Shown here: positions 1 to 64,000 of the stretch, piece after piece
How the letters are laid out: each line of letters begins with the position of its first letter
How positions within the stretch are numbered: position 1 is the first letter of the stretch
Assembly (NCBI RefSeq): GCF_003151075.1
Contig: NZ_CP029482.1
Location: 1,550,001-1,614,000, forward strand
Direction: 5' to 3'
DNA from: Pseudomonas sp. 31-12
GTDB lineage: Bacteria; Pseudomonadota; Gammaproteobacteria; Pseudomonadales; Pseudomonadaceae
DNA: 64,000 nt
Made by a program: the position numbers and the translations under genes
The notes under the pieces: generated by a model
The model's input: the letters and a program-made list of their open reading frames with translations, nothing else
The model's database searches: none
What the model was told of the DNA's origin: nothing

Positions 1-252
1 AGGAATCTGTTCACCCAGCCGCGTGGCGAGTTGCAACACGCCTTCTTCATTGGCCAGGTTGGCCGCCACACCGTGGCAAGTCCCGAAGGCGCTCAATTCA
101 TCAGCCGTTTGCTGACAGGCCTCGGCATCCCGGGCGCAGACGTACACGGTGGCGCCGGCCTCGACATAGGCCTTGGCGATCATTTTGCCGATACCACGGG
201 TGCCGCCGGTCACCAGAGCGGTGCGGCCTTGCAGGGAAAAGTACGGGTGCAT
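1..252 (-). CDS. rhlG: RhlG-like short-chain dehydrogenase/reductase, partial (N-terminal 84 residues)
   Basis: Only the first 84 residues are in the window; the gene runs off the left edge. The protein opens MHPYFSLQGRTALVTGGTRG, with the glycine-rich NADP(H)-binding motif TGGTRGIG at residues 15-22 of the Rossmann fold and a VCARD segment after beta-2, as expected of a classical SDR. The N-terminus closely resembles my memory of P. aeruginosa RhlG, an NADPH-dependent beta-ketoacyl reductase once linked to rhamnolipid/PHA precursor supply. Start is the ATG at 252. The Ser-Tyr-Lys active site lies outside the window, so substrate specificity cannot be judged; an ordinary SDR of unknown substrate is the alternative. 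Confidence 0.75.
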   Translation of the reverse strand, partial: MHPYFSLQGRTALVTGGTRGIGKMIAKAYVEAGATVYVCARDAEACQQTADELSAFGTCHGVAANLANEEGVLQLATRLGEQIP

Positions 253-388
253 GGCGAATCCTGAGAGCTTTGGGTCAATACACCCTAGTCGTCAGCCGCC
301 GGAAGCGGAGCCACTATTTTTGCGAGGAATGAAGGTCTATACAGCCTGGCCTTGAGCCGCAGGCGTGCAGCTCAAGGACGGCGCGGGC

Positions 389-859
389 TTACTGCGGACG
401 AACGCGCAGGGTCAGGCCCTTGAGGAAGTTGCGCAGCAACTGGTCGCCGCACGGACGGTAGTTGGTGTGGCCAAACTTGCGGAACAGCGCACTCAGCTCA
501 GGCTTGGACACCGGGAATTCGGACGCCTTGAGGATCGCGTGCATGTCGTCTTCTTTCAGTTCGAAGGCCACGCGCAGCTTCTTCAGGATGATGTTGTTGG
601 TCACCGGCACCTCGATCGGCTGCGGCGGACGGCTTTCGTCCTTGCCGCGCTTGAAGATCACCAGGCCGTCGAGGAAGTGCGCCATGACTTCGTCCGGGCA
701 GCGCACGAAGCCTTCCTCGTCTTCCTCTTTCTTGTCGAGGTAGGTCAGCAGGTCTTCCAGAGACACGTCCATGCCACCGATTTTGATGATCTCGATGACT
801 TTCTTGTCACTGATGTCGAGCATGTAGCGCACGCTGCGCAGTACGTCGTTATGAATCAT
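389..859 (-). CDS. DUF1456 family protein (YehS-like)
   Basis: 156-residue protein starting MIHNDVLRSVRYMLDISD. It contains two similar halves (residues about 3-60 and 85-145), each a helical unit with the pattern 'N-D/I-x-L-x-x-x-R-x-A/M-L', typical of the DUF1456 duplication seen in E. coli YehS. No catalytic motif, signal peptide or membrane segment is visible; cytoplasmic role unknown. I prefer the ATG at 859 over the one at 868 because MIHNDVLRS is the family N-terminus. It stands alone between the SDR gene and a pseudouridine-synthase-like gene, all on the minus strand with gaps of about 75-135 bases. Confidence 0.85.
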   Translation of the reverse strand: MIHNDVLRSVRYMLDISDKKVIEIIKIGGMDVSLEDLLTYLDKKEEDEEGFVRCPDEVMAHFLDGLVIFKRGKDESRPPQPIEVPVTNNIILKKLRVAFELKEDDMHAILKASEFPVSKPELSALFRKFGHTNYRPCGDQLLRNFLKGLTLRVRPQ

Positions 860-934
860 GGTGTGCAATCCTGATATTCAGCAGTGGGTGCCGCATAAAC
901 AGCGGCGCCAAAATGTATGGCGGCGTGAGAAGTC

Positions 935-1645
935 TTAGAACTTCTCTTTGCCGGACAGGTAACGCCATTGCCCCAACGGCACTTTGCCGATGGACACGCC
1001 GCCGATGCGGATGCGGCGGATGGCGACGACCTTCAGGCCAACGGCCTGGCAAAACAGGGCGATCACGCCCGGTTGCGGGTTCTTCATTGCAAAACGCAGG
1101 CGGTTTTCGTTCTGCCAGCTGGCCTTGACCGGCGGCAGTTCCTTTCCTTTGTAGGTGAGGCCGTGGTTCAGGCGGTTGAGGCCGTGAGCCACCATGTCGC
1201 CTTCTACCTCGACGACATATTCTTGTTCGATCTTGGCGGAATCGGCGGTGAGCTTGCGCAGGATCTTCCAATCCTGGGTGAACACCAGCAGACCACTGGC
1301 ATTGGCCTGCAAGTCGGTGCTGGCGGTCAGGCGCAGGAAGTGGCCCTTGAGCGGACGTTTGCTGAAGCGGTGTTCTTCGCTCAGGGTCTCGGCGTTGAGG
1401 GTTGCCATTGCGGTGTCCGCGTCCATGCCCACGGGCACGTTCAGCAGGATGGTCACCGGCTCGGGCGCAGTGGCCTTGGCCTCTGGGTCGAGCTCGACTT
1501 TCTGGGTGCCGACCTTGAATTGCGGCTCGTCGATGACTTCGCCGTCCACGGTGACCCAGCCGCCCTCGATGAACAGCTCAGCCTCCCGACGGGAACAGCC
1601 GACGAGTTCGATGAGGCGTTTGGAGAGACGAATCGGGTCAGTCAT
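935..1645 (-). CDS. RsuA/RluF-family pseudouridine synthase-like protein with altered catalytic motif
   Basis: 236 residues. An S4 RNA-binding domain occupies residues about 4-60 (RLSKRLIELVGCSRREAELF), followed by a pseudouridine synthase fold of the RsuA/RluB/E/F family that modifies uridines in rRNA. Family members carry GRLDxDxxGLLLLTND, where the Asp is the catalytic nucleophile. Here the aligned segment reads STDLQANASGLLVFTQDW: the GLL..T.D part is kept, but the catalytic Asp position is Gln and the preceding Arg position is Asp (codons read directly from the DNA near 1290-1325). It may be inactive as an isomerase, or use a shifted residue. Start ATG at 1645 gives the family N-terminus MTDPIRLSKRL; the upstream extension to 1711 is not supported. 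Confidence 0.75.
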   Translation of the reverse strand: MTDPIRLSKRLIELVGCSRREAELFIEGGWVTVDGEVIDEPQFKVGTQKVELDPEAKATAPEPVTILLNVPVGMDADTAMATLNAETLSEEHRFSKRPLKGHFLRLTASTDLQANASGLLVFTQDWKILRKLTADSAKIEQEYVVEVEGDMVAHGLNRLNHGLTYKGKELPPVKASWQNENRLRFAMKNPQPGVIALFCQAVGLKVVAIRRIRIGGVSIGKVPLGQWRYLSGKEKF

Positions 1646-1730
1646 GACAGGGCCGTAACAAAAAAGGGGTGGGCATTGTACCTGCGTGGCGCCGGTTAAT
1701 CCCGGCTCCATTTCAATGCGGTTGCATTTC

Positions 1731-1820
1731 CTGTGGGAGCTGGCCTGCCAGCGATTGCATCACCTCGGTGTATCTGACGAACCGTAGCGTCTGCATCGCT
1801 GGCAGGCCAGCTCCCACAGA
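1731..1820. repeat. REP doublet (type 1, ctggcctgccagcga variant)
   Basis: Two inverted copies, ctgtgggagctggcctgcca at 1731 and its complement ending at 1820, separated by about 40 unrelated bases. Head fits the Pseudomonas REP core tgtgggag. It lies between the convergently oriented ends of the pseudouridine synthase-like upstream region and the GNAT gene. Confidence 0.85.
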
Positions 1821-1833
1821 GTTCTATGTTGTG

Positions 1834-2307
1834 TCAGCCATTGCGTGTCTTTTGTTGCGCCTGGCGCAAACGCATGTGCAGCAATGGATACGGCTGCCCC
1901 ATGCCATCGACCTCCGAACGGCCGATCACCTCGAACCCTTGCTTGAAGTAAAACCCCAAGGCCTGCGGATTCTGCTCGTTGACGTCCAGCTCGTTGGCGT
2001 TCATGTGTTCCATGGCGTAACGCAGCAACTGCTTGCCCAACCCCTGACCACGGTGGGCCGGGTCGATGAAGAGCATCTCGATCTTGCCCGCCGCCACCCC
2101 GGCAAATCCGGTGATGCGCTGGCGCGAGTCCTTGGTGCAGATCAGCATTACCGCGTCGAGGTAGCGGGTCAGCACCAGGTTCTTCAGCAATTCAATGTAG
2201 CTGTCCGGCAGAAAGTCGTGGGTGGCGCGCACCGAGGCTTCCCAGACTTGCGTGAGTTCCTGATAGTCGCTCTGTTTCGGCGTGTGGATGACCGAATGTT
2301 GGCGCAT
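1834..2307 (-). CDS. GNAT family N-acetyltransferase
   Basis: 157 residues, one GNAT domain. Motif A for acetyl-CoA pyrophosphate binding is seen as RGQGLGKQLLRYAM (residues about 88-101), preceded by the beta-4 strand IEMLFIDPAH. The C-terminal strand N..A..FY.K.GF (ALGFYFKQGFEVIGR) is typical of RimI/YjaB-like acetyltransferases. Soluble, no signal peptide. The acceptor is unknown: GNATs of this size modify small amines, antibiotics or protein N-termini. Monocistronic on the minus strand, with a REP doublet just downstream. Confidence 0.88.
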   Translation of the reverse strand: MRQHSVIHTPKQSDYQELTQVWEASVRATHDFLPDSYIELLKNLVLTRYLDAVMLICTKDSRQRITGFAGVAAGKIEMLFIDPAHRGQGLGKQLLRYAMEHMNANELDVNEQNPQALGFYFKQGFEVIGRSEVDGMGQPYPLLHMRLRQAQQKTRNG

Positions 2308-2368
2308 GGCCGAATGCCCCTTTTACCGTGGAATGTGCGAATCCTTTCTCCCACAAAACGATAGACCT

Positions 2369-2407
2369 AAAAAAGCCCCGCATCTCGTCAAGAGAGCAGG
2401 GCTTTTC
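2369..2407 (-). terminator. Rho-independent terminator after rimO
   Basis: Stem of AAAAGCCCTGC/G.GGGGCTTTTTT read on the minus strand, immediately after the rimO stop, ending in a T run. The loop spans about 14 bases. Confidence 0.8.
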
Positions 2408-2420
2408 GTATTTTTTGCGT

Positions 2421-3758
2421 TTAGATCTGTTCAGCCCACAGGTCGTATTCGTCGGCGTCGGTCACTTTGCACCAGACCTTGTCGCCCGGCTTCAAGTTGC
2501 TGCCGTTGTCGATGAACACGTTACCGTCGATTTCCGGGGCATCGAAGAAGCAGCGGCCAACGGCGCCTTGCTCGTCGACTTCATCGACCAGCACTTCGAT
2601 TTCACGGCCGACGCGCATTTGCAGACGCGCCGAGCTGATGGCCTGCTGGTGCGCCATGAAGCGGTCCCAACGGTCTTGCTTGACGTCGTCCGGCACGATG
2701 GCCGCGTCCAGCAGGTTGGCCGGTGCGCCTTCGACCGGCGAGTACTGGAAGCAGCCGACGCGGTCGAGCTGCGCTTCGGTCAGCCAGTTCAGCAGGTACT
2801 GGAAGTCTTCTTCGGTTTCGCCGGGGAAGCCGACGATGAAGGTCGAACGGATGATCAGGTCCGGGCAGATCTCGCGCCAGTTCTTGATGCGCGCCAGGGT
2901 CTTGTCTTCGAAGGCCGGGCGTTTCATGGCTTTCAGGACTTTCGGGCTGGCGTGCTGGAACGGGATGTCCAGGTACGGCAGGATTTTCCCGGCGGCCATC
3001 AGTGGGATCAGCTCGTCGACGTGCGGGTACGGATAAACGTAGTGCAAGCGGACCCAGACACCGAGGGTGCTCAGGGCTTCGCAGAGTTCGGTCATGCGGG
3101 TTTTCACCGGCGCGCCGTTCCAGAAACCGGTGCGGTATTTCACGTCGACGCCGTAGGCGCTGGTGTCTTGCGAGATCACCAACAGCTCTTTGACGCCGGC
3201 CTTGACCAGGCGCTGGGCTTCGTCGAGCACGTCACCGACCGGGCGGCTGACCAGTTTGCCGCGCATCGACGGGATGATGCAGAAACTGCAGCTGTGGTTG
3301 CAGCCTTCGGAAATCTTCAGGTACGCGTAGTGGCGCGGGGTCAGCTTGATGCCTTGCGGCGGCACCAGGTCGATCAGCGGGTTGTGATCCTGACGCGGCG
3401 GCACGGCGTCGTGCACGGCGTTGACCACTTGCTCGTACTGCTGCGGCCCGGTCACGGCCAGCACGCTCGGGTGCACCTTGCGGATATTGCCTTCTTCGAC
3501 GCCCATGCAGCCGGTCACGATGACCTTGCCGTTTTCCTTGATGGCTTCGCCGATCACTTCCAACGATTCAGCCTTGGCCGAGTCGATGAAACCGCAGGTG
3601 TTGACCACCACGACATCGGCGTCCTCGTAAGTGGACACAACGTCATAGCCTTCCATGCGCAGCTGGGTAAGGATGCGCTCGGAGTCGACCAGTGCTTTGG
3701 GGCAGCCCAGGGATACGAAGCCAACCTTTGGATTGGCCGGCACAGAAGTGGTGGACAT
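2421..3758 (-). CDS. rimO: Ribosomal protein uS12 methylthiotransferase RimO
   Basis: 445 residues, the usual length. RimO is a radical-SAM enzyme that methylthiolates the conserved Asp of ribosomal protein uS12. Domain order: N-terminal UPF0004/MTTase domain ([19 protein letters not shown] with its cluster-binding cysteines), radical SAM core with the CxxxCxxC motif in [17 protein letters not shown] (residues about 150-170), and a C-terminal TRAM domain (about 375-440, [13 protein letters not shown]...). It is not MiaB: the N-terminal [10 protein letters not shown] signature is that of RimO. Stands alone on the minus strand, divergent from kup with a 289-base gap, and closed by its own terminator. 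Confidence 0.97.
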
Positions 3759-4047
3759 GTCTAACCTCGGTATTTGAGACGCCTCCAGCCGAAGACGGCA
3801 AGGCGACTGACGGGCGCTATGTTGCGCCTCTGGTCAAAAAGTGCGCAATTCTAGCGATGGAAGACGCACTTGACCAGCTTTATGCAGGGAAATGCGACGA
3901 GTGCTGCGCTATGCTTCGCGCCGTTACGCTTTACCGATTTTTTACAGTCAACAAAACGTCTGTAACGTCATGTAAAACAGCGCATGCTGCGTGGCAAAGC
4001 ATAGTGCTTCTTATAAGAAGTCCGGGTCTGAGTAGTAGGAGTGTTGG

Positions 4048-5949
4048 ATGGGGCAGGCAAGTAGTCAGGCGGCGGGTGCCGGGCATTCGACGGCGAAGCC
4101 GATCAGCATGCTGGTGGCGGCAGCAGGGGTGGTTTACGGCGATATCGGCACCAGCCCGTTGTACACCATTAAAGAGGTGTTCTCTGGACAATACGGCGTG
4201 CAAGTCAATCATGACGGTGTCTTCGGTATTCTGGCGTTGATTTTCTGGTCGCTGATCTGGGTGGTCTCGATCAAGTACGTATTGTTCATCCTGCGTGCCG
4301 ACAACCAAGGCGAAGGCGGCATCATGTCGCTGACCGCGCTGGCTCGTCGGGCTGCGGCGCCCTATCCAAAATTGCGCTCTGTATTGGTGATTCTCGGGCT
4401 GATCGGTGCCTCGCTGTTTTATGGCGATAGCATGATTACCCCGGCAATTTCGGTTCTATCGGCAGTGGAAGGGCTGGAAGTCGCCTTCGATGGCCTTGAG
4501 CGCTGGGTTGTGCCCATGGCACTGGTGATTTTGGTGGCCCTGTTCCTGATCCAGAAACATGGCACCGACCGGATCGGCAAACTGTTCGGGCCGGTGATGG
4601 TGCTGTGGTTCGTGGTCCTTGGGGGCTTGGGCATTCACGGCATTGCCCAGCACCCGGAAGTGCTCAATGCCCTGAACCCGGCTTGGGGTGTGCGCTTTTT
4701 CATCGTTCACCCCGGCATGGGCGTGGCGATTCTCGGCGCAGTGGTGTTGGCCTTGACTGGCGCCGAAGCGTTGTACGCCGATATGGGCCATTTCGGCCGC
4801 AAGCCGATTGCCCGTGCCTGGTTCGCCCTGGTGCTGCCCGGTCTGGTGCTCAATTACTTCGGTCAGGGGGCTTTGCTGCTGGAAAATCCAGAGGCGGCGC
4901 GCAACCCGTTTTACCTGCTGGCCCCGAGCTGGGCCCTGGTGCCACTGGTGGTGCTGTCGACCCTGGCCACGGTGATCGCTTCCCAAGCGGTCATCTCTGG
5001 AGCATTTTCGCTGACCCGCCAGGCCATTCAGCTGGGTTATATCCCGCGCATGCACATTCAACACACCTCCAGTGCCGAACAGGGGCAGATCTACATTGGT
5101 GCGGTGAACTGGGCGCTTATGGTCGGCGTGATTCTGCTGGTGCTGGGTTTTGAATCGTCGGGTGCCCTGGCGTCGGCTTATGGCGTAGCCGTGACCGGAA
5201 CCATGTTGATCACCAGCATCCTGGTATCGGCAGTGGCGCTGCTGTTGTGGAAATGGCCGCCGCTATTGACCGTGCCGCTGCTGATCGGCTTCTTACTGGT
5301 GGACGCGTTGTTTTTCGCCGCCAACGTGCCGAAGATCATCCAGGGCGGTGCGTTTCCGGTGCTGGCGGGGATTGTGCTGTTTGTGCTGATGACCACCTGG
5401 AAGCGCGGCAAGCAACTGCTGGTGGAACGCATGGACGAAGGCGGGCTGCCGCTGCCGATTTTCATCAGCAGTATCGCCGTGCAGCCGCCGCATCGCGTCC
5501 AGGGCACCGCCGTGTTCCTCTCCGCGCGCCCGGACGCCGTGCCCCACGCGCTGTTGCACAACCTGCTGCATAACCAGGTGCTGCATGAGCAAGTAGTGCT
5601 GCTGACCGTGGTCTACGAAGACATCCCGCGAGTGCCGCCGACGCGGCGTTTCGAGGTTGAATCCTACGGCGAAGGGTTCTTCCGCGTGATCCTGCACTTC
5701 GGCTTCGTCGACGAACCGGACGTGCCGCAAGCGCTGAAACTGTGTCATCTCGATGATCTGGACTTCAGCCCGATGCGCACCACCTACTTCCTCAGCCGCG
5801 AGACGGTGATCGCCTCCAAACTCGAAGGAATGGCCCGTTGGCGTGAGGCGTTGTTTGCGTTCATGTTGAAGAATGCCAATGGCAATTTGCGGTTCTTTAA
5901 TCTGCCGCTGAACCGGGTGATTGAGTTGGGTACACAGGTCGAGATGTAA
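4048..5949 (+). CDS. kup: Low-affinity potassium transporter Kup
   Basis: 633 residues. Inner-membrane K+/H+ symporter of the KUP/HAK/KT family. The family signature [19 protein letters not shown] lies at residues about 28-46, followed by roughly 12 hydrophobic helices up to about residue 450 (for example [21 protein letters not shown] and [21 protein letters not shown] segments), then a C-terminal cytoplasmic domain containing [17 protein letters not shown]. The start ATG at 4048 is preceded by AGGAG at a normal distance. The gene is monocistronic with a strong terminator directly downstream. Nothing unusual in composition. Confidence 0.97.
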
Positions 5950-5958
5950 GCCCCCATT

Positions 5959-5998
5959 GAAAAGCCCCCGTTGCCATGAAGGCAGCGGGGGCTTTTTT
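5959..5998 (+). terminator. Rho-independent terminator after kup
   Basis: GC stem AAAAGCCCCCG...CGGGGGCTTTTTT with a T run, beginning 10 bases after the kup stop codon. Confidence 0.9.
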
Positions 5999-6027
5999 GT
6001 GCCCGTTGATCCGAGTTCACTGACAAT

Positions 6028-6124
6028 CCCTGTGGGAGCGAGCCTGCTCGCGATAGCGGTCTGTCAGTCGACAACAATGGTGGATGTCAGTCCGCCATCG
6101 CGAGCAGGCTCGCTCCCACAGGGG
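6028..6124. repeat. REP doublet (type 1, gagcctgctcgcga)
   Basis: tgtgggagcgagcctgctcg at the left and its reverse complement at the right, about 45 bases apart. Same core as the elements at 13360, 60218 and 62899. Confidence 0.9.
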
Positions 6125-6134
6125 ATCTGCGGTG

Positions 6135-6458
6135 TTACTGGCTTTCGGGCAGGTCTTCTGATTCAGTCTTTGTCCGAGCGGGTCTTGGCGTCAGCACCTT
6201 CACCACATCATCAATCACGGCTTTACCCATCGCCGTCAGATAGTGCGCGGCCCAGGCATGGCGGTCGGTGTCTTTTGCGTAGGCGGCGTCTTCGCTGAAT
6301 GATTTCGCGAGGAACAGCAGATCGGAGGCTTGTGACAATGCAGCAACGATAGGGACGCCGGCGCGGACGTTGAATAACGCCTCATCCTGGCAGTAGATGA
6401 GCGGGGTGAAGCCTATGGTTTTTAAATCTGAGATCGCGGTTGAATCAATTTTAGTCAT
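6135..6458 (-). CDS. DUF3077 family protein
   Basis: 107 residues from the second ATG (6458). Chosen because GGAG sits 7 bases ahead of it, whereas it is only one base ahead of the ATG at 6464. The core LFNVRAGVPIVAALSQASDL followed by LA..F..DAA......D..AWAAHYL..M.KAVIDDVV matches the Pseudomonas-restricted DUF3077 family as I remember it: a short helical protein of unknown function. No signal peptide or transmembrane segment. Its most notable aspect is the long upstream region full of hairpins (see the leader entry). Confidence 0.75.
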   Translation of the reverse strand: MTKIDSTAISDLKTIGFTPLIYCQDEALFNVRAGVPIVAALSQASDLLFLAKSFSEDAAYAKDTDRHAWAAHYLTAMGKAVIDDVVKVLTPRPARTKTESEDLPESQ

Positions 6459-6700
6459 GGTCATTCTCCAGCATTAGAGGAGTTGCCACGTTCGTTTCCA
6501 AGCGAATGGGTGGCGGCTGTACGCAGGTTGGAAACCGGGGACCATAGAACCGGCACGCCCGAAGGCGTCCCACGCACAGCCGCCATAACACCAGGTTCGC
6601 AGTCGTTAAAACGTCTGGAATCGATGTGGAGGTGCTGTTGCGCTGTGATCCGACGGGTTTCCAAGCCCGATCGCTGAATGGTCAGCGACGTCCGGAGAGT
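6459..6700 (-). promoter_or_regulatory. Putative structured leader RNA upstream of the DUF3077 gene
   Basis: Read on the minus strand, about 240 bases before the DUF3077 start hold several hairpins: CGCTGaccattCAGCG (6672-6687), CGGG/CCCG (6654-6669), and a large stem-loop whose outer arms pair TGGCGGCTGT (6511-6520) with ACAGCCGCCA (6576-6585). Inside it is ACGCC-TTCG-GGCGT (6555-6568), a C(UUCG)G tetraloop in RNA form. The structure ends about 50 bases before the start codon. A 112-codon open frame spans the region (to 6799) but reads as low-plausibility protein, so I call the region non-coding. Function is inference. Confidence 0.5.
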
Positions 6701-6860
6701 ATCCCGTCGAAGAAAAACGCAACAAGGCGGCAAAGTGCCCAAACACGAGATTCGGAGTTTGCCTACAAGGTCTGCGGGCGTCATCTGATATTGCGACACG
6801 TTAAGTAAACGATACGTTGAGCTGCGTGTTCAGATTTGCACGATGTGAAGAGAGGTGAGT

Positions 6861-7151
6861 ATGACGGCATCATCAGTGCGTGGTGTCCAAGCAGTATCGA
6901 CGACTGCAATGGTCAGGGGCTTCAGTACGAGACTCAAGGGGATCTCTGGCCATGCCATTGAGTGCATGGTCATTGTCAAAAATAATCAGCCAGTAGCGGT
7001 CATTATCAATGTCGATGCCTATCAGGAAATGCTCGACGAGATTAAGGATCTTCGCGTTGAAGCAGCAGCTGCGGAGCGCTTGACCGGTTTTGATCAGGCC
7101 AATGCAATTTGTCACGACGATATGAGGACACGGTACGCCAGGAAAGACTAA
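6861..7151 (+). CDS. Phd/YefM-type antitoxin, apparently without a toxin gene
   Basis: 96 residues. The central segment VIVKNNQPVAVIINVDAYQEMLD (about 36-58) is the type II antitoxin Phd/YefM beta-beta-helix pattern, in which the N-terminal part binds operator DNA and the C-terminal helix wraps the toxin. I chose ATG 6861, preceded by GAGAGGTGA, over the in-frame GTG at 6855. A RelE/Doc/YoeB-type toxin would be expected right after it; instead there are a REP doublet and a terminator, and upstream is the DUF3077 leader. It may be an orphan antitoxin that survived loss of its toxin, or act with a toxin elsewhere. Confidence 0.75.
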   Translation: MTASSVRGVQAVSTTAMVRGFSTRLKGISGHAIECMVIVKNNQPVAVIINVDAYQEMLDEIKDLRVEAAAAERLTGFDQANAICHDDMRTRYARKD

Positions 7152-7200
7152 GCACCAGTATCGAGGGCGGTAGACGCATCTGCTCAAGCGATACGCAGTT

Positions 7201-7293
7201 CCTGTGGGAGCGGGCTTGCCCGCGATGACGGCGGCAGGTCCAACATTGATGTGACAGACATACCGCTATCGCGGGCAAGCCCGCTCCCACAGG
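7201..7293. repeat. REP doublet (type 1, gggcttgcccgcga)
   Basis: cctgtgggagcgggcttgcc and its reverse complement about 40 bases apart, directly after the antitoxin gene. Confidence 0.9.
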
Positions 7294-7326
7294 GATCTGT
7301 GGTGCTTGGTTGAGTCGGTAAATATG

Positions 7327-7365
7327 AAAAAGCCCCCGCAACCAAACGGCTACGGGGGCTTTTTC
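7327..7365 (-). terminator. Terminator after the mprF-hydrolase operon
   Basis: Stem AGCCCCCG / CGGGGGCT flanked by A and T runs; on the minus strand it follows the stop of the hydrolase gene at 7382 and ends in T5. It could serve transcripts from either side. Confidence 0.85.
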
Positions 7366-7381
7366 GTGGGCGGGCCTCAGA

Positions 7382-8677
7382 TCACTCCTGAGCCGTCTCG
7401 CCCTTGGCCTGGCGCTTCTCGATGATGTCCACCAAGCGCTTGGCCAGCGCCGGGTAGTTTTCATCAAAGTGGTGGCCGCCAGGCAGTTTCATCGCCTCAC
7501 CCACGGCGGTCTTGTCGGTGCAGCCGCTTTCGTCGACTTCTTCTTCACCGTAGATGCACACCACTTTCTCCGGTGGCAGCTTGGCCATTTCCGGGCCGGT
7601 GGCGGCTTCTTTGCCGGCGTTGCCGAGCCAGCCTTCGACTTCGATTTCGAAGCTGCCGGTGCGGGCGAAGGCGAGCAGGATGATGGCGTCGACGCGCTGT
7701 TGTTCTGCGGGTTCCAGGCGGTTGTAGATCGCCGGCAGGACGTCAGCGCCGAACGAGTAACCGGTCAGGATGAAGCGCTTGGTGCCCCATTTCTGCCGGT
7801 AGTGTTGCATCAATTCGGCGAGGTCCAGGGCGCTTTGCTCCGGGCTCTTGTGCTGCCAGTAGTAGCGCAGGGTGTCGATGCCGACCACCGGGTAGCCGAT
7901 CTTGGCCATCTCGCCCGCGACGTCGCGGTCCAGGTCGCGCCAGCCGCCGTCACCGGACAGGAACAGGGTCACGGTGTCCTTGGCCTCGCCGGCCGGGACT
8001 TCCACCACCGGGATCTGTAGACCGCCAGCGGCCTTGTCGCCACCGACGAGGAGCTTGCGCAGTTCGTTGTTCAGCACTTGCGGCAGGTTGATGTCGTAGT
8101 CGCTGATGCTGGTTTCGGCGTTGGCTTGATCGCGCACGAAGCCGGCACTGGTGTCGTCCGGGTTGTCGTTCCAGGCCACCAGCCAGTGACCGTGAGCGGC
8201 GCTTTTTGGCAGCAGGTGGGTGCAACCGGGTTTTTCCAGGGCCAGGTCTACGGAGACGGCCTGGGCCTTGTCGTCCTTCTGCTCGGACAACCAGCGCCAC
8301 GCCAGCACGGCGCCTGGGCCGATACCGCTGACCAGGGTTGCCGGGCCTTTGAGTTCGCGCAGGCCCGATTGCAGGGCGCGACTTTGCAGCAGGCAGTCTT
8401 TCGGCAGAATCACCTGAACAATCTGCGCCGAGCCGGTGCGGCTCAGGGTCATCAATTGTTTATCGCTGAGTTTCTGGTCTTCGTTGACCGCCACCAGCAC
8501 CTGGGCGCGAGGTGTGTTGCCGGGGATGACGCGGGTCATCGCCGCGCCCTCGGCCGGGGTCAGCTGTTCCAGGGTCGGCTCGGGTGCCGGGCGTTTCAGG
8601 TACCAGTAACCGCCACCGAGAATCAGGGCCAGCACGACCATCGTGCCCAGTACGTACCGCAAGGAGCGTTGAATCAT
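7382..8677 (-). CDS. ahyD: VirJ/AcvB-type periplasmic hydrolase (alanyl-phosphatidylglycerol hydrolase AhyD-like)
   Basis: 431 residues. N-terminal signal anchor (LGTMVVLALILGGGYWYL, about 11-28), then a VirJ/AcvB alpha/beta-hydrolase region with the nucleophile elbow GYSFGAD (residues about 307-313) and a late acid/His (GGHHFDENY near the C-terminus). In P. aeruginosa the corresponding gene beside mprF (PA0919) encodes a hydrolase that removes the amino acid from alanyl-phosphatidylglycerol. Here it overlaps the mprF stop by one base (TGATG), so the two are translationally coupled. Context makes the lipid-hydrolase role likely; the substrate (Ala or Lys) is not shown by sequence. Confidence 0.85.
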   Translation of the reverse strand: MIQRSLRYVLGTMVVLALILGGGYWYLKRPAPEPTLEQLTPAEGAAMTRVIPGNTPRAQVLVAVNEDQKLSDKQLMTLSRTGSAQIVQVILPKDCLLQSRALQSGLRELKGPATLVSGIGPGAVLAWRWLSEQKDDKAQAVSVDLALEKPGCTHLLPKSAAHGHWLVAWNDNPDDTSAGFVRDQANAETSISDYDINLPQVLNNELRKLLVGGDKAAGGLQIPVVEVPAGEAKDTVTLFLSGDGGWRDLDRDVAGEMAKIGYPVVGIDTLRYYWQHKSPEQSALDLAELMQHYRQKWGTKRFILTGYSFGADVLPAIYNRLEPAEQQRVDAIILLAFARTGSFEIEVEGWLGNAGKEAATGPEMAKLPPEKVVCIYGEEEVDESGCTDKTAVGEAMKLPGGHHFDENYPALAKRLVDIIEKRQAKGETAQE

Positions 8678-11322
8678 CAGCGTTTCACCAATCCAGTCAA
8701 GCCGCCCGCAATCAGGGCAGCAGTATCGGCCAGGGCAACCAGCGGATCGAGTCCGGCGGGCACGGCCATATAACGGGGTTCCCAGTCAGGCTGGAATTTG
8801 TCTTTGAAGCGGCGCAAACCTTGGAAGTTGTAAAGCTGCTCACCACGGCGGAAAACCATCGAGCCCAGACGCTGGGTCAGCGGTGCACCACGCCGGGGTT
8901 GCAACCCCGACAGCGGCACCATGCCCAGGCTGAAACGCGCGTATCCATGATTTTTATAATGTTGAATCAGGCCGACCATCATGAACTCCATGGTCAGCTT
9001 GGGGGCGTCCGGGTGCGCGCGCATCAGGTCGAGGCTGGCCAGGTCATGGCCGTAGGTCTCGAGCAGGTTGGCGAACGCCACCGGGCGCCCTTCGAAACGA
9101 ATCACCGCCACGCGGAAATGCTTGAGGTAGTCGTCGCTGAAACGGCCGAGGGAGAAGCCTTTCTCGCGCACGTTCTTGCCCGTCAGCCAGGCATCGGAAA
9201 TCACCTTGAGTTTATCCATCGGCGCATGGCCCGGCTCAAAGATCTCCAGCGACAGGCCATCGCGAGTGCCGCGGTTCCAGGTGTAGCGCAGGTCTTTCAT
9301 CTCTTTGCCCTTGGCTTCGAGATCAAAGCGCACCAGATCAACCCGGGCTTCTTCGCCGAGCTTGATCGCGGTCAGGCCGATGTCCATGTAGTACGGCAAG
9401 TTCTCGGCGCGCACTTGATAGAACACCGGGCGGGCGTGGTGGATGTCGCAGAGGTCGCGGAACTGCCAGATCATTTCCGCCCGTTGCTGGGTCGGGCCGA
9501 TCGGGTCGTACAAGGCCACCAGGCTGCGGCCACGGCGGGCGTACATCAGGAACGCCTCGTCGTTCGGGTGAAACAGCAGCGCCTTGTCACCGGTCAGCGC
9601 GAGGCCACCGTCCGGTTGCGCGGAGGCCATCAGGATCTTTACCGCACGGTCCAGCTCGTCAGGCGTCGGCAGATGAATTACCGGGCGCGCGGTGCGCAGC
9701 AGCCAGGTCAGGGATACCACCACGAGTAGCACGGCGGCGCCGAGCAGCGAGCGCAGGCCGCGCGGGGCATCGGCGTCGAGGGTGAACTGCCACCAGAGTT
9801 GATGGCTGTACGGAACGTCCTGATAGGCGAACAGCAGCAACCAGATCGACGCGCCGAGCACGCACAGACTCGACACCAGATACAGCGGCGAGAACGGCAA
9901 TTCGGTAAGGCGGCTCGGGCGATAGAACGAACGCCGGAAAACCCCGAGCAGGCTCGCCGTCAGCGTCATGAGGCAGGCTTCTTCCCAGTCAAAGCCCTTG
10001 AGCAGAGAGAGCAGGGCGCCGACCAGCAATAGAATGGTGGTCAGCATCCACGCGGCGGACAACCGACGACGCAGACCTTGCGCCAGCAGCAGGCACAGCA
10101 CGCCGACCAGGCTGGCACCGAAGTGCGACGCGTCGACGAGGCGATGGGGAATCAGAAAACCGATGTGTTCCAGGCGCGTGTCGATTTCCGGGGTCACGCC
10201 GGAGAACAGCAGCACTACGCCGGACAGGAACACCAGCACCGCCAGAATCGGCGCCGCCAGACCGGACGCGGCGCGCAGGGACTGGCGCGACTGAAACAGG
10301 CGCTGGCCTTCATTGATCAGCAGGAACACGCAGGCCACCAGCAGTGGCAGCACGACATAGATCAGGCGATAGAGCAGCAGCGCAGCGGCCAGTGGGGCGG
10401 CGCCGAGTGTATCGGCAAAGGCGGCCAACAGGATGGCTTCAAACACACCGACGCCGCCGGGCACATGGCTGAGCACGCCGGCGGCCAGGGCCAGCAGGTA
10501 CACCAGCAGGAACGCACCGAAGGGTGGCGCTTCCGGCAGCAACAGATAGAGCACGGTCGCGGCAGCGGCCACGTCCAGGGCGGTGATGATCAGTTGCAGG
10601 AAGGTCAGACGCCGGCCGGGGAGGCGTAAGGTGCGGCGTCCGACCTTGACCAGCAGGTTGTCCGGGGAAGGTTGTTCCGGAAGGCGACGACGATAGATGC
10701 CGATGGCCAATACGCTGAAGAGCAGCAAAACAGCCGCGGCAACACCACCGAGCAAACCTTCGGACAATCCCAGGGCCGCCGAGGCGGCAGGCAGGTTGCT
10801 GAGGGTTGCGAGGGCGGCCAGCGGTGGCAGGGCGCAGCCGAGCGAGAGGCTGGCGAACAGCGTCATGTGAGCGACTTCTGAAGCGCCCAGGCCATGACGT
10901 GCATATAAACGGTAGCGAACCGATCCCCCCGAAAGCATCGAAAGACCGATGGCGTTGCCGATGGCAAATGCCGTGAACCCGCCCAGCGCCAGGATGCGCG
11001 GCGCCAGTGTCACGCCTGCGTAGCGGCTGGCGGACCATTCGTACCCCAGCAAAATGATGAAGCCGATCACGGTCGCAGCCAATGCGCCCAGCAAGGCCGG
11101 TTTTGGTACTTCCAGAATGGAGTCATGCAAAGCGTACAGATCGAGTTCGCTCAGCAGGTGACGGCAGGCAATCAGCGCGATAGCGAACAACAGCAACGTG
11201 ACCGCCAGGCCGATGGGCTGACGGTACTTGCTGACCAGATCCAGCCAGCGCAGACGCTCGGCCTTGATCGGTTGGGTCGCTGTGACGGTGTCTTGTGGAT
11301 CAGACGAGTTGGCGCGCATCAA
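8677..11322 (-). CDS. mprF: Bifunctional aminoacyl-phosphatidylglycerol synthase/flippase MprF
   Basis: 881 residues, normal for the family. The N-terminal part (about 30-530) carries around 13-14 hydrophobic helices forming the flippase; the C-terminal cytosolic part (about 545-875) is the DUF2156 double-GNAT synthase that moves Ala or Lys from tRNA to phosphatidylglycerol. Visible synthase segments include GDKALLFHPNDEAFLMYARR and MEFMMVGLIQHYKNHGYARF. Product reduces the negative charge of the inner membrane and protects against cationic peptides. First gene of a two-gene operon with the hydrolase. Start at 11322 or three bases later (double Met). Confidence 0.96.
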   Translation of the reverse strand: MMRANSSDPQDTVTATQPIKAERLRWLDLVSKYRQPIGLAVTLLLFAIALIACRHLLSELDLYALHDSILEVPKPALLGALAATVIGFIILLGYEWSASRYAGVTLAPRILALGGFTAFAIGNAIGLSMLSGGSVRYRLYARHGLGASEVAHMTLFASLSLGCALPPLAALATLSNLPAASAALGLSEGLLGGVAAAVLLLFSVLAIGIYRRRLPEQPSPDNLLVKVGRRTLRLPGRRLTFLQLIITALDVAAAATVLYLLLPEAPPFGAFLLVYLLALAAGVLSHVPGGVGVFEAILLAAFADTLGAAPLAAALLLYRLIYVVLPLLVACVFLLINEGQRLFQSRQSLRAASGLAAPILAVLVFLSGVVLLFSGVTPEIDTRLEHIGFLIPHRLVDASHFGASLVGVLCLLLAQGLRRRLSAAWMLTTILLLVGALLSLLKGFDWEEACLMTLTASLLGVFRRSFYRPSRLTELPFSPLYLVSSLCVLGASIWLLLFAYQDVPYSHQLWWQFTLDADAPRGLRSLLGAAVLLVVVSLTWLLRTARPVIHLPTPDELDRAVKILMASAQPDGGLALTGDKALLFHPNDEAFLMYARRGRSLVALYDPIGPTQQRAEMIWQFRDLCDIHHARPVFYQVRAENLPYYMDIGLTAIKLGEEARVDLVRFDLEAKGKEMKDLRYTWNRGTRDGLSLEIFEPGHAPMDKLKVISDAWLTGKNVREKGFSLGRFSDDYLKHFRVAVIRFEGRPVAFANLLETYGHDLASLDLMRAHPDAPKLTMEFMMVGLIQHYKNHGYARFSLGMVPLSGLQPRRGAPLTQRLGSMVFRRGEQLYNFQGLRRFKDKFQPDWEPRYMAVPAGLDPLVALADTAALIAGGLTGLVKR

Positions 11323-11559
11323 TCACCTCTTGGATTGTGCGCGACAGGATGGAGGTATCCAGCCAAGTTACCAATCCCTGTAGAAAAAAATAATCACAAA
11401 TATTAACGCCTCTCACCGGTTGGCGGCGATGGCATGTCATTGGGCATAGAGGGTTCTGTCTGCGATTCAGCATAGTCTGAACTCACAGCCTGGGTGATCC
11501 CGAACGCTTCACTACACAGTGACAGGTCATTGTTGCGAAAGGACTTTTTCAACAGATAC

Positions 11560-11591
11560 AAAAAAGGCCACTCTTTCGAGTAGCCTTTTTT
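11560..11591 (-). terminator. Terminator of the downstream initiator tRNA gene copy
   Basis: On the minus strand AAAAAAGGCTACTCGAAAGA followed by GTGGCCTTTTTT: a stem with T6, six bases after the tRNA. An identical copy follows the second tRNA at 11844-11875. Confidence 0.85.
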
Positions 11592-11597
11592 GATGTT

Positions 11598-11674
<77 letters not shown>

Positions 11675-11843
11675 TCTGTGTGGCGGCATTCTATAGAGAT
11701 ACGCCGGTGTGTCAACCGTTAATCTGGAGCCGGGTCAAATAAGTGTGAATAAGCGGCGAACGGTCGCAGGGCAGACTTAAGTTTCGGAATCAGAACGATT
11801 TCTCACTTCTGGTAGAAAAGAGCGACACAAAACAGACGCGCAC

Positions 11844-11875
11844 AAAAAAGGCCACTCTTTCGAGTAGCCTTTTTT
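11844..11875 (-). terminator. Terminator of the upstream initiator tRNA gene copy
   Basis: Same stem-loop and T run as at 11560-11591, identical across the hairpin. Confidence 0.85.
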
Positions 11876-11881
11876 GATGTT

Positions 11882-11958
<77 letters not shown>

Positions 11959-12175
11959 TCTGTGTGTCGGCATTCTACAGAGGATCGCCGGGCTGTCAAC
12001 CTTCAATCCTGATAAAACCTCTTCTGGTTCAATCGCTTAGCTAGGATTTTTGGTAGGAAGAACGGCTGCGAGTCAGGTATGGCAAGGCTTGCAGCTCTAT
12101 CGAGCGGACCTTTTCGATTGAGAAAATAAATTCATCGGTTACTTTTCCTACCAGTGGGGAAGAAGATTCAGACTA

Positions 12176-12191
12176 CTGGTGCTATATACAG
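12176..12191 (+). promoter_or_regulatory. LexA (SOS) box upstream of dinB
   Basis: CTGGTGCTATATACAG: the CTG-N10-CAG pattern with an AT-rich centre, 69 bases before the dinB start. Nothing else recognisable is seen in the 300 bases between the tRNA and dinB. Confidence 0.75.
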
Positions 12192-12259
12192 GTGTCAGTG
12201 AGATACTGCCGATCCGACACGCCAATACGCCATTTCTTCGCCATGAACACCGCTTTTAT

Positions 12260-13321
12260 ATGACCCAGCGAAAAATCATCCACGTCGATTGTGACTGCTT
12301 CTACGCTGCCATCGAGATGCGTGACGACCCGCGCCTGGCGGGTAAACCCTTGGCGGTGGGTGGCTCGGCGGATCGGCGCGGAGTGATTGCCACCTGTAAC
12401 TATGAGGCGCGGGCCTATGGCGTGCGCTCGGCGATGTCTTCCGGGCATGCCTTGAAGCTGTGCCCGGACCTGACCATCGTCAAGCCGCGCATGGATGCTT
12501 ATAGAGAAGCGTCGAAGGAAATTCACACGATCTTTAGCGATTACACCGACCTGATCGAGCCGCTTTCCCTCGACGAGGCTTACCTCGACGTGTCGGACTG
12601 TGCACATTTCGGTGGCAGCGCCACGCGCATCGCCCAGGACATTCGCCGCCGAGTCTCCAATCAATTGCACATCACGGTCTCGGCCGGCGTCGCGCCGAAC
12701 AAGTTTCTGGCCAAGATCGCCAGTGACTGGAAGAAGCCTAACGGTTTGTTTGTGATCACGCCGGATCAGGTCGAAGACTTTGTCAGCGGTTTGCCCGTGA
12801 GCAAGCTGCACGGCGTGGGCAAAGTGACTGCAGACAAACTGGGCAAGCTCGGCATTGTCGATTGCTCGCATTTGCGCGAGTGGGACAAGTTGGCGTTGGT
12901 GCGCGAATTCGGCAGTTTTGGCGAGCGACTCTGGAGCCTGGCCCGTGGGATTGATGAGCGCTTGGTGCATAACGACAGCCGTCGGCAGTCGATCAGTGTC
13001 GAAAACACCTACGACGTGGACCTGCCGGATCTGGTGAGCTGCCTGGATAAATTACCCGAGCTGCTGGAAACCCTGGCCGGTCGCATGGCGCGGATCGACA
13101 GCAGCTACCGGCCGGGCAAGCCGTTCGTCAAAGTGAAATTCCATGACTTTACCCAGACGACGCTGGAACAGGCCGGGGCAGGGCGGGATTTGGGGAGTTA
13201 TCAGTTGTTGCTGACTCAGGCGTTCAATCGAGGGGGGAAACCGGTGCGGTTGTTGGGGATTGGCGTGCGACTTGAGGATTTGCGGGGCGGGTTTGAGCAG
13301 ATGGAGTTGTTTGAGCGGTAG
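12260..13321 (+). CDS. dinB: DNA polymerase IV (Y-family translesion polymerase)
   Basis: 353 residues from ATG 12260, giving the family N-terminus MTQRKIIHVDCDCFYAAIEM. Metal-binding acidic residues are visible: Asp in HVDCDCF (about residue 10) and the SLDEAYLDVS pair (about 104-113). A helix-hairpin-helix follows (VSKLHGVGKVTADKLGKLGI), then the little-finger domain to the C-terminus. It copies past DNA lesions in the cytoplasm. A LexA box upstream indicates SOS induction. The extension back to 12179 would run through the LexA box and is rejected. Confidence 0.97.
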   Translation: MTQRKIIHVDCDCFYAAIEMRDDPRLAGKPLAVGGSADRRGVIATCNYEARAYGVRSAMSSGHALKLCPDLTIVKPRMDAYREASKEIHTIFSDYTDLIEPLSLDEAYLDVSDCAHFGGSATRIAQDIRRRVSNQLHITVSAGVAPNKFLAKIASDWKKPNGLFVITPDQVEDFVSGLPVSKLHGVGKVTADKLGKLGIVDCSHLREWDKLALVREFGSFGERLWSLARGIDERLVHNDSRRQSISVENTYDVDLPDLVSCLDKLPELLETLAGRMARIDSSYRPGKPFVKVKFHDFTQTTLEQAGAGRDLGSYQLLLTQAFNRGGKPVRLLGIGVRLEDLRGGFEQMELFER

Positions 13322-13359
13322 TGGCAGGGTTTTGATGCGGCGGTGAATGTCAGGCCGTC

Positions 13360-13452
13360 ATCGCGAGCAGGCTCGCTCCCACATTGGATCTGCTGTGGAC
13401 ACAGAATGTGTGACCGCCTCAAATCCCCTGTGGGAGCGAGCCTGCTCGCGAT
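13360..13452. repeat. REP doublet (type 1, inverted arrangement)
   Basis: Arms occur in the opposite order to most copies: atcgcgagcaggctcgctcc first, then its complement. Located between convergent dinB and the following lipoprotein gene. Confidence 0.88.
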
Positions 13453-13456
13453 GCTT

Positions 13457-14410
13457 TTAATTCGGTCCCGGATCCGCCACCAGTCGCCCGGCATCCTTGG
13501 TCAGCGACTTGAGGAATTCGGTCTGCAACTCTGGATCGTTGCGGGTCAGTTCGATCAGGCTCTGTTCAAGTTCGCTGGCTTCTTCTTCCAGGCCCAATTC
13601 CGACAAACGCTTGACCCGGTGTACCCACTGGCTCACTTCGTCGTCTTCGAGGTCGTCATAAATCAAGCCGTGCGCTTCGAGCAGCTTGCCGCGCAAGCCA
13701 CTGCTGACCGCCAGGGACGAGTCGGTGTGCACATCGTCCTGACCGTCTTCGACGCTGATCAACAGTCGGCTCAGATGATTGATGTCATGTTCGGCGAACG
13801 GGCTGTCCAGCAGGTTCAGGCGCAGAACACCGTTTTTGTCGGTGTTCAGATCAAACGTTTCTTTGCCCGCTTTCACCACCACCGGACGCTCGCTCCACGG
13901 CAGGCTCGAGTATTCGGTGCGCTTGTCGAGCTGGATTTCGTCGATCCCGGCCAGGTTCTGCTGCGCCCGACCGTTGGACTGCACGTTCATGAACGGGTTG
14001 AGCCCGGCAAAACCGTAGCTCAGCCAATCCTTGGTGACGCTGTCCGGCAGGTTGCCGAGGGTGAACACGTTGACCACGTTCGCACCGACACCGCCGACCA
14101 CCGCCACCGCGCCCAGCGGGATCTCGTAGACCTCCCGCCAGGGTTGGTAAGGCGTGTAGCGATCGTAGTGACGCGTGACTTCGAATTCGGTGACTTCGAA
14201 GGTCTTCTGCTCGTGGATTTTCACCCGACGTTGCGGCAACTCAAGCACCTTGGGCTCGCCGACATCGATCTGCAGGCTGTGATCGAGCAATTTACGCTCG
14301 ACACGCTCCTCGTGCTCACTGCGTTGGGACATGTGATTGGCACAGCCGCTGACCAGCAGGGCGCCGCACAGGGCTGCACCACCGAGGCCTAAGGTGTTTC
14401 GCTTGAACAT
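13457..14410 (-). CDS. Putative outer-membrane or periplasmic lipoprotein of unknown function
   Basis: 317 residues. Lipoprotein signal peptide with lipobox LLVSGC (Cys at about residue 23). Mature region has a hydrophobic patch LGAVAVVGGVGANVVNVFTLG (about 99-119) and an acidic C-terminus (EDGQDDVHTDSS, YDDLEDDE, LEEEASELEQ). I do not recognise a characterised domain. It lies 17 bases downstream of proS on the same strand, so may be co-transcribed with it; the same pairing is familiar in Pseudomonas. Function unknown. Confidence 0.8.
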   Translation of the reverse strand: MFKRNTLGLGGAALCGALLVSGCANHMSQRSEHEERVERKLLDHSLQIDVGEPKVLELPQRRVKIHEQKTFEVTEFEVTRHYDRYTPYQPWREVYEIPLGAVAVVGGVGANVVNVFTLGNLPDSVTKDWLSYGFAGLNPFMNVQSNGRAQQNLAGIDEIQLDKRTEYSSLPWSERPVVVKAGKETFDLNTDKNGVLRLNLLDSPFAEHDINHLSRLLISVEDGQDDVHTDSSLAVSSGLRGKLLEAHGLIYDDLEDDEVSQWVHRVKRLSELGLEEEASELEQSLIELTRNDPELQTEFLKSLTKDAGRLVADPGPN

Positions 14411-14427
14411 GACTTCTCTATCTGGTG

Positions 14428-16143
14428 TCAGCGGCGGATACGGGCCTGGAGGAAAGACAGCACGTCGGCTACCGGCAGCGCTTGCGCTTCAGGTTCGGTA
14501 CGGCTCTTGTATTCCAGATTGCCTTCGGCGAGGCCGCGGTCACTGACCACGATCCGGTGAGGAATGCCGATCAGCTCCATGTCCGCGAACTTGATGCCCG
14601 GGCTGGTTTTCTTGTCGCGATCGTCCAGCAGCACTTCGAAGCCGGCGGCAGTCAGTTCTGCGTACAGCTTGTCAGTAGCTTCACGAACCTGTTCGGTCTC
14701 GTAGCGCAATGGCACCAGGGCAACCTGGAATGGCGCCAGTGTGTCGCTCCAGATGATCCCGTTCGCGTCGTTGTTCTGCTCGATGGCCGCAGCTACCACG
14801 CGGGACACGCCGATGCCGTAGCAACCCATTTCCAGGGTCACTGGCTTGCCGTTCTCGCCCAGCACTTCGCACTTCATCGCCTTGCTGTACTTGTTGCCCA
14901 GCTGGAAGATGTGCCCGACTTCGATGCCGCGCTTGATTTCCAGGGTGCCCTTGCCATCCGGGCTTGGGTCACCAGCGACAACGTTACGCAGGTCGGCAAC
15001 GGTCGGAACCGGCAGGTCACGCTCCCAGTTCACGCCGAAGTAGTGCTTGTCGTCGATGTTGGCACCGATGCCGAAGTCGCTCATCAGCTCGACGGAACGG
15101 TCGATGATGATTGGCAGCGGCAGGTTCAGCGGGCCGAGGGAACCGGCGCCGGCGCCAATGGCGTCGCGCAGTTCGCTTTCGGACGCCATGACCAGCGGGC
15201 TGGCAACGCCAGGCTGGTTGCCGGCCTTGATTTCGTTCAACTCGTGGTCGCCACGGATGATAAGGGCAATCAGCTTGCCTTGCTCTTCAGCGTGAACCAC
15301 CAAGGTCTTGATGGTCTTTTCGATCGGCAGGTTGAAGCCTTCGACCAGTTGCGCAATGGTCTTGGCGTTCGGTGTGTCGACCAAGCGCAGCTCTTCAGTC
15401 GGCGCGGCGCGGGAGGTTTCGCGCGGCACGGCTTCGGCTTTCTCGATGTTCGCGGCGTAGTCGGAACCGTTGCTGAAGACGATATCGTCTTCGCCGGACT
15501 CGGCCAGTACGTGGAACTCGTGGGAACCGGCGCCGCCGATGGAGCCGTTGTCGGCTTCTACAGGACGGAACTTCAGGCCCAGACGGGTGAACACGTTGCA
15601 GTACGCCTGGTGCATGCGGTCGTAGGTGATCTGCAGCGAAGGCTGATCAGCATGGAACGAGTAGGCGTCCTTCATGATGAATTCGCGGCCGCGCATCAAA
15701 CCGAAGCGTGGGCGGATTTCGTCACGGAATTTGGTCTGGATCTGGTACAGGTTGATCGGCAGCTGTTTGTAGCTGCTCAACTCGTTGCGCATCAGATCAG
15801 TGATGACTTCTTCGTGGGTCGGGCCGGCGCAGAAATCGCGACCGTGACGATCCTTGAAGCGCAGCAATTCAGGGCCGTATTCTTCCCAACGACCGGATTC
15901 CTGCCACAGCTCAGCCGGTTGAGTACTCGGCATCAACACTTCGAGAGAGCCCGCGGCGTTCATTTCTTCACGAACGACGGCTTCGACCTTGCGCATCACT
16001 CGCAAGCCCATCGGCAGCCAGGTGTACAGGCCCGAGGCGAGTTTGCGGATCATGCCGGCGCGCAGCATCAGCTGATGGCTGATGACGACCGCGTCGGAAG
16101 GCGTTTCTTTCTGTGTGGCGAGCAAAAATTGACTGGTGCGCAT
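14428..16143 (-). CDS. proS: Prolyl-tRNA synthetase
   Basis: 571 residues, bacterial-type ProRS with editing domain. N-terminus [20 protein letters not shown] and class II motifs (motif 2 around [20 protein letters not shown], motif 3 near the [13 protein letters not shown] segment) are clear. Between motifs 2 and 3 is the INS/YbaK-type editing domain (about 225-400) that clears Ala-tRNAPro. C-terminal anticodon-binding domain from about residue 470. I chose ATG 16143; the longer frame to 16332 adds an Arg-rich non-family extension. Confidence 0.98.
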
Positions 16144-16273
16144 GGTTGGCCGTTGTCGGTTGCTGATGACGAGAAATGACGGAGCATTGTACGGGCGAGA
16201 TCCGCTGGCGTACAGGCGTGCGGTCGGCGGTGTGGCACGAGGGCGGGAATCGTCGCGCCCTCTGCGAAATGTC

Positions 16274-17833
16274 CTACGATTCTTCTGCGACCTGGGTCGG
16301 CACCGGTTCGGGTGTCGGCGTCGGGCCCGCACGGCGGCTCTCCTGGAACCAGTGCAGGGCGATCAACAGCAGGGTCGGAACACCCAGCAGCGCCGTGATC
16401 AGGAAGAAGTTGTGGTAACCGAATTTCTCCACCATGACCCCTGAATAGCCGCCGATCAGGCGCGGCAGCAGGAGCATGATGGAGCTGAGCAGGGCGTATT
16501 GGGTGGCCGAGAATTTGAGGTTGGTCAGGCTCGACAGGTAGGCGACGAACGCCGATGTCGCCAGGCCCGAGCTGAAGTTGTCCAGGGAAATAGTCAGGAT
16601 CAGCATGTTCAGGTTGGCGCCCATGTCGGCGAGCATCAGGAACAGCAGGTTGGTGCCAGCCGACGCGATGCCGCCGATCAGCAGGATCGGCAAGATACCG
16701 AAACGCACGATCAGCAAGCCGCCCATGCCGGCGCCGACCAGGGTCATGATCAGGCCGAAGATTTTGCTGACGCTGGCGATCTGATCCTTGGTGAAGCCCT
16801 GGTCGATGTAGAACACGTTGGCCATCACACCCATGACCGTGTCGGACATGCGGTAGGTGGCGATCAACCCGAGCAACAGGAACGCCTGCCAGCGGTACCG
16901 CAGAATGAAGTCGTTGATTGGCGTCAGCACCGGCGCCAAGCCACGGCGTCCCATGGCCGACAGGCACATAAACGTAAGCGTGGTGTAGAGGATGGCCCGC
17001 AGGAAGGCGCGGTCTTCGAGCAGCAGGTCGAGCGGGCTCACGCCTTCGAACAGCACGCTGGCGAAATCAGTGTTGTAGAGCTGGGTGAACATGGCGGGCA
17101 CGGACACCAGCAGCACGATCAGCACGAATACCGACATCAGTTGATGCATGAAGCTGTAGCGACCGGCTTGAAGTTGGGTGCGCAGGGGCACGGGCGGTTC
17201 GCGCATGAACAGCGTGGTCAGCAGTGCCGGAACCATCAGGGCGCCAAACAATACGTAGGTGCCGGCCCAGGCCGAATGCTTGTAGTTGAAGCCGGTGGAG
17301 CCGAAGCCTTCGGCAAAGAACAGCGCGCCGGCCGTCGCCAGCAATGCGGCGATCCGATAGCCAGACATATAGCTGGCTGCGAGCGCGGCCTGACGAGTGT
17401 CGTCGGCGATTTCCAGGCGATAGGCGTCAACCGCGATGTCTTGCGTCGCCGAGGCGAAGGCAACGACCACGGCGATGGCGATCAGCCAGGACAAATGCTT
17501 TTGCGGGTCGCAGAAACCCATCCCGATCAGGCCGAGGATCACCAGAGCCTGGGACAGCACCAGCCAGGAGCGTCGTCGACCGAGCTTGCCGAGGAATGGC
17601 AGGCGCCATTGGTCGAGCAGCGGGGACCAGACCCATTTAAAGGCATAGGCCAAGCCGATCAGGCTTGCATAACCGATGGTTTCGCGGGCCACACCGGCCT
17701 CACGAAGCCAGACGGAAAGCGTCGAAAATACCAGCATGTAGGGCAAGCCGGCGGCGAAACCAAGCAACAACAACACAAGCGTCGAGGGGCTGGCATAGGC
17801 GGCGAGCGCGGCGCGCCAGGTTTTAGGGGGCAT
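16274..17833 (-). CDS. ampG: AmpG-family muropeptide permease
   Basis: 519 residues, MFS fold with 12-14 hydrophobic helices. The N-terminal helix [20 protein letters not shown] and loop [32 protein letters not shown] match AmpG, the inner-membrane importer of GlcNAc-anhydroMurNAc peptides for peptidoglycan recycling and AmpC induction. Shorter than the about 594-residue P. aeruginosa AmpG, closer to the basic family length. Upstream of proS on the same strand with a 130-base gap. Confidence 0.9.
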
Positions 17834-17877
17834 GGGCTGGAGTCTGCCTCAAGAATTACGGAAACAAAGCGCGCACT

Positions 17878-18231
17878 CTAACCGCTGTGCTCTACCGGGC
17901 GCCAGCCATGGCGCTGAATATCAACACGATTGTTCAGGATACTGACACCTTCGGAGCGCAATCGCGCGCGCTGTTCATCCCCCGAGGGACTGCCCACGGG
18001 CAGGCTGATCCGGCCACCGGCCCCCAGTACGCGATGCCACGGCAGTTTAGTGTCGCCGGGCAGTTGGCTTAATGTGCGTCCGACCCAGCGCGCGGCGCGG
18101 CCCAATCCGGCTAGCTCGGCCAGTTGACCATAGCTCACCACTTTGCCCTCGGGCACCTGCGCGAGTGTCAAGTAGAGCGCCGTGCGTCGAATTTGCGCCG
18201 CACTTTCGGTTTCAACGGTTGGGTCGGTCAC
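17878..18231 (-). CDS. Alkyltransferase-like (ATL) protein, MGMT family
   Basis: 117 residues from the GTG at 18231, which has AGGAA upstream; the frame extends further back to 18306 but without family similarity. The protein has the MGMT DNA-binding fold (VPEGKVVSYGQLAELAGLGRAAR, helix-turn-helix with the Arg finger in RAARWVG). In O6-alkylguanine transferases the active site is PCHRV; here it is PWHRV, the Trp replacement that defines ATL proteins. ATLs bind O6-alkylguanine and flag it for nucleotide excision repair rather than removing the alkyl group. Divergent from the DUF481 gene. Confidence 0.88.
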   Translation of the reverse strand: MTDPTVETESAAQIRRTALYLTLAQVPEGKVVSYGQLAELAGLGRAARWVGRTLSQLPGDTKLPWHRVLGAGGRISLPVGSPSGDEQRARLRSEGVSILNNRVDIQRHGWRPVEHSG

Positions 18232-18393
18232 GTCCGTGGTTCCTGAAAAGGTCGCCTTACCGTTTGTAGAGTAAGTCGTGGATTGGCAATTGAGAAATGA
18301 ACTCAATAGAAATAGTCGGGTCAGTCCTTGCTAGGGTCTTATTCTCAGGGATAATGCCGACTTTTTTTCGCAAACTTGAGCCTGTATCTGCTT

Positions 18394-19401
18394 ATGGTGT
18401 CCAGAACCCTGCTGTGCCTCGCTGTCCTCAGTGCCTCCACGCCGTTGCTCGCTGATACCGTCTGGTTGAAAAACGGTGACAAATTGAGCGGCAAGATCAC
18501 GCTGTTCGATGGCGGTAAATTGCTGATCCAGACCGAGTATGCCGGTGCGGTCCCGATCGACTGGAAACAGGTCAAGACCCTGGAAAGCGATCAGGAATTG
18601 TTGGTCAAGCAGGATGCCTACACCGGCGAGAAAGCCAAGTCGCTGCATGCGGCAGACGATGGCAAGGTGACGCTGGAAAACGGCGAGGCACCCAAGACGG
18701 TCGAGTTGGCCAGTATCCAGCAGATCCTCAAGCCCAAGCCGGTGGTCGAAGACCTTGTGTGGAAGGGGAATATCGACGCGGCGCTGGATTACCAGCGGGC
18801 GGAAAAAGATACCGATGACTACGACATCGACTTCAAAACCACTGCGCGCCATGGCAAATGGCGTCATATCGCGGAAGGCGAGTACAACCGCGAATTCCAG
18901 GATGACGTGGTCACCACTGATAACTGGCGGGGCGAATACTCGCTCGATCGCTTCCTGACCGAGAAATGGTTCTGGCAAGGTCGCGCGGTCTATAAACGTG
19001 ACAAGGTTGAAGACCTCTCCCGTCAGCGCACCGTGGGTACCGGTCCGGGTTACCAGTTCTGGGATAACGAGCTAGGCGCATTCTCCCTGGGCTCGCTGGT
19101 CAACCGTACGGACTATCAGTTCTCCGACGGCAGCAAGGAAAACTTCTATTCCCTGGCGATGAAGTGGGATTACAACCGTTACCTGATCGGCAAGAAGGTT
19201 GAGTTCTTCACCAATGGTGAAGTGGGCAAGCCGCTGTCGGGCGTGGCCGATTACGCGCTCGATGCCGAAATGGGCTTGCGCTACAAAGTCACCGAGTGGG
19301 CATCGCTTAACCTCAAGGCTGAGCGAGATATCATCAGCGGCACCGACGATGCCGATCTGGACAAGACCCGATACACCGCAGGGTTTGGCGTAGCCTGGTA
19401 A
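18394..19401 (+). CDS. DUF481 family putative outer-membrane protein (YdiY-like)
   Basis: 335 residues from ATG 18394 (a TTG at 18376 would add six residues; neither has a strong SD). Signal peptide VSRTLLCLAVLSASTPLLA, then a short N-terminal domain rich in DTVWLKNGDKLSGKI (about 25-110), then from about residue 130 to the end the DUF481 beta-barrel: alternating strands and a terminal aromatic (..YTAGFGVAW) expected by the outer-membrane assembly machinery. Function unknown; E. coli YdiY is acid-induced. Own terminator downstream. Confidence 0.85.
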   Translation: MVSRTLLCLAVLSASTPLLADTVWLKNGDKLSGKITLFDGGKLLIQTEYAGAVPIDWKQVKTLESDQELLVKQDAYTGEKAKSLHAADDGKVTLENGEAPKTVELASIQQILKPKPVVEDLVWKGNIDAALDYQRAEKDTDDYDIDFKTTARHGKWRHIAEGEYNREFQDDVVTTDNWRGEYSLDRFLTEKWFWQGRAVYKRDKVEDLSRQRTVGTGPGYQFWDNELGAFSLGSLVNRTDYQFSDGSKENFYSLAMKWDYNRYLIGKKVEFFTNGEVGKPLSGVADYALDAEMGLRYKVTEWASLNLKAERDIISGTDDADLDKTRYTAGFGVAW

Positions 19402-19422
19402 AGGCCGCTATCGCTTCCAAGC

Positions 19423-19458
19423 AAAGCCCCGCAATCAATCTGGTTGCGGGGCTTTTTT
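19423..19458 (+). terminator. Terminator after the DUF481 gene
   Basis: AAAGCCCCGCAA/TTGCGGGGCTTTTTT stem with T6, 21 bases after the stop. Confidence 0.92.
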
Positions 19459-19630
19459 CGTTTGTCGGCAGTCAAGTCGTCTGCATTTTTTCAATGTTTA
19501 GAGTGAATGAATTATCAGCTTCTGTCCGGTCGGATGCATTCACCCTGGCGGACGCCGGCTTCGTACCGACATTCAAAGCTAAGGCTTCCGTCTCTTTTCC
19601 AATATTGACTTAGTCCATGAGGATTATCGT

Positions 19631-20956
19631 CTAACTGGGTGAGGAAGATGCTAGTTGGCCGTTTTCGTGCCAGGTCAAGGCGAGCCCTTGTAATTTGTCG
19701 TCCTTGTAAATCTTATGATTCTTTAGCTGGCCATCTGCATACCATTCCTTGAAGTCGCCCTGTTTTCTATTCTGTTCATCCCATTGCCATTGAAATGTTT
19801 GCACACCCTGCTCGTTCCATCTGGCATAGCTGCGCCTGGTTTCATTCTGATAAAACGCCTTTTCTTTCGTTTTTCCGCTAAGGAAGTAATCGACCAGCCA
19901 GCCGTCAGGGCTACCGTCCAGATAGTTTCTGGTGGTTTCGATGGCACCGTTTTCAAAGTATATGGGGCTCGGGCCTTGAGCTTTACCCGCGACGAACATA
20001 GTGCTGCTTTTGAGCTGTCCGTTTGGGTGGTAACTCAAAGCGGGACCATCCCAGGCATCATTTTTGTAATTGGTGCGGCCGATCAGTGCACCGTTTTCGT
20101 CGTATTCGAGGTATTCGCCATCCACCCGCTTGCCTTGGTGCCAGTTGTACGACTCTGCGATCTTGCCGTTGTCGTGATAAATGGTCTGCCAGCCTTCCAG
20201 CTTGTTGTTCAGATAGTTTTCACGCTTGATGACGATACCGGTTTCGGATTGTGTCAGGGCCTCGCCTTGGCGCAAACCATTTGCGTCGTTCTGCTGGATC
20301 CGGCGGAGTTTTCCGCTTGGGTAGTACGCTTTGGAGGTGAGGACAGGGCTGCCTGAAACAAAATCCTCTGCGTCGACAAAATAGTCGCGACGTAGGGTTT
20401 GGGTGTCGACGTAGAAGACTTCCGCTTTCCATGCCTTCTGGTCGGCGTCGTAGGGCATTGGCATCTTCAAATAGAAGGATGCTTGGTCCTTGCCGATAGG
20501 CGCAAAACGCTCGTCTAGGTAGAGCTTGCCATCAACCAAAGGGTTCATCAGATCGCCACATTCTTCCGATGTGCAAGGACGCACCTTTTCAAAGAAAGCA
20601 CGTTTGCGTTCGCAAGTAGAAAGCGTAATTAATAGTGGGATCTTCTGGTCGATCAAATCCTGGATTTCACCGAGTGCGCGGCGAAACGACTCGCCAGGGA
20701 TGCCGAGTGACTCCGGAGTAAGGTACACCTCATTACTCCCGCAAGCGTGAGGAGTGGAAAGTGTTAGGAGTGCGGCTGCTCTGAGCTGAATAGAGGAGTG
20801 ACCATTTACTTCAGGACCCTTCGCCAAATAGGTTGCACGAGGGTTCATGCCGACGATCACTGTCGGGTGGTCGGTGGGGCTTTTTGCGTGGTTTGTGAGA
20901 GGTTGCGCGAGAATTAGGAGCGCGGCACTGAATAACTTCCAGGAGATGAATTGCAT
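19631..20956 (-). CDS. YwqK-family (MORN-variant repeat) secreted protein, C-terminus frameshifted
   Basis: 441 residues. Signal peptide MQFISWKLFSAALLILAQPL; from about residue 200 onward about nine repeats of the pattern G..L...Y..G, for example YHPNGQLKSSTMFVAGKAQG and WYADGQLKNHKIYKDDKLQG. This is the YwqK/MORN_2 repeat, often annotated as an 'antitoxin' though the function is not established here. The frame stops at 19631 after ENGQLASSSPS, but the next frame continues NPHGLSQYWKRDGSLSFECR, another repeat unit, to a TGA at 19515. A one-base frameshift has probably removed about 40 residues. Composition is a little lower in GC than the neighbours. Confidence 0.82.
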   Translation of the reverse strand: MQFISWKLFSAALLILAQPLTNHAKSPTDHPTVIVGMNPRATYLAKGPEVNGHSSIQLRAAALLTLSTPHACGSNEVYLTPESLGIPGESFRRALGEIQDLIDQKIPLLITLSTCERKRAFFEKVRPCTSEECGDLMNPLVDGKLYLDERFAPIGKDQASFYLKMPMPYDADQKAWKAEVFYVDTQTLRRDYFVDAEDFVSGSPVLTSKAYYPSGKLRRIQQNDANGLRQGEALTQSETGIVIKRENYLNNKLEGWQTIYHDNGKIAESYNWHQGKRVDGEYLEYDENGALIGRTNYKNDAWDGPALSYHPNGQLKSSTMFVAGKAQGPSPIYFENGAIETTRNYLDGSPDGWLVDYFLSGKTKEKAFYQNETRRSYARWNEQGVQTFQWQWDEQNRKQGDFKEWYADGQLKNHKIYKDDKLQGLALTWHENGQLASSSPS

Positions 20957-21038
20957 CCTGCTACTTCCATGTGATTTTCCAGGGCGCGAATCATATAGAG
21001 GTGAAGCTTAGATAGGGCGATGCAAAACATTCGGGCAC

Positions 21039-21070
21039 AAAAAAGCCCCGCTTTTGAGGGCGGGGCCTTT
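21039..21070 (-). terminator. Terminator after the cold-shock gene
   Basis: AAAAAGGCCCCGCCC ... GGGGCTTTTTT on the minus strand, 18 bases after the stop. Confidence 0.85.
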
Positions 21071-21088
21071 TACTAAAGCAAGTACAAG

Positions 21089-21298
21089 TTAGATAACTTG
21101 AACTTCTTCAGCTTGCATGCCTTTCTGACCGCGGGTAGCGATGAAAGAAACCTGTTGGCCTTCTTTCAGGCTTTTGAAGCCGTCGGATTGGATAGCTTTG
21201 AAGTGAACGAACAGGTCGTCACCGGATTGTGGAGTGATGAAGCCGAAGCCTTTTTCATCGTTGAACCACTTAACGGTACCAGTTTGGCGATTAGACAT
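21089..21298 (-). CDS. CspA-family cold-shock protein
   Basis: 69 residues, one cold-shock domain. RNP1 is KGFGFI and RNP2 is DLFVHF, the two single-stranded nucleic-acid binding motifs. N-terminus [20 protein letters not shown]. Acts as an RNA/ssDNA chaperone in the cytoplasm. Divergent from dcd with a 354-base gap; such genes usually have a long 5' UTR, and the region 21299-21440 upstream is a plausible one. Confidence 0.96.
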
Positions 21299-21652
21299 GG
21301 TGTAACTCCTTGAACAAAGATAACTGCGACGCAGGAAGAACCCTGGCCGAGACTGAGTGCAAAGAGCAGGAAAAATTCTTGTAGATGGTTGGATCGAAAT
21401 TCAACATATCGTGTAGAGATTCTCAGTGACACAAGCAGCACAGTGGCGCCACCTTAACCCTTTTTCCGGAACGTGCCAATGCTTCCTGCGAAGGTTTCTC
21501 TGTTTTCATGACTGACGGTGCATCGATTTGTGGTGAAGGCCCAGTTATCACGGGGGATCGGCGAGAATTGTGCCCCGGACTTTGAACCCGGAGCGCGCGC
21601 CCGGTAAGATGCCGGACAGAATTTTTCCACCTCGCTATTCAGGACACCCGCC
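21299..21652. other. Divergent csp-dcd intergenic region (354 bases)
   Basis: Holds the presumed long leader of the cold-shock gene (minus strand) and the dcd promoter. No open frame, REP element or clear motif was found. Length is compatible with a structured csp 5' UTR, but I could not define the fold by eye. Confidence 0.4.
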
Positions 21653-22219
21653 ATGAGCATCAAATCGGACAAGTGGATTCGCCGCATGGCGCAAGAGCAC
21701 GGCATGATCGAGCCGTTCGTCGAGCGCCAGGTGCGCGGCAGCGACGATAACCGTGTGATCTCTTACGGCGTGTCGAGTTACGGCTACGACGTTCGTTGCA
21801 CTAGTCATTTCAAGGTGTTCACCAATATAAATTCGGCCATTGTCGACCCGAAAAATTTCGACGCCGGCAGCTTCGTCGACATTCATAGCGACGTCTGCAT
21901 CATCCCGCCGAACTCTTTCGCCCTGGCCAGTACCGTCGAATACTTCCGTATTCCGCGCAACGTATTGACCATCTGCCTGGGTAAAAGCACCTACGCCCGC
22001 TGCGGCATCATCGTCAACGTCACCCCGCTTGAGCCTGAGTGGGAGGGGCACGTGACCCTGGAGTTCTCGAACACCACTAACCTGCCGGCGAAAATCTATG
22101 CCAACGAAGGCGTGGCGCAGATGCTGTTCCTTGAATCCGACGAAGAGTGCGAAGTGTCCTATAAGGACCGTGGCGGCAAGTATCAGGGCCAACGTGGCGT
22201 GACTCTGCCACGCACCTGA
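21653..22219 (+). CDS. dcd: dCTP deaminase
   Basis: 188 residues, standard length. Trimeric enzyme converting dCTP to dUTP for thymidylate synthesis. Visible active-site segments: [13 protein letters not shown] near residue 40, [27 protein letters not shown] (catalytic Glu in the EGHVTLE stretch, about 138), and [12 protein letters not shown]. All expected residues for the mono-functional enzyme are present. Start ATG at 21653. Confidence 0.98.
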
Positions 22220-22325
22220 TCCATTCATCTGGCAGGTCGCGGGAATTCTTCAGCGGGTAGACACTCTATTGGGTGTACTGCCCGGTTCGCGTACAGCGGA
22301 CGGGGCCATCGCTCAGGAGTGCTTT

Positions 22326-22535
22326 ATGAAGATCGATCCGCAAATAAGTGCCGAACTGGCAAGGCTTGAGCCCAATCAGATTGGCGTGTTGGCCTGGTCC
22401 TTGTTGGCACATCCACCTATCAGCATGGCAGGGGGCATCCCCGGCCAGCCTGATCCCGATACGCCCAACGAGCAACCTACCGAGCCTGGTGAGCCCACCC
22501 TGCCGGATGAGCCGCCTCCCGCGCCCGTAGCGTGA
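22326..22535 (+). CDS. Small conserved protein with proline-rich tail
   Basis: 69 residues from ATG 22326, preceded by AGGAG at 6-10 bases. The N-terminal half (MKIDPQISAELARLEPNQIG) is helical with a short hydrophobic part VLAWSLLAHPPISMAG; the C-terminal 30 residues are almost only Pro, Glu, Asp and Thr (PDPDTPNEQPTEPGEPTLPD). I do not recognise a family. Convergent with pdeM, sharing a bidirectional terminator. Confidence 0.6.
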   Translation: MKIDPQISAELARLEPNQIGVLAWSLLAHPPISMAGGIPGQPDPDTPNEQPTEPGEPTLPDEPPPAPVA

Positions 22536-22563
22536 TCTGCCGTATCTGCCGTCGAAAATGAAA

Positions 22564-22607
22564 TGGCCAGTCAGCTGTAGTCCCTGAAGACTTCAGCTGA
22601 CTGGCCA
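22564..22607. terminator. Bidirectional terminator overlapping the end of pdeM
   Basis: Perfect 14-bp inverted repeat TGGCCAGTCAGCTG / CAGCTGACTGGCCA with a 16-base loop. The right arm contains the last codons and stop of pdeM, so the same bases serve coding and termination. Confidence 0.75.
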
Positions 22608-23249
22608 TATTTCGTTGTCGCCGATGACAAAAATCCTGCAGCTGTCGTTCCGATCGACCTGATACCCACCAGTGAACGCGCCAAAAGCCGGAAGCAGGCT
22701 GACCTGCTCCCCCAATCTGAAACACGCCAGGCGCAAACGCTGCCGACCTCTGCCGTTCAGCCGATAGACCGGATGCACATGCCCTGCGAGCACATGCCGC
22801 TGCGGATGTGGATCGGGCTCATGTTGCAAGGCAAACGGCCCAAGCAACAACGGCTCAGGCACCACGCGTATGTGCAACGAGGCTGGCGGGTCCCCGGCGC
22901 GTTTGTCGTGGTTGCCGCGGATCAGCGTCATCGGCAGGTCCGGGTGCCGCGCCCGCCAATCCGCCAGTGCGCTTAACGTGCCGGTGGCATGGGAGCCAGG
23001 TCCGTGCAGAAAGTCCCCCAGGAAAATCAGCTGACGGCAGGGCAGAGCGGCCAATAGCCCGTCCAGCACTGCGACATTGCTGGCAGTGGTGCCATGGGGC
23101 ACTGGCTGACCCAGGCTTCGATACGCCGCCGCTTTACCAAAATGCACGTCGGCGATCAGCAGGGCTTGTTGCGCCGGCCAGTAGATGGCTTTTTCCGGCA
23201 GCAACCACAGTTCTTCACCGGCCAGTCGCACGGGATAGGGCGTACTCAT
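22593..23249 (-). CDS. pdeM: Ligase-associated metallophosphoesterase PdeM (MPE)
   Basis: 218 residues, calcineurin-like phosphoesterase. Metal-binding motifs in order: DVHFGK (about 34), GDFLHGPG (about 78), GNHD (about 112), GHVHP (about 157). Part of the four-protein bacterial set Lhr-MPE-ligase-exonuclease described in Pseudomonas putida and others, predicted to act in DNA repair; MPE has DNA nuclease/phosphodiesterase activity in that work. Overlaps the lhr stop by one base (start at 23249), so translation is coupled to lhr. Confidence 0.9.
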   Translation of the reverse strand: MSTPYPVRLAGEELWLLPEKAIYWPAQQALLIADVHFGKAAAYRSLGQPVPHGTTASNVAVLDGLLAALPCRQLIFLGDFLHGPGSHATGTLSALADWRARHPDLPMTLIRGNHDKRAGDPPASLHIRVVPEPLLLGPFALQHEPDPHPQRHVLAGHVHPVYRLNGRGRQRLRLACFRLGEQVSLLPAFGAFTGGYQVDRNDSCRIFVIGDNEIWPVS

Positions 23250-25735
23250 CAGGGTTTCCCGGTTTCGGCGGTTTTCTCAAGGTCGGTGACCATGCGGCGG
23301 ATACGGTCAGCGAGTTTTTCTGAGCTCATGCTTTCCCGCATGCGCTCAACCAACAGGGGAAACCCCAATGGTGTAGGACGTTTCAGGTGATGCAGGTCCA
23401 ATTTCAGCTGATTGATGCGTGCCAACGTCTGTTCCAGGCGGTGAATATCCAGTTCTTCCCGTAGGACTTCTTCTCCGGCCTGAGCCAGTAACAGATTCCC
23501 CGCGTCGTACTGCTTGAACACCTCGAAGAACAGTCCGCTGGAGGCTTGAACCTGCCGCGTGCTTTTCGGTGTTCCGGGGTAGCCGGCAAACACCAACCCG
23601 GCAATTCGCGCGATTTCCCTAAAGCGACGAAGCGCGAGTTCGCCGGCATTCAAACTGGCGAGCACGTCTTCCAACAAATGCTCGGGACTCAACAGTCCGG
23701 GGTTCAAAACTTTCGACCAGTCCACAGCCGTGGCGCTGAGCAATTCCAGACCGTAATCGTTGACCGCGATGGAAAACGTTACCGCCTGCTGCTGGCTGAC
23801 CCGCCACGCGAGCAAACTCGCCAGCCCCAGATGCACTTGGCGTCCGGCAAAGGGGTAAAGGAACAGGTGCCAGCCTTCGCGGGATTTCAGCGCTTCGGCC
23901 AGCAACGACTTCGAGGTCGGCAGCCCGGACCAGCGCTGTTGCACCTCCAGCAGTGGGCGCAACGCTCGCATTTCCGGGCCAATGAACTCGCCTTGCTCTG
24001 CCGCGCTGAAACGCGCGACCACCGCCTGCGCCAGTTCGTTGGAAAGGGGCATCCGCCCGCCATTCCAGCGCGGCACCGCGGCTTTTTTCGCGGTGCTGCG
24101 TTTGACGTAAGCGGTCATGTTTTCCACCCGCACCAACTCCAGCAAGCGCCCCGCGAACAGAAAACCGTCGCCCGGTTTGAGCCGCGCAATAAAGCCTTCT
24201 TCGACACTGCCCAACTGCTTGCCACCACCACCCTTGCTCCAGAATTTCAACTGGATGCTCGCATCGCTGACGATGGTGCCGATGCTCATGCGATGGCGGC
24301 GCGCCAGCCGCGCATCCGGTACGCGCCAGACGCCCTGCTCATCAGGCTCGACCCGGCGGTAATCCGGGTAGGCTGTCAGAGAAAGTCCGCCATGGCGTAC
24401 GAACGCCAGCACCCAGGTCCAATCCTCCACGGAGAGGTCTCGATAGGCCCAGGCGCCACGGACTTCTTCATACAATTCATCGGGCACAAACCCACCACCC
24501 AACGCCATGCTGACCAGGTGCTGGACCAACACATCCAGCGGTTTGTGCGGCGACTGGCGAGGCTCGATACGGCGTTGCTCCACGGCGTCTTGAGCCGCCA
24601 CTGCTTCGATCAGTTCCAGGCTGTGAGTCGGCACCAGCGTCACCCGTGACACACGCCCCGGTGCATGACCGGAACGCCCGGCACGCTGCATCAGGCGCGC
24701 CACGCCTTTGGCCGAGCCGATTTGCAGCACCCGTTCCACTGGCAGGAAATCCACCCCAAGGTCCAGGCTTGAGGTGCAAACTACCGCTTTAAGCTGACCG
24801 TCCTTCAGCGCCCGCTCGACCCAGTCGCGGGTGTCTCGCGACAGTGAGCTGTGATGCAAGGCGATCAACCCGGCCCAATCGGGGCGCGCCTCGAGCAAGG
24901 CCTGATACCAGATCTCGGATTGCGCGCGGGTGTTGGTGAACACCAGGCTGCTGGGGCTGGAGTCTATTTCGGCGACAACTTGCGGCAACATCTTCAAGCC
25001 AATGTGCCCGGCCCATGGAAATCGGTCGATGGCCGGCGGCAGCAAGGTGTCGACTCGCAGTTCCTTGGACGTCTGCCCCTGAACGCTGATGCCGCCACCC
25101 TGTGGGATCAATACCTGTTCGGCGTGGGCCTGATTACCCAGCGTCGCGGAAACGCCCCACACGATCAGCTCCGGATTCCACCGACGCAAACGGGCGAGAG
25201 CGAGTTGCAGTTGCACGCCGCGCTTGTTGCCGAGCAGTTCGTGCCATTCGTCGACCACCACCATGCGCAAGGTCGAAAGCGCGGTTTGCGCATCGGCACG
25301 GGCGAGCATCAGGGTCAGGCTTTCGGGTGTGGTGATCAGCGTGGTGGGCAGGCGCCGGCTCTGACGCGCACGTTCGCTGCTGCTGGTGTCGCCGGTGCGC
25401 AGGCCGACGCTCCACGGGATCTGCAGGTCTTGCAGCGGCGCTTCCAGGGCGCGAGCGGTGTCGGCGGCCAAGGCACGCATGGGCGTTATCCACAGCACCG
25501 TCAGCGGTTCGGACAGCGGTTTGCGTTTGCGAGGGGGGTCTACAGGAGCGATCGACTTGGCGAAGCGATTGAGCGCGGCAAACCAGACTGCATAGGTTTT
25601 ACCGGCACCGGTGCTGGCGTGGAGCAACCCGGATTCACCGCGTTTAACGGCCGTCCACACTTGCTTCTGGAAGGCGAACGGCTTCCAGTCGCGGGCGCTG
25701 AACCAGTATTTTGCGTAGTCGGGGAGGGATCCCAT
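23249..25735 (-). CDS. Ligase-associated DEXH-box helicase (Lhr-type)
   Basis: 828 residues, the usual length for the 'ligase-associated' Lhr2-like helicases. Walker A is [11 protein letters not shown] (about 41), the DEXH motif is DEWHEL (about 172), motif III is SATLGN, motif VI is [10 protein letters not shown] (about 350). The C-terminal half is the Lhr winged-helix/beta-barrel core. ATP-dependent 3'-5' DNA translocase. Coupled to pdeM. In related genomes the ligase and exonuclease genes usually adjoin; here they lie 4.7 kb upstream, behind an ABC operon. Confidence 0.93.
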
Positions 25736-25810
25736 GCCGGCGGTGTGCGCTCTGAAAGTGTTCTTTCAGTGACCGCGGCGGAATGTAACAAGTTTAATTG
25801 CTTTGTTTTT

Positions 25811-25899
25811 TGTGGGAGCGGGCTTGCTCGCGAAAGCGCTGTAACAGACACATCGATGTTGAATGTGCCATCGTCTTCGCGAGCAAGCCCGCTCCCACA
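25811..25899. repeat. REP doublet (type 1, gggcttgctcgcgaa)
   Basis: tgtgggagcgggcttgctcg and its reverse complement about 40 bases apart. Sits at the junction between the ABC operon and lhr. Confidence 0.9.
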
Positions 25900-25915
25900 G
25901 GGTCTTTGTGTTCTG

Positions 25916-26680
25916 TTATTTGAGATTGCCGCTGAGGAACTGCTTCAACCGCTCGCTCTTCGGATTGCCCAGCACGTCTTCCGGCGCGCCTTCTTCCTCG
26001 ACCAGGCCCTGATGCAGAAACAACACCTGGCTCGACACCTTGCGGGCGAAGCTCATTTCGTGGGTGACCATGATCATGGTCCGGCCTTCTTCAGCCAGGC
26101 CCTGGATCACTCGAAGCACCTCACCCACCAACTCCGGGTCGAGTGCCGAGGTCGGTTCGTCGAACAGCATGACCTCCGGTTCCATGGCCAATGCGCGCGC
26201 AATCGCCACGCGTTGCTGCTGGCCACCGGAAAGAAACGCCGGGTATTGATCCGCTACCCGTGCCGCCAGGCCGACCTTGTCGAGATAACGTCGCGCGCGG
26301 TCTTCGGCTTCCTCTTTGCTGCAACCCAGCACCCGGCGCGGGGCCATGGTGATGTTTTCCAGCACGGTCATGTGGCTCCACAGGTTGAAGTGCTGGAACA
26401 CCATGGCCAGGCGCGTGCGGATTTTTTGGAGTTCATCGGGATCGGCCACGTGCATGCCGTGACGATCCTTGATCATGCGGATGTTCTGGCCATCCAGTGT
26501 CATGGCGCCGTCGTTGGGTTGCTCGAGAAAGTTGATGCAGCGCAAAAAGGTACTTTTGCCCGAGCCGCTGGCGCCGATCAGGCTGATGACGTCGCCTGTA
26601 TTGGCCTTGAGTGAAACGCCTTTGAGCACATGATGATCGCCATAGCTTTTATGCAGGCCTTCAATGGTCAGTTTGTACAT
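25916..26680 (-). CDS. aotP: Basic amino acid ABC transporter ATPase (AotP/HisP-like)
   Basis: 254 residues. Walker [10 protein letters not shown] (about 36-44), signature LSGGQQQR (about 150), Walker [13 protein letters not shown], and the H-loop in [11 protein letters not shown]. HisP/ArtP class. The [19 protein letters not shown]-terminus is standard. Last gene of a J-Q-M-O-P operon matching the aotJQMOP arginine/ornithine locus of P. aeruginosa; unlike that locus, no argR follows. A REP doublet and lhr come next. Probably a paralogue. Confidence 0.88.
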
Positions 26681-26693
26681 GGGGCATGCATCC

Positions 26694-27812
26694 TCAAGGC
26701 GAAAGTAGGTAGCCGCTGCGATAGGCCTCGGTGCCCGCGACGTGCGCGATCACCATGCCGGCAGTGGCCATGCGCCGCAGCGAACGGGCGTACATCAGGC
26801 CGGCGGCGGTGCAATGAACGGGGGTGACGCGATCGTTGATCGGGTCGATGATTTCGGCGATCAGTTGCCCGGCCTCGAGGTATTCCCCCGGCAGCGCGGT
26901 GAACACCAGCAGGCCGCCCACCGGTGTCGACACCGGCTCGACGCCGGCCAACGGTGTGGCGGGGTAGGGCAGCTCGGGTAATGGCGCCGGTTCGCCGGCA
27001 ATGGCGCCGAAGTGAATCAGGTAATCGATCAGCGCCTGGCAATCGAGGCTGGCCAGGGGGTGATTGACGTCGCCCTGGCCACGCAATTCGACGGTGACCG
27101 AAAAGCTGCCGAGCGGAATGTTGAATTGTTCGCCGAAACGCTCTTTCAACTGCCACCACAGCAGGGTGAAGCATTCATCGAACGACTGACCGCCGGAATC
27201 GGTGGCCAGCAGGCTCGCTTCCGCGCCGATGTAGCGCGCCAAAGGTTCGACCTGGGGCCAGGCTTCGGGGGTGGTGTAAAGGTGGGCAACCGCTTCGAAA
27301 TCGCAATGCAGGTCCAGCACCACGTCCGCATCGCAGGCCAGTCGTTGCAGGGTCAGGCGCTGGGATTGCAGTTGCGTGCCGGCAGTCTGCGCCGCCAAGG
27401 CATTGCGCAGGCTGGTGCGGATGAGTTCGAGGTTGTGCTGCGGATCATCGCCAAGCTGGCCTTCGATCTCGTTGCCCACCGCTTCGCTCAAGTCGACGAA
27501 CCAGCGATTGAAGTTCTGCCCGCTTTCCAGCTCGTAGCGGCCCAGCGGCACGTCCATCAGCACTTGTTCCAGGCCAACCGGATTGGCCACTGGCACCAGC
27601 ACGATTTTACTGCGCAGGCGGCCGGAGGCTTCAAGTTCCGCCAGACGCTGCTTGAGGTGCCAGGCCACCAGCATGCCGGGCATTTCATCGGCGTGCAGGG
27701 ACGACTGGATGTAGATCTTGCCTTTGGCCGACGTCGGGCCGAAGTGGAAGCTGTGAATCTGTCGAGCGGTCCCCGGCAGCGGGGCCAGCAAGTCATGTAT
27801 CTGGTGGCGCAT
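26694..27812 (-). CDS. aotO: Succinylglutamate desuccinylase/aspartoacylase family protein (AotO-like)
   Basis: 372 residues from ATG 27812 (RBS-like GAGACG/AAAGAG upstream; the longer frame to 27902 overlaps the permease). M14-family zinc fold: metal ligands in [11 protein letters not shown] (His, Glu) and DLHCDF (about 165), with the fold closing at [10 protein letters not shown]. The C-terminal part (about 280-370) has a lipoyl-like barrel. Known in P. aeruginosa as the gene inside the arginine uptake operon. The catalytic role is untested; it may process an arginine- or glutamate-derived amide. Sits between the permease M and the ATPase P genes. Confidence 0.82.
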
Positions 27813-27834
27813 GTTCGTCTCTTTATTCCTGGTC

Positions 27835-28545
27835 CTAGTGGGTCGGCCCGAGGAACGCCAGCCATCGGCGTTCGGCGAGGCGGAACAGGCCGACCAGCGC
27901 AAAGGTAATTGTCAGGTAAATCAGCGCGGCGATGCCGAACGACTGGAAAGTCAGGAAGGTCGCCGAGTTGGCGTCCCGTGCGACTTTCAGGATATCGGGG
28001 ATGGTCGCGGTGAACGCCACAGTGGTCGAGTGCAGCATCAGAATCACTTCGTTGCTGTAATAAGGCAACGAGCGACGCAGGGCTGATGGCATGATCACGT
28101 AGGCATACAGCTTCCAGCCTGTCAGACCGTAGGCCTTGGCCGCTTCGACTTCACCGTGGGCCATGCTGCGGATCGCCCCGGCGAAAATCTCCGTGGTGTA
28201 GGCGCAGGTGTTCAGGGCGAAGGCCAGGATCGTGCAGTTCATCGCATCGCGAAAGAACGCATCCAGTACCGGTTGTGCACGTACTGCGGCCAGGCTGTAG
28301 ATACCGGTGTAGCAAATCAGCAGCTGGATATACAGCGGCGTGCCGCGAAACAGGTAGGTGTAGAACTGCACCGGCCAGCGAATGTAGAAATGCGGCGACA
28401 CCCGGGCGATGGACAGCGGGATCGACACCAGGAAGCCGATGACGATCGAGGCGGTCAGCAGCCACATGGTCATGGCCAGGCCGGTGATGTTGTAGCCGTC
28501 GGTATAAAGGAAGGGTTTCCAGTATTCCTGCAAGAGTTCGATCAT
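27835..28545 (-). CDS. aotM: Basic amino acid ABC transporter permease (AotM/HisM-like)
   Basis: 236 residues with five hydrophobic helices. The EAA loop, which docks to the ATPase, is EVEAAKAYGLTGWKLYAYV (about 131-149). The His/Glu/Gln/Arg TM family pattern ..YTYLFRGTPLYIQLLI is present. Overlaps the upstream permease gene by four bases, so coupled. Inner membrane. Confidence 0.9.
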   Translation of the reverse strand: MIELLQEYWKPFLYTDGYNITGLAMTMWLLTASIVIGFLVSIPLSIARVSPHFYIRWPVQFYTYLFRGTPLYIQLLICYTGIYSLAAVRAQPVLDAFFRDAMNCTILAFALNTCAYTTEIFAGAIRSMAHGEVEAAKAYGLTGWKLYAYVIMPSALRRSLPYYSNEVILMLHSTTVAFTATIPDILKVARDANSATFLTFQSFGIAALIYLTITFALVGLFRLAERRWLAFLGPTH

Positions 28546-29270
28546 CGTACGGCCTCCCGGGAACCGGCGGCGTAGCGGCGTTCGAGCCAGCGCAGGACGA
28601 AGTTCGAGGCGCTGGTGATGGCCAGGTAAATCAGCGCGGCAAGCACCAGGAAGTAAAACAGTTGATAGGTGCTTTTACCGGCGTCCTGCGCAGCCTTGAC
28701 CAAATCGGCGAGGCCGATGATCGATACCAGCGCGGTGGCCTTGAGCATCACCATCCAGTTGTTACCGATACCCGGCAGGGCGAAACGCATCATTTGCGGG
28801 AACACCACGATTCGAAAACGCTGGCCGCGTTTGAGGCCATAAGCGGTAGCGGCTTCGACCTGACCCCGAGGCACCGAGAGAATCGCCCCGCGGAAGGTTT
28901 CAGTGAAGTACGCGCCGTAAATGAAGCCCAGGGTGATGACCCCGGCGCTGAACGGGTTGATCTCGATGTATTCCCATTCCATGAAATCGGTAAACGACGT
29001 CAACCAGGTTTGCAGGCTGTAGAAAATCAGCAGCATCAGCACCAGGTCCGGCACGCCGCGAATCAGCGTGGTGTAGATCTGGGCCGGAACCCGCACCAGT
29101 TTGACTTTTGACAGTTTGGCGGTGGCGCCGAGCAGGCCGAGCAATACGGCCAGCAGCAGCGACAATGCCGATAATTTGATGGTCATCCAGGTGCCTTCCA
29201 TCAGCAACGGACCGAAGCCCTTGAGGCTGAAGGCTGAGAGCCCCAGGTTTTGTAATAGGTTTTCGAACAT
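28542..29270 (-). CDS. aotQ: Basic amino acid ABC transporter permease (AotQ/HisQ-like)
   Basis: 242 residues, five hydrophobic helices. Family segment YTTLIRGVPDLVLMLLIFYS and EAA loop QVEAATAYGLKRGQRFRIVV. Partner of the M permease. The segment between aotJ and this gene holds a hairpin with a T run (29293-29321). Confidence 0.9.
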   Translation of the reverse strand: MFENLLQNLGLSAFSLKGFGPLLMEGTWMTIKLSALSLLLAVLLGLLGATAKLSKVKLVRVPAQIYTTLIRGVPDLVLMLLIFYSLQTWLTSFTDFMEWEYIEINPFSAGVITLGFIYGAYFTETFRGAILSVPRGQVEAATAYGLKRGQRFRIVVFPQMMRFALPGIGNNWMVMLKATALVSIIGLADLVKAAQDAGKSTYQLFYFLVLAALIYLAITSASNFVLRWLERRYAAGSREAVR

Positions 29271-29292
29271 AAATCAGCAACCTGATCGGGTG

Positions 29293-29321
29293 AAAAAAGC
29301 GCCCATCGCGAGATGGGCGCC
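29293..29321 (-). terminator. Intercistronic attenuator/terminator between aotJ and aotQ
   Basis: GGCGCCCATC-TCGC-GATGGGCGC followed by T6 on the minus strand, starting a few bases after aotJ. Such a site lowers expression of the permease genes relative to the binding protein. Confidence 0.8.
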
Positions 29322-29326
29322 GGGCA

Positions 29327-30109
29327 TTATTTGCCGCTGTACAGATTCAGATCGCCAAAGTGTTTCTTCTGAATGGTGGCGTAGGTGCCATCGTCGTGTA
29401 ACGCTTTGATACCTTTATTCAAAAGTTCTTTGAGGTCTTTGTTACCTTTAGAGATACCGATAGCTGTTTTGGACGGCAGCAATTCGCTGTCAACTGGCTT
29501 GCTGACTTCGTAGCCTTCACCCTTCGGCGACTTCAAAAAGCCCAGTTCGGCTTGCAGCATGTCCTGGATCGCTGCGTCGAGACGACCCGACATCAGGTCG
29601 GAATACACCTGATCCTGGTTCTGGTAGGCCTGGGTTTTCACACCGGCCTTGTCCAGCACGGCCTTGGCGTAGGCTTCCTGGATGGTGCCTTGCTCATAAC
29701 CGACAGTCTTGCCCTTCAGCGAAGCCACGTCTTCGCTCAGGCCGGAACCCTTCTTGAACACGTAAGCGGTTGGACCGGAGAACAGCTCATCGGAGAAGTC
29801 GATGACTTTTTCGCGGGCCGGGGTGACGGTCATCGAAGAGATCACACCGTCGAATTTATTGGCCTTCAGACCCGGAATCATGCCGTCGAAATCGCTTTCG
29901 ACCCATTTGCACTTGACCTTCAGCTCGGCGCAGATCGCGTTCCCCAGATCGATGTCGAAGCCCACCAGGCTGCCGTCGGCCGCTTTCGACTCAAACGGAG
30001 CATAGGAAGGGTCAACGCCAAAACGCAGTTCTTTGTATTCCTTTGCCATGGCGGAACCAGCAGCCATGCACAACGCCAGTGCAGAAAGGGTCAGCAATGC
30101 TTTTTTCAT
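29327..30109 (-). CDS. aotJ: Periplasmic basic amino acid-binding protein (AotJ/ArgT-like)
   Basis: 260 residues. Signal peptide LLTLSALALCMAAGSAMA (cleavage after about residue 22); solute-binding family 3 fold, opening with LRFGVDPSYAPFESKAADGS and the conserved GFDIDLGNAI segment. Substrate specificity (arginine, ornithine, lysine or histidine) is inferred from the operon, not from binding residues. Promoter proximal gene; separated from the permeases by an attenuator, which fits the usual excess of binding protein. Confidence 0.88.
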   Translation of the reverse strand: MKKALLTLSALALCMAAGSAMAKEYKELRFGVDPSYAPFESKAADGSLVGFDIDLGNAICAELKVKCKWVESDFDGMIPGLKANKFDGVISSMTVTPAREKVIDFSDELFSGPTAYVFKKGSGLSEDVASLKGKTVGYEQGTIQEAYAKAVLDKAGVKTQAYQNQDQVYSDLMSGRLDAAIQDMLQAELGFLKSPKGEGYEVSKPVDSELLPSKTAIGISKGNKDLKELLNKGIKALHDDGTYATIQKKHFGDLNLYSGK

Positions 30110-30426
30110 TATTCAATCCCTAAGAACCAATATGAGCGCTTGTGGCGCAGAATTATTGTTACTGGAAAGCGTAAGACCTAATGAAAGTAGCAATTTCCGA
30201 ACCAGAGTCCCGAACAAGCGTTTAAAAGGTGATACAAGAAGTGGCAACAGGGGATTTGTGCACGAAATCGGGCGTCGAAAAATAGCTGCACCAAATCAGG
30301 TCATGGAGACGCAAATCCTGTGGCGAGGGAGCTTGCTCCCGCTGGAGCGCGAAGCGGTCCGCTGTAGAAAATTTGCGACTGCTTCGCAGCCGAACGGGAG
30401 CAAGCTCCCTCGCCACAAAGGTTCTT
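30110..30426. other. Intergenic region upstream of aotJ (317 bases)
   Basis: Contains the aotJ promoter region and, at its right end, a REP doublet. No gene or other motif was found. No clear ArgR site could be picked out by eye. Confidence 0.4.
30319..30417. repeat. REP doublet (type 2, tgtggcgagggagc)
   Basis: tgtggcgagggagcttgctc and the reverse complement of it, separated by about 50 bases. Marks the other junction of the aot-like operon with the ligase gene. Confidence 0.9.
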
Positions 30427-32115
30427 TCAGCCCAACAAATCCTGCAGCGTTGCGAGGTTGTCTGCTTCTTCCACCGACTTGTCCCGCCGCCACCTCAGCA
30501 TCCGCGGAAACCGCACGGCAATCCCGCTCTTGTGGCGTTTCGACAGGGCAATGCCCTCAAATCCCAACTCAAACACCAGGCTCGGTTTCACACTGCTCAC
30601 CGGCCCGAATTTCTCCACTGTGGTCTTGCGCACGATGCTGTCGACCTGACGCATTTCCTCATCGGTCAGCCCGGAATAGGCTTTGGCGAACGGCACCAGG
30701 GTTCGTTCGCTGGCGTCCGGCGGGCCGTCCCAGACCGCGAAGGTGTAATCGCTGTAGAGATTCGCCCGGCGACCATGGCCTCGCTGCGCATAAATCAGCA
30801 CCGCGTCGACGCTGAAGGGGTCGACTTTCCATTTCCACCAGACGCCCATGTCCTTGGTCCGGCCGACGCCATACAGCGCATCCCGGGCCTTGAGCATCAT
30901 GCCTTCGACGCCTAGGCTGCGGGAGGCTTCGCGTTGTTTGGCGAGGTCAAACCAGTCTTCGCCGGTCAGCACCGGTGAGGTGAGTAACACCGGGTTGTTG
31001 CAGGTGCCGACGAGTTGATCGAGTTGAGCGCGGCGTTTGGCCTGAGGCTGACTGCGCCAGTCCTCGCCTTGCCATTCCAGCAGGTCGTAGGCGAGGACCA
31101 CTACGGGCACTTCTTCGAGAATTTTCTTGTCCAGGGTTTTGCGGCCGATCCGCTGCTGCAACAGGGCGAACGGCATGACCGCGGGAGCGGCCGGCGATTG
31201 CGGGTTGAAGACATCGTCAGTATTCGGTCGAGGAGTTTTCCAGGCGACGATTTCACCATCGATCACTGTCCCGTCCGGCAAACCGTGCAACAGGCTGTCG
31301 AGTTCGGGAAAGCGCTCGGTCACCAGTTCTTCGCCGCGTGACCAGATCCACAGGCGCCCCTCACGCTTGACCACTTGAGCGCGGATGCCATCCCACTTCC
31401 ATTCCACTTGCCACTGGCTCGCCGGGCCGAGCACGGCTTCGAACTGCTCGACCGGTTGTGAGAGGGCGTGGGCCAAAAAAAACGGGTAGGGCTGGCCACC
31501 GCGTTGGGCATGTTCGTCGGACGATTCCGGTGCGATCAATTTCAGATAATTGGCCGCGCTCGGACGATTCGACAGGTCGGTGTAACCGACCAGCCGCTGG
31601 GCCACGCGTTTGCTGTCGAGCCCGGCCATGGAGGCCAGGGCACGGGTTACCAACAGCTTGGAAACCCCGACGCGGAAACTGCCGGTGATGAGTTTGATGC
31701 AGAGCATCAGGCTATGGCGATCCAGTTGCGCCCAGAGCGCGGGCAGTCGCTCGACGAGGACTTCCGGGGACTCACCGCGCAGTGGCAGCAGCTTGTCTTC
31801 GATCCATACCGCCAGCCCGTCGGTGGAGCTGTGCAGGGTTTCGGGCAGCACCAGCGAAATCGTTTCCGCCAGATCGCCGACCGCTTGATAACTCTCTTCG
31901 AACAGCCAAGGCTCAAGTCCGGAAAAATCGACCGCCAGCTCACGCAGCACGCGTACCGGCACCAGTTGCCGTGGGCGTCCACCGGACAAGAAGTACACCG
32001 CCCACGCGGCGTCTTCGGGGGCGGCCTGGGCGAAGTAGGATTGCATCGCAGCCAGTTTGGCATTGCTTGAAGTGGTAGCGTCGAGTTCGGCATACAGCTC
32101 GGCGAATGCCTTCAT
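30427..32115 (-). CDS. ATP-dependent DNA ligase of the Lhr/MPE/exonuclease cluster
   Basis: 562 residues. N-terminal helical DNA-binding domain (about 1-200), nucleotidyltransferase core with the adenylated Lys in EWKWDGIRAQ (Lys 240), motif III VIDGEIVAW, motif IV EGMMLKARDALY, motif V WWKWKVDPFSVD; C-terminal OB domain. Similar to bacterial LigC/LigB-type ATP ligases tied to DNA damage response. Overlaps the exonuclease gene by four bases, so coupled. Not the NAD+ replicative ligase. Confidence 0.93.
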   Translation of the reverse strand: MKAFAELYAELDATTSSNAKLAAMQSYFAQAAPEDAAWAVYFLSGGRPRQLVPVRVLRELAVDFSGLEPWLFEESYQAVGDLAETISLVLPETLHSSTDGLAVWIEDKLLPLRGESPEVLVERLPALWAQLDRHSLMLCIKLITGSFRVGVSKLLVTRALASMAGLDSKRVAQRLVGYTDLSNRPSAANYLKLIAPESSDEHAQRGGQPYPFFLAHALSQPVEQFEAVLGPASQWQVEWKWDGIRAQVVKREGRLWIWSRGEELVTERFPELDSLLHGLPDGTVIDGEIVAWKTPRPNTDDVFNPQSPAAPAVMPFALLQQRIGRKTLDKKILEEVPVVVLAYDLLEWQGEDWRSQPQAKRRAQLDQLVGTCNNPVLLTSPVLTGEDWFDLAKQREASRSLGVEGMMLKARDALYGVGRTKDMGVWWKWKVDPFSVDAVLIYAQRGHGRRANLYSDYTFAVWDGPPDASERTLVPFAKAYSGLTDEEMRQVDSIVRKTTVEKFGPVSSVKPSLVFELGFEGIALSKRHKSGIAVRFPRMLRWRRDKSVEEADNLATLQDLLG

Positions 32116-33146
32116 GACAGCACCTCGGCGGTCTCGGGTTCGACGGCGGCGTTGTCGTCCTCATCGTCGCCATACTCCGTGCTGAAACCCATGGCATCGA
32201 GGCCTTGTTCGCGCAGATGACGCACCAACACCCCGACCGAACCGTGGGTGACCATCACCCGTTCGGCGCCGGTCTGTTCGATGGCCCAGAGCAGGCCCGG
32301 CCAGTCGGCGTGGTCGGACAATACAAAACCGCGGTCGACACCGCGTCTGCGCCGCGTGCCGCGCAAGCGCATCCAGCCACTGGCGAAGCCATCACTGTAA
32401 TCGCCAAACCGGCGCATCCAGGTGCTGGCGCCGGCCGATGGCGGGGCGATGACCAGCGCCTTGCGCATCATCGGGTCGCTTTTCAGAACATCGCCGGCAT
32501 AGATCGTGGGCGGTATAAAAACGCCGCTGTCGCGATACACCCGATTCAGTGGTTCGACGGCGCCATGCACCAAGATGGGGCCGAGACTGGCGTCGATGCC
32601 GTGGAGAATCCGCTGGGCCTTGCCGAAGGAATAACAGAACAGGACGCTGGTTTTGTCGACGGAGGCATTGGCCTGCCACCACTGATTGACCTCGGCAAAG
32701 ACCTGCGCCTGGGGTTGCCAGCGATAGATGGGCAGGCCAAAGGTCGACTCCGTGATGAAGGTATGGCACTTCACCGGTTCGAATGGCGTGCAGGTGCCGT
32801 CAGGCTCGATTTTGTAATCCCCGGAGGCCACCCAGACTTCGCCGCCGTATTCCAGGCGAACCTGGGCGGAGCCGAGGACGTGGCCGGCGGGGTGAAAACT
32901 CAGGGTGACACCGTGGTGCTGCAAGCGCTCGCCATAGGCCAGGGTTTGCAGGTTGATGTCCTGGCCCAATCGCGCACGCAAAATCCCTTCGCCGGGCGCG
33001 GCCGCCAGGTAATGCTGGTTGCCGGTACGGGCGTGGTCGCCGTGAGCATGAGTGATGACCGAACGCTCGACTGGCCGCCACGGGTCGATATAGAAATCGC
33101 CGGCGGGGCAGTACAAACCTTCAGGACGCGCGATAACAAGATCCAT
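32112..33146 (-). CDS. Ligase-associated DNA exonuclease (metallo-beta-lactamase fold)
   Basis: 344 residues. Metallo-beta-lactamase/beta-CASP fold: HxHxDH is THAHGDHARTG (about 33-43), then HPAGHVLGSAQV (about 82-93) and ASGDYK metal residues. Related to SNM1/artemis-type nucleases; the P. putida homologue is a 5'-3' DNA exonuclease. Translationally coupled to the ligase. The C-terminal tail is acidic (EYGDDEDDNAAVEPETAEVL). Confidence 0.92.
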   Translation of the reverse strand: MDLVIARPEGLYCPAGDFYIDPWRPVERSVITHAHGDHARTGNQHYLAAAPGEGILRARLGQDINLQTLAYGERLQHHGVTLSFHPAGHVLGSAQVRLEYGGEVWVASGDYKIEPDGTCTPFEPVKCHTFITESTFGLPIYRWQPQAQVFAEVNQWWQANASVDKTSVLFCYSFGKAQRILHGIDASLGPILVHGAVEPLNRVYRDSGVFIPPTIYAGDVLKSDPMMRKALVIAPPSAGASTWMRRFGDYSDGFASGWMRLRGTRRRRGVDRGFVLSDHADWPGLLWAIEQTGAERVMVTHGSVGVLVRHLREQGLDAMGFSTEYGDDEDDNAAVEPETAEVLS

Positions 33147-33247
33147 GTTGTTACCAAAATGGGGGGACTTGTTAGCTATGAGGTTTGCGCGAAGCCAGAA
33201 GTTCTATCGAGATTTCAAGGATGAGTAAGATCCCAGTGTGGGGCAAC

Positions 33248-33380
33248 TGTGGCGAGGGGGCTTGCCGGAACGCCGCATCGCCCCGTTCGGCTGCGAAGCA
33301 GTCGTAAACCGTTGAGTGCGGTTTGACTTTGAAATGCCGGGGCCGCTTCGCGACCCAACGGGGCAAGCCCCCTCGCCACA
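33248..33380. repeat. REP-type doublet (type 2, larger divergent copy)
   Basis: tgtggcgagggggcttgccg and ggcaagccccctcgccaca arms, with the linking sequence containing degenerate ccccgttcggctgcgaagca. Longer spacer than other copies. Confidence 0.8.
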
Positions 33381-33410
33381 GGTCGCTCCCACATTGGGTC
33401 GGTGGTGACG

Positions 33411-35861
33411 TTACTTGCCGGGTGTCAGGGTCAATCGAGTTTTGCCATAAACCTTGTCAAAGTTCTGCGGCTGCATCGGCAGGCTCATGTATTGCCCCTT
33501 CAGCCATGGATCAATGCTGTCGAGATAATTCGGGCTCGCCGGGTTGCTGGACTGACCGGTGCCGTTCTGCCCCATCAAAGGCTCCGCCTGGCCGAAATCA
33601 ACGATAAAGCGCATGGCCGGCGCCAGCGTGGTGTTGAAGTCCTGACCCCAGGTGAACGCCGCCGTGTTCAGCGTCGTGTGATCGCCCCCCGCCGCCAATG
33701 GACCGCGAACTGTCTGGCCATTGGCATTCTTCCATTCATAGCGGTGCAATTTCCCCCACTGCCAGGCTTTGTGATCGCCGCCCAATTGGCTATCACCGGC
33801 GCTGATCGCCGCCGCCAGACTGCGGGCGAGGATCGCCGGCTTGTCTTCTTTCTGCGGCGTGCGCGCGTCATCCCAGAACGGACTGTCTTCACGGCCCAGC
33901 AGGTGATCGGCCTGCGCGGCGTAGGACAACTTGCCGTTGGCGATAAAGGCTTTCCACGCCGGGCTGCTTTCCGGGCCCAGTTCGTCGAGGAAAATCTGCT
34001 TGGTACTTTCCTGCAGGAACAGCTCGTAGATCGCCGCATCCGCGGAGGTCGGGCTGAGTTTGCCGTCGAAGGCCATCAAGCGGGTCAGCGCCTCGCGAGC
34101 CTTGCCGCGCTCGGCCACCGGCAGCGCTTCGATGGCCTGTTTGAGCGGTTGGGCCATGCCCGGGGCTTCAAACATTTTCTTCAGTTTGGCGGCGAACGTC
34201 GTGGTCTGGTCGTATTGCATCGCGATCACGCTGCGCGTGTCGTGTTTGCCCACACCCGCCAGTTCGGCCAGGCGTTCGCCACGCTCCGGCGCCGACCAGG
34301 AATTGGACAACTGCATGCCGTAGCCATGGGGAATGACCCGCTGGTTGGCGGTGCCGAGCCAGCCTTGGGCCGGGTCCTGGTCATACGGGTGGAGCATCGG
34401 GTCGGCGTAACCGTCCCAATCGTAGCGACCTTCCCAGCCCGGCGACGGCAGCAGGCCTTCACCTTCGCGACGGTTCGGGTAACGCCCGGTGACTTGCCAG
34501 CCGATGTTGCTGGCGTCGGCGAACACCAGGTTCAAGGCGATGGCGCGGATTTCGCGGCTGGCGTCCGAGGCTTTCTCGACGTTCTGCGCCCGGGACAGGT
34601 CGAAAAACGCGTCCAGGGTTTTGTCATCGGTGAAATTCGGCGTCTGCAAGGCCAGTCCGAAACCGTTGGCCAGTGTCGTGCCTTGAGCGCTGTTGAGCAG
34701 TGGACCGTGGCGGGTTTCGTAGACGACTTCGCGAATCGGCCGCTGGCCTTTGACGAAGTAGGTTTCGTTGCGCACGATCGCCGGCTGCCATTTGCCGCCG
34801 ACCTCATACGTGAGGCCGTTGCCCTGGCGTTTGATTTTTTCCAGGAACAGGTCCTGGTTGTCGCCCATGACCGAGGTCATGCTCCACGCAACTTTGCCGT
34901 TGAAACCGCCGAGCACCATGGGCAAACCGGCAATGGTCACGCCGGAAGCCTGGTATTTCGGTGCGCGAATCTGCACGTAGCTGTACCACGAAGGCACGCC
35001 CAACGGGCCATGGCTGTCGCTGGCCAGCAGGCTTTTGCCACTGCGGCTGCGTTGCGGGCCGATGGCCCAGTTGTTCGACGAGGTAGCGCCCAGCAGGTTC
35101 AGGTCGGACAGTTGCGCGGTGGCTTTGCTGATGTCGGCCAGGCCCGGGATGGCGCCATTGAGCTTGATGCCCTGAAGTTTTTCGGCTTCGCCCTGCGGCA
35201 GTTTTTCGTCAGGCGCGGACGGCGTCAGCCAGCCGAGTTTGTCGGTGGTGACGGTTTGGGCCAGCATCAGCGCGGCAATTTCTTCCGGCAGGTTGGCGGA
35301 CTGGCTGAAGTTCAGCAGGCAGAAAATAAGCGCCGAATCTTCCGGTTTCCAGTATTCGGGCTTGTAACCGGTGGCTGCGAGGTCGGCCGGCAGCTTGTCG
35401 CGGAAACGGAACAGGTAGGCATTAACGCCGCGCGCATAGACTTCGAAGAAGCGTTTGAGACGCGGCGAAGAGGCCTTATATAGCTCGCCGGCGCTTTTCT
35501 TCAGATTGACGGCGCGCATGTAGCGGTCGGCGTCCAGCGAATCCGAACCGGACATCTCCGACAAACGGCCCTGGGCCAACAGGCGCAAGGTCACCATTTG
35601 CGTGATGCGGTCGCTGGCGTGGACGTAGCCGAGGGCGAACAGGGCGTCGTGGAAGCTGTTGCTTTCGATCAGCGGCATGCCCATGGCATTGCGGCGCACC
35701 GAAACGTTCTGCGCCAGGCCCTTGAGCGGCTGCACGCCGGTGGTTGGCGGGAGGGTGTCCTGGGTGTTCCAGGTCTGACAACCGGTCAGGCTCAAAACAC
35801 CGGCCACTGCTGCGGCAACGCCGAACCGGGGAAGAAAATGTGTAAGGGCTGGCGAGGCCAT
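33411..35861 (-). CDS. quiP: Acyl-homoserine lactone acylase QuiP-like (penicillin acylase family)
   Basis: 816 residues from ATG 35861. Lipoprotein-like signal peptide with GVLSLTGC near residue 30. Ntn-hydrolase precursor: the autoproteolytic Ser is the S of SNNWAIGP (about 248), splitting an alpha chain from a beta chain. Close in sequence to P. aeruginosa QuiP, an acyl-homoserine-lactone acylase that destroys quorum-sensing signals by cutting the amide. Similar enzymes also cleave beta-lactams. Periplasmic or outer-membrane-facing. Substrate not shown by sequence; the family identification is firm. Confidence 0.92.
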
Positions 35862-35987
35862 GGCAAAGCTCCTGCGGGGGTAGAGGCGCAATAAAGGCGC
35901 TACGTTAGAGAGCAGGAGGAGGGCGCGCAAGCGGGGTATCAGGTTATTTCGGGATTTGTCCGATAAACCAAAGGCCGAGATGGCTCT

Positions 35988-36120
35988 TGTGGCGAGGGAG
36001 CTTGCTCCCGCTGGTCTGCGAAGCAGACCCAAAACCCTTCACCGCGTTTTAACAATAAGATTGCGGTTGCAGGATTGGCGACTGCTGCGCAGCCGAGCGG
36101 GAACAAGCTTCCTCGCCACA
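35988..36120. repeat. REP doublet (type 2)
   Basis: tgtggcgagggagcttgctc left arm and gaacaagcttcctcgccaca right arm (slightly diverged), 90 bases apart. Part of a 587-base gap without an intact gene, which also holds the GST relic. Confidence 0.85.
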
Positions 36121-36135
36121 GAGTTAGCGTCGGGG

Positions 36136-36303
36136 TCAGGGTTTGGGTGGGTTGATCTTGGCCGCCAGGGCATACGCCTTCACCGTCGCCGGACGGGTCT
36201 AGATGTGGTTGAACCAGCGCAGCATGTACGGCAGGCCGGCTTCTTCCAGGAAAATCGAGATTTTGTGGCCGTTGGGGGTGGTCCAGTAATACAGGTCGAT
36301 CAT
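36136..36303 (-). pseudogene. Glutathione S-transferase relic (internal deletion plus amber stop)
   Basis: From ATG 36303 the frame reads MIDLYYWTTPNGHKISIFLE and EAGLPY, the beginning of a YfcG/Nu-class GST, and then directly MLRWFNHI-stop-TRPATVKAYALAAKINPPKP, which is the C-terminal end of the same family. About 150 middle codons are missing, and the Gln codon in HIQTRP has become TAG. Both events are seen in the sequence. Ends at 36136. Confidence 0.85.
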
Positions 36304-36448
36304 GCAGTACTCCACATCAAGAGACGTCGTAGGGTCGGACAGCGACCGCGGGCATCAAGTCGTCCTGTTTGCATTCGATGGCTTGCCTGTAAGAGGAGGT
36401 GATGCTGAAGTGCGTGAAATTCAATGACCTCGTGTGAGAAAAGTCGAC

Positions 36449-37000
36449 ATGGAGCTCAAGACCAACGCAGCACTGATCATCATCGACCAGCAAAAAGGCA
36501 TTCTGCAGCCCGGACTCGGTCGGCGAAATAATCCTGACGCCGAGGCGCGGATGCTCGATTTGCTGAGTCATTGGCGGCGAACCGGGCGGCCAGTGATTCA
36601 TGTGCAGCACTTGTCTCGCTCACCGGATTCAGTGTTCTGGCCGCAGCAATCGGGTGTAGAGATTCAGGAACGTTTCCAGCCGTTGGCCGGCGAGCAGTTG
36701 ATTCAGAAGCAGGTGCCGGATGCGTTTTGTGCGACCGGGCTGGAAGCGCGTTTGCGCGAGGCGGGGATCGAGCAGTTGATCATCGTGGGCGTTGCCACCC
36801 ACAACTCGGTGGAGTCCACAGCGCGAACGGCCGGGAATCTGGGGTTTGAGGCGTGGGTAGCGGAGGATGCGTGCTTTACGTTCGACAAGGCCGATTATTT
36901 TGGCCATGCGCATTCAGCCGAGGAAGTGCATGCGATGTCGCTGGGGAATTTGCACGGGGAATATGCGACGGTCGTCAGCAGCACACAGATTCTGGATTGA
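36449..37000 (+). CDS. Isochorismatase-fold hydrolase lacking the catalytic cysteine
   Basis: 183 residues from ATG 36449 (the GTG at 36434 is less likely). Fold and two of three catalytic positions are clear: Asp in LIIIDQQKGI (about 12), Lys in IQKQVPDAF (about 89). The third, normally Cys in TH.CV..TAR, is Ser: GVATHNSVESTARTAGN (codon TCG at about 36808). Members of this family that lost Cys include isochorismatases (PhzD/EntB type), but this one is not in such a cluster. Could be a vinyl-ether hydrolase, a dead enzyme, or a Ser-nucleophile variant. Confidence 0.8.
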   Translation: MELKTNAALIIIDQQKGILQPGLGRRNNPDAEARMLDLLSHWRRTGRPVIHVQHLSRSPDSVFWPQQSGVEIQERFQPLAGEQLIQKQVPDAFCATGLEARLREAGIEQLIIVGVATHNSVESTARTAGNLGFEAWVAEDACFTFDKADYFGHAHSAEEVHAMSLGNLHGEYATVVSSTQILD

Positions 37001-37018
37001 TGGCGGGTTTGAGGGCCT

Positions 37019-37110
37019 CTTCGCGAGCAAGCCCGCTCCCACATTAAATCTGCGGCGGATACAAATATGTGTCGGGCGCAGATTTAATGGGAGCGGGCTT
37101 GCTCGCGAAG
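37019..37110. repeat. REP doublet (type 1) with extended inner palindrome
   Basis: cttcgcgagcaagcccgctc and reverse complement. The inner flanks also pair: attaaatctgcg against cgcagatttaat, so symmetry extends beyond the usual REP arms. Confidence 0.88.
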
Positions 37111-37147
37111 GCGATTCAACTGGCGAAAAAATTATCCGCCCGAAGCA

Positions 37148-37357
37148 TCAAGCGCCGTGGCACTTCTTGAATTTCTTGCCGTTGCCGCACGGGCAAGGGT
37201 CGTTGCGGCCAACGTCTTTCAGGGCGTTGCGCACCGGTTCCTGGTGAGCGTGGCCGCAATTCGGGCCGTGGACATGGCCATGGTCGTGATCATGGTGGTC
37301 GTGATGGTCATGATCGTGGTTGCAGTCAGGGCCATGGACATGGGGTTGCTGGGTCAT
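37148..37357 (-). CDS. Histidine-rich SEC-C motif protein
   Basis: 69 residues. The first half is a His/Asp-rich metal-binding run ([20 protein letters not shown]), the second half ends in the SEC-C zinc motif [20 protein letters not shown] (about 49-68), as at the SecA C-terminus. No signal peptide; likely a cytoplasmic metal-binding accessory protein. Its start overlaps the stop of the LEA-type lipoprotein gene (37354) by four bases, so the two are translationally coupled. Confidence 0.85.
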
Positions 37358-37848
37358 CGGTTTTGCTCCGGAATTAAATCGGCGGGGATTATCACGCCAT
37401 TGCGCGCCAGGTGCACGTAGTGCGCGATGAATAAACCGGTTTCCATTTCACCTTCCAGCCGATAGGGGATGGGCTGATCGGGTTTTTTCAGCATTTTCAC
37501 CACGTCCCGCACCTTGGGCCACAGATTGGTGCGGATCGGCACCTTGAAATAGGCACTGCGTTTGGGGCCGACGGTGAACCAGTGTTCATGCTCGCCTTCG
37601 GTCAGCAGCATGTCGCCCAGGTGAATGCGGTATTCGAGGCCGCGCACCGTGAGGTCGCTGTCGTTGGGGTTGTCGACGCGAAAGTGCAGGATGAATTTCT
37701 GCTCCATCAACTTGGCCCGGACCACTTCGACCTTGACCAGATGCACTTGCGGATCCGGCAGATCGTCACCGAACCAGGACGCGCAGCCGCCGAGCCCCAG
37801 AAAGAGGAGCAGAGTGAACAGATAGAGTGCGAGTCGCCGGGTGATCAT
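37354..37848 (-). CDS. LEA type 2 (WHy) domain lipoprotein
   Basis: 164 residues from ATG 37848. Lipobox LGGCASWF with Cys at about 22; the rest is a LEA14/WHy beta domain ([20 protein letters not shown] with NPND, about 38-62), common in stress-related Pseudomonas lipoproteins. Function unknown beyond the fold. Coupled to the His-rich SEC-C gene. Confidence 0.85.
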
Positions 37849-37864
37849 GGTGACGTCTCTCCCT

Positions 37865-37997
37865 TGTAGCCGCTGGCGAAGCATGCGTTCGGCTGCGCAG
37901 CAGTCGTAAATCCTGCTGGCTTGGTCTGCCTGAAACACCGCGTTTACCTGATTCACGACTGCTACGCAGCCGAACGCAGGCTTCGCCAGCTGCTACA
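37865..37997. repeat. Long palindromic doublet (third type, tgtagc.gctggcgaagc)
   Basis: Arms tgtagccgctggcgaagcat and gcttcgccagctgctaca, plus inner arms gcgttcggctgcgcagcagtcgt against acgactgctacgcagccgaacgc. It differs from both other REP cores but shares the inner cggctgcg..gcagtcgt sequence with the type 2 spacers. Confidence 0.75.
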
Positions 37998-38005
37998 GGG
38001 TTCGC

Positions 38006-38482
38006 TCAACTGCCGAAATACCCCGCACAACACTTCTTGAATTTCTGCCCGCTGGCACATGGGCAGGCATCGTTGCGTCCGGCCTTGAGTTGCACGGTGG
38101 GGTCGATGAAGTACCAGTGCCCGGCGTTCTGCACGAACGAGGAGCGCTCGCGGTGGCTGTGTTCGCCGCCCCCGTCATGCCAGCGCGCGGTGAAGGTGAC
38201 GAACGCGTGTTCCGGTTGGCCGCCCAATACCTCGGAGCTTTCCACTTCGAGCCCCAGCCAGGTGCTTTGCGCGCTCCAGTCGCTGATTGACTGACGATCC
38301 AGGCCGGCCTGTTGCGCGGGCAGGGTGGTCGCCACCAGATAGTCGATCAGCCCCAGCACATACGCGCTGTAGCGCGAGCGCATCAAGGCTTCGGCGCACG
38401 GCGCCGGATGCCCGGCATGGTAATGGCCGCAGCAGGCATCGAGCAGGGTGCCGCTGCCGCAAGGGCAAATGGATGTACTCAT
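38006..38482 (-). CDS. YchJ family protein with two SEC-C motifs
   Basis: 158 residues from ATG 38482. SEC-C motif at the N-terminus ([14 protein letters not shown]) and again at the C-terminus ([15 protein letters not shown], about 138-152), with the YchJ NTF2-like domain between. E. coli YchJ is uncharacterised. It lies 4 bases after the DUF6231 gene, likely in one transcript. Cytoplasmic. Confidence 0.9.
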
Positions 38483-38486
38483 TGCG

Positions 38487-38984
38487 TTACCACCAATATT
38501 TCCCGAAGTTTTCCGGATTGGCCCAGAACCGCGAGTTGAGCCAGTCGGGCACCTGTTTATAGTCAAGCAGATCGTAGGTGAACAGCGTCAGCACTTGATC
38601 GTCGCGCTGGAAGCGTTCGCTGGCCTGCAAGGCCAGGGAAAAGAAATCCGTCTCCAGCCAGCCGCTGGCGGGCAAATCCGCCAGCACCGCAATGCGACTG
38701 GCGTTCAGGTTACGGATCCCGCCTAACAGATTCAGACCGTCACGCTTAGGCAGGTGTTCAAGGCAATCGACCACCAGCGCCAGGTCAAATCGACGCGCCG
38801 CCAGTTCGGCCGGCAGTGGGCCGGGAGCAGCGAACGCCACGCAGCAATCCGGGTGCGCGAGCTTGAACGCCTCAAGCGCGGGAAACTCGCTGGCGCCGAT
38901 CAACAACAGGCGTGCGGGGGCGTATCGATCCAGCAAAGCGGCCAACGCCTGCTGGGGCGTGCGCGAAGAAATACCTGCAATCAT
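38487..38984 (-). CDS. DUF6231 family (methyltransferase-like) protein
   Basis: 165 residues. The middle part has an AdoMet-methyltransferase-like acidic motif [12 protein letters not shown] (about 72-83), and [16 protein letters not shown] replaces the usual glycine-rich motif I, so cofactor binding is doubtful. Matches the DUF6231 family I know from Pseudomonas; function unknown. First of a pair with the YchJ gene. Confidence 0.72.
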
Positions 38985-39105
38985 CAGAAATCCTCAATCA
39001 GAGCACCAAGACTAGCCTGCCCGAAGGTCCGGGCCTAGAGCGGGTTTGCACCAAAATCGGCGAACTGCCGTGAATGCGGGGGGAAACAGCGGTGGCCTAT
39101 TGCTG

Positions 39106-39173
39106 GCGGAGATTAAAACTCGGGTCTTTACTCCCTGAATCGGTTCTAAGCCGATCCCTCAGGAGAAAACTAG
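39106..39173 (+). promoter_or_regulatory. Leader hairpin covering the Shine-Dalgarno of the first OmpA lipoprotein
   Basis: After CGGGTCTTTACTCC (39121-39134) comes a stem: CTCC-TGA-ATCGG (39131-39143) pairs with CCGAT-TCA-GGAG (39151-39165), loop TTCTAAG. The 3' arm contains AGGAG, which is the SD, eight bases before ATG 39174. The pairing of the SD is seen directly. The same layout occurs in front of the second paralogue at 39901-39959 with different stem bases. Confidence 0.65.
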
Positions 39174-39869
39174 ATGAGCATAGTTCGGACAGCATTACCC
39201 TTGGTTCTGCTAACCAGTGTGTTGACTGGTTGCGCAGGTTTGCAGAAAACCGACTGGCCGACCTGTGCGGCGGTCGGCGGTGTCATTGGTGCCGGTCTCG
39301 GTGCGACCGAGAGTTCGGCATGGGCGGGGTATGGCGCGCTGGCCGTCGGCGGTATGGCGGCGGCGTATTGCTGGGTTCACGGTGATGGAGACGAAGACGG
39401 CGATGGTGTGCCGGACAGTCGCGACAAGTGCCCGGGTACGCCTCCAGGCGTGAAGGTCGATGCCGACGGCTGCCCACCACCGGTGCCTGCGCCAGTGGTC
39501 GAAGAGGCCGTGGTGGTCAAGGAAGAAGTCATTGTCATCCGCGATGTTCACTTCCAGTTCGACAAAGCCACACTCACGCCTTCCGACAAAGAGGTACTCA
39601 ACACCATCGCCACTCGCCTGAAACAGGAAGCCTCCACCGCACAATTGACCGTGACCGGTCACACCGACAGCGTGGGCAGCGATGCCTACAACCAGAAACT
39701 GTCGGATCGTCGTGCACACTCGGTGGTGGAATACCTGATTTCCCAAGGCGTACCACGCAGCAGCTTCGTGTCTGTTGCCGGTGCCGGTGAAAGCCAGCCG
39801 GTTGCCGATAACAAAACTGCAGACGGCCGTGCACTGAACCGCCGCACGGAAATCAAAATCAACCGCTAA
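39174..39869 (+). CDS. OmpA-family lipoprotein (TSP3-repeat linker), first of a tandem pair
   Basis: 231 residues. Lipobox LTGCAGLQ (Cys 20); a glycine-rich segment AAVGGVIGAGLGATESSAWA (about 33-52) that may sit in the membrane; a calcium-type TSP3 repeat DEDGDGVPDSRDKCPGTPPG (about 73-92); and a C-terminal OmpA-like peptidoglycan-binding domain (about 120-231) with TGHTDSVGSDAYNQKLSDRR. Anchors outer membrane to peptidoglycan. Shares all domains with the next gene, so the two arose by duplication; leader hairpins differ in sequence but not in design. Confidence 0.9.
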   Translation: MSIVRTALPLVLLTSVLTGCAGLQKTDWPTCAAVGGVIGAGLGATESSAWAGYGALAVGGMAAAYCWVHGDGDEDGDGVPDSRDKCPGTPPGVKVDADGCPPPVPAPVVEEAVVVKEEVIVIRDVHFQFDKATLTPSDKEVLNTIATRLKQEASTAQLTVTGHTDSVGSDAYNQKLSDRRAHSVVEYLISQGVPRSSFVSVAGAGESQPVADNKTADGRALNRRTEIKINR

Positions 39870-39900
39870 GCCCCATCCGCTCCGCGGCTTGTGCAGTCGC

Positions 39901-39959
39901 GGATGCGGGTCTTTACTCCTGTGTAACCGGTATGGGCCGGTAACACAGGAGCTTTCCAT
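39901..39959 (+). promoter_or_regulatory. Leader hairpin covering the Shine-Dalgarno of the second OmpA lipoprotein
   Basis: CGGGTCTTTACTCC (39906-39919) is identical to the first leader. CTCCTGTGT (39916-39924) pairs with ACACAGGAG (39943-39951), then CCGG with CCGG closes a TATGGG loop. AGGAG, the SD, is again in the 3' arm, eight bases before ATG 39960. The right arm has changed together with the left arm relative to the first copy. Confidence 0.7.
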
Positions 39960-40673
39960 ATGAGCGTTCTCACACGGACCGTCTTGCCGGTTCTGCTAAT
40001 AGGCAGCCTGTTGACCGGTTGCGCAACTCACAGCGATGGCACCGCCCCACTCAATCAACGCACCTGGCCGATCTGCAGCGTCATCGGCGGACTGGTCGGC
40101 GGAGGCTTGGGCGCGATTGAAAGTGCCGGTTGGGCAGGCGGTGGAGCAGCGCTCGGTATCTTGACCGGTGGCTTGATCTGTTACGCCCAGGACGGCGATG
40201 AGGACGACGACGGCGTTTTCGATCGACGTGATCGTTGCCCAGATACGCCCGCCAATACGCCTGTCGAGCATCATGGTTGCCCACTGCCGCAGTATCCGGT
40301 CAGCGTGAAACCGGTCGAACCCGTGCAACCCGAAGTCATCATCCTGCCCGGTGACGTGCTGTTTGCCTTCAACAAGTCTGACCTGAGTCCCTCCGCGCAG
40401 AGTCAGCTGGATGCACTGATGAGCAAATTGCAAAACGCCGATGTCGTGAGCATCAAGGTGATCGGCCATACCGACAGTGTGGGTTCGGATGCTTATAACC
40501 AGGCGCTCTCGGAGCGTCGTGCCAGCAGCGTGGCGGCCTATCTGTTGAGCCAGGGCCTGGCGCCGGACAAACTCACCAGTGAAGGCAAAGGCGAAAGCCA
40601 GCCGGTGGCCGATAACGAAACGGATGAAGGACGCGCGAAAAACCGTCGGGTGGAGTTGCACATTAATCGCTAA
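39960..40673 (+). CDS. OmpA-family lipoprotein, second of a tandem pair
   Basis: 237 residues. Lipobox LTGCATHS (Cys 21), glycine-rich segment VIGGLVGGGLGAIESAGWAG, TSP3-like DGDEDDDGVFDRRDRCPDTP, and the OmpA C-terminal domain with IGHTDSVGSDAYNQALSERR (about 165-184) and the terminal NRRVELHINR. Paralogue of the gene at 39174. An inverted repeat (40687-40720) follows the stop. Confidence 0.9.
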   Translation: MSVLTRTVLPVLLIGSLLTGCATHSDGTAPLNQRTWPICSVIGGLVGGGLGAIESAGWAGGGAALGILTGGLICYAQDGDEDDDGVFDRRDRCPDTPANTPVEHHGCPLPQYPVSVKPVEPVQPEVIILPGDVLFAFNKSDLSPSAQSQLDALMSKLQNADVVSIKVIGHTDSVGSDAYNQALSERRASSVAAYLLSQGLAPDKLTSEGKGESQPVADNETDEGRAKNRRVELHINR

Positions 40674-40686
40674 GCCCCGAACTAGA

Positions 40687-40720
40687 GCCGTCGGACAACA
40701 TTTTCGGTTGATCCGACGGC
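40687..40720 (+). terminator. Hairpin after the OmpA pair
   Basis: GCCGTCGGA and TCCGACGGC arms with a 16-base loop. No strong T run, so termination is only probable. Confidence 0.5.
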
Positions 40721-40820
40721 CATTCGGCAGCCTTCATGAAGAATTTTCTGTTGCCCTCTGGCTTATCCCTCGCGGAAGCCGTTACTGTGCGCGCAAAGAA
40801 TAATTCTCAATGGGGGGCGT

Positions 40821-41099
40821 ATGAAGGTGATTTGGGGGCTGGGGAAGTTGTTGACCCTGCTGTTCTGGCTGGTGGTGCTGGTCAATTTGCTGATGCCGTT
40901 TGTCAATCCGCTGCACCAGTTGGTCGATCTGGCTGGCGGCGTGTTGGCGTCCCTTCATCTGCTTGAGGCGGTGCTCTGTTTCCGCAGCCTCAGGGGGCGC
41001 GCCCACCCTTGGCGTGATCGCTTGAAGATCCTGTTTTTCGGCGTATTCCACCTGCAAACCCTCCCGGCTCCGACCGCATCGAAGGCTTCCCATGCGTAA
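40821..41099 (+). CDS. DUF1145 family small membrane protein
   Basis: 92 residues. Two to three hydrophobic helices (LLTLLFWLVVLVNLLMPF and GVLASLHLLEAVLCF), matching the DUF1145/YhhL family of small inner-membrane proteins. Function unknown. Stop overlaps the start of the collagen-like gene by eight bases, so their translation is coupled. Confidence 0.85.
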   Translation: MKVIWGLGKLLTLLFWLVVLVNLLMPFVNPLHQLVDLAGGVLASLHLLEAVLCFRSLRGRAHPWRDRLKILFFGVFHLQTLPAPTASKASHA

Positions 41100-41850
41100 A
41101 CTCTGTCTGCTCGCCACACTCATCAGCCCATTGGCCTGCGCTCAGGTGGTCAGTGTCGAAACCAATTCGTTGATGCGCCTGCCCAACACTGCCAGCACCT
41201 TGCAGCTTGAACGCCTGGAAGTCGCCGATTACGGGACCTTGTTGATTCCTTCGAACGTGACTGAAGTCACCGTCGGCGAATTGCATCTGGGTCGTGAGGC
41301 GCGAATCGCCATCGTGCCAAGTGAGCAGGCGCTGGAATTGAAAGTCAGCCGTGCCGAGTTGTCCGAAGGCAGCCAGATCACCGCTCGCGGGGCACCGGGG
41401 ACTTACCTCAAGGCTGCCCGCTCGGGACGCAACCTGAATGTGCAGATCAAGGCGCTGAATGCACCGCAGTTGTTGGTGGACGCTCGCGGTGGCGCGGGCG
41501 CGCCAGGTTTTGTGGGCCTCGACGGGGCCAACGGTCAGGCACCGGGTTGCACCTGGGGCCAGGCCGGTCGCGGTGCCGATGGCAGCAATGGCAGTGATGG
41601 TCAGCCGGGGGCGCCGGGAGCGCTGGTCAGGCTGGAGGTGCCACGTGATTATCCGGTTGAGCAGATCAAGGTTCACGTGGAAGGTGGTGCCGGCGGCGTT
41701 GCGGGGCCTGGTGGTAAACCGGGTGCGGGCGGCAAGGCCAAGGGTTGCTTCGTTTACGAGGCCGATGGCGGCAAAAGCGGCCGACCTGGGGTTGATGGCC
41801 AGCCGGGGCCTGCGGGTGCGGCGGGTTCGGTAACCGTACAGCGGTTGTAA
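41092..41850 (+). CDS. Secreted collagen-like repeat protein
   Basis: 252 residues. Signal peptide MRKLCLLATLISPLACAQ, a beta-rich N-terminal domain (about 18-130) with ITARGAPGTYLKAA, then irregular Gly-X-Y runs: GGAGAPGFVGLDGANGQ, GRGADGSNGSDGQPGAPGA, GGAGGVAGPGGKPGAGGKA and DGGKSGRPGVDGQPGPAGAA. Two Cys (about 153 and 220) lie in the repeat region. The runs are interrupted, so a true triple helix is not certain. Probably periplasmic or exported. Confidence 0.8.
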   Translation: MRKLCLLATLISPLACAQVVSVETNSLMRLPNTASTLQLERLEVADYGTLLIPSNVTEVTVGELHLGREARIAIVPSEQALELKVSRAELSEGSQITARGAPGTYLKAARSGRNLNVQIKALNAPQLLVDARGGAGAPGFVGLDGANGQAPGCTWGQAGRGADGSNGSDGQPGAPGALVRLEVPRDYPVEQIKVHVEGGAGGVAGPGGKPGAGGKAKGCFVYEADGGKSGRPGVDGQPGPAGAAGSVTVQRL

Positions 41851-41865
41851 GAACGACCGATGTCC

Positions 41866-42003
41866 TGTGGCGAGGGGACTTGTCCCCGTTCGGCTGCGAA
41901 GCAGTCGTAAAACCTGTGAGTGCGATGTATCTGTAGGAATGCAGGGGACCGCTGCGCGCTCCAACGGGGACAAGTCCCCTCGCCACAGAGCCCCTCGCCA
42001 CAA
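41866..42003. repeat. REP doublet (type 2) plus a partial third copy
   Basis: tgtggcgaggggacttgtcc and reverse complement (to 41987), followed by a further half-copy cccctcgccaca ending near 42003. Spacer keeps cggctgcgaagcagtcgt. Confidence 0.82.
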
Positions 42004-42016
42004 AGGCTGCGGGGCT

Positions 42017-42481
42017 TTAGAACATCGGCCGTGCCGCAGCAATCGCCACCAACACCAACCCGACAATCAAATTGATCCCCACCAACTTGCGAATCTTCCC
42101 AAGCGTCGCAGCCCCGGTCGGCCAATCCTGCGCGGCCACCGCCGTGCGCAACTCCGGCAACAGCAACGCCTGAATCCGGATAAACAGCGCGGTCATCACC
42201 ACGTAAAGCCCCATCATCACCTGCACATACCGCGGCGCAGCCTCAAACCCGGCGTATTGCAGATGAATCATCCCCACGCCGCTGATCGGCAACAGCACCA
42301 CCGCGACCCAGACCCAGCGGAAAAAACCTTGAAACACTTCCACCCACAGCGTTAACCGCGCGGGACCTTCCAGGGCCTTCATCGCCGCAGGTCGCAAGAC
42401 CATCCAGGCGAAAAACATGCCGCCCACCCACACCAGGGCGGACAGGACATGCAGGGTGTAAACGATGCCAAAAGGTGTCAT
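42017..42481 (-). CDS. CopD-family membrane protein
   Basis: 154 residues with four hydrophobic helices (for example YTLHVLSALVWVGGMFFAWMV, VVLLPISGVGMIHLQ, VMMGLYVVMTALFI, GINLIVGLVLVAIAAA). Matches the CopD-like domain protein of Pseudomonas, where copper export or import is often inferred but unproven. His in HVLSALVWVGGMFF is the conserved one. Convergent with nothing; divergent from dinG. Confidence 0.82.
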   Translation of the reverse strand: MTPFGIVYTLHVLSALVWVGGMFFAWMVLRPAAMKALEGPARLTLWVEVFQGFFRWVWVAVVLLPISGVGMIHLQYAGFEAAPRYVQVMMGLYVVMTALFIRIQALLLPELRTAVAAQDWPTGAATLGKIRKLVGINLIVGLVLVAIAAARPMF

Positions 42482-42542
42482 TGGGGTACTCCGTTCTGCG
42501 CGGGATTAATTAGCGCGGTATGATAGCCCCCGATCCGAACCA

Positions 42543-42558
42543 CTGAAAATTTATCCAG
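42543..42558 (+). promoter_or_regulatory. LexA (SOS) box upstream of dinG
   Basis: CTGAAAATTTATCCAG fits CTG-N10-CAG, 23 bases before the dinG start codon. Agrees with LexA control of dinG in E. coli. Confidence 0.7.
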
Positions 42559-42580
42559 CGTTTTTTGCGCCCGACAATCC

Positions 42581-44725
42581 ATGATCAGCACCGAACTCAA
42601 AACCACGATCCAGGGCGCCTACTCGCGTTTTCTAGAGGCCAAGAGCCTCAAGCCGCGCTACGGCCAACGCCTGATGATCGCCGAAATTGCCAAAGTCCTC
42701 GGTGACATCGACACCGACGACGAAGGCCGGCGCAGTGGCGACCCCGCGATTGTCGCGGTGGAAGCCGGCACCGGTACCGGTAAAACCGTGGCCTACAGCC
42801 TGGCGGCGATCCCCACCGCGAAGGCCGCCGGCAAACGCCTGGTGATCGCCACCGCCACCGTGGCCCTGCAAGAGCAGATCGTCTACAAGGATTTGCCCGA
42901 CCTGATGCGCAACAGCGGGCTGAATTTCAGCTTCGCCCTGGCCAAGGGCCGCGGGCGCTACATGTGCCTGTCCAAGCTCGACATGTTGCTCCAGGAAGGT
43001 CACGCACAAACCGCAACCGCGCAGCTGTTCGAAGAAGAAGGCTTCAAGATCGAAGTCGACGAGGCCAGTCAGAAGCTGTTCACCAGCATGATCGAGAAGC
43101 TCGCCGGCAATAAGTGGGATGGCGACCGCGACAGTTGGTCCACCGCCCTCGAAGACGCCGACTGGGCGCGCCTGACCACCGATCACAGCCAGTGCACCAA
43201 CCGTCATTGCCCGAACTTCGGCCAGTGCGCCTTCTACAAGGCCCGCGAAGGCATGGGCAAGGTTGACGTGATCGTCACCAACCACGACATGGTCCTCGCG
43301 GATCTGGCGTTGGGCGGCGGCGCCGTGCTGCCGGACCCGCGCGACACCATCTATGTGTTTGACGAAGGTCACCACCTGCCGGACAAGGCCATCGGCCACT
43401 TTGCCCATTACACGCGCCTGCGTTCCACTGCCGACTGGCTGGAAACCACCGCCAAAAACCTCACCAAACTGCTGGCCCAACATCCATTGCCGGGCGATCT
43501 GGGCAAGCTGATCGAGCAGGTGCCGGAACTGGCGCGGGAGATCAAGACCCAGCAACAGTTCATGTTCTCTGCCTGCGAACAGGTTGCCGACTTCAAACCC
43601 GGCGAAGACGTCGAGGGCCGTGAACGGCCGCGTCATCGCTTCGTCGGCGGGGTGATTCCCGAGCACATGCGCGAAATGGGCATCGAGTTGAAGAAGGGCT
43701 TTGCCCGTCTCACTGACCTGTTCACTCGCCTCACCGAACTGCTCAAGGAAGGCATGGACGGCGAGGTCAATATCGGCATCGCCAGCAACCAGGCCGAAGA
43801 GTGGTATCCGCTGTTCGGCAGCCTATTGTCCCGTTCTTCGGGCAATTGGGAGTTGTGGGTCGCGTTTACCGCCGAAGACCCGGAAGACAACCCGCCCATG
43901 GCCCGTTGGCTAACCCTGGCGGAAAGTGGCTCGCTGTTCGACATCGAGGTCAACGCCAGCCCGATCCTCGCGGCGGAAATGCTCCGGCGTAACCTGTGGA
44001 ACGTGGCCTATGGCGCGCTGGTGACTTCGGCGACCCTGACCGCGCTCGGCACGTTCGACCGTTTCCGCATGCGTGCCGGCCTGCCGAAAAAAGCCGTGAC
44101 CGCCGTGGTCCCGAGCCCGTTCCATCACGCTGATGCCGGTGTGCTGCGGGTGCCGGACCTGAAAGCCGACCCGCGTGATGCACCGGCCCACACTGCGGCG
44201 ATCATCCGTGATCTGCCGCAACTGGTCGAAGGTTCGCGTGGCACCCTGGTGCTGTTCTCCTCGCGCAAACAGATGCAGGACGTGTTCGACGGCCTGGACC
44301 GCGACTGGCGCAAGCAAGTGTTCATTCAAGGCAACCTGTCGAAACAGGAAACCCTGAACAAGCACAAGGCCCGCGTCGATGGCGGAGACTCCAGCGTGCT
44401 GTTCGGCCTGGCGAGTTTTGCCGAAGGGGTCGACTTGCCCGGTGCGTACTGCGAACACGTAGTGATCGCGAAGATTCCATTCTCGGTGCCGGATGATCCG
44501 GTCGAGGCGGCGCTGGCCGAATGGATTGAAGCCCGTGGCGGCAATCCGTTCATGGAAATCTCCGTGCCGGACGCCTCGCTGAAACTGGTCCAGGCCTGCG
44601 GTCGCTTGCTGCGTACTGAAGAAGACCGCGGCACCATCACCTTGCTGGATCGGCGCCTGGTCACCCAGCGTTATGGCAAAGCGATCCTCAACGCACTCCC
44701 GCCATTCCGTCGGGAAATTTCCTGA
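42581..44725 (+). CDS. dinG: ATP-dependent DNA helicase DinG
   Basis: 714 residues. XPD-like superfamily 2 helicase, 5'-3'. Walker A GTGTGKTVAYS (about 62), DEAH-type motif DEGHHL (about 256), motif VI QACGRLLR (about 670). Four cysteines around RYMCLSK and QCTNRHCPNFGQC (about 130 and 208-220) form the iron-sulfur cluster. Resolves R-loops and G4 structures. LexA box upstream shows SOS induction. Confidence 0.96.
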   Translation: MISTELKTTIQGAYSRFLEAKSLKPRYGQRLMIAEIAKVLGDIDTDDEGRRSGDPAIVAVEAGTGTGKTVAYSLAAIPTAKAAGKRLVIATATVALQEQIVYKDLPDLMRNSGLNFSFALAKGRGRYMCLSKLDMLLQEGHAQTATAQLFEEEGFKIEVDEASQKLFTSMIEKLAGNKWDGDRDSWSTALEDADWARLTTDHSQCTNRHCPNFGQCAFYKAREGMGKVDVIVTNHDMVLADLALGGGAVLPDPRDTIYVFDEGHHLPDKAIGHFAHYTRLRSTADWLETTAKNLTKLLAQHPLPGDLGKLIEQVPELAREIKTQQQFMFSACEQVADFKPGEDVEGRERPRHRFVGGVIPEHMREMGIELKKGFARLTDLFTRLTELLKEGMDGEVNIGIASNQAEEWYPLFGSLLSRSSGNWELWVAFTAEDPEDNPPMARWLTLAESGSLFDIEVNASPILAAEMLRRNLWNVAYGALVTSATLTALGTFDRFRMRAGLPKKAVTAVVPSPFHHADAGVLRVPDLKADPRDAPAHTAAIIRDLPQLVEGSRGTLVLFSSRKQMQDVFDGLDRDWRKQVFIQGNLSKQETLNKHKARVDGGDSSVLFGLASFAEGVDLPGAYCEHVVIAKIPFSVPDDPVEAALAEWIEARGGNPFMEISVPDASLKLVQACGRLLRTEEDRGTITLLDRRLVTQRYGKAILNALPPFRREIS

Positions 44726-44819
44726 AACACCGGTGGGCTTTTTAGCCCGCCGCGTTGTCTATCGTTCAGTCATCACTTTTCCATTGGCCCACTTGGTCGT
44801 TAGGGAGAACCACGTTCCT

Positions 44820-47330
44820 ATGATTCGCCGTTCGTTGCCTGCTGTATTCGCCTTGATCTTCGCAGCCCCGTTGCTGGCAGCCCCTGCCGGCCAACAGACG
44901 CTGTTCAACTTTGTGCGCCCCGCTGACGTGGTTCAGGTGGCGACTCAGGATGCCAGCCTGCCGCAATCCAACGCGGAGCAAACGGCCGAAGGCGAAGTGT
45001 TGCGGCGGGTGACGTTCAACCCGGTAGCGCAACCGACCTTGCGTCTGACCCCGCAAACCGGGGCGTGGGATTGGTCGCAGTCAGGCGTGATGAGCTTGCG
45101 CATCCAGAGCGCGATGGACTGGGCCGTGACCCTGTACGTGAAAATCCAGAGCAACGATGGCAAGACCCTGATCAGTCGGGTCGATTTGCCCGCAGGGCCG
45201 GCGCAGACCCTGCTGGTGCCGCTGCAAGCGACTTCGCCGCTCAGCCAGGGCATGAAAGCCGGGCCGCCGATGCCGATGACGTTTGACGGCCAACGCGTGT
45301 TGCTGGCCAGCAGCGCCGGTGAACTGGATCGCAGCCAGGTGGTGTCGGTGACATTGTCGATGGACCAGCCGAAAGTGGCCCAAAGCATCTTGCTTGAGCG
45401 CTTCGGCGTGCAGGACGGTGAAGCGGTGACCAAGGCGGCTTATGGCGGTCTGGTGGACGCCTACGGTCAATCGACCCGGGCCAAATGGCCGGAGAAGGTC
45501 AGTAGCGATGAGCAACTGAAAAGCGGCGCCGCCAAGGAGCTGCAACAGACGAATACCTGGCTCGCCGAGCGCCAGAAGTTGTCCCTGGACAAGTTCGGCG
45601 GCTGGAGCAAAGGCCCGGCGTTCAAGGCCAGCGGCTTTTTTCGCACTGAAAAGCGTGACGGTCGCTGGTACCTGGTGACCCCGGAAGGACATCCGTTCTA
45701 TTCGCTCGGGGTCAACACCGTTACCCCGGACGTCAACCAGACCTACATCGCCGGCCGTGAGTGGATGTTCGAATCCCTGCCAAAACCAGACGAGCCGTTG
45801 GCCAGTCATTTTGGCGAAGGCGACAACCGTGGCGGCAACGGCGCCGACCAGGGCCGTGGCTACAACGCCGGGCGCTGGTACGATTTCTATGGCGCTAACT
45901 TGCAGCGCCTGTATGGCGCGCCATGCGTGCTGGGCAGCGACACCAAGGCGGGCGTTGCCGAAGCGGCCAAGGCTGACGCGGTCGAGGCCACGACCGATAA
46001 GGCCGCCGAGCAACCTGTCGTGCCTACGACTGCCGAATCCGGCGTCGCCGAAGCCGCCAAGACCGGTGCCGAGGAAGCGACCGTCGCCAAAGCCGTTGAG
46101 CAAAAACCTGCTGAGCCCTGCAAAGCAGTGGTAGATGAAAAACGCTGGACCAACCACACCCTGGATCGCTTGCAAGCCTGGGGGTTCAACACCATCGGCA
46201 ACTGGAGCGCCCCGGCGTTGGCCAATGCTGATCGCGTGCCGTACACATTGCCGCTGTCGATCGTCGGCGATTACGCCAGCATCAGCACCGGCACCGATTG
46301 GTGGGGCGGCATGCCCGACCCGTTCGACCCGCGTTTCGCCATGGCCACAGAGCGCGCCGTGGCTATCGCTGCCCGCGACCATCGCGACGATCCCTGGCTG
46401 ATCGGTTACTTCGCCGACAACGAACTGGCCTGGGCCGGTCCCGGCGACGATCCGAAAGCCCGTTACGCATTGGCCTACGGCACGTTAAAAATGACCACCG
46501 ACGTGCCGGCCAAGCGTGCGTTCCTCAAGCAATTGCGCGACAAGTACCGCAATCAGGCCGGCCTTTCCAAGGCGTGGGGCATCGACTTGCCCGCCTGGGA
46601 ATTGATGGAAGACCCGGGCTTCGTGCCGCCGCTGCCGAGCGCCGAACATCCGGAAATCGAGGCTGACTTCAAATACTTCCAGAAGGTCTTTGCCGATACC
46701 TACTTCAAGACCCTATCCGATTCGCTCAAGTGGCACGCGCCGAACCAGCTGTTGCTGGGTGGTCGCTTCGCCCTCAGTACCCCGGAAGCCGTTGAGTCCT
46801 GCGCGCAGTATTGCGACGTGGTGAGTTTCAACATGTACACCCTGAAACCGCAGGACGGCTATGACTTCGCCAAATTGCGCAGCCTGGACAAACCGGTGCT
46901 GATCACCGAGTTCAATGTCGGCTCGGCGGATCGCGGCCCGTTCTGGGGTGGCGTGACGCAATTGGCCAAGGAAGAAGACCGTGGCCCGGCGTATGCCAAC
47001 TTCCTCAAGCAGGCATTGAGTGAACCGTCGATCGTGGGTGTGCACTGGTTCCAGTACCTCGATCAACCGGTGACAGGCCGCCTGCTGGATGGCGAGAACG
47101 GTCACTTTGGCTTGGTGGGCATTACCGATCTGCCGTTCCAGGGCTTCATCGACAGCGTGCGCAAGAGCAACCTGGCGACCGTCGATCAGTTGGGTAAAGA
47201 GGCCGTGAAGGCCAAGGCTGAAGCGGATAAAGCCGGCCATGAGGGCGAGGGCGGCAGACAGGCTGACGGCGGCAAAGGTGCAGGGAAAGGTGCGGACCAT
47301 GCGGGCGGGCATTCCGCCAACGGCCACTGA
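44820..47330 (+). CDS. GH50-like beta-agarase/beta-galactosidase-type glycoside hydrolase with internal repeat insert
   Basis: 836 residues from ATG 44820. Signal peptide SLPAVFALIFAAPLLA. N-terminal beta-sandwich (about 25-220), then a TIM-barrel containing SGFFRTEKRDGRWYLVTPEG, WTNHTLDRLQAWGFNTIGNW and the acid GYFADNELAW (about 530); a second catalytic Glu is likely in LITEFNVGSADRG. Inside the barrel, about residues 376-440, lies an Ala/Glu/Lys-rich insertion in two imperfect copies (GVAEAAKADAVEAT and GVAEAAKTGAEEAT). C-terminus is also low-complexity (GKGAGKGADHAGGHSANGH). Substrate in a Pseudomonas is unknown. Confidence 0.78.
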   Translation: MIRRSLPAVFALIFAAPLLAAPAGQQTLFNFVRPADVVQVATQDASLPQSNAEQTAEGEVLRRVTFNPVAQPTLRLTPQTGAWDWSQSGVMSLRIQSAMDWAVTLYVKIQSNDGKTLISRVDLPAGPAQTLLVPLQATSPLSQGMKAGPPMPMTFDGQRVLLASSAGELDRSQVVSVTLSMDQPKVAQSILLERFGVQDGEAVTKAAYGGLVDAYGQSTRAKWPEKVSSDEQLKSGAAKELQQTNTWLAERQKLSLDKFGGWSKGPAFKASGFFRTEKRDGRWYLVTPEGHPFYSLGVNTVTPDVNQTYIAGREWMFESLPKPDEPLASHFGEGDNRGGNGADQGRGYNAGRWYDFYGANLQRLYGAPCVLGSDTKAGVAEAAKADAVEATTDKAAEQPVVPTTAESGVAEAAKTGAEEATVAKAVEQKPAEPCKAVVDEKRWTNHTLDRLQAWGFNTIGNWSAPALANADRVPYTLPLSIVGDYASISTGTDWWGGMPDPFDPRFAMATERAVAIAARDHRDDPWLIGYFADNELAWAGPGDDPKARYALAYGTLKMTTDVPAKRAFLKQLRDKYRNQAGLSKAWGIDLPAWELMEDPGFVPPLPSAEHPEIEADFKYFQKVFADTYFKTLSDSLKWHAPNQLLLGGRFALSTPEAVESCAQYCDVVSFNMYTLKPQDGYDFAKLRSLDKPVLITEFNVGSADRGPFWGGVTQLAKEEDRGPAYANFLKQALSEPSIVGVHWFQYLDQPVTGRLLDGENGHFGLVGITDLPFQGFIDSVRKSNLATVDQLGKEAVKAKAEADKAGHEGEGGRQADGGKGAGKGADHAGGHSANGH

Positions 47331-47343
47331 TCGCCGATATTCC

Positions 47344-47373
47344 TGTGGCGAGGGAGCTTGCTCCCTCGCCACA
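47344..47373. repeat. Single short REP palindrome (type 2)
   Basis: tgtggcgagggagc against gctccctcgccaca with almost no spacer: a lone 30-base palindrome between two genes. Confidence 0.85.
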
Positions 47374-47484
47374 AAGGTTCTGATTAATTCTATGGGCGGG
47401 TACACCGCCCAGCCCACACCTGTTCCCAAATCCCCCAAGGGCTGGAACAATGCGGACCACTTTGTAGAATTCGGGGAGTTGCGG

Positions 47485-48630
47485 GTGCAGATTCAGGGTC
47501 ATTACGAGCTTAAGTTCGAAGCCGTACGCGAAGCGTTCGCGGCGTTGTTCGACGATCCTCAGGAACGTGGCGCGGCGTTGTGCATCCGGGTCGGTGGCGA
47601 AACCGTACTCGACCTCTGGGCCGGTACTTCCGACAAGGATGGCCTTGAAGCCTGGCACAGCGACACCATCGCCAACCTGTTCTCCTGCACCAAGACCTTC
47701 ACCGCCGTCACTGCCCTGCAACTGGTGGCCGAAGGCAAGCTGCAACTGGACGCCCCGGTGGGCCGCTACTGGCCCGAATTCGCCGCCGCCGGCAAAGAAT
47801 CCGTCACCTTGCGTCAATTGCTCTGCCATCAGGCCGGCCTGCCGGCGCTGCGCGAGTTGCTGGCGCCAGAAGCGCTTTACGACTGGCACACCATGGTCGA
47901 TGCCCTGGCGGCCGAAACGCCGTGGTGGACACCGGGTCAAGGCCACGGTTACGCCGCGATCACCTATGGCTGGCTGGTGGGCGAATTGCTGCGCCGTGCC
48001 GACGGTCGTGGGCCAGGCGCATCGATCGTGGCGCGGGTCGCGAAGCCTTTGGGGCTGGATTTCCATGTCGGCTTGGCCGACGAAGAGTTCCACCGCGTGG
48101 CGCACATTGCCCGCGGCAAGGGCAACGTTGGCGATGCCGCGGCCCAGCGCTTGCTGCAAGTGACCATGCGCGAGCCGACCGCCATGACCACCCGGGCGTT
48201 CACCAACCCGCCGTCGATCATGACCAGCACCAACAAGCCCGAATGGCGCCGGATGCAACAACCGGCTGCCAATGGCCACGGCAACGCCCGTAGCCTCGCG
48301 GGTTTCTACGCAGGCCTGCTCGACGGCAGCCTGCTGGAAAGCGAGATGCTCGAGGAGCTGACCCGCGAACACAGCCTTGGCGACGACAAGACTTTATTGA
48401 CCCGGACCCGTTTTGGCCTGGGTTGCATGCTCGATCAACCGGATGTTCCGAATGCGACCTATGGCCTCGGCCCACGGGCATTCGGCCATCCGGGCGCTGG
48501 CGGCTCCATCGGTTTTGCTGACCCGGAACACGATGTGGCCTTCGGATTTGTGACAAACACCCTGGGGCCGTACGTCTTGATGGATCCGCGCGCGCAAAAG
48601 CTTGCACGGGTACTGGCCACTTGTCTGTAA
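47485..48630 (+). CDS. Serine hydrolase of the class C beta-lactamase/EstB family
   Basis: 381 residues from GTG 47485, chosen because GGGGAG lies six bases ahead; the frame extends further upstream through the REP and the hydrolase end. Beta-lactamase fold: SxxK is SCTKTFT (about 70), the Tyr-x-Asn position appears as Y-A-I/Y-G in HGYAAITYGW (about 155), and a third motif HPGAGGSIGF near the C-terminus. These are usually esterases rather than beta-lactamases. No signal peptide is seen. Confidence 0.85.
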   Translation: MQIQGHYELKFEAVREAFAALFDDPQERGAALCIRVGGETVLDLWAGTSDKDGLEAWHSDTIANLFSCTKTFTAVTALQLVAEGKLQLDAPVGRYWPEFAAAGKESVTLRQLLCHQAGLPALRELLAPEALYDWHTMVDALAAETPWWTPGQGHGYAAITYGWLVGELLRRADGRGPGASIVARVAKPLGLDFHVGLADEEFHRVAHIARGKGNVGDAAAQRLLQVTMREPTAMTTRAFTNPPSIMTSTNKPEWRRMQQPAANGHGNARSLAGFYAGLLDGSLLESEMLEELTREHSLGDDKTLLTRTRFGLGCMLDQPDVPNATYGLGPRAFGHPGAGGSIGFADPEHDVAFGFVTNTLGPYVLMDPRAQKLARVLATCL

Positions 48631-48743
48631 AACGCACTCTCGGGCTCCAGGGCCGGAACCCGAAGGCTTTTATGTTTTCCAAGCGTCTGTTTATCCGGGT
48701 CACGCCGGCCTGATTTTTTATGACTTCATTTTGTGGATATCCA

Positions 48744-49880
48744 ATGTCATTCAATAAAACCACCCTTGCCTTGGCCCTGTGTGTTGCTATCACAGGTTGT
48801 GCACAGACCCCACAAAGTGATTCGGATGGCAGCAGCTGGTGGCCGTTTGGCTCCTCCGACAAAGTCGCGGCGAAAGAGCCAGCCCCAACTTCTGCTCCAG
48901 CCCCAGCTCCTACCTCTTTGAAACCTGCCGTCGCCGCTCCAGTGGCCAAGGCTGAAAGCTCCAGCCCTTGGTACTGGCCGTTCGGCTCCGATGAAGTGCT
49001 CGACAAGAAACCGGAAGTAAAATCCGCAGCCAAGCCAGTCGAAGCTGCCAAACCGGTTGAAGTGGCCAAGGCTGAAGCCGCTGCCGGTGGCAAATGGTGG
49101 TGGCCGTTCGGTGGTAAAGATCAACCGACCGCTAAAGCCGTGCCGATGCCGGATCCTAAAGTCACTCAAGCCTGGCTCGACGATTACGAACCACGCCTGC
49201 GTGAAGCGATCAAGGACAGCAACCTGCAACTCGAGCGCCGTGAAAACGTATTGGTCGTGACCGCGCCGGTAGAGGGCTCGTTCAACCCGGACCGTCCAGC
49301 GATGCTGCTGCCGGTGACCCTCGGCCCGTTCACTCGCGTCGCGAAAATCCTGGAAGTCGATCCAAAGACCGCCGTATTGGTACTGGGTCACAGCGACACC
49401 TCGGGCGCCGCACCGGCCAACGTCAAACTGAGCCAGGAGCGTGCACAATCCGTCGCCGCGATCTTCCGCCTCAGCGGTTTGCAACGTGATCGTCTGATGC
49501 TGCGCGGCATGGGCGGTGAAGCCCCTCGTGCAGCCAACGACAGCAATGAAGGTCGAGCCTTGAACCGTCGTGTGGAGTTGCTGGTGACCCCGCAAAACAC
49601 CATGGTTGCGCTGCTGAGCAAGTACAACATGCCGGCGCCGGCGCCTGTTCGTCTGGTCGCTGCCCAGGACGTCAAACCAGTGGTCAAGCCTGTCACTCCA
49701 GCACCTGCGGCGAAAAAAGCGGCTGTACCTGCTGCGAAAAAAGCCCCGGCCAAGAAAGCCGCCAAGGCTCCAGCGAAGAAAACACCGGCTAAAACCGCAA
49801 CCCCGGCGAAAAAGACTGCCCCAGCAAAAGCCGCCGCCGCTGACAAGAAAGTCGTTGCTGCCGATGCTGTGAAAAAGTAA
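48744..49880 (+). CDS. OmpA-domain lipoprotein with WPFG repeats and AlgP-like basic tail
   Basis: 378 residues from ATG 48744. Lipobox ITGCAQ (Cys 19). Three aromatic repeats WWPFGSS, WYWPFGS and WWWPFGG (about 30-126) in an Ala/Pro/Glu/Lys-rich linker; OmpA-like peptidoglycan-binding domain (about 140-285) with LGHSDTSGAAPANVKLSQ; and a C-terminal 70-residue tail of Lys-Ala-Pro (AAKKAPAKKAAKAPAKK), reminiscent of histone H1 or AlgP. A basic tail in an envelope protein is odd. Third OmpA-domain lipoprotein within 11 kb. pdxH follows 24 bases later. Confidence 0.87.
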   Translation: MSFNKTTLALALCVAITGCAQTPQSDSDGSSWWPFGSSDKVAAKEPAPTSAPAPAPTSLKPAVAAPVAKAESSSPWYWPFGSDEVLDKKPEVKSAAKPVEAAKPVEVAKAEAAAGGKWWWPFGGKDQPTAKAVPMPDPKVTQAWLDDYEPRLREAIKDSNLQLERRENVLVVTAPVEGSFNPDRPAMLLPVTLGPFTRVAKILEVDPKTAVLVLGHSDTSGAAPANVKLSQERAQSVAAIFRLSGLQRDRLMLRGMGGEAPRAANDSNEGRALNRRVELLVTPQNTMVALLSKYNMPAPAPVRLVAAQDVKPVVKPVTPAPAAKKAAVPAAKKAPAKKAAKAPAKKTPAKTATPAKKTAPAKAAAADKKVVAADAVKK

Positions 49881-49904
49881 TTCGTTAACCAAAAGGAATG
49901 CGCC

Positions 49905-50552
49905 ATGACCCAGGGCCTGGCTGATATGCGTCGCGACTACACCCGTGATGGCCTGACCGAGGCGCAAGCCCCGGCCGAGCCGTTCGGGCTGTTCCATCAA
50001 TGGTTCGCCGACGCGGTGAAAACCGAGCAACCGCCGGTGGAGGCCAATGCCATGACCCTGGCCACGGTCGATCAGGACGGTCGACCGCATTGCCGCATTC
50101 TGCTGCTCAAGGGCCTGGACGAGGAGGGCTTCACCTTCTTCACCAACTACGACAGCGCCAAAGGCCAGCATCTGGCGGCGAACCCGTTCGCCGCCATGAC
50201 GTTTTTCTGGCCGACCCTGGAGCGTCAGGTGCGCATTGAAGGGCGGGTGGTGAAGGTCACGGCTGAAGAGTCAGACGCCTATTTCCAGGTCCGCCCGCTG
50301 GGCAGTCGTCTCGGTGCCTGGGCTTCGCCCCAGAGCCGCGTGATCGCCGATCGTGCTGAACTGGAAGCGCTGCTCAAGAACACCGAGCAACGTTTCAGCG
50401 ACACTCAACCGCACTGCCCGGAACATTGGGGCGGTTACCGCTTGCTACCCGAGCGCATCGAGTTCTGGCAAGGCCGTCCGAGCCGCCTGCACGATCGCCT
50501 CAACTACCGTTTGCAAGGCGCCAACTGGATTCTTGAACGTCTGGCACCTTAA
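49905..50552 (+). CDS. pdxH: Pyridoxamine 5'-phosphate oxidase
   Basis: 215 residues. FMN-dependent oxidase making pyridoxal 5'-phosphate from PNP/PMP. FMN/substrate segments visible: [18 protein letters not shown] (about 50-68), [17 protein letters not shown], and the C-terminal [19 protein letters not shown]. Full length and intact. Cytoplasmic, vitamin B6 salvage. Follows the OmpA-tail gene with a short gap and may share its transcript. Confidence 0.97.
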
Positions 50553-50557
50553 GCAGT

Positions 50558-50794
50558 CTACCGATGGGGATAGCCTGCCGCAGCGGCTTCAAGCCACTGG
50601 GGCAGGTCCCGGCGCTTGATCTTCTGCGCCTGGGCGCGGGCCAGTTGCTCGAGCATGAACGCTTTTTTCTGCTCGTCTTTACCCGCCAGTGCCAACGCCA
50701 GATCGCGGTCCATCCAGCGTTTGATCCGCACGTACAGCCACCAGTGGAAGTACAAACCGGCGACAGTGGTGACGACAATGATGAAGTAATCCAT
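50558..50794 (-). CDS. Small conserved membrane-anchored protein
   Basis: 78 residues. One N-terminal hydrophobic helix (YFIIVVTTVAGLYFHWWLYV) followed by a basic, helical cytoplasmic part (RIKRWMDRDLALALAGKDEQ ... LARAQAQKIKRRDLPQWLEA). No family name known to me. Convergent with pdxH, stop codons almost touching. Confidence 0.7.
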   Translation of the reverse strand: MDYFIIVVTTVAGLYFHWWLYVRIKRWMDRDLALALAGKDEQKKAFMLEQLARAQAQKIKRRDLPQWLEAAAAGYPHR

Positions 50795-50959
50795 GAAAAT
50801 CCTTGGGTCAGTGGCGCAGATTTTTCAGTTTGCCGCTACTGTGTGGTGAGTCCGAGGCGCCTGTACCGGGCCTGAATGAAACCATTTTTATCCCGGCGAT
50901 GCCGTGACAGGCGTCAAGCTGCGGAGTTTAATGAATACCTGTCCTTTGGAGTTGATGCT

Positions 50960-51424
50960 ATGCGTAAGTCTGTTCTGCTGGTTGCTTCCTTTTCCACGAT
51001 GGCGATGTTGCTCACCGGCTGCCAATCCAGCCTGACCGGTGACTCCTACTCCCGTGACGAAGCGCGTCGTGTGCAGACGATTCGCATGGGCACCATCGAA
51101 GCGTTGCGCCCGGTGAAAATCGAAGGCACCAAGACCCCTATCGGCGGCGCAGCGGGCGCAGTGGTCGGCGGCGTCGGCGGTAGCGCTATCGGTGGTGGTA
51201 AAGGCAGCATCGTCGCTGCTGTCATCGGCGCCGTCGCTGGCGGCCTGCTCGGTTCGGCCACCGAAGAAGGCCTGACCCGCACCCAAGGCGTTGAAATCAC
51301 CGTCCGCGAAGACGACGGCAGCATGCGCGCCTATGTTCAGCAGGTTCAGGAGAATGAAGTGTTCCGTGTGGGCGAGCGGGTGCGGATTGCTACTGTTGAT
51401 GGGACTAGCCGCGTTTCGCACTAA
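50960..51424 (+). CDS. SlyB/OsmB-like glycine-zipper lipoprotein
   Basis: 154 residues from ATG 50960. Lipobox LLTGCQSS (Cys 22) and a glycine-zipper 2TM region, GAAGAVVGGVGGSAIGGG and VIGAVAGGLLGSATEEG (about 64-103), then a beta C-terminal domain ending in RVGERVRIATVDG. Outer-membrane lipoprotein of the SlyB/PcpS family, likely structural. Its terminator follows. Confidence 0.9.
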   Translation: MRKSVLLVASFSTMAMLLTGCQSSLTGDSYSRDEARRVQTIRMGTIEALRPVKIEGTKTPIGGAAGAVVGGVGGSAIGGGKGSIVAAVIGAVAGGLLGSATEEGLTRTQGVEITVREDDGSMRAYVQQVQENEVFRVGERVRIATVDGTSRVSH

Positions 51425-51444
51425 GCGGGAACGAGCGGTAAAAG

Positions 51445-51478
51445 AAAACCCCGATCAGGTGACTGGTTGGGGTTTTTG
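51445..51478 (+). terminator. Terminator after the glycine-zipper lipoprotein
   Basis: AAAACCCC ... GGGGTTTTT hairpin with T run, 20 bases after the stop. Confidence 0.85.
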
Positions 51479-51493
51479 TTTGTTTGAGGATTA

Positions 51494-51744
51494 TCACGGC
51501 GCGGCGCGGGCGCCTATGAAATATTCCAGCCCTTCTGGGAAGTCGACTTTTAGCAATTTTGCAACCTGTAGGAGTTGAGCACCTGTCAGCTCCAATTCTC
51601 CAGGCTCTATGTCTTCCAGTTTTTTGGCTCGGTCAATTGAGCCAATGCCTGGTTCATCTCATAGTCTTTGATGGTCAGTTGGAACTGTAATGAATCATCT
51701 TGTTTTTCATCAGGGTAAAAACTGGTAATGGATAGATAGCGCAT
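51494..51744 (-). pseudogene. Frameshifted small gene of the bacteriocin locus
   Basis: From ATG 51744 the frame reads MRYLSITSFYPDEKQDDSLQ, ending at a TAG (51607) after 45 residues. A second frame then continues without a start: KLEDIEPGELELTGAQLLQV ... EGLEYFIGARAAP, to TGA at 51494. The 251-base total is not a multiple of three, fitting a single indel. The protein is not recognised; position behind an E3 immunity gene and low GC hint at a second immunity-like gene. Confidence 0.55.
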
Positions 51745-51886
51745 AATTTTTCTCTTCAGTTTTTTGAGGTTCTTCTCCCAGGCTTTGCCTTTTTAGTTCG
51801 TTCGCCGGTTAACTCCCATAATTGGATGTTTCATGGCTTTTTTTTGATGACTAGTTGTTTTTTGGTAAAAAAACGACTGGCTTCTC

Positions 51887-52141
51887 TCACCATTCTTTCC
51901 GATATCGAAACGCAATCTGGTAGTCGAAAACGGAAATATCAATTTGATGGTTGAATAGAGGTTGAATCTCAGGAATCCAAGCCACCAAGACATCGAATCC
52001 TCCGTCGTATATCTCGCTTTCTGCCATCAAACCCAACGCTGCGATTATTGAGCCGTCATCGCCAAGGTCCGCGGAGTATTCCTTTCCGTCCGCTATTTCC
52101 GTTTCCTTGTCATACCAGTCCAATCTGACTTTCAGTCCCAT
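51887..52141 (-). CDS. Colicin E3/cloacin-type immunity protein
   Basis: 84 residues (E3 Im proteins have about 85). Opens MGLKVRLDWYDKETEIADGK, with GKEYSADLGDDGSI, and closes with FNHQIDISVFDYQIAFRYR, matching colicin E3 immunity strongly. It should bind the rRNase domain and block the active site. Lies 7 bases after the stop of the toxin's C-terminal fragment, so it was in the same operon. Intact although the toxin is interrupted; lower GC than its surroundings. Confidence 0.92.
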   Translation of the reverse strand: MGLKVRLDWYDKETEIADGKEYSADLGDDGSIIAALGLMAESEIYDGGFDVLVAWIPEIQPLFNHQIDISVFDYQIAFRYRKEW

Positions 52142-52148
52142 GTAGTCC

Positions 52149-52340
52149 TCACAAGTACTTTTTAATGCTTCGGTTTTTCTTAGGTGGATCTATTTGCTCA
52201 CCCGTTTTGTGATCGAATGAGCCAAGATGACTTCCATCGCTTGCACGATAGGCTTCTAGCTCTCCATGCAAAGAGTCCCATTCATAGATGGTTCGGCCTT
52301 TGGCATCAATCCAACGTTCTCGAAGGCCTCCGCCTCCTTG
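52149..52340 (-). pseudogene. Colicin E3-type 16S rRNase domain, cut off by an in-frame TGA
   Basis: Reads in the same frame as the upstream gene, immediately after its TGA: QGGGGLRERWIDAKGRTIYE then WDSLHGELEAYRASDGSHLG and a C-terminus ending NRSIKKYL. Aligns to the colicin E3 cytotoxic domain, which cleaves 16S rRNA near the decoding site. The E3 catalytic Asp, His and Glu (WDSxHGELE) and the C-terminal Arg are all kept. No usable start codon lies inside, so the domain is silent unless the TGA is read through. Confidence 0.88.
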
Positions 52341-53372
52341 TCATGGCGTCTTCTTCTTCGCATCGCGCAAGCCTGAAAATCCGGTGATTTCTTCTGTTTC
52401 GGGTGCGGAGTGATAGTCGTGATCGGGGTTAGGAAGTTTTCGTCCTGAAACACTAACCACAATGTAAACCGGCTTCACCCCCGACCCCACCGGAAACACA
52501 AGAATGAAATCCTTGTACTCAGGCGGATAAACCGGATTCACAATAATCCCGTCAGCCGCTTTCGTCGGCGGATACACCCAAATATGCGGTGCTTGCGGAG
52601 CAGCCTCCAGCGCTGGAATGCCAAGGATGTCCGAGCCATCCACAGCCGGTGTCCAGATCAGCTCAACCCCATTCCCCAGGTCCGCCACCTGCTGACTGTC
52701 GCGCAACGTGAATTGCACAACATCAACCATTTCCCAGCCACGATTTTTACCGGTGTAGAAGCCGTATCCCTTGAGACTGCCATCAGCCTGTTGCTCAACC
52801 CGGAGGCGAACGCGGGTTCTGGCCTGCTTCAAGGCGCGCAACTGTTCTTCGGTATAGAGCGCACTGTCGCCCAGGCTTGGCGTCCAGAACAGCGCGACCA
52901 CTGTGGCCAATGCGGCGGCACCACCCGCGCCGATTGCTGCGACCGGAGCAGCGAGCGCCGGGGAACTCAGCGCAAGTCGGCCAATGCCAAGCGAGGCGGT
53001 ACTGCCGCTGATGGTTTCGAGATTCAGCAGCCCGGCATCGTCTGCTTTTCGAGCGCCAAGCCAGGCGACTTCCCCGTAATCCTTGAGGCTGTCGGTGGGC
53101 ACCATGCCCGACGGATTCGAGTAGTCGATGATGGCGTCCGGCAGCTTGCAGGACTTGGCGAAGACGCACCCGGCACGAACTGATTCGTCCTTTTTGGCGA
53201 CGACCTCACGGCTGCGCTCGAAGGCGTCTTGCCTGGCGAGCATGGCATCGTAAGCGTTTTGTCGAGCGTCCTGCGCGGCCAGTTCGGTGGCCGTCATGAA
53301 GCGGTGAGTGACGTGATGTCCGTCACCGGACGGTGGGTTTTTAACCCTGGGGACTTCCTTGTTTCCAGCCAC
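52341..53372 (-). CDS. S-type pyocin domain protein, bacteriocin front part ending at a premature TGA
   Basis: 343 residues from GTG 53372, preceded by AAGGA at six bases. N-terminal 85 residues are charged and helical (ARQNAYDAMLARQDAFERSR); a hydrophobic Ala/Gly stretch follows (ALSSPALAAPVAAIGAGGAA, about 145-165), then the S-type pyocin translocation domain to about 315, with NPDHDYHSAPETEEITGF marking the E3-like junction. The frame stops in KKKTP-TGA, exactly where E3 continues into its rRNase. N-terminus is short for a receptor-binding pyocin; delivery by type VI secretion or contact is possible. Confidence 0.85.
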   Translation of the reverse strand: MAGNKEVPRVKNPPSGDGHHVTHRFMTATELAAQDARQNAYDAMLARQDAFERSREVVAKKDESVRAGCVFAKSCKLPDAIIDYSNPSGMVPTDSLKDYGEVAWLGARKADDAGLLNLETISGSTASLGIGRLALSSPALAAPVAAIGAGGAAALATVVALFWTPSLGDSALYTEEQLRALKQARTRVRLRVEQQADGSLKGYGFYTGKNRGWEMVDVVQFTLRDSQQVADLGNGVELIWTPAVDGSDILGIPALEAAPQAPHIWVYPPTKAADGIIVNPVYPPEYKDFILVFPVGSGVKPVYIVVSVSGRKLPNPDHDYHSAPETEEITGFSGLRDAKKKTP

Positions 53373-53397
53373 TGATCTTCCTTGCGTTCGTACATCG

Positions 53398-53419
53398 ACA
53401 GCCCCAAACAAGGGGCTGT
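53398..53419 (-). terminator. Hairpin between nhaA and the bacteriocin gene
   Basis: ACAGCCCC / GGGGCTGT stem with a 6-base loop. No T run, so it may end nhaA transcripts weakly or sit in the bacteriocin 5' UTR, 26 bases before its GTG. Confidence 0.45.
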
Positions 53420-53492
53420 GCGACGTTAACGAACGAGGTCAAACGTGGCTGTAGGACGAATCCTGAATGTCGTTAAGAGTGTTCTCTATCAC

Positions 53493-54680
53493 TCAGGATT
53501 GCAGCGCGGTGCGCTTGCGGCTCGCTGCCGCCGTCACCGCATAACCGATCAATGCCGCCAGAATCGAACCGGTCAAAATGCCCATCCGGTCCATCCCGGC
53601 GTACTCACTGACACCCGGTTCAAAGGCCAGGGAGCCGACAAACAAACTCATGGTGAAACCGATCCCGCAGAGGATCGCCACACCCAGCACCTGGCCCCAG
53701 TTGGCACCTTGGGGCAGGGCGGCGATGCCGATTTTCACGGCCAGCCAGGTCAGGCCGAACACACCAAGTGTTTTGCCCAGCAGCAGGCCCACGGCAATGC
53801 CCATCGGCACATGGTGGGTGAAGCTTTCCATGGTCACGCCGCTCAGGGACAAGCCGGCGTTGGCGAAGGCGAACAGCGGCAGGATGCCGTAGGCCACCCA
53901 CGGGTGCAGGGCGTGTTCGAGGGTCAGCAGCGGTGACGGCTCGGCGTTTTTCGTGCGCAATGGAATGCAGAACGCCAGGGTCACACCGGCCAGTGTCGCG
54001 TGGACGCCGCTCTTGAGCACACAGACCCAGAGGATCAAGCCAATGATCATGTACGGCCCGAGCTTGACCACGCCAAGCCGGTTCATCGCGATCAGCGCGA
54101 CGATGCAGGTTGCGGCCAATGCCAGGGAAAGTGTCGACAGCGTGCCGGAATAGAAGATCGCAATGACGATGATGGCGCCGAGGTCATCGATGATCGCGAG
54201 GGTCATCAGGAACAGTTTCAGCGACACCGGCACACGCTTGCCGAGCAGGGCGAGGACGCCGAGGGCGAAGGCGATGTCGGTGGCCATCGGGATCGCCCAG
54301 CCACTCAGGGCGGCCGGGTTGTCACGATTCAAAAACCAGTAGAGCAGCGCGGGAACCACCATGCCGCCAATCGCTGCGGCGCCGGGCAGGACGATTTGCG
54401 AAGGTTTCGTCAGTTGCCCATCGAGGACTTCGCGCTTCACTTCCAGGCCGATCAGGAGGAAGAACAGGGCCATCAGGCCGTCGTTGATCCATAGCAGCGC
54501 CGGTTTGGCGATTTGCAGCGCACCGACCTGCGCCACCACCGGCGTGTCCAGAAAACTGCTGTACAGCCACGACAACGGGGAGTTGTTGATGATCAGGGCC
54601 AGGGCTGCAGCGGTGATCAATAACAGACCGCTGGCAGCTTCCAACTGAAAGAAACGCGTGAAAGTGCTACGCAGAGGCAA
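53493..54680 (-). CDS. nhaA: Na+/H+ antiporter NhaA
   Basis: 395 residues from TTG 54680, which has GGAG seven bases upstream and gives the family N-terminus [17 protein letters not shown]; the ATA/ATG-side extension to 54704 is less likely. About 12 hydrophobic helices. The paired Asp residues that bind Na+/H+ are in [18 protein letters not shown] (about 158-175). pH-regulated electrogenic antiporter of the inner membrane. Upstream 250 bases (54681-54930) are AT-rich and hold the divergent promoters. Confidence 0.95.
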
Positions 54681-54930
54681 GGTCGCTCTCCATCGAATAA
54701 TCAAAAAGGTGGCACACCCTAACCGGTACCGTTAGTTGTTAAAATAAAATTTATATTCTTTTTTGTTATATGCCGTTACAACGCGAAGGGCAGACACGGA
54801 CCTGAGCCTAGCAGTTGCCAGACGTATTGGGCCTCAGCTGTATCTGTGCTTCACGTGGGATTCTTCCTAAGCTTATTGGCTGAGCCCTGCGACAAGGCCG
54901 ACTCTTGTCCGATTCAACGAGAAAACCATC

Positions 54931-56025
54931 ATGAGCGACAACCGACAGTGGGCCCGCGAAGCCATACGGATCATTGAGGCCGACTTCCAGCGCAGCGCCG
55001 ATACCCACCTGATCCCCTTGCCGCTTCCGGGTTTTCCGGGCATCGAGCTGTATTTCAAGGATGAGTCCAGCCATCCCACCGGCAGCCTCAAGCACCGGCT
55101 GGCGCGCTCGTTGTTCCTCTATGCCTTGTGTAACGGCTGGCTCAAACCCGGTGCGCCGGTGATTGAAGCGTCCAGTGGTTCGACGGCGATTTCCGAGGCC
55201 TACTTCGCAAGGTTGCTGGGATTGCCGTTCATTGCGGTAATGCCGGCGACCACGTCCAAAGAGAAGATCGCGCAGATCGCTTTTTATGGCGGCAAGAGTC
55301 ATCTGGTCGACGATCCGACGCAAATCTATGCCGAGTCCGAGCGTCTGGCTCGCGAACACGACGGGCATTTCATTGACCAGTTCACCTACGCCGAACGCGC
55401 CACCGACTGGCGGGCGAACAACAACATCGCCGAGTCGATCTTCCAGCAAATGCGTTTCGAACAGCACCCGGAACCGAGCTGGCTGATTTCCAGCCCCGGC
55501 ACCGGCGGCACCACCGCGACCCTCGGCCGATACGTGCGTTATCGCCAGCATTGCACCCGCGTGCTGTGCGCCGATGCCGAGCGTTCGGTGTTCTTCGATT
55601 ACTACAAGACGGGCGATGCCACGTTGCGACTGGATCACGGTTCGCGGATTGAAGGCATTGGCCGGCCACGCGTCGAGGCGTCGTTCCTGCCCAAGGTGAT
55701 TGATGCGATGGTCAAGGTGCCGGATGCGTTGTCGCTGGCGGCCATGCATTACCTGGCGCAGCATTTGGGGCGGCGTGTCGGCGGGTCGAGCGGAACCAAC
55801 CTGATCGGCGCCTTGATGGCAGCTCAGCAGATGGCGGCAGCGGGGGAGTCGGGGTCGATCGTGGCGATTCTGTGCGACGGCGGCGAGCGTTATGAGACCA
55901 GCTATTACGATCAGGACTGGCTCAAGGCCCAGGGTTATGAGTTGAGTGGGTTGATGGATGTTGTGGCGGCGAGTGTGGAGCGCGGTGAGGCTTTGCCAGC
56001 CACCGTGCTGCGCGCCAATATCTGA
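54931..56025 (+). CDS. PLP-dependent cysteine synthase family enzyme
   Basis: 364 residues. Type II PLP fold. The PLP Lys is in HPTGSLKHRLARS (about 54), the substrate loop in EASSGSTAIS (about 83), and the phosphate-binding glycine loop in SSPGTGGTTATLG (about 189-201). Resembles cysteine synthase/L-cysteine desulfhydrase-like proteins rather than CysK or CysM. May degrade cysteine to sulfide, or make cysteine. Monocistronic, followed by a REP doublet. Confidence 0.85.
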   Translation: MSDNRQWAREAIRIIEADFQRSADTHLIPLPLPGFPGIELYFKDESSHPTGSLKHRLARSLFLYALCNGWLKPGAPVIEASSGSTAISEAYFARLLGLPFIAVMPATTSKEKIAQIAFYGGKSHLVDDPTQIYAESERLAREHDGHFIDQFTYAERATDWRANNNIAESIFQQMRFEQHPEPSWLISSPGTGGTTATLGRYVRYRQHCTRVLCADAERSVFFDYYKTGDATLRLDHGSRIEGIGRPRVEASFLPKVIDAMVKVPDALSLAAMHYLAQHLGRRVGGSSGTNLIGALMAAQQMAAAGESGSIVAILCDGGERYETSYYDQDWLKAQGYELSGLMDVVAASVERGEALPATVLRANI

Positions 56026-56040
56026 CACACCAAAAACCAA

Positions 56041-56130
56041 TGTGGGAGCGGGCTTGCTCGCGAATACGATAGATCAATCAACATCTCTGTTGAATGAGAA
56101 TCCGCTTTCGCGAGCAAGCCCGCTCCCACA
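56041..56130. repeat. REP doublet (type 1, gggcttgctcgcgaa)
   Basis: tgtgggagcgggcttgctcg and reverse complement around a 40-base spacer. Confidence 0.9.
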
Positions 56131-56159
56131 GGGTTATTTGGTGTGTCAGGAGATGTCGA

Positions 56160-57773
56160 TCAGGCCTCAAGGCCGAGGATGTCGCGAGCCACGGCTTCGG
56201 CAATCCGAATCCCGTCGACACCCGCCGACAGAATCCCGCCTGCATAACCCGCACCTTCACCCGCCGGGAACAGACCTTTCACGTTCAGGCTCTGCATCGA
56301 CTCGTTACGGGTAATCCGTAATGGTGACGACGTACGTGTCTCGATCCCGGTCAACACCGCGTCATGCAGCGAGTAACCGCGAATCTGCTTCTCGAATGCC
56401 GGCAAGGCTTCACGAATGGCTTCGATGGCAAACGCCGGCAGCGCCAGCGACAGATCACCCAAGGCAACGCCCGGCTTGTAGGACGGTTCAACACTGCCCA
56501 ACTCGGTGGACGGTTTGCCCGCAATAAAGTCGCCAACCAGTTGCGCTGGTGCTTCGTAGTTGCTGCCACCCAGCACGTAAGCGTGGGATTCCAGGCGTTC
56601 CTGCAACTCGATACCCGCCAGCGGGCCGCCCGGGTAGTCGACTTCCGGGGTGATCCCGACGACGATCCCGGAGTTGGCGTTGCGCTCGTTACGCGAGTAT
56701 TGGCTCATGCCGTTGGTGACCACGCGGCCGGGCTCGGACGTCGCCGCCACCACGGTGCCGCCCGGGCACATGCAGAAGCTGTACACCGAGCGACCGTTCT
56801 TGGCGTGGTGCACCAGTTTGTAGTCGGCCGCCCCGAGTTTCGGGTGGCCGGCGTATTTGCCGAGGCGCGCGCGGTCGATCAGCGACTGCGGGTGCTCGAT
56901 GCGGAAACCCACCGAGAACGGCTTGGCCTCCATGTACACACCACGGCTGTGGAGCATGCGGAAGGTGTCCCGGGCGCTGTGGCCCAAGGCCAGAATCACG
57001 TGTTTCGAATGAATCTGTTCGCCGCCATTGAGCTCGACACCGACCAGTTGGCCGTCCTCGATCAACACGTCGGTGACCCGCTGCTGGAAGCGTACTTCGC
57101 CGCCCAGCGCGCGAATCTGCTCACGCATGTTTTCCACAACGCCGGTCAGACGGAACGTACCGATGTGCGGTTTGCTGACGTAGAGGATTTCTTCCGGCGC
57201 GCCGGCTTTTACGAACTCATGCAGGACCTTGCGACCGATGAATTTCGGGTCCTTGATCTGACTGTAGAGCTTGCCGTCGGAGAACGTTCCCGCGCCGCCT
57301 TCACCAAATTGCACGTTCGACTCTGGGTTGAGCACGCTTTTACGCCACAGGCCCCAGGTGTCTTTGGTGCGCTGGCGGACTTCGGTGCCACGTTCGAGGA
57401 TGATCGGCTTGAAGCCCATTTGCGCCAGCAGCAGCCCGGCGAAAATCCCGCACGGACCGAAACCCACGACGACAGGACGTTGCTCAAGATCAGCCGGGGC
57501 CTGGCCGACCACTTTGTAGCTGACATCCGGCGCTACGTTGACGTTACGGTCATCGGCGAACTTGTGCAGCAATGCGGCCTCATCCTTGGCGGTGAGGTCG
57601 ATGGTGTAGATGAAGCACAGTTCAGAGGACTTTTTGCGCGCATCGTAGCTGCGCTTGAACAAGGTGAAATCGAGCAGGTCATCGCTGGCGATGCCCAGGC
57701 GCTGCACGATGGCAGGGCGCAGGTCTTCATCGGGATGGTCGATCGGCAACTTGAGTTCGGTGATTCGTAACAT
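56160..57773 (-). CDS. FAD-dependent oxidoreductase (COG2509 type)
   Basis: 537 residues from ATG 57773. N-terminal domain of about 95 residues with ELKLPIDHPDEDLRPAI, then the dinucleotide-binding VVVGFGPCGIFAGLLLAQ (about 100-117) with the ERG acid end of beta-2 (PIILERGTEV). Later GIETRTSSPLRI and a C-terminal FPAGEGAGYAGGILSAGVDG, matching uncharacterised flavoproteins distantly related to glutamate synthase small subunits. Physiological substrate unknown. Cytoplasmic. Confidence 0.88.
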   Translation of the reverse strand: MLRITELKLPIDHPDEDLRPAIVQRLGIASDDLLDFTLFKRSYDARKKSSELCFIYTIDLTAKDEAALLHKFADDRNVNVAPDVSYKVVGQAPADLEQRPVVVGFGPCGIFAGLLLAQMGFKPIILERGTEVRQRTKDTWGLWRKSVLNPESNVQFGEGGAGTFSDGKLYSQIKDPKFIGRKVLHEFVKAGAPEEILYVSKPHIGTFRLTGVVENMREQIRALGGEVRFQQRVTDVLIEDGQLVGVELNGGEQIHSKHVILALGHSARDTFRMLHSRGVYMEAKPFSVGFRIEHPQSLIDRARLGKYAGHPKLGAADYKLVHHAKNGRSVYSFCMCPGGTVVAATSEPGRVVTNGMSQYSRNERNANSGIVVGITPEVDYPGGPLAGIELQERLESHAYVLGGSNYEAPAQLVGDFIAGKPSTELGSVEPSYKPGVALGDLSLALPAFAIEAIREALPAFEKQIRGYSLHDAVLTGIETRTSSPLRITRNESMQSLNVKGLFPAGEGAGYAGGILSAGVDGIRIAEAVARDILGLEA

Positions 57774-57867
57774 GACAGGATCCGGTTCGCGGGGCGCACA
57801 ACTGCGCCAAGGCGTTTGAAGGCGGCGATTATAAGCCCCAAACGCCGGTCCCGTGAGGCAAAAACGA

Positions 57868-58521
57868 TCAGTCGTTACGCGAGCCGCCGAAATACCCGCA
57901 ACCGCGTTGCACCTGGCCATCGATGCGCAGTTCGGCGCTCATGTGCTGGACGCTGCCGGTGCTGCTGTCGACGCAACGTTGCGGCGCAACCCACAGTTCG
58001 ATGTGCTGGTTATTGGCTTCGGTGCTGAGATTGAAGCGGCCGTCGCCCAGCTGTTCTTCAACGTACGGCACGGCCAGGGGCGGCTGACCGGCGCGGTCGA
58101 TGACCATGCCTTTGCCGCTGACCTTGACGTTCCACTCGGGCGAGTGGCCGGCGGCGCGCAGGATCAGCAGTTTGAAATTGGGATCGTCGCAGGCGGTGCC
58201 CGAGCGTTCGACGCGGTACAGCTGCTCAAGATCAAGGCGGCTGTCGACGATTCGCCCACGCACATCGGCGAACAGCTTGCCCTGGGCATCGGCGAGGGTC
58301 GCGGCCTCTTGCAGGACGCTGGTGCCGCCGCTGTCATTGACCACATAGCTGCGTTGTTCATTGCACGGCTGGAACAGCAGCTTGCCGTCCGCCGCCGTCA
58401 GCAGGCCCTGCATGCGGGTCTGGCCCACGTGGGAGGCATTTTCACGCGAGCCCTCCAGCAAACTGCAGGCTGCGAACAACGGAAGCAGGGCAACAAGGAC
58501 TAAGGAACGGGCAACACGCAT
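57868..58521 (-). CDS. COG3650-type envelope lipoprotein
   Basis: 217 residues from ATG 58521. Lipobox LLPLFAACSLLEG (Cys 19). Two homologous parts: CNEQRSYVVNDSG near residue 53 and a second C-terminal part with the four Cys CGYFGG, matching the COG3650 (NirE-like) periplasmic lipoprotein family. Function unknown. Follows the FAD oxidoreductase in the same orientation. Confidence 0.78.
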   Translation of the reverse strand: MRVARSLVLVALLPLFAACSLLEGSRENASHVGQTRMQGLLTAADGKLLFQPCNEQRSYVVNDSGGTSVLQEAATLADAQGKLFADVRGRIVDSRLDLEQLYRVERSGTACDDPNFKLLILRAAGHSPEWNVKVSGKGMVIDRAGQPPLAVPYVEEQLGDGRFNLSTEANNQHIELWVAPQRCVDSSTGSVQHMSAELRIDGQVQRGCGYFGGSRND

Positions 58522-58580
58522 CTTTGGCTCTCCAGACAAGTGCCGCCACGTTACGCAGCCTGACCGTTCATCACAAGGGT

Positions 58581-59180
58581 TTAGCCCACGTGAAAGGTCT
58601 GGCCTGTTTGCAGGCCTTCCACACTTTTGGCGTAGGCCAATGCCACATCCGCTGCGGGAACCGGCTTGTAGCCCCGGAAGTACGGCGCGTAACTGCCCAT
58701 GGCTTCGAGCAGAACGGTCGGGCTGATCGAGTTCACCCGCAAGCCGCGAGGCAGTTCGATGGCCGCTGCACGCACGAAGCTGTCCAGCGCGCCGTTGACC
58801 AATGCCGCCGAGGCGCCGCTGCGAATCGGATCGTGGCTGAGCACGCCGGTGGTGAAGGTGAACGAGGCGCCGTCATTGGCGAATTCACGGCCGATCAACA
58901 GTAGGTTGACCTGGCCCATCAGCTTGTCTTTGAGACCCAGCGCAAAGCTTTCTTCGCTCATTTCATCCAGTGGCGCAAAGGTGACATTGCCGGCGGCGCA
59001 GACCAGGGCATCGAACTTGCCGGTTTGCTCGAACAGCTTGCGGATCGAGGCGCTGTCGCTGATATCCACATTGAAATCGCCGCTGTTACGGCCGATGCGG
59101 ATGATTTCATGACGCTGGGACAGCTCCTTGTCGACCGCTGAACCGATGGTGCCGCCTGCGCCTATCAAAAGAATTTTCAT
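58581..59180 (-). CDS. Atypical short-chain dehydrogenase without Tyr-Lys pair
   Basis: 199 residues from ATG 59180. Rossmann glycine motif GAGGTIGSAV (about 7-16) and the SDR fold to GLRVNSISPTVLLEAM. In the YxxxK position it has SAALVNGALDSF, so neither Tyr nor Lys is present, and the enzyme cannot use the usual SDR chemistry. This version is familiar as a small Pseudomonas SDR of unknown function. Divergent from a LysR regulator 105 bases away. Confidence 0.85.
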   Translation of the reverse strand: MKILLIGAGGTIGSAVDKELSQRHEIIRIGRNSGDFNVDISDSASIRKLFEQTGKFDALVCAAGNVTFAPLDEMSEESFALGLKDKLMGQVNLLLIGREFANDGASFTFTTGVLSHDPIRSGASAALVNGALDSFVRAAAIELPRGLRVNSISPTVLLEAMGSYAPYFRGYKPVPAADVALAYAKSVEGLQTGQTFHVG

Positions 59181-59285
59181 CGTGCTGTTCCTCGAAGTGG
59201 TTGAACGAGGTTGCAGTCTAGAGTGGTTTTTTCCGTTGATAAGCGCGCTAATAGGCAACCTTTGGTTTTCAAATGGAAACAATCC

Positions 59286-60200
59286 ATGAGCGAGATGGAT
59301 GATCTGGCGGCGTTTGCGGTGTTGATCGAAGCGGGCAGTTTCACGCTGGCGGCGCAACAATTGGGCTGCAGCAAGGGGCAACTGTCCAAGCGCATCAGCT
59401 TGTTGGAAACACGATTCTGCGTCGTATTGCTGCAACGCACCACCCGCCGTTTGAGTTTGACGGCGGCCGGCGCGGCACTGTTGCCACAAGCCCAAGCGCT
59501 GGTCGTACAAGTCGAGAAGGCGCGTCAGGCATTGGCTCGGTTGAAGGACGATATGGCCGGGCCGGTGCGTATGACGGTGCCGGTTTCGCTGGGGGAAACT
59601 TTCTTCGATGGCTTGTTGCTGGAGTTTTCCGGCAAGTACCCCGAAGTGCAGATCGAGCTGGACCTGAGCAACAGCTACCGTGATCTGTCCCGCGACGGTT
59701 TTGATCTGGCGGTTCGCGCGGATGTCAGTAATGACGAACGCCTGGTTGCCCGACCGCTGCTGGCCTGGCACGAAATGACCTGCGCCAGCCCGGCCTATCT
59801 CGAACAGTACGGCGAGCCGCAGACGCCTCATGCGTTGGCTGAACATCGCTGCCTGCTCAACAGCCATTACAGCGGCCGCGAAGAATGGCTTTATCACCAG
59901 CAGCACGAATTGCTACGGGTGCGGGTCTCGGGACCGTTTGCCAGCAATCACTACAGCCTGCTGAAAAAAGCAGCGCTGGCCGGTGCCGGCATTGCGCGGT
60001 TGCCTTCTTACCTGCTGCAAGCGGAATTGGCTGACGGACGCTTGCGCTGGCTCCTGCGCGATTATCAAACGCGGAGCATGCCGATGTACCTGGTGCATCC
60101 GTATCAGGGCGGCCTGCCGAAACGCACGCAAGTGCTGGCGGACTATCTCATCGACTGGTTCAAGCGCAGCGGCGAGGCGTTGGCGCGTCTTCAGCAATAG
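59286..60200 (+). CDS. LysR-type transcriptional regulator, divergent from the SDR
   Basis: 304 residues from ATG 59286. Winged helix-turn-helix at the N-terminus (about 6-62: FAVLIEAGSFTLAAQQLGCS then KGQLSKRISLLETRF), then a periplasmic-binding-protein-like effector domain (about 90-295). Overlapping divergent promoters make the SDR gene the expected target. Effector unknown. Upstream frame to 59211 is rejected. Confidence 0.92.
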   Translation: MSEMDDLAAFAVLIEAGSFTLAAQQLGCSKGQLSKRISLLETRFCVVLLQRTTRRLSLTAAGAALLPQAQALVVQVEKARQALARLKDDMAGPVRMTVPVSLGETFFDGLLLEFSGKYPEVQIELDLSNSYRDLSRDGFDLAVRADVSNDERLVARPLLAWHEMTCASPAYLEQYGEPQTPHALAEHRCLLNSHYSGREEWLYHQQHELLRVRVSGPFASNHYSLLKKAALAGAGIARLPSYLLQAELADGRLRWLLRDYQTRSMPMYLVHPYQGGLPKRTQVLADYLIDWFKRSGEALARLQQ

Positions 60201-60217
60201 CAACCCACCCTAATCCC

Positions 60218-60307
60218 TGTGGGAGCGAGCCTGCTCGCGATAGCAGTCTATCAGTCAACATTGATGGTGAATGACACGCCGCTATCGCGAGCAGGCTCGC
60301 TCCCACA
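60218..60307. repeat. REP doublet (type 1, gagcctgctcgcga)
   Basis: tgtgggagcgagcctgctcg and reverse complement, spacer about 40 bases, between the LysR gene and the bufferin operon end. Confidence 0.9.
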
Positions 60308-60330
60308 GGGGACTTCATCGTTCTCGCGTT

Positions 60331-60825
60331 CTAGCGAGCGTAACGCCTGGCGATCAGGTGATCGATCGACAATTTCCCCGGCCCGGTCGCCATCAGGTAC
60401 AACAACACCGCCGCCCAGGTGCCGTGGGTTGGGTAGGCATCGGGGTACACGAACAGCTGAATGGTCAGGGTCATGCCCAGCAATGCCAGTGCGGAAAACC
60501 GAGTGGCGAAGCCGATCAGGATCAGCAACGGGAAGAAATGTTCGGCGAAGGCGGCCAGGTGCGCTGCCAGTTCCGGGGACAGCAGCGGCACGTGGTACTC
60601 GCTCTGGAACAACGGAATGGTCGAGTCCGCCAGATGTGGCACGCCAAGCTGGAAGGAGCCGTCGAACAGGTCGATGGCCAAGCCTTCGACCTTGGTTTGC
60701 CCGGACTTCCAGAACACTGCCGCGATGGAGAAGCGCGCGATAAAAGCGATCAGGCTGTGGGGAATCATCTCCAGCAGTGCGATGGCGCGAGTGATGGGGT
60801 TCTGCGATTCAGTACGGATGTTCAT
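60331..60825 (-). CDS. bufD: DoxX-family membrane protein (BufD-like)
   Basis: 164 residues. Four hydrophobic helices typical of DoxX (FIARFSIAAVFWKSGQTKVEG, LAAFAEHFFPLLILIGFATRF, SALALLGMTLTIQLFVYP, and WAAVLLYLMATG). Found as the last member of bufferin operons (bufA-B-C-D), probably a membrane quinone or metal-related partner. Overlaps the BufC gene end by four bases. Confidence 0.85.
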   Translation of the reverse strand: MNIRTESQNPITRAIALLEMIPHSLIAFIARFSIAAVFWKSGQTKVEGLAIDLFDGSFQLGVPHLADSTIPLFQSEYHVPLLSPELAAHLAAFAEHFFPLLILIGFATRFSALALLGMTLTIQLFVYPDAYPTHGTWAAVLLYLMATGPGKLSIDHLIARRYAR

Positions 60826-61583
60826 GGCGATACCTTGTTGTCATGCAAGTAAGTGATGGCGTTGCGGCTGATCAGCAGCGCCAGGGTTTGGCTGAGGTCA
60901 AAGGCGGGGGCGGCTTCCAGCGCCTGCATCAGTGACCGGCCGTTTTGCAGGTTCTGGATGAACGCACTGGCACCCTCATCGATGGCGAATACTTCAACGT
61001 CCAGGCCATTGCGCAGCACCAGCGCGTGTTGTCCCTGGTGCAGATCAATCCCCGCCAGCGTCGCTTCCTGTTGATGCGCAGCCCAGATCGCGACCACCGC
61101 GAAAGCTGAATTCAACAGGTTGATAGAGGGGTGAAGTTCGACAGTGAGCTCGCTCAGGGCTTGCGGATCGGCGAGCGCTGCCGCGATCTGTTCGTGACCC
61201 AATGGCTGCGCATCGGCGGCGTGATAGGCCATGACTCGCAGGCGCTCCAACCGAGCGACATCGGCCAGATAAGGCACGCTGTCGGCGGGCGCAAAGCCTT
61301 CGATGAAGGCTGCGAAATCATGACCGTAGCCATTCATCAAAGGGCTGCGGGGCGGGGTGTTTTGCACATAGATCCCGGCCATGGCCCGGAAGAACGCCTC
61401 TGCGACCAATTGCACAACCACGGGGTAACTGTCCGCGAGCGCGTTGATCAGCGAGCCCTGCACATTGTTGCGATACACCGCGAAACGGCTGGAGGGATCG
61501 GCGCCATTTGGGCTGAATAATCCGTCGGGGCAGGGCTGCTCCGGATCGAGCAGGGCGGCCGCGAACTCGGCGTGATTGCTCAT
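60822..61583 (-). CDS. bufC: DUF2063 partner protein of the bufferin MNIO (BufC-like)
   Basis: 253 residues from ATG 61583. N-terminal DUF2063 domain with [20 protein letters not shown] (about 40-60), which binds the leader peptide of MNIO substrates; C-terminal part is less conserved. Pairs with the DUF692 enzyme whose gene ends 4 bases into it (61580-61583). Cytoplasmic. Confidence 0.88.
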
Positions 61584-62434
61584 GGCCGAACCTCGGCGCA
61601 CTGCAACAACTCGTCAGCCTGACGTGCTTCGGCGTGCAACACGCTGAAGGCCGGCAGCTGATTGTCGCGTTCGATCAGCGTCGCCATCGGGCCGACACGC
61701 TCCAGCACTTGCACGTACAGCGCCCAAACGGCGTTGTCGATGGGCGCGCCGTGATCGTCGATCAGCAGGCGGTCACCGAGGCTGTCGGTGTCTTCGGCAA
61801 ATCCGGCCAGATGAATCTCACCGACGGCGTGAAGAGGCAGGGCGTCGATGTAGGCCACAGGATCGCGTTGATGATTGATGCTCGACACATAGACGTTGTT
61901 CACGTCCAGCAACAACCCGCAACCGGTTCGGCGAATGACTTCGCTGATGAAGTCGGCCTCATCGATCGTCGAATGCTTGAACGCCAGGTACGTCGCCGGG
62001 TTCTCCAGCAGCATTGGGCGCTTGAGCATGTTCTGTATCTGATCGATGTGTTCGCAGACGCGGTTCAGCGTGGCGTTGTCGTACGCCAGCGGCAGCAGAT
62101 CATTGAGGAACACCGGGCCATGGCTGGACCAGGCCAGGTGTTCGGAAAAGGAGTGGGGTTGATAGCGCTCGATCAGCTCGGCAAGGCGTTGCAGGTGTTG
62201 AATGTCCAGCGGACCTTCGGCACCGATGGACAGCCCGACGCCATGCAGCGATAGCGGATACTGCTCGCGGATCAACCCCAGGTAGTGATGAAACGGGCCG
62301 CCGGCCACCATGTAGTTTTCGGCGTGGACTTCGAAGAACCCGATGTCCGGTTGCGAACCGAGCACTTCGCGCAAGTGCCCGGTCTTGAGCCCCAGTCCGG
62401 CGCGGGGCGGGAGCCCGAACGTTGATTGGTTCAT
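61580..62434 (-). CDS. bufB: DUF692 multinuclear iron oxygenase (BufB-like)
   Basis: 284 residues from ATG 62434 (GTG 62443 would add three). TIM-barrel DUF692/MNIO. Iron ligands expected: the Glu in [10 protein letters not shown] (about 35-44), His in SLHGVGLS, Asp and Glu in LLENPATY and [12 protein letters not shown], and HLAGFAED near the C-terminus. Members such as MbnB and BufB oxidise Cys in a precursor peptide; in bufferins Cys becomes thiooxazole. Likely substrate is the upstream 102-residue peptide. Confidence 0.92.
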
Positions 62435-62460
62435 GGTCGACACTCAGGCTGGGAGGCGGA

Positions 62461-62769
62461 TCAGGCTTTGGCTTTGAAGGCTTCCATTTGACCGAAACCG
62501 GTCGGCGAGGTCTTGCTTTCGGTGGTGGCGCAGGTGCCTTTAGGAACCAGTTTCCAGGCGTTTGGCTGGTAGTCGGTTTTCGCGGTGCCTGCGCAGGTGG
62601 TGCCCGCGCCAGCAGCGCAATCGTTATGACCTTTCATGGCCACGCCGAAGCATTTTTCCATGTTGCTGTTGTCGGCGGCCTGGACGGTGGAGACAGCGGC
62701 CATGCTCAGCGCAGAACCAAGGGCCAGAACGAGGGCGGTAGCGGACAGGGTGCGGGTGGTAGCAGTCAT
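62461..62769 (-). CDS. bufA: Bufferin precursor (DUF2282), BufA1-like
   Basis: 102 residues. Sec-type signal peptide (cleavage after about Ala31) in place of a classical RiPP leader, then a mature part with exactly four Cys at 40, 51, 59 and 80 (EKCFG, NDCAAG, TTCAG, GTCATT), the DUF2282 pattern. In this family the Cys are modified by BufB/BufC and the secreted product binds copper. A GTAACG element near 62847-62852 upstream may be the -35 of an ECF-sigma promoter. Confidence 0.9.
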
Positions 62770-62898
62770 GATGTTTCTCCGTTGTTTGAGTTTTGGTAAG
62801 CCGCGTTTGTGCTGGCTTACCCCTCTAGAGAAAGGTCATCGTGATGCGTTACAGCCCAATGCAAACTTTTTTAAAAAACCTCAAAACACCACAATCCC

Positions 62899-62987
62899 TG
62901 TGGGAGCGAGCTTGCTCGCGATAGCGGTGGGTCATCCAACATCTTTGGTGAATGTGATATCGCATCGCGAGCAGGCTCGCTCCCACA
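62899..62987. repeat. REP doublet (type 1)
   Basis: tgtgggagcgagcttgctcg and reverse complement, spacer about 40 bases, beyond the bufferin promoter. Confidence 0.88.
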
Positions 62988-63021
62988 GGGGATTTTCATC
63001 GTTAGCGAGTTTGTGTCCGGC

Positions 63022-63050
63022 AAAAAAAACGGCCCGAAGGCCGTTTTTTG
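63022..63050 (-). terminator. Terminator after braG
   Basis: AAAAAACGGCC-TTCG-GGCCGTTTTTTTT on the minus strand, 15 bases after the braG stop, with a long T run. Confidence 0.9.
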
Positions 63051-63064
63051 TTTACCGCAAAGAC

Positions 63065-63766
63065 TCAACCACCCAGATACGCTTCGCGCACTTTCGGATC
63101 AGTCAGCAGGGCTTCCCCGGTGCCGGTCATCACCACCCGGCCGTTCTCCAGAACGTAGGCGCGGTCGGCGATTTTCAGCGCCTGGTTGGCGTTCTGCTCT
63201 ACCAGGAACACGGTCACGCCATCCTTGCGCAGCTGTTCGATGATGTCGAAGATCTGCTGGATGATGATCGGTGCCAGGCCCAACGATGGCTCGTCGAGCA
63301 GCAGCAGTTTGGGTTTGCTCATCAGCGCACGGCCGATGGCGAGCATTTGCTGCTCGCCGCCGGACATGGTGCCGCCACGTTGGGCAAAGCGTTCTTTCAG
63401 GCGTGGGAAAAGTTCGAGAACCTTGTCCATCTGTTCCTGATAATCGCCCTTGTTGGTGAAGAACCCGCCCATGGACAGGTTCTCTTCCACGGTCAGACGG
63501 GCAAACACCCGACGACCTTCCGGCACGACCGCAATGCTTTTACGCATGATCTGCGACGAATCCTGGCCGACGAGCTCTTCGCCCATGTAACGTATGCTGC
63601 CGCTGTGGGCTTGCGGCGAACCGCAGAGGGTCATCAGCAAGGTCGACTTGCCGGCACCGTTGGCGCCGATCAGGGTCACGATCTCGCCCTGACGGACTTC
63701 GACGTTGACGCTGTGCAGCGCCTGGATCTTGCCGTAGAAGGTGGAAACGTTTTCGAATTGCAGCAT
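63065..63766 (-). CDS. braG: Branched-chain amino acid ABC transporter ATPase (BraG/LivF)
   Basis: 233 residues. Walker A GANGAGKSTLLM (about 34), signature SGGEQQMLAIGRALM, Walker B LLLLDEPSLGLAP. The LivF/BraG subfamily N-terminus LQFENVSTFYGKIQALHSVN fits. Last gene of the bra operon; its ATG follows the braF stop directly (TAA ATG), so coupling is expected. Own strong terminator downstream. Confidence 0.95.
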   Translation of the reverse strand: MLQFENVSTFYGKIQALHSVNVEVRQGEIVTLIGANGAGKSTLLMTLCGSPQAHSGSIRYMGEELVGQDSSQIMRKSIAVVPEGRRVFARLTVEENLSMGGFFTNKGDYQEQMDKVLELFPRLKERFAQRGGTMSGGEQQMLAIGRALMSKPKLLLLDEPSLGLAPIIIQQIFDIIEQLRKDGVTVFLVEQNANQALKIADRAYVLENGRVVMTGTGEALLTDPKVREAYLGG

Positions 63767-64000
63767 TTACGCTTCCCCCAGGTAGGCTTTGATCACTTCA
63801 GGATTGTCGCGAATCTGTTCCGGCGTACCGTCGGCCAGAGGCGTGCCCTGGTTGATCACGACGATGTGGTCGGAAATGCTCATGACCAGTTTCATGTCAT
63901 GTTCGATCAGCAGCACGGTGACGTTGTGCTCTTCACGCAGCATGCTGATCAGCGCCTTGAGGTCCTCGGTTTCCTTCGGGTTCAGGCCGGCGGCCGGTTC
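63767..64000 (-). CDS. braF: Branched-chain amino acid ABC transporter ATPase (BraF/LivG), C-terminal part
   Basis: The visible 77 residues run off the right edge: EPAAGLNPKETEDLKALISM (D-loop side of the ATPase), then LLIEHDMKLVMSISDHIVVI with the H-loop His, and the end YLGEA. This is the LivG family C-terminus. Partner of BraG, coupled to it without any gap. Confidence 0.93.
   Translation of the reverse strand, partial: EPAAGLNPKETEDLKALISMLREEHNVTVLLIEHDMKLVMSISDHIVVINQGTPLADGTPEQIRDNPEVIKAYLGEA

Follow-up and report, generated by a model that had tools for sequence, protein, structure and literature searches.

The gene pair and its leaders

The window, i.e., the whole stretch of 64,000 nucleotides that was analysed, belongs to a Pseudomonas-type genome of 6.73 Mb and contains two OmpA-domain lipoprotein genes in tandem (Table 1). 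Both products exceed the cutoff of NCBIfam NF053612 (PA1041/Pba peptidoglycan anchor), which is 250 bits, and a lipobox LTGC is recognised by eye in the product of gene 1. The two genes have the same direction and are separated by 90 nt. The neighbour of gene 1 is a divergent gene, while the neighbour upstream of gene 2 is the co-directional gene 1. The 80 homologous loci retained come from Pseudomonas or Stutzerimonas throughout, and the region has no match in the plasmid collection. A DUF1145 gene lies downstream (40821-41099); of the 34 loci that contain gene 1 only, 21 have a tblastn match to it 3' of that gene.

Table 1. Features of the tandem gene pair and of its two leaders (positions in the window).
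Feature	Position	Strand	Remarks
Promoter 1, upstream box CTGGCG	39103..39108	+	15 nt before GTCTTTACT; profile of 22 diverged leaders, exact bipartite match
Promoter 1, proposed -10 region GTCTTTACT	39124..39132	+	predicted start ~39137-39142 (inferred)
Leader 1 hairpin	39131..39165	+	outer stem, which pairs with the SD, weak and variable; TCGG/CCGA of the inner stem mostly conserved
Gene 1	39174..39869	+	OmpA-domain lipoprotein, PA1041/Pba family, 231 aa; NF053612 353.8 bits
Hairpin H1, intergenic	39875..39910	+	followed by UCUUUACU; terminator-like; encloses the upstream promoter box
Promoter 2, upstream box CTTGTG (TTGTGC-17-TTTACT)	39888..39893	+	profile of 33 diverged leaders
Promoter 2, proposed -10 region GTCTTTACT	39909..39917	+	predicted start ~39922-39927 (inferred)
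Leader 2 hairpin H2, outer stem	39916-39924/39943-39951	+	contains the SD; folds, covariation, energies
Leader 2 hairpin H2, inner stem	39926-39930/39937-39941	+	ACCGG/CCGGT
Gene 2 SD AGGAG	39947..39951	+	paired in read-through RNA
Gene 2	39960..40673	+	tandem paralogue, PA1041/Pba family, 237 aa; NF053612 387.7 bits

A preliminary description of this DNA had pointed to an identical stretch before both genes, and to a Shine-Dalgarno sequence (SD) enclosed in a hairpin in each leader. The stretch CGGGTCTTTACTCC is indeed found at 39121-39134 and 39906-39919 and, at 0 mismatches, at these two sites only in the genome. AGGAG is located 8 nt ahead of each start codon (39161-39165 for the ATG at 39174; 39947-39951 for the ATG at 39960).

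Both hairpins are present as described, the fold of leader 2 being beyond chance and that of leader 1 marginal, as judged from shuffle z-scores in a short and in a wider context. Leader 1 (39121-39176) folds with -16.4 kcal/mol (z -2.0; 8 of 200 shuffles equally stable) and leader 2 (39906-39962) with -27.3 kcal/mol (z -5.1; 0/200). In the wider context the values are z -0.31 for leader 1 (95 nt; 69/200 shuffles) and z -2.2 for leader 2 (100 nt; 6/200). The H1 region (39867-39925) folds with -24.8 kcal/mol (z -3.1; 1/200), and the entire intergenic stretch forms two successive hairpins, H1 and H2 (-51.2 kcal/mol, z -6.2, 0/200). H1 was not called by a simple terminator scan. A search of Rfam over 38700-40900 gave three matches, all of them far under the gathering scores.

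Covariation of the two hairpins

The preliminary description had also considered the base changes between the two copies as covariation-like. Such changes are present between the copies, but the homologues support the outer stem of leader 2 only. In 61 distinct homologous leaders of gene 2, two-sided changes are observed in 9 of the 16 pairs of H2, i.e., 26 two-sided cells vs. 6.6 in shuffles, and none of 500 shuffles attains 26. Pairing cells amount to 87.0% vs. 84.9% in shuffles, and no slid structure exceeds 5 pairs or 13 cells. Clear examples are L144, L138, L080, L151 and L156. When the 3' arm of the outer stem is swapped among leaders, the value changes from -11.73 (natural) to -10.88 ± 0.12 (swapped; 0/300). 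The hairpin of gene 2 is thus a real RNA structure.

For the SD-pairing stem of gene 1, the same comparison gives -5.43 vs. -5.29 ± 0.16 kcal/mol, with 50 of 300 permutations as good, i.e., a difference that is not significant, in a test where the splitting of the arms shortened some of them (e.g., L052, L056, L162). CTCC is altered in 20 of 63 distinct gene-1 leaders, and the inner TCGG/CCGA stem is the part that is mostly conserved. The alignment of homologous leaders proposed earlier thus speaks for an SD-sequestering hairpin under RNA-level selection in the case of gene 2, and gives no significant signal for the SD-pairing part of the gene 1 leader.

H2 is tied to gene 2

After the stop codon of gene 1, no match to the H2 model was found in the 34 loci that contain gene 1 only, while the controls with gene 2 match in 9 cases out of 9; H2 is therefore tied to gene 2. 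Searches with the model R1, in which 150 first-look candidates were scored per genome (of thousands in most genomes), recover this locus in its own genome on both strands (4.0e-12 and 9.8e-4), the next best E being 0.79. Among 38 genomes, its own included, 13 have a match below 1e-9, each just before gene 2. A dispersed element is thus ruled out by matches confined, among these candidates, to the gene 2 leader.

A subclade that lacks gene 2 (L019, L020, L026, L028, L031, L033, L038, L040, L041, L043, L047, L050 and L053) has, just 3' of the gene 1 stop, a hairpin of the type CCCCTGTG..CACAGGGG that resembles the outer stem of H2. To judge from its sequence, it may be a shortened remnant of H2.

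Putative promoters inside the leaders

The exact motif GTCTTTACT precedes 73 of 77 gene-1 homologues (L003-L079, the exceptions being L068, L072, L078 and L079) and 14 of 14 in another set of gene-1 leaders. It must be noticed that the gene-1 leaders of alignment A2 were picked by exact GTCTTTACT, the four exceptions being omitted, so that its 100% reflects selection; the figure of 73/77 is unaffected. In diverged leaders, whose upstream parts share less than 75% identity with one another, a second box is found at a fixed distance, i.e., GCTGGCG for gene 1 (n = 22) and CTTGT for gene 2 (n = 33). Most columns of the spacer between the boxes are below 0.7 bits and a few reach about 1. Because this second box stands at a fixed upstream distance in both leaders, GTCTTTACT is most likely the -10 box of a promoter. 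The motif appears promoter-like also since it is found where the upstream neighbour is divergent (gene 1) as well as where it is co-directional (gene 2).

In the case of gene 2 the motif reads TTGTRC-17-TTTACT, and both boxes are present at the usual spacing in 52 of the 63 fetched gene-2 loci. The upstream box is located inside H1 and the -10 box corresponds to the U-rich tail of H1; the bases at 39875-39917 seem to belong to terminator and promoter alike. In L177, L080 and L178, a terminator-like hairpin (by eye) lies upstream of CTTGT and the spacing of the two boxes is unchanged; the boxes are therefore not merely parts of H1.

TTGTGC-17-TTTACT has the geometry of a sigma-70 promoter, but not its -10 consensus: an A is normally needed by sigma-70 and sigma-S at the second base, where TTTACT has T. 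A consensus scan (TTGACA/TATAAT-like, spacing 16-18) found no sigma-70 promoter. Elsewhere in the genome, the bipartite pattern has 34 matches at 2 mismatches vs. 40 for the reversed control. This lack of enrichment leads to the rejection of a regulon of the bipartite box, and thus no regulon supports the promoter.

With the -10 box at GTCTTTACT, transcription is predicted to begin about 7 nt after TTTACT, a point within the 5' arm of the hairpin. The anti-SD strand would then be missing from the mRNA made by the gene's own promoter. A start downstream of the hairpins had been named beforehand as evidence against control by these structures; the predicted start comes near to this for the native mRNA, and the function would consequently shift to read-through transcripts. 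Columns 14, 16 and 17 of H2 also have two-sided changes; they are located 5' of the start as centrally predicted, but only at the limit of the uncertainty of that position.

Accessibility of the SD

The cost of opening the SD was computed for RNAs with the full arm and for RNAs beginning at the predicted start. For gene 2 (85 distinct leaders), the median is 13.6 kcal/mol at full length vs. 3.5 from the predicted start; in the window the values are 14.6 and 4.7 kcal/mol, respectively. For gene 1 (68 distinct leaders), the medians are 5.3 kcal/mol with the full arm and 2.5 from the predicted start, the window having 8.0 (at 37 °C) and 2.4 kcal/mol.

The anti-SD arm, gene order and promoter boxes

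The context of the anti-SD arm, i.e., the 5' strand of the outer stem of H2, was counted in 63 fetched gene-2 loci (43 + 20) with about 2 kb of upstream sequence plus the window, i.e., 64 loci. The arm was considered as kept with at least 7 of the 9 outer pairs, a threshold chosen after the data had been seen. Since the highest value over 9 offsets is counted, an arm that is lost still scores 4-6. These loci are not a random sample. They come from: (i) diverged gene-2 leaders; (ii) known lost-arm loci plus others; (iii) a set made mainly of relatives of G145 gene 2. L231, L232 and L241, half of the six loci that lack gene 1, belong to the latter set and were picked without regard to the arm. 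The gene-2 leaders of L003-L071 were found by exact match and stand outside this count, and L258, found using the lost-arm pattern, is uncounted. In a set of 46 fetched gene-2 leaders, GTCTTTAC is exact in 28 and the remaining 18 were anchored by hand.

In 57 of the 63 fetched loci, a co-directional gene 1 precedes gene 2, with some 80-150 nt from its end to the SD; it is also upstream in the window. Of the 58 loci with a co-directional gene 1 upstream, 48 have kept the anti-SD arm, vs. none of the 6 without it (Fisher p 1.1e-4, phylogeny uncorrected). In these six loci (L173, L174, L209, L231, L232 and L241) a divergent DUF6231 gene adjoins instead, and the inner stem of CCGG type is retained in all of them (by eye). 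The upstream box is missing from its usual place in the first five, where the whole promoter region has therefore been replaced. L241 is thus the sole clean case: gene 1 is absent, both boxes and the inner stem are present, and the arm is lost.

The arm is also associated with intact boxes. Both boxes occur in each of the 47 fetched loci with a kept arm; the spacing is the usual one in 46 and one nt shorter in L237. Of the 16 fetched loci that lack the arm, 6 possess the two boxes at normal spacing. In L213, L216, L217 and L218, gene 1 is upstream, the -10 box is changed or unrecognisable and the arm is gone; L220 and L221, from the same tree group, have kept boxes and arm. Where TTAACT replaces TTTACT (L188, L226, L227) the arm is kept; L212, with TTTAAT, has lost the arm in the presence of gene 1. 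Gene 1 and intact boxes coexist with a weak arm in L210, L211 and L250, which perhaps represent an intermediate stage or plain exceptions, and with a partly degraded arm in L184 and L185.

On a tree of the upstream host proteins (62 rows, L218 and L219 missing), the absence of gene 1 requires 3 changes and the arm 8 changes; the former gives one independent pair on well-supported branches. These numbers are too small for a formal test, and the arm losses are few independent events.

A proposed role in read-through transcripts

These results lead us to propose that H2 silences read-through, i.e., that RNA reading through from gene 1 is silent for gene 2 while RNA from the promoter of gene 2 is readable; we give this reading a probability of roughly 0.55. 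It builds on the hairpin, its covariation, the energies, the bipartite conservation and the association of the arm with a co-directional gene and intact boxes. We infer the start site, the sigma factor, the occurrence of read-through and its silencing.

Each of the tandem genes would have its own promoter, made of CTGGCG (gene 1) or CTTGTG (gene 2) followed by GTCTTTACT, with a start in the 5' arm of the hairpin. The native mRNA of gene 2 would then bear ACCGG/CCGGT as a short 5'-terminal stem-loop and leave the SD more accessible. On the contrary, a read-through RNA coming from gene 1 would contain the full 5' arm and fold into the very stable hairpin, the SD of gene 2 being locked and untranslated; the terminator-like H1 just upstream would reduce read-through too. 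The paralogues would thus be translationally independent despite a common direction and a spacing of 90 nt. For gene 1, beside its divergent neighbour, the inner stem alone is steadily kept. As far as sequence comparison goes, an arm kept with its own boxes and an upstream gene, and lost, among the loci compared, without gene 1 or without a recognisable -10 box, is what such a silencer would predict. The 4.7 kcal/mol of structure over the SD that the predicted native mRNA retains counts against it.

In a broader form the element would be a genus-wide chromosomal insulator against read-through, in which about 75 nt accommodate the promoter, the anti-SD strand and a terminator-like hairpin. Gene 2 would be translated from the RNA of its own promoter only, and the element would be kept with a co-directional upstream gene and an intact promoter and lost if either is missing. 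We hold this generalisation tentatively, at a little under even odds. If the reading is right, then: (i) a phage T4 trick, i.e., a promoter within the anti-SD arm that silences read-through mRNA, operates at ordinary bacterial chromosomal genes; (ii) an operon-like order together with read-through in transcriptomes need not mean co-expression; (iii) two Pba-type peptidoglycan anchors are dosed separately. The element would be a compact natural insulator with a searchable signature, namely a -10 box overlapped by the 5' arm of an SD hairpin.

Other explanations

If transcription started further upstream, the hairpin would be part of every gene 2 mRNA and could be a regulated translational switch that an sRNA, a protein or a helicase opens. 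The gene 2 hairpin and its covariation are real, the SD is inside it wherever the arm is kept, the start is a prediction and the -10 box departs from the known consensus, which is in line with this possibility. Nevertheless, GTCTTTACT with a box 15 nt before it resembles a promoter starting inside the arm, no Rfam family reaches threshold, and with 14.6 kcal/mol to pay there would be almost no translation without an active opener. Occlusion of the SD by a hairpin, as suggested at the outset, is supported for gene 2, but an arm missing from all six loci without an upstream gene 1 is unlike a general switch, and we consider this explanation unlikely. Even less probable is that H2 serves the 3' end of gene 1 as a stabiliser or terminator, its overlap with the SD being a by-product. 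Such a role would agree with a hairpin kept, among the fetched loci, only with gene 1 upstream, with the terminator-like H1 and UCUUUACU, and with the CCCCTGTG..CACAGGGG hairpin of some gene-1-only loci. It is disfavoured by the absence of H2 after gene 1 in the 34 loci without gene 2; moreover, L212, L213 and L216-L218 have gene 1 but no arm, and H2 has no U-tract.

The inverted repeat could also be a DNA operator over the promoter rather than an RNA structure, since it overlaps the proposed -10 box and start, a frequent place for repressor binding. That is very improbable: complementarity is conserved despite sequence change, unlike most DNA-binding sites, and G-U exceeds A-C (8 vs. 3 in the outer nine pairs, counted in 49 rows, i.e., without the 12 lost-arm rows), a weak difference in the direction of RNA. 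The RNA thermometer of the preliminary description is the least credible of all. It would suit an SD placed in a hairpin, and leader 1 is moderately stable, its opening costing 8.0 kcal/mol at 37 °C, but the SD-pairing stem of that leader has no significant covariation. Leader 2, with an opening cost of 14.6 kcal/mol, is too stable for a thermometer: the cost is 17.7 kcal/mol at 20 °C, still 13.6 at 42 °C and 11.9 at 50 °C, i.e., the SD would stay shut across growth temperatures. Control by temperature was thus rejected on the opening energies.

Comparison with known systems

Transposase mRNAs of IS10 and IS50 escape translation when transcription enters from outside, since the read-through RNA folds back over the SD. 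Silencing of gene 1 read-through by H2 would be similar in that the SD of a read-through RNA is folded back, and different in that mobile element protection is concerned there and a housekeeping gene pair here. The accessible text of PMC5006887 holds no discussion of the IS10 fold-back.

The closest arrangement is that of phage T4 gene e (lysozyme), I-TevI, segB and Aeh1 mobE, for which the accessible portions of PMC3014915 and PMC2988022 describe a promoter in or beside the 5' strand of an SD-sequestering hairpin: long upstream transcripts fold and are poorly translated, while short ones without the 5' part are translated. As far as these portions go, the likeness concerns a gene 2 SD in a stable hairpin whose 5' strand lies ahead of the predicted start. 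The differences are that the phage late genes are timed against early transcripts, while a tandem duplicated envelope gene of Pseudomonas chromosomes is concerned here, and that here a terminator-like hairpin overlaps the promoter, covariation extends over many species and the start is predicted. SD sequestration with an embedded promoter is established for phage T4 gene e and I-TevI; here it would guard one PA1041/Pba paralogue of a tandem pair on a bacterial chromosome.

The E. coli ompA mRNA has a 5'-terminal stem-loop that stabilises the mRNA. A stem-loop at the extreme 5' end is also predicted for the native mRNA of gene 2, the role of stabiliser being that of the E. coli one. For Yersinia ompA, the part of PMC8245352 at hand reports an RNA thermometer, i.e., a structure of the SD region that opens at host temperature; the likeness is a structure of that region before an OmpA gene, and the difference is a leader 2 far too stable to open. 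No such leader was described for these genes in the literature searched, including the accessible text of PMC7947798 and PMC12569750, subscription journals being thinly covered. The latter source reports, in the part at hand, a lacZ fusion upstream of P. aeruginosa PA1048 (OmpA-domain) whose values tend to be lower in stationary phase, one strain showing a difference of about twofold. This result has no direct bearing on the present leaders, the orthology of PA1048 not being established.

A group of variant loci

In L210-L213, L216-L218 and L250, a hairpin of H1 type is observed, with the loop TTGAGAAGT or TTGAGCAGT (by eye), while the -10 box and the arm are decaying to a variable extent. It looks as if this group were turning into a simple operon.
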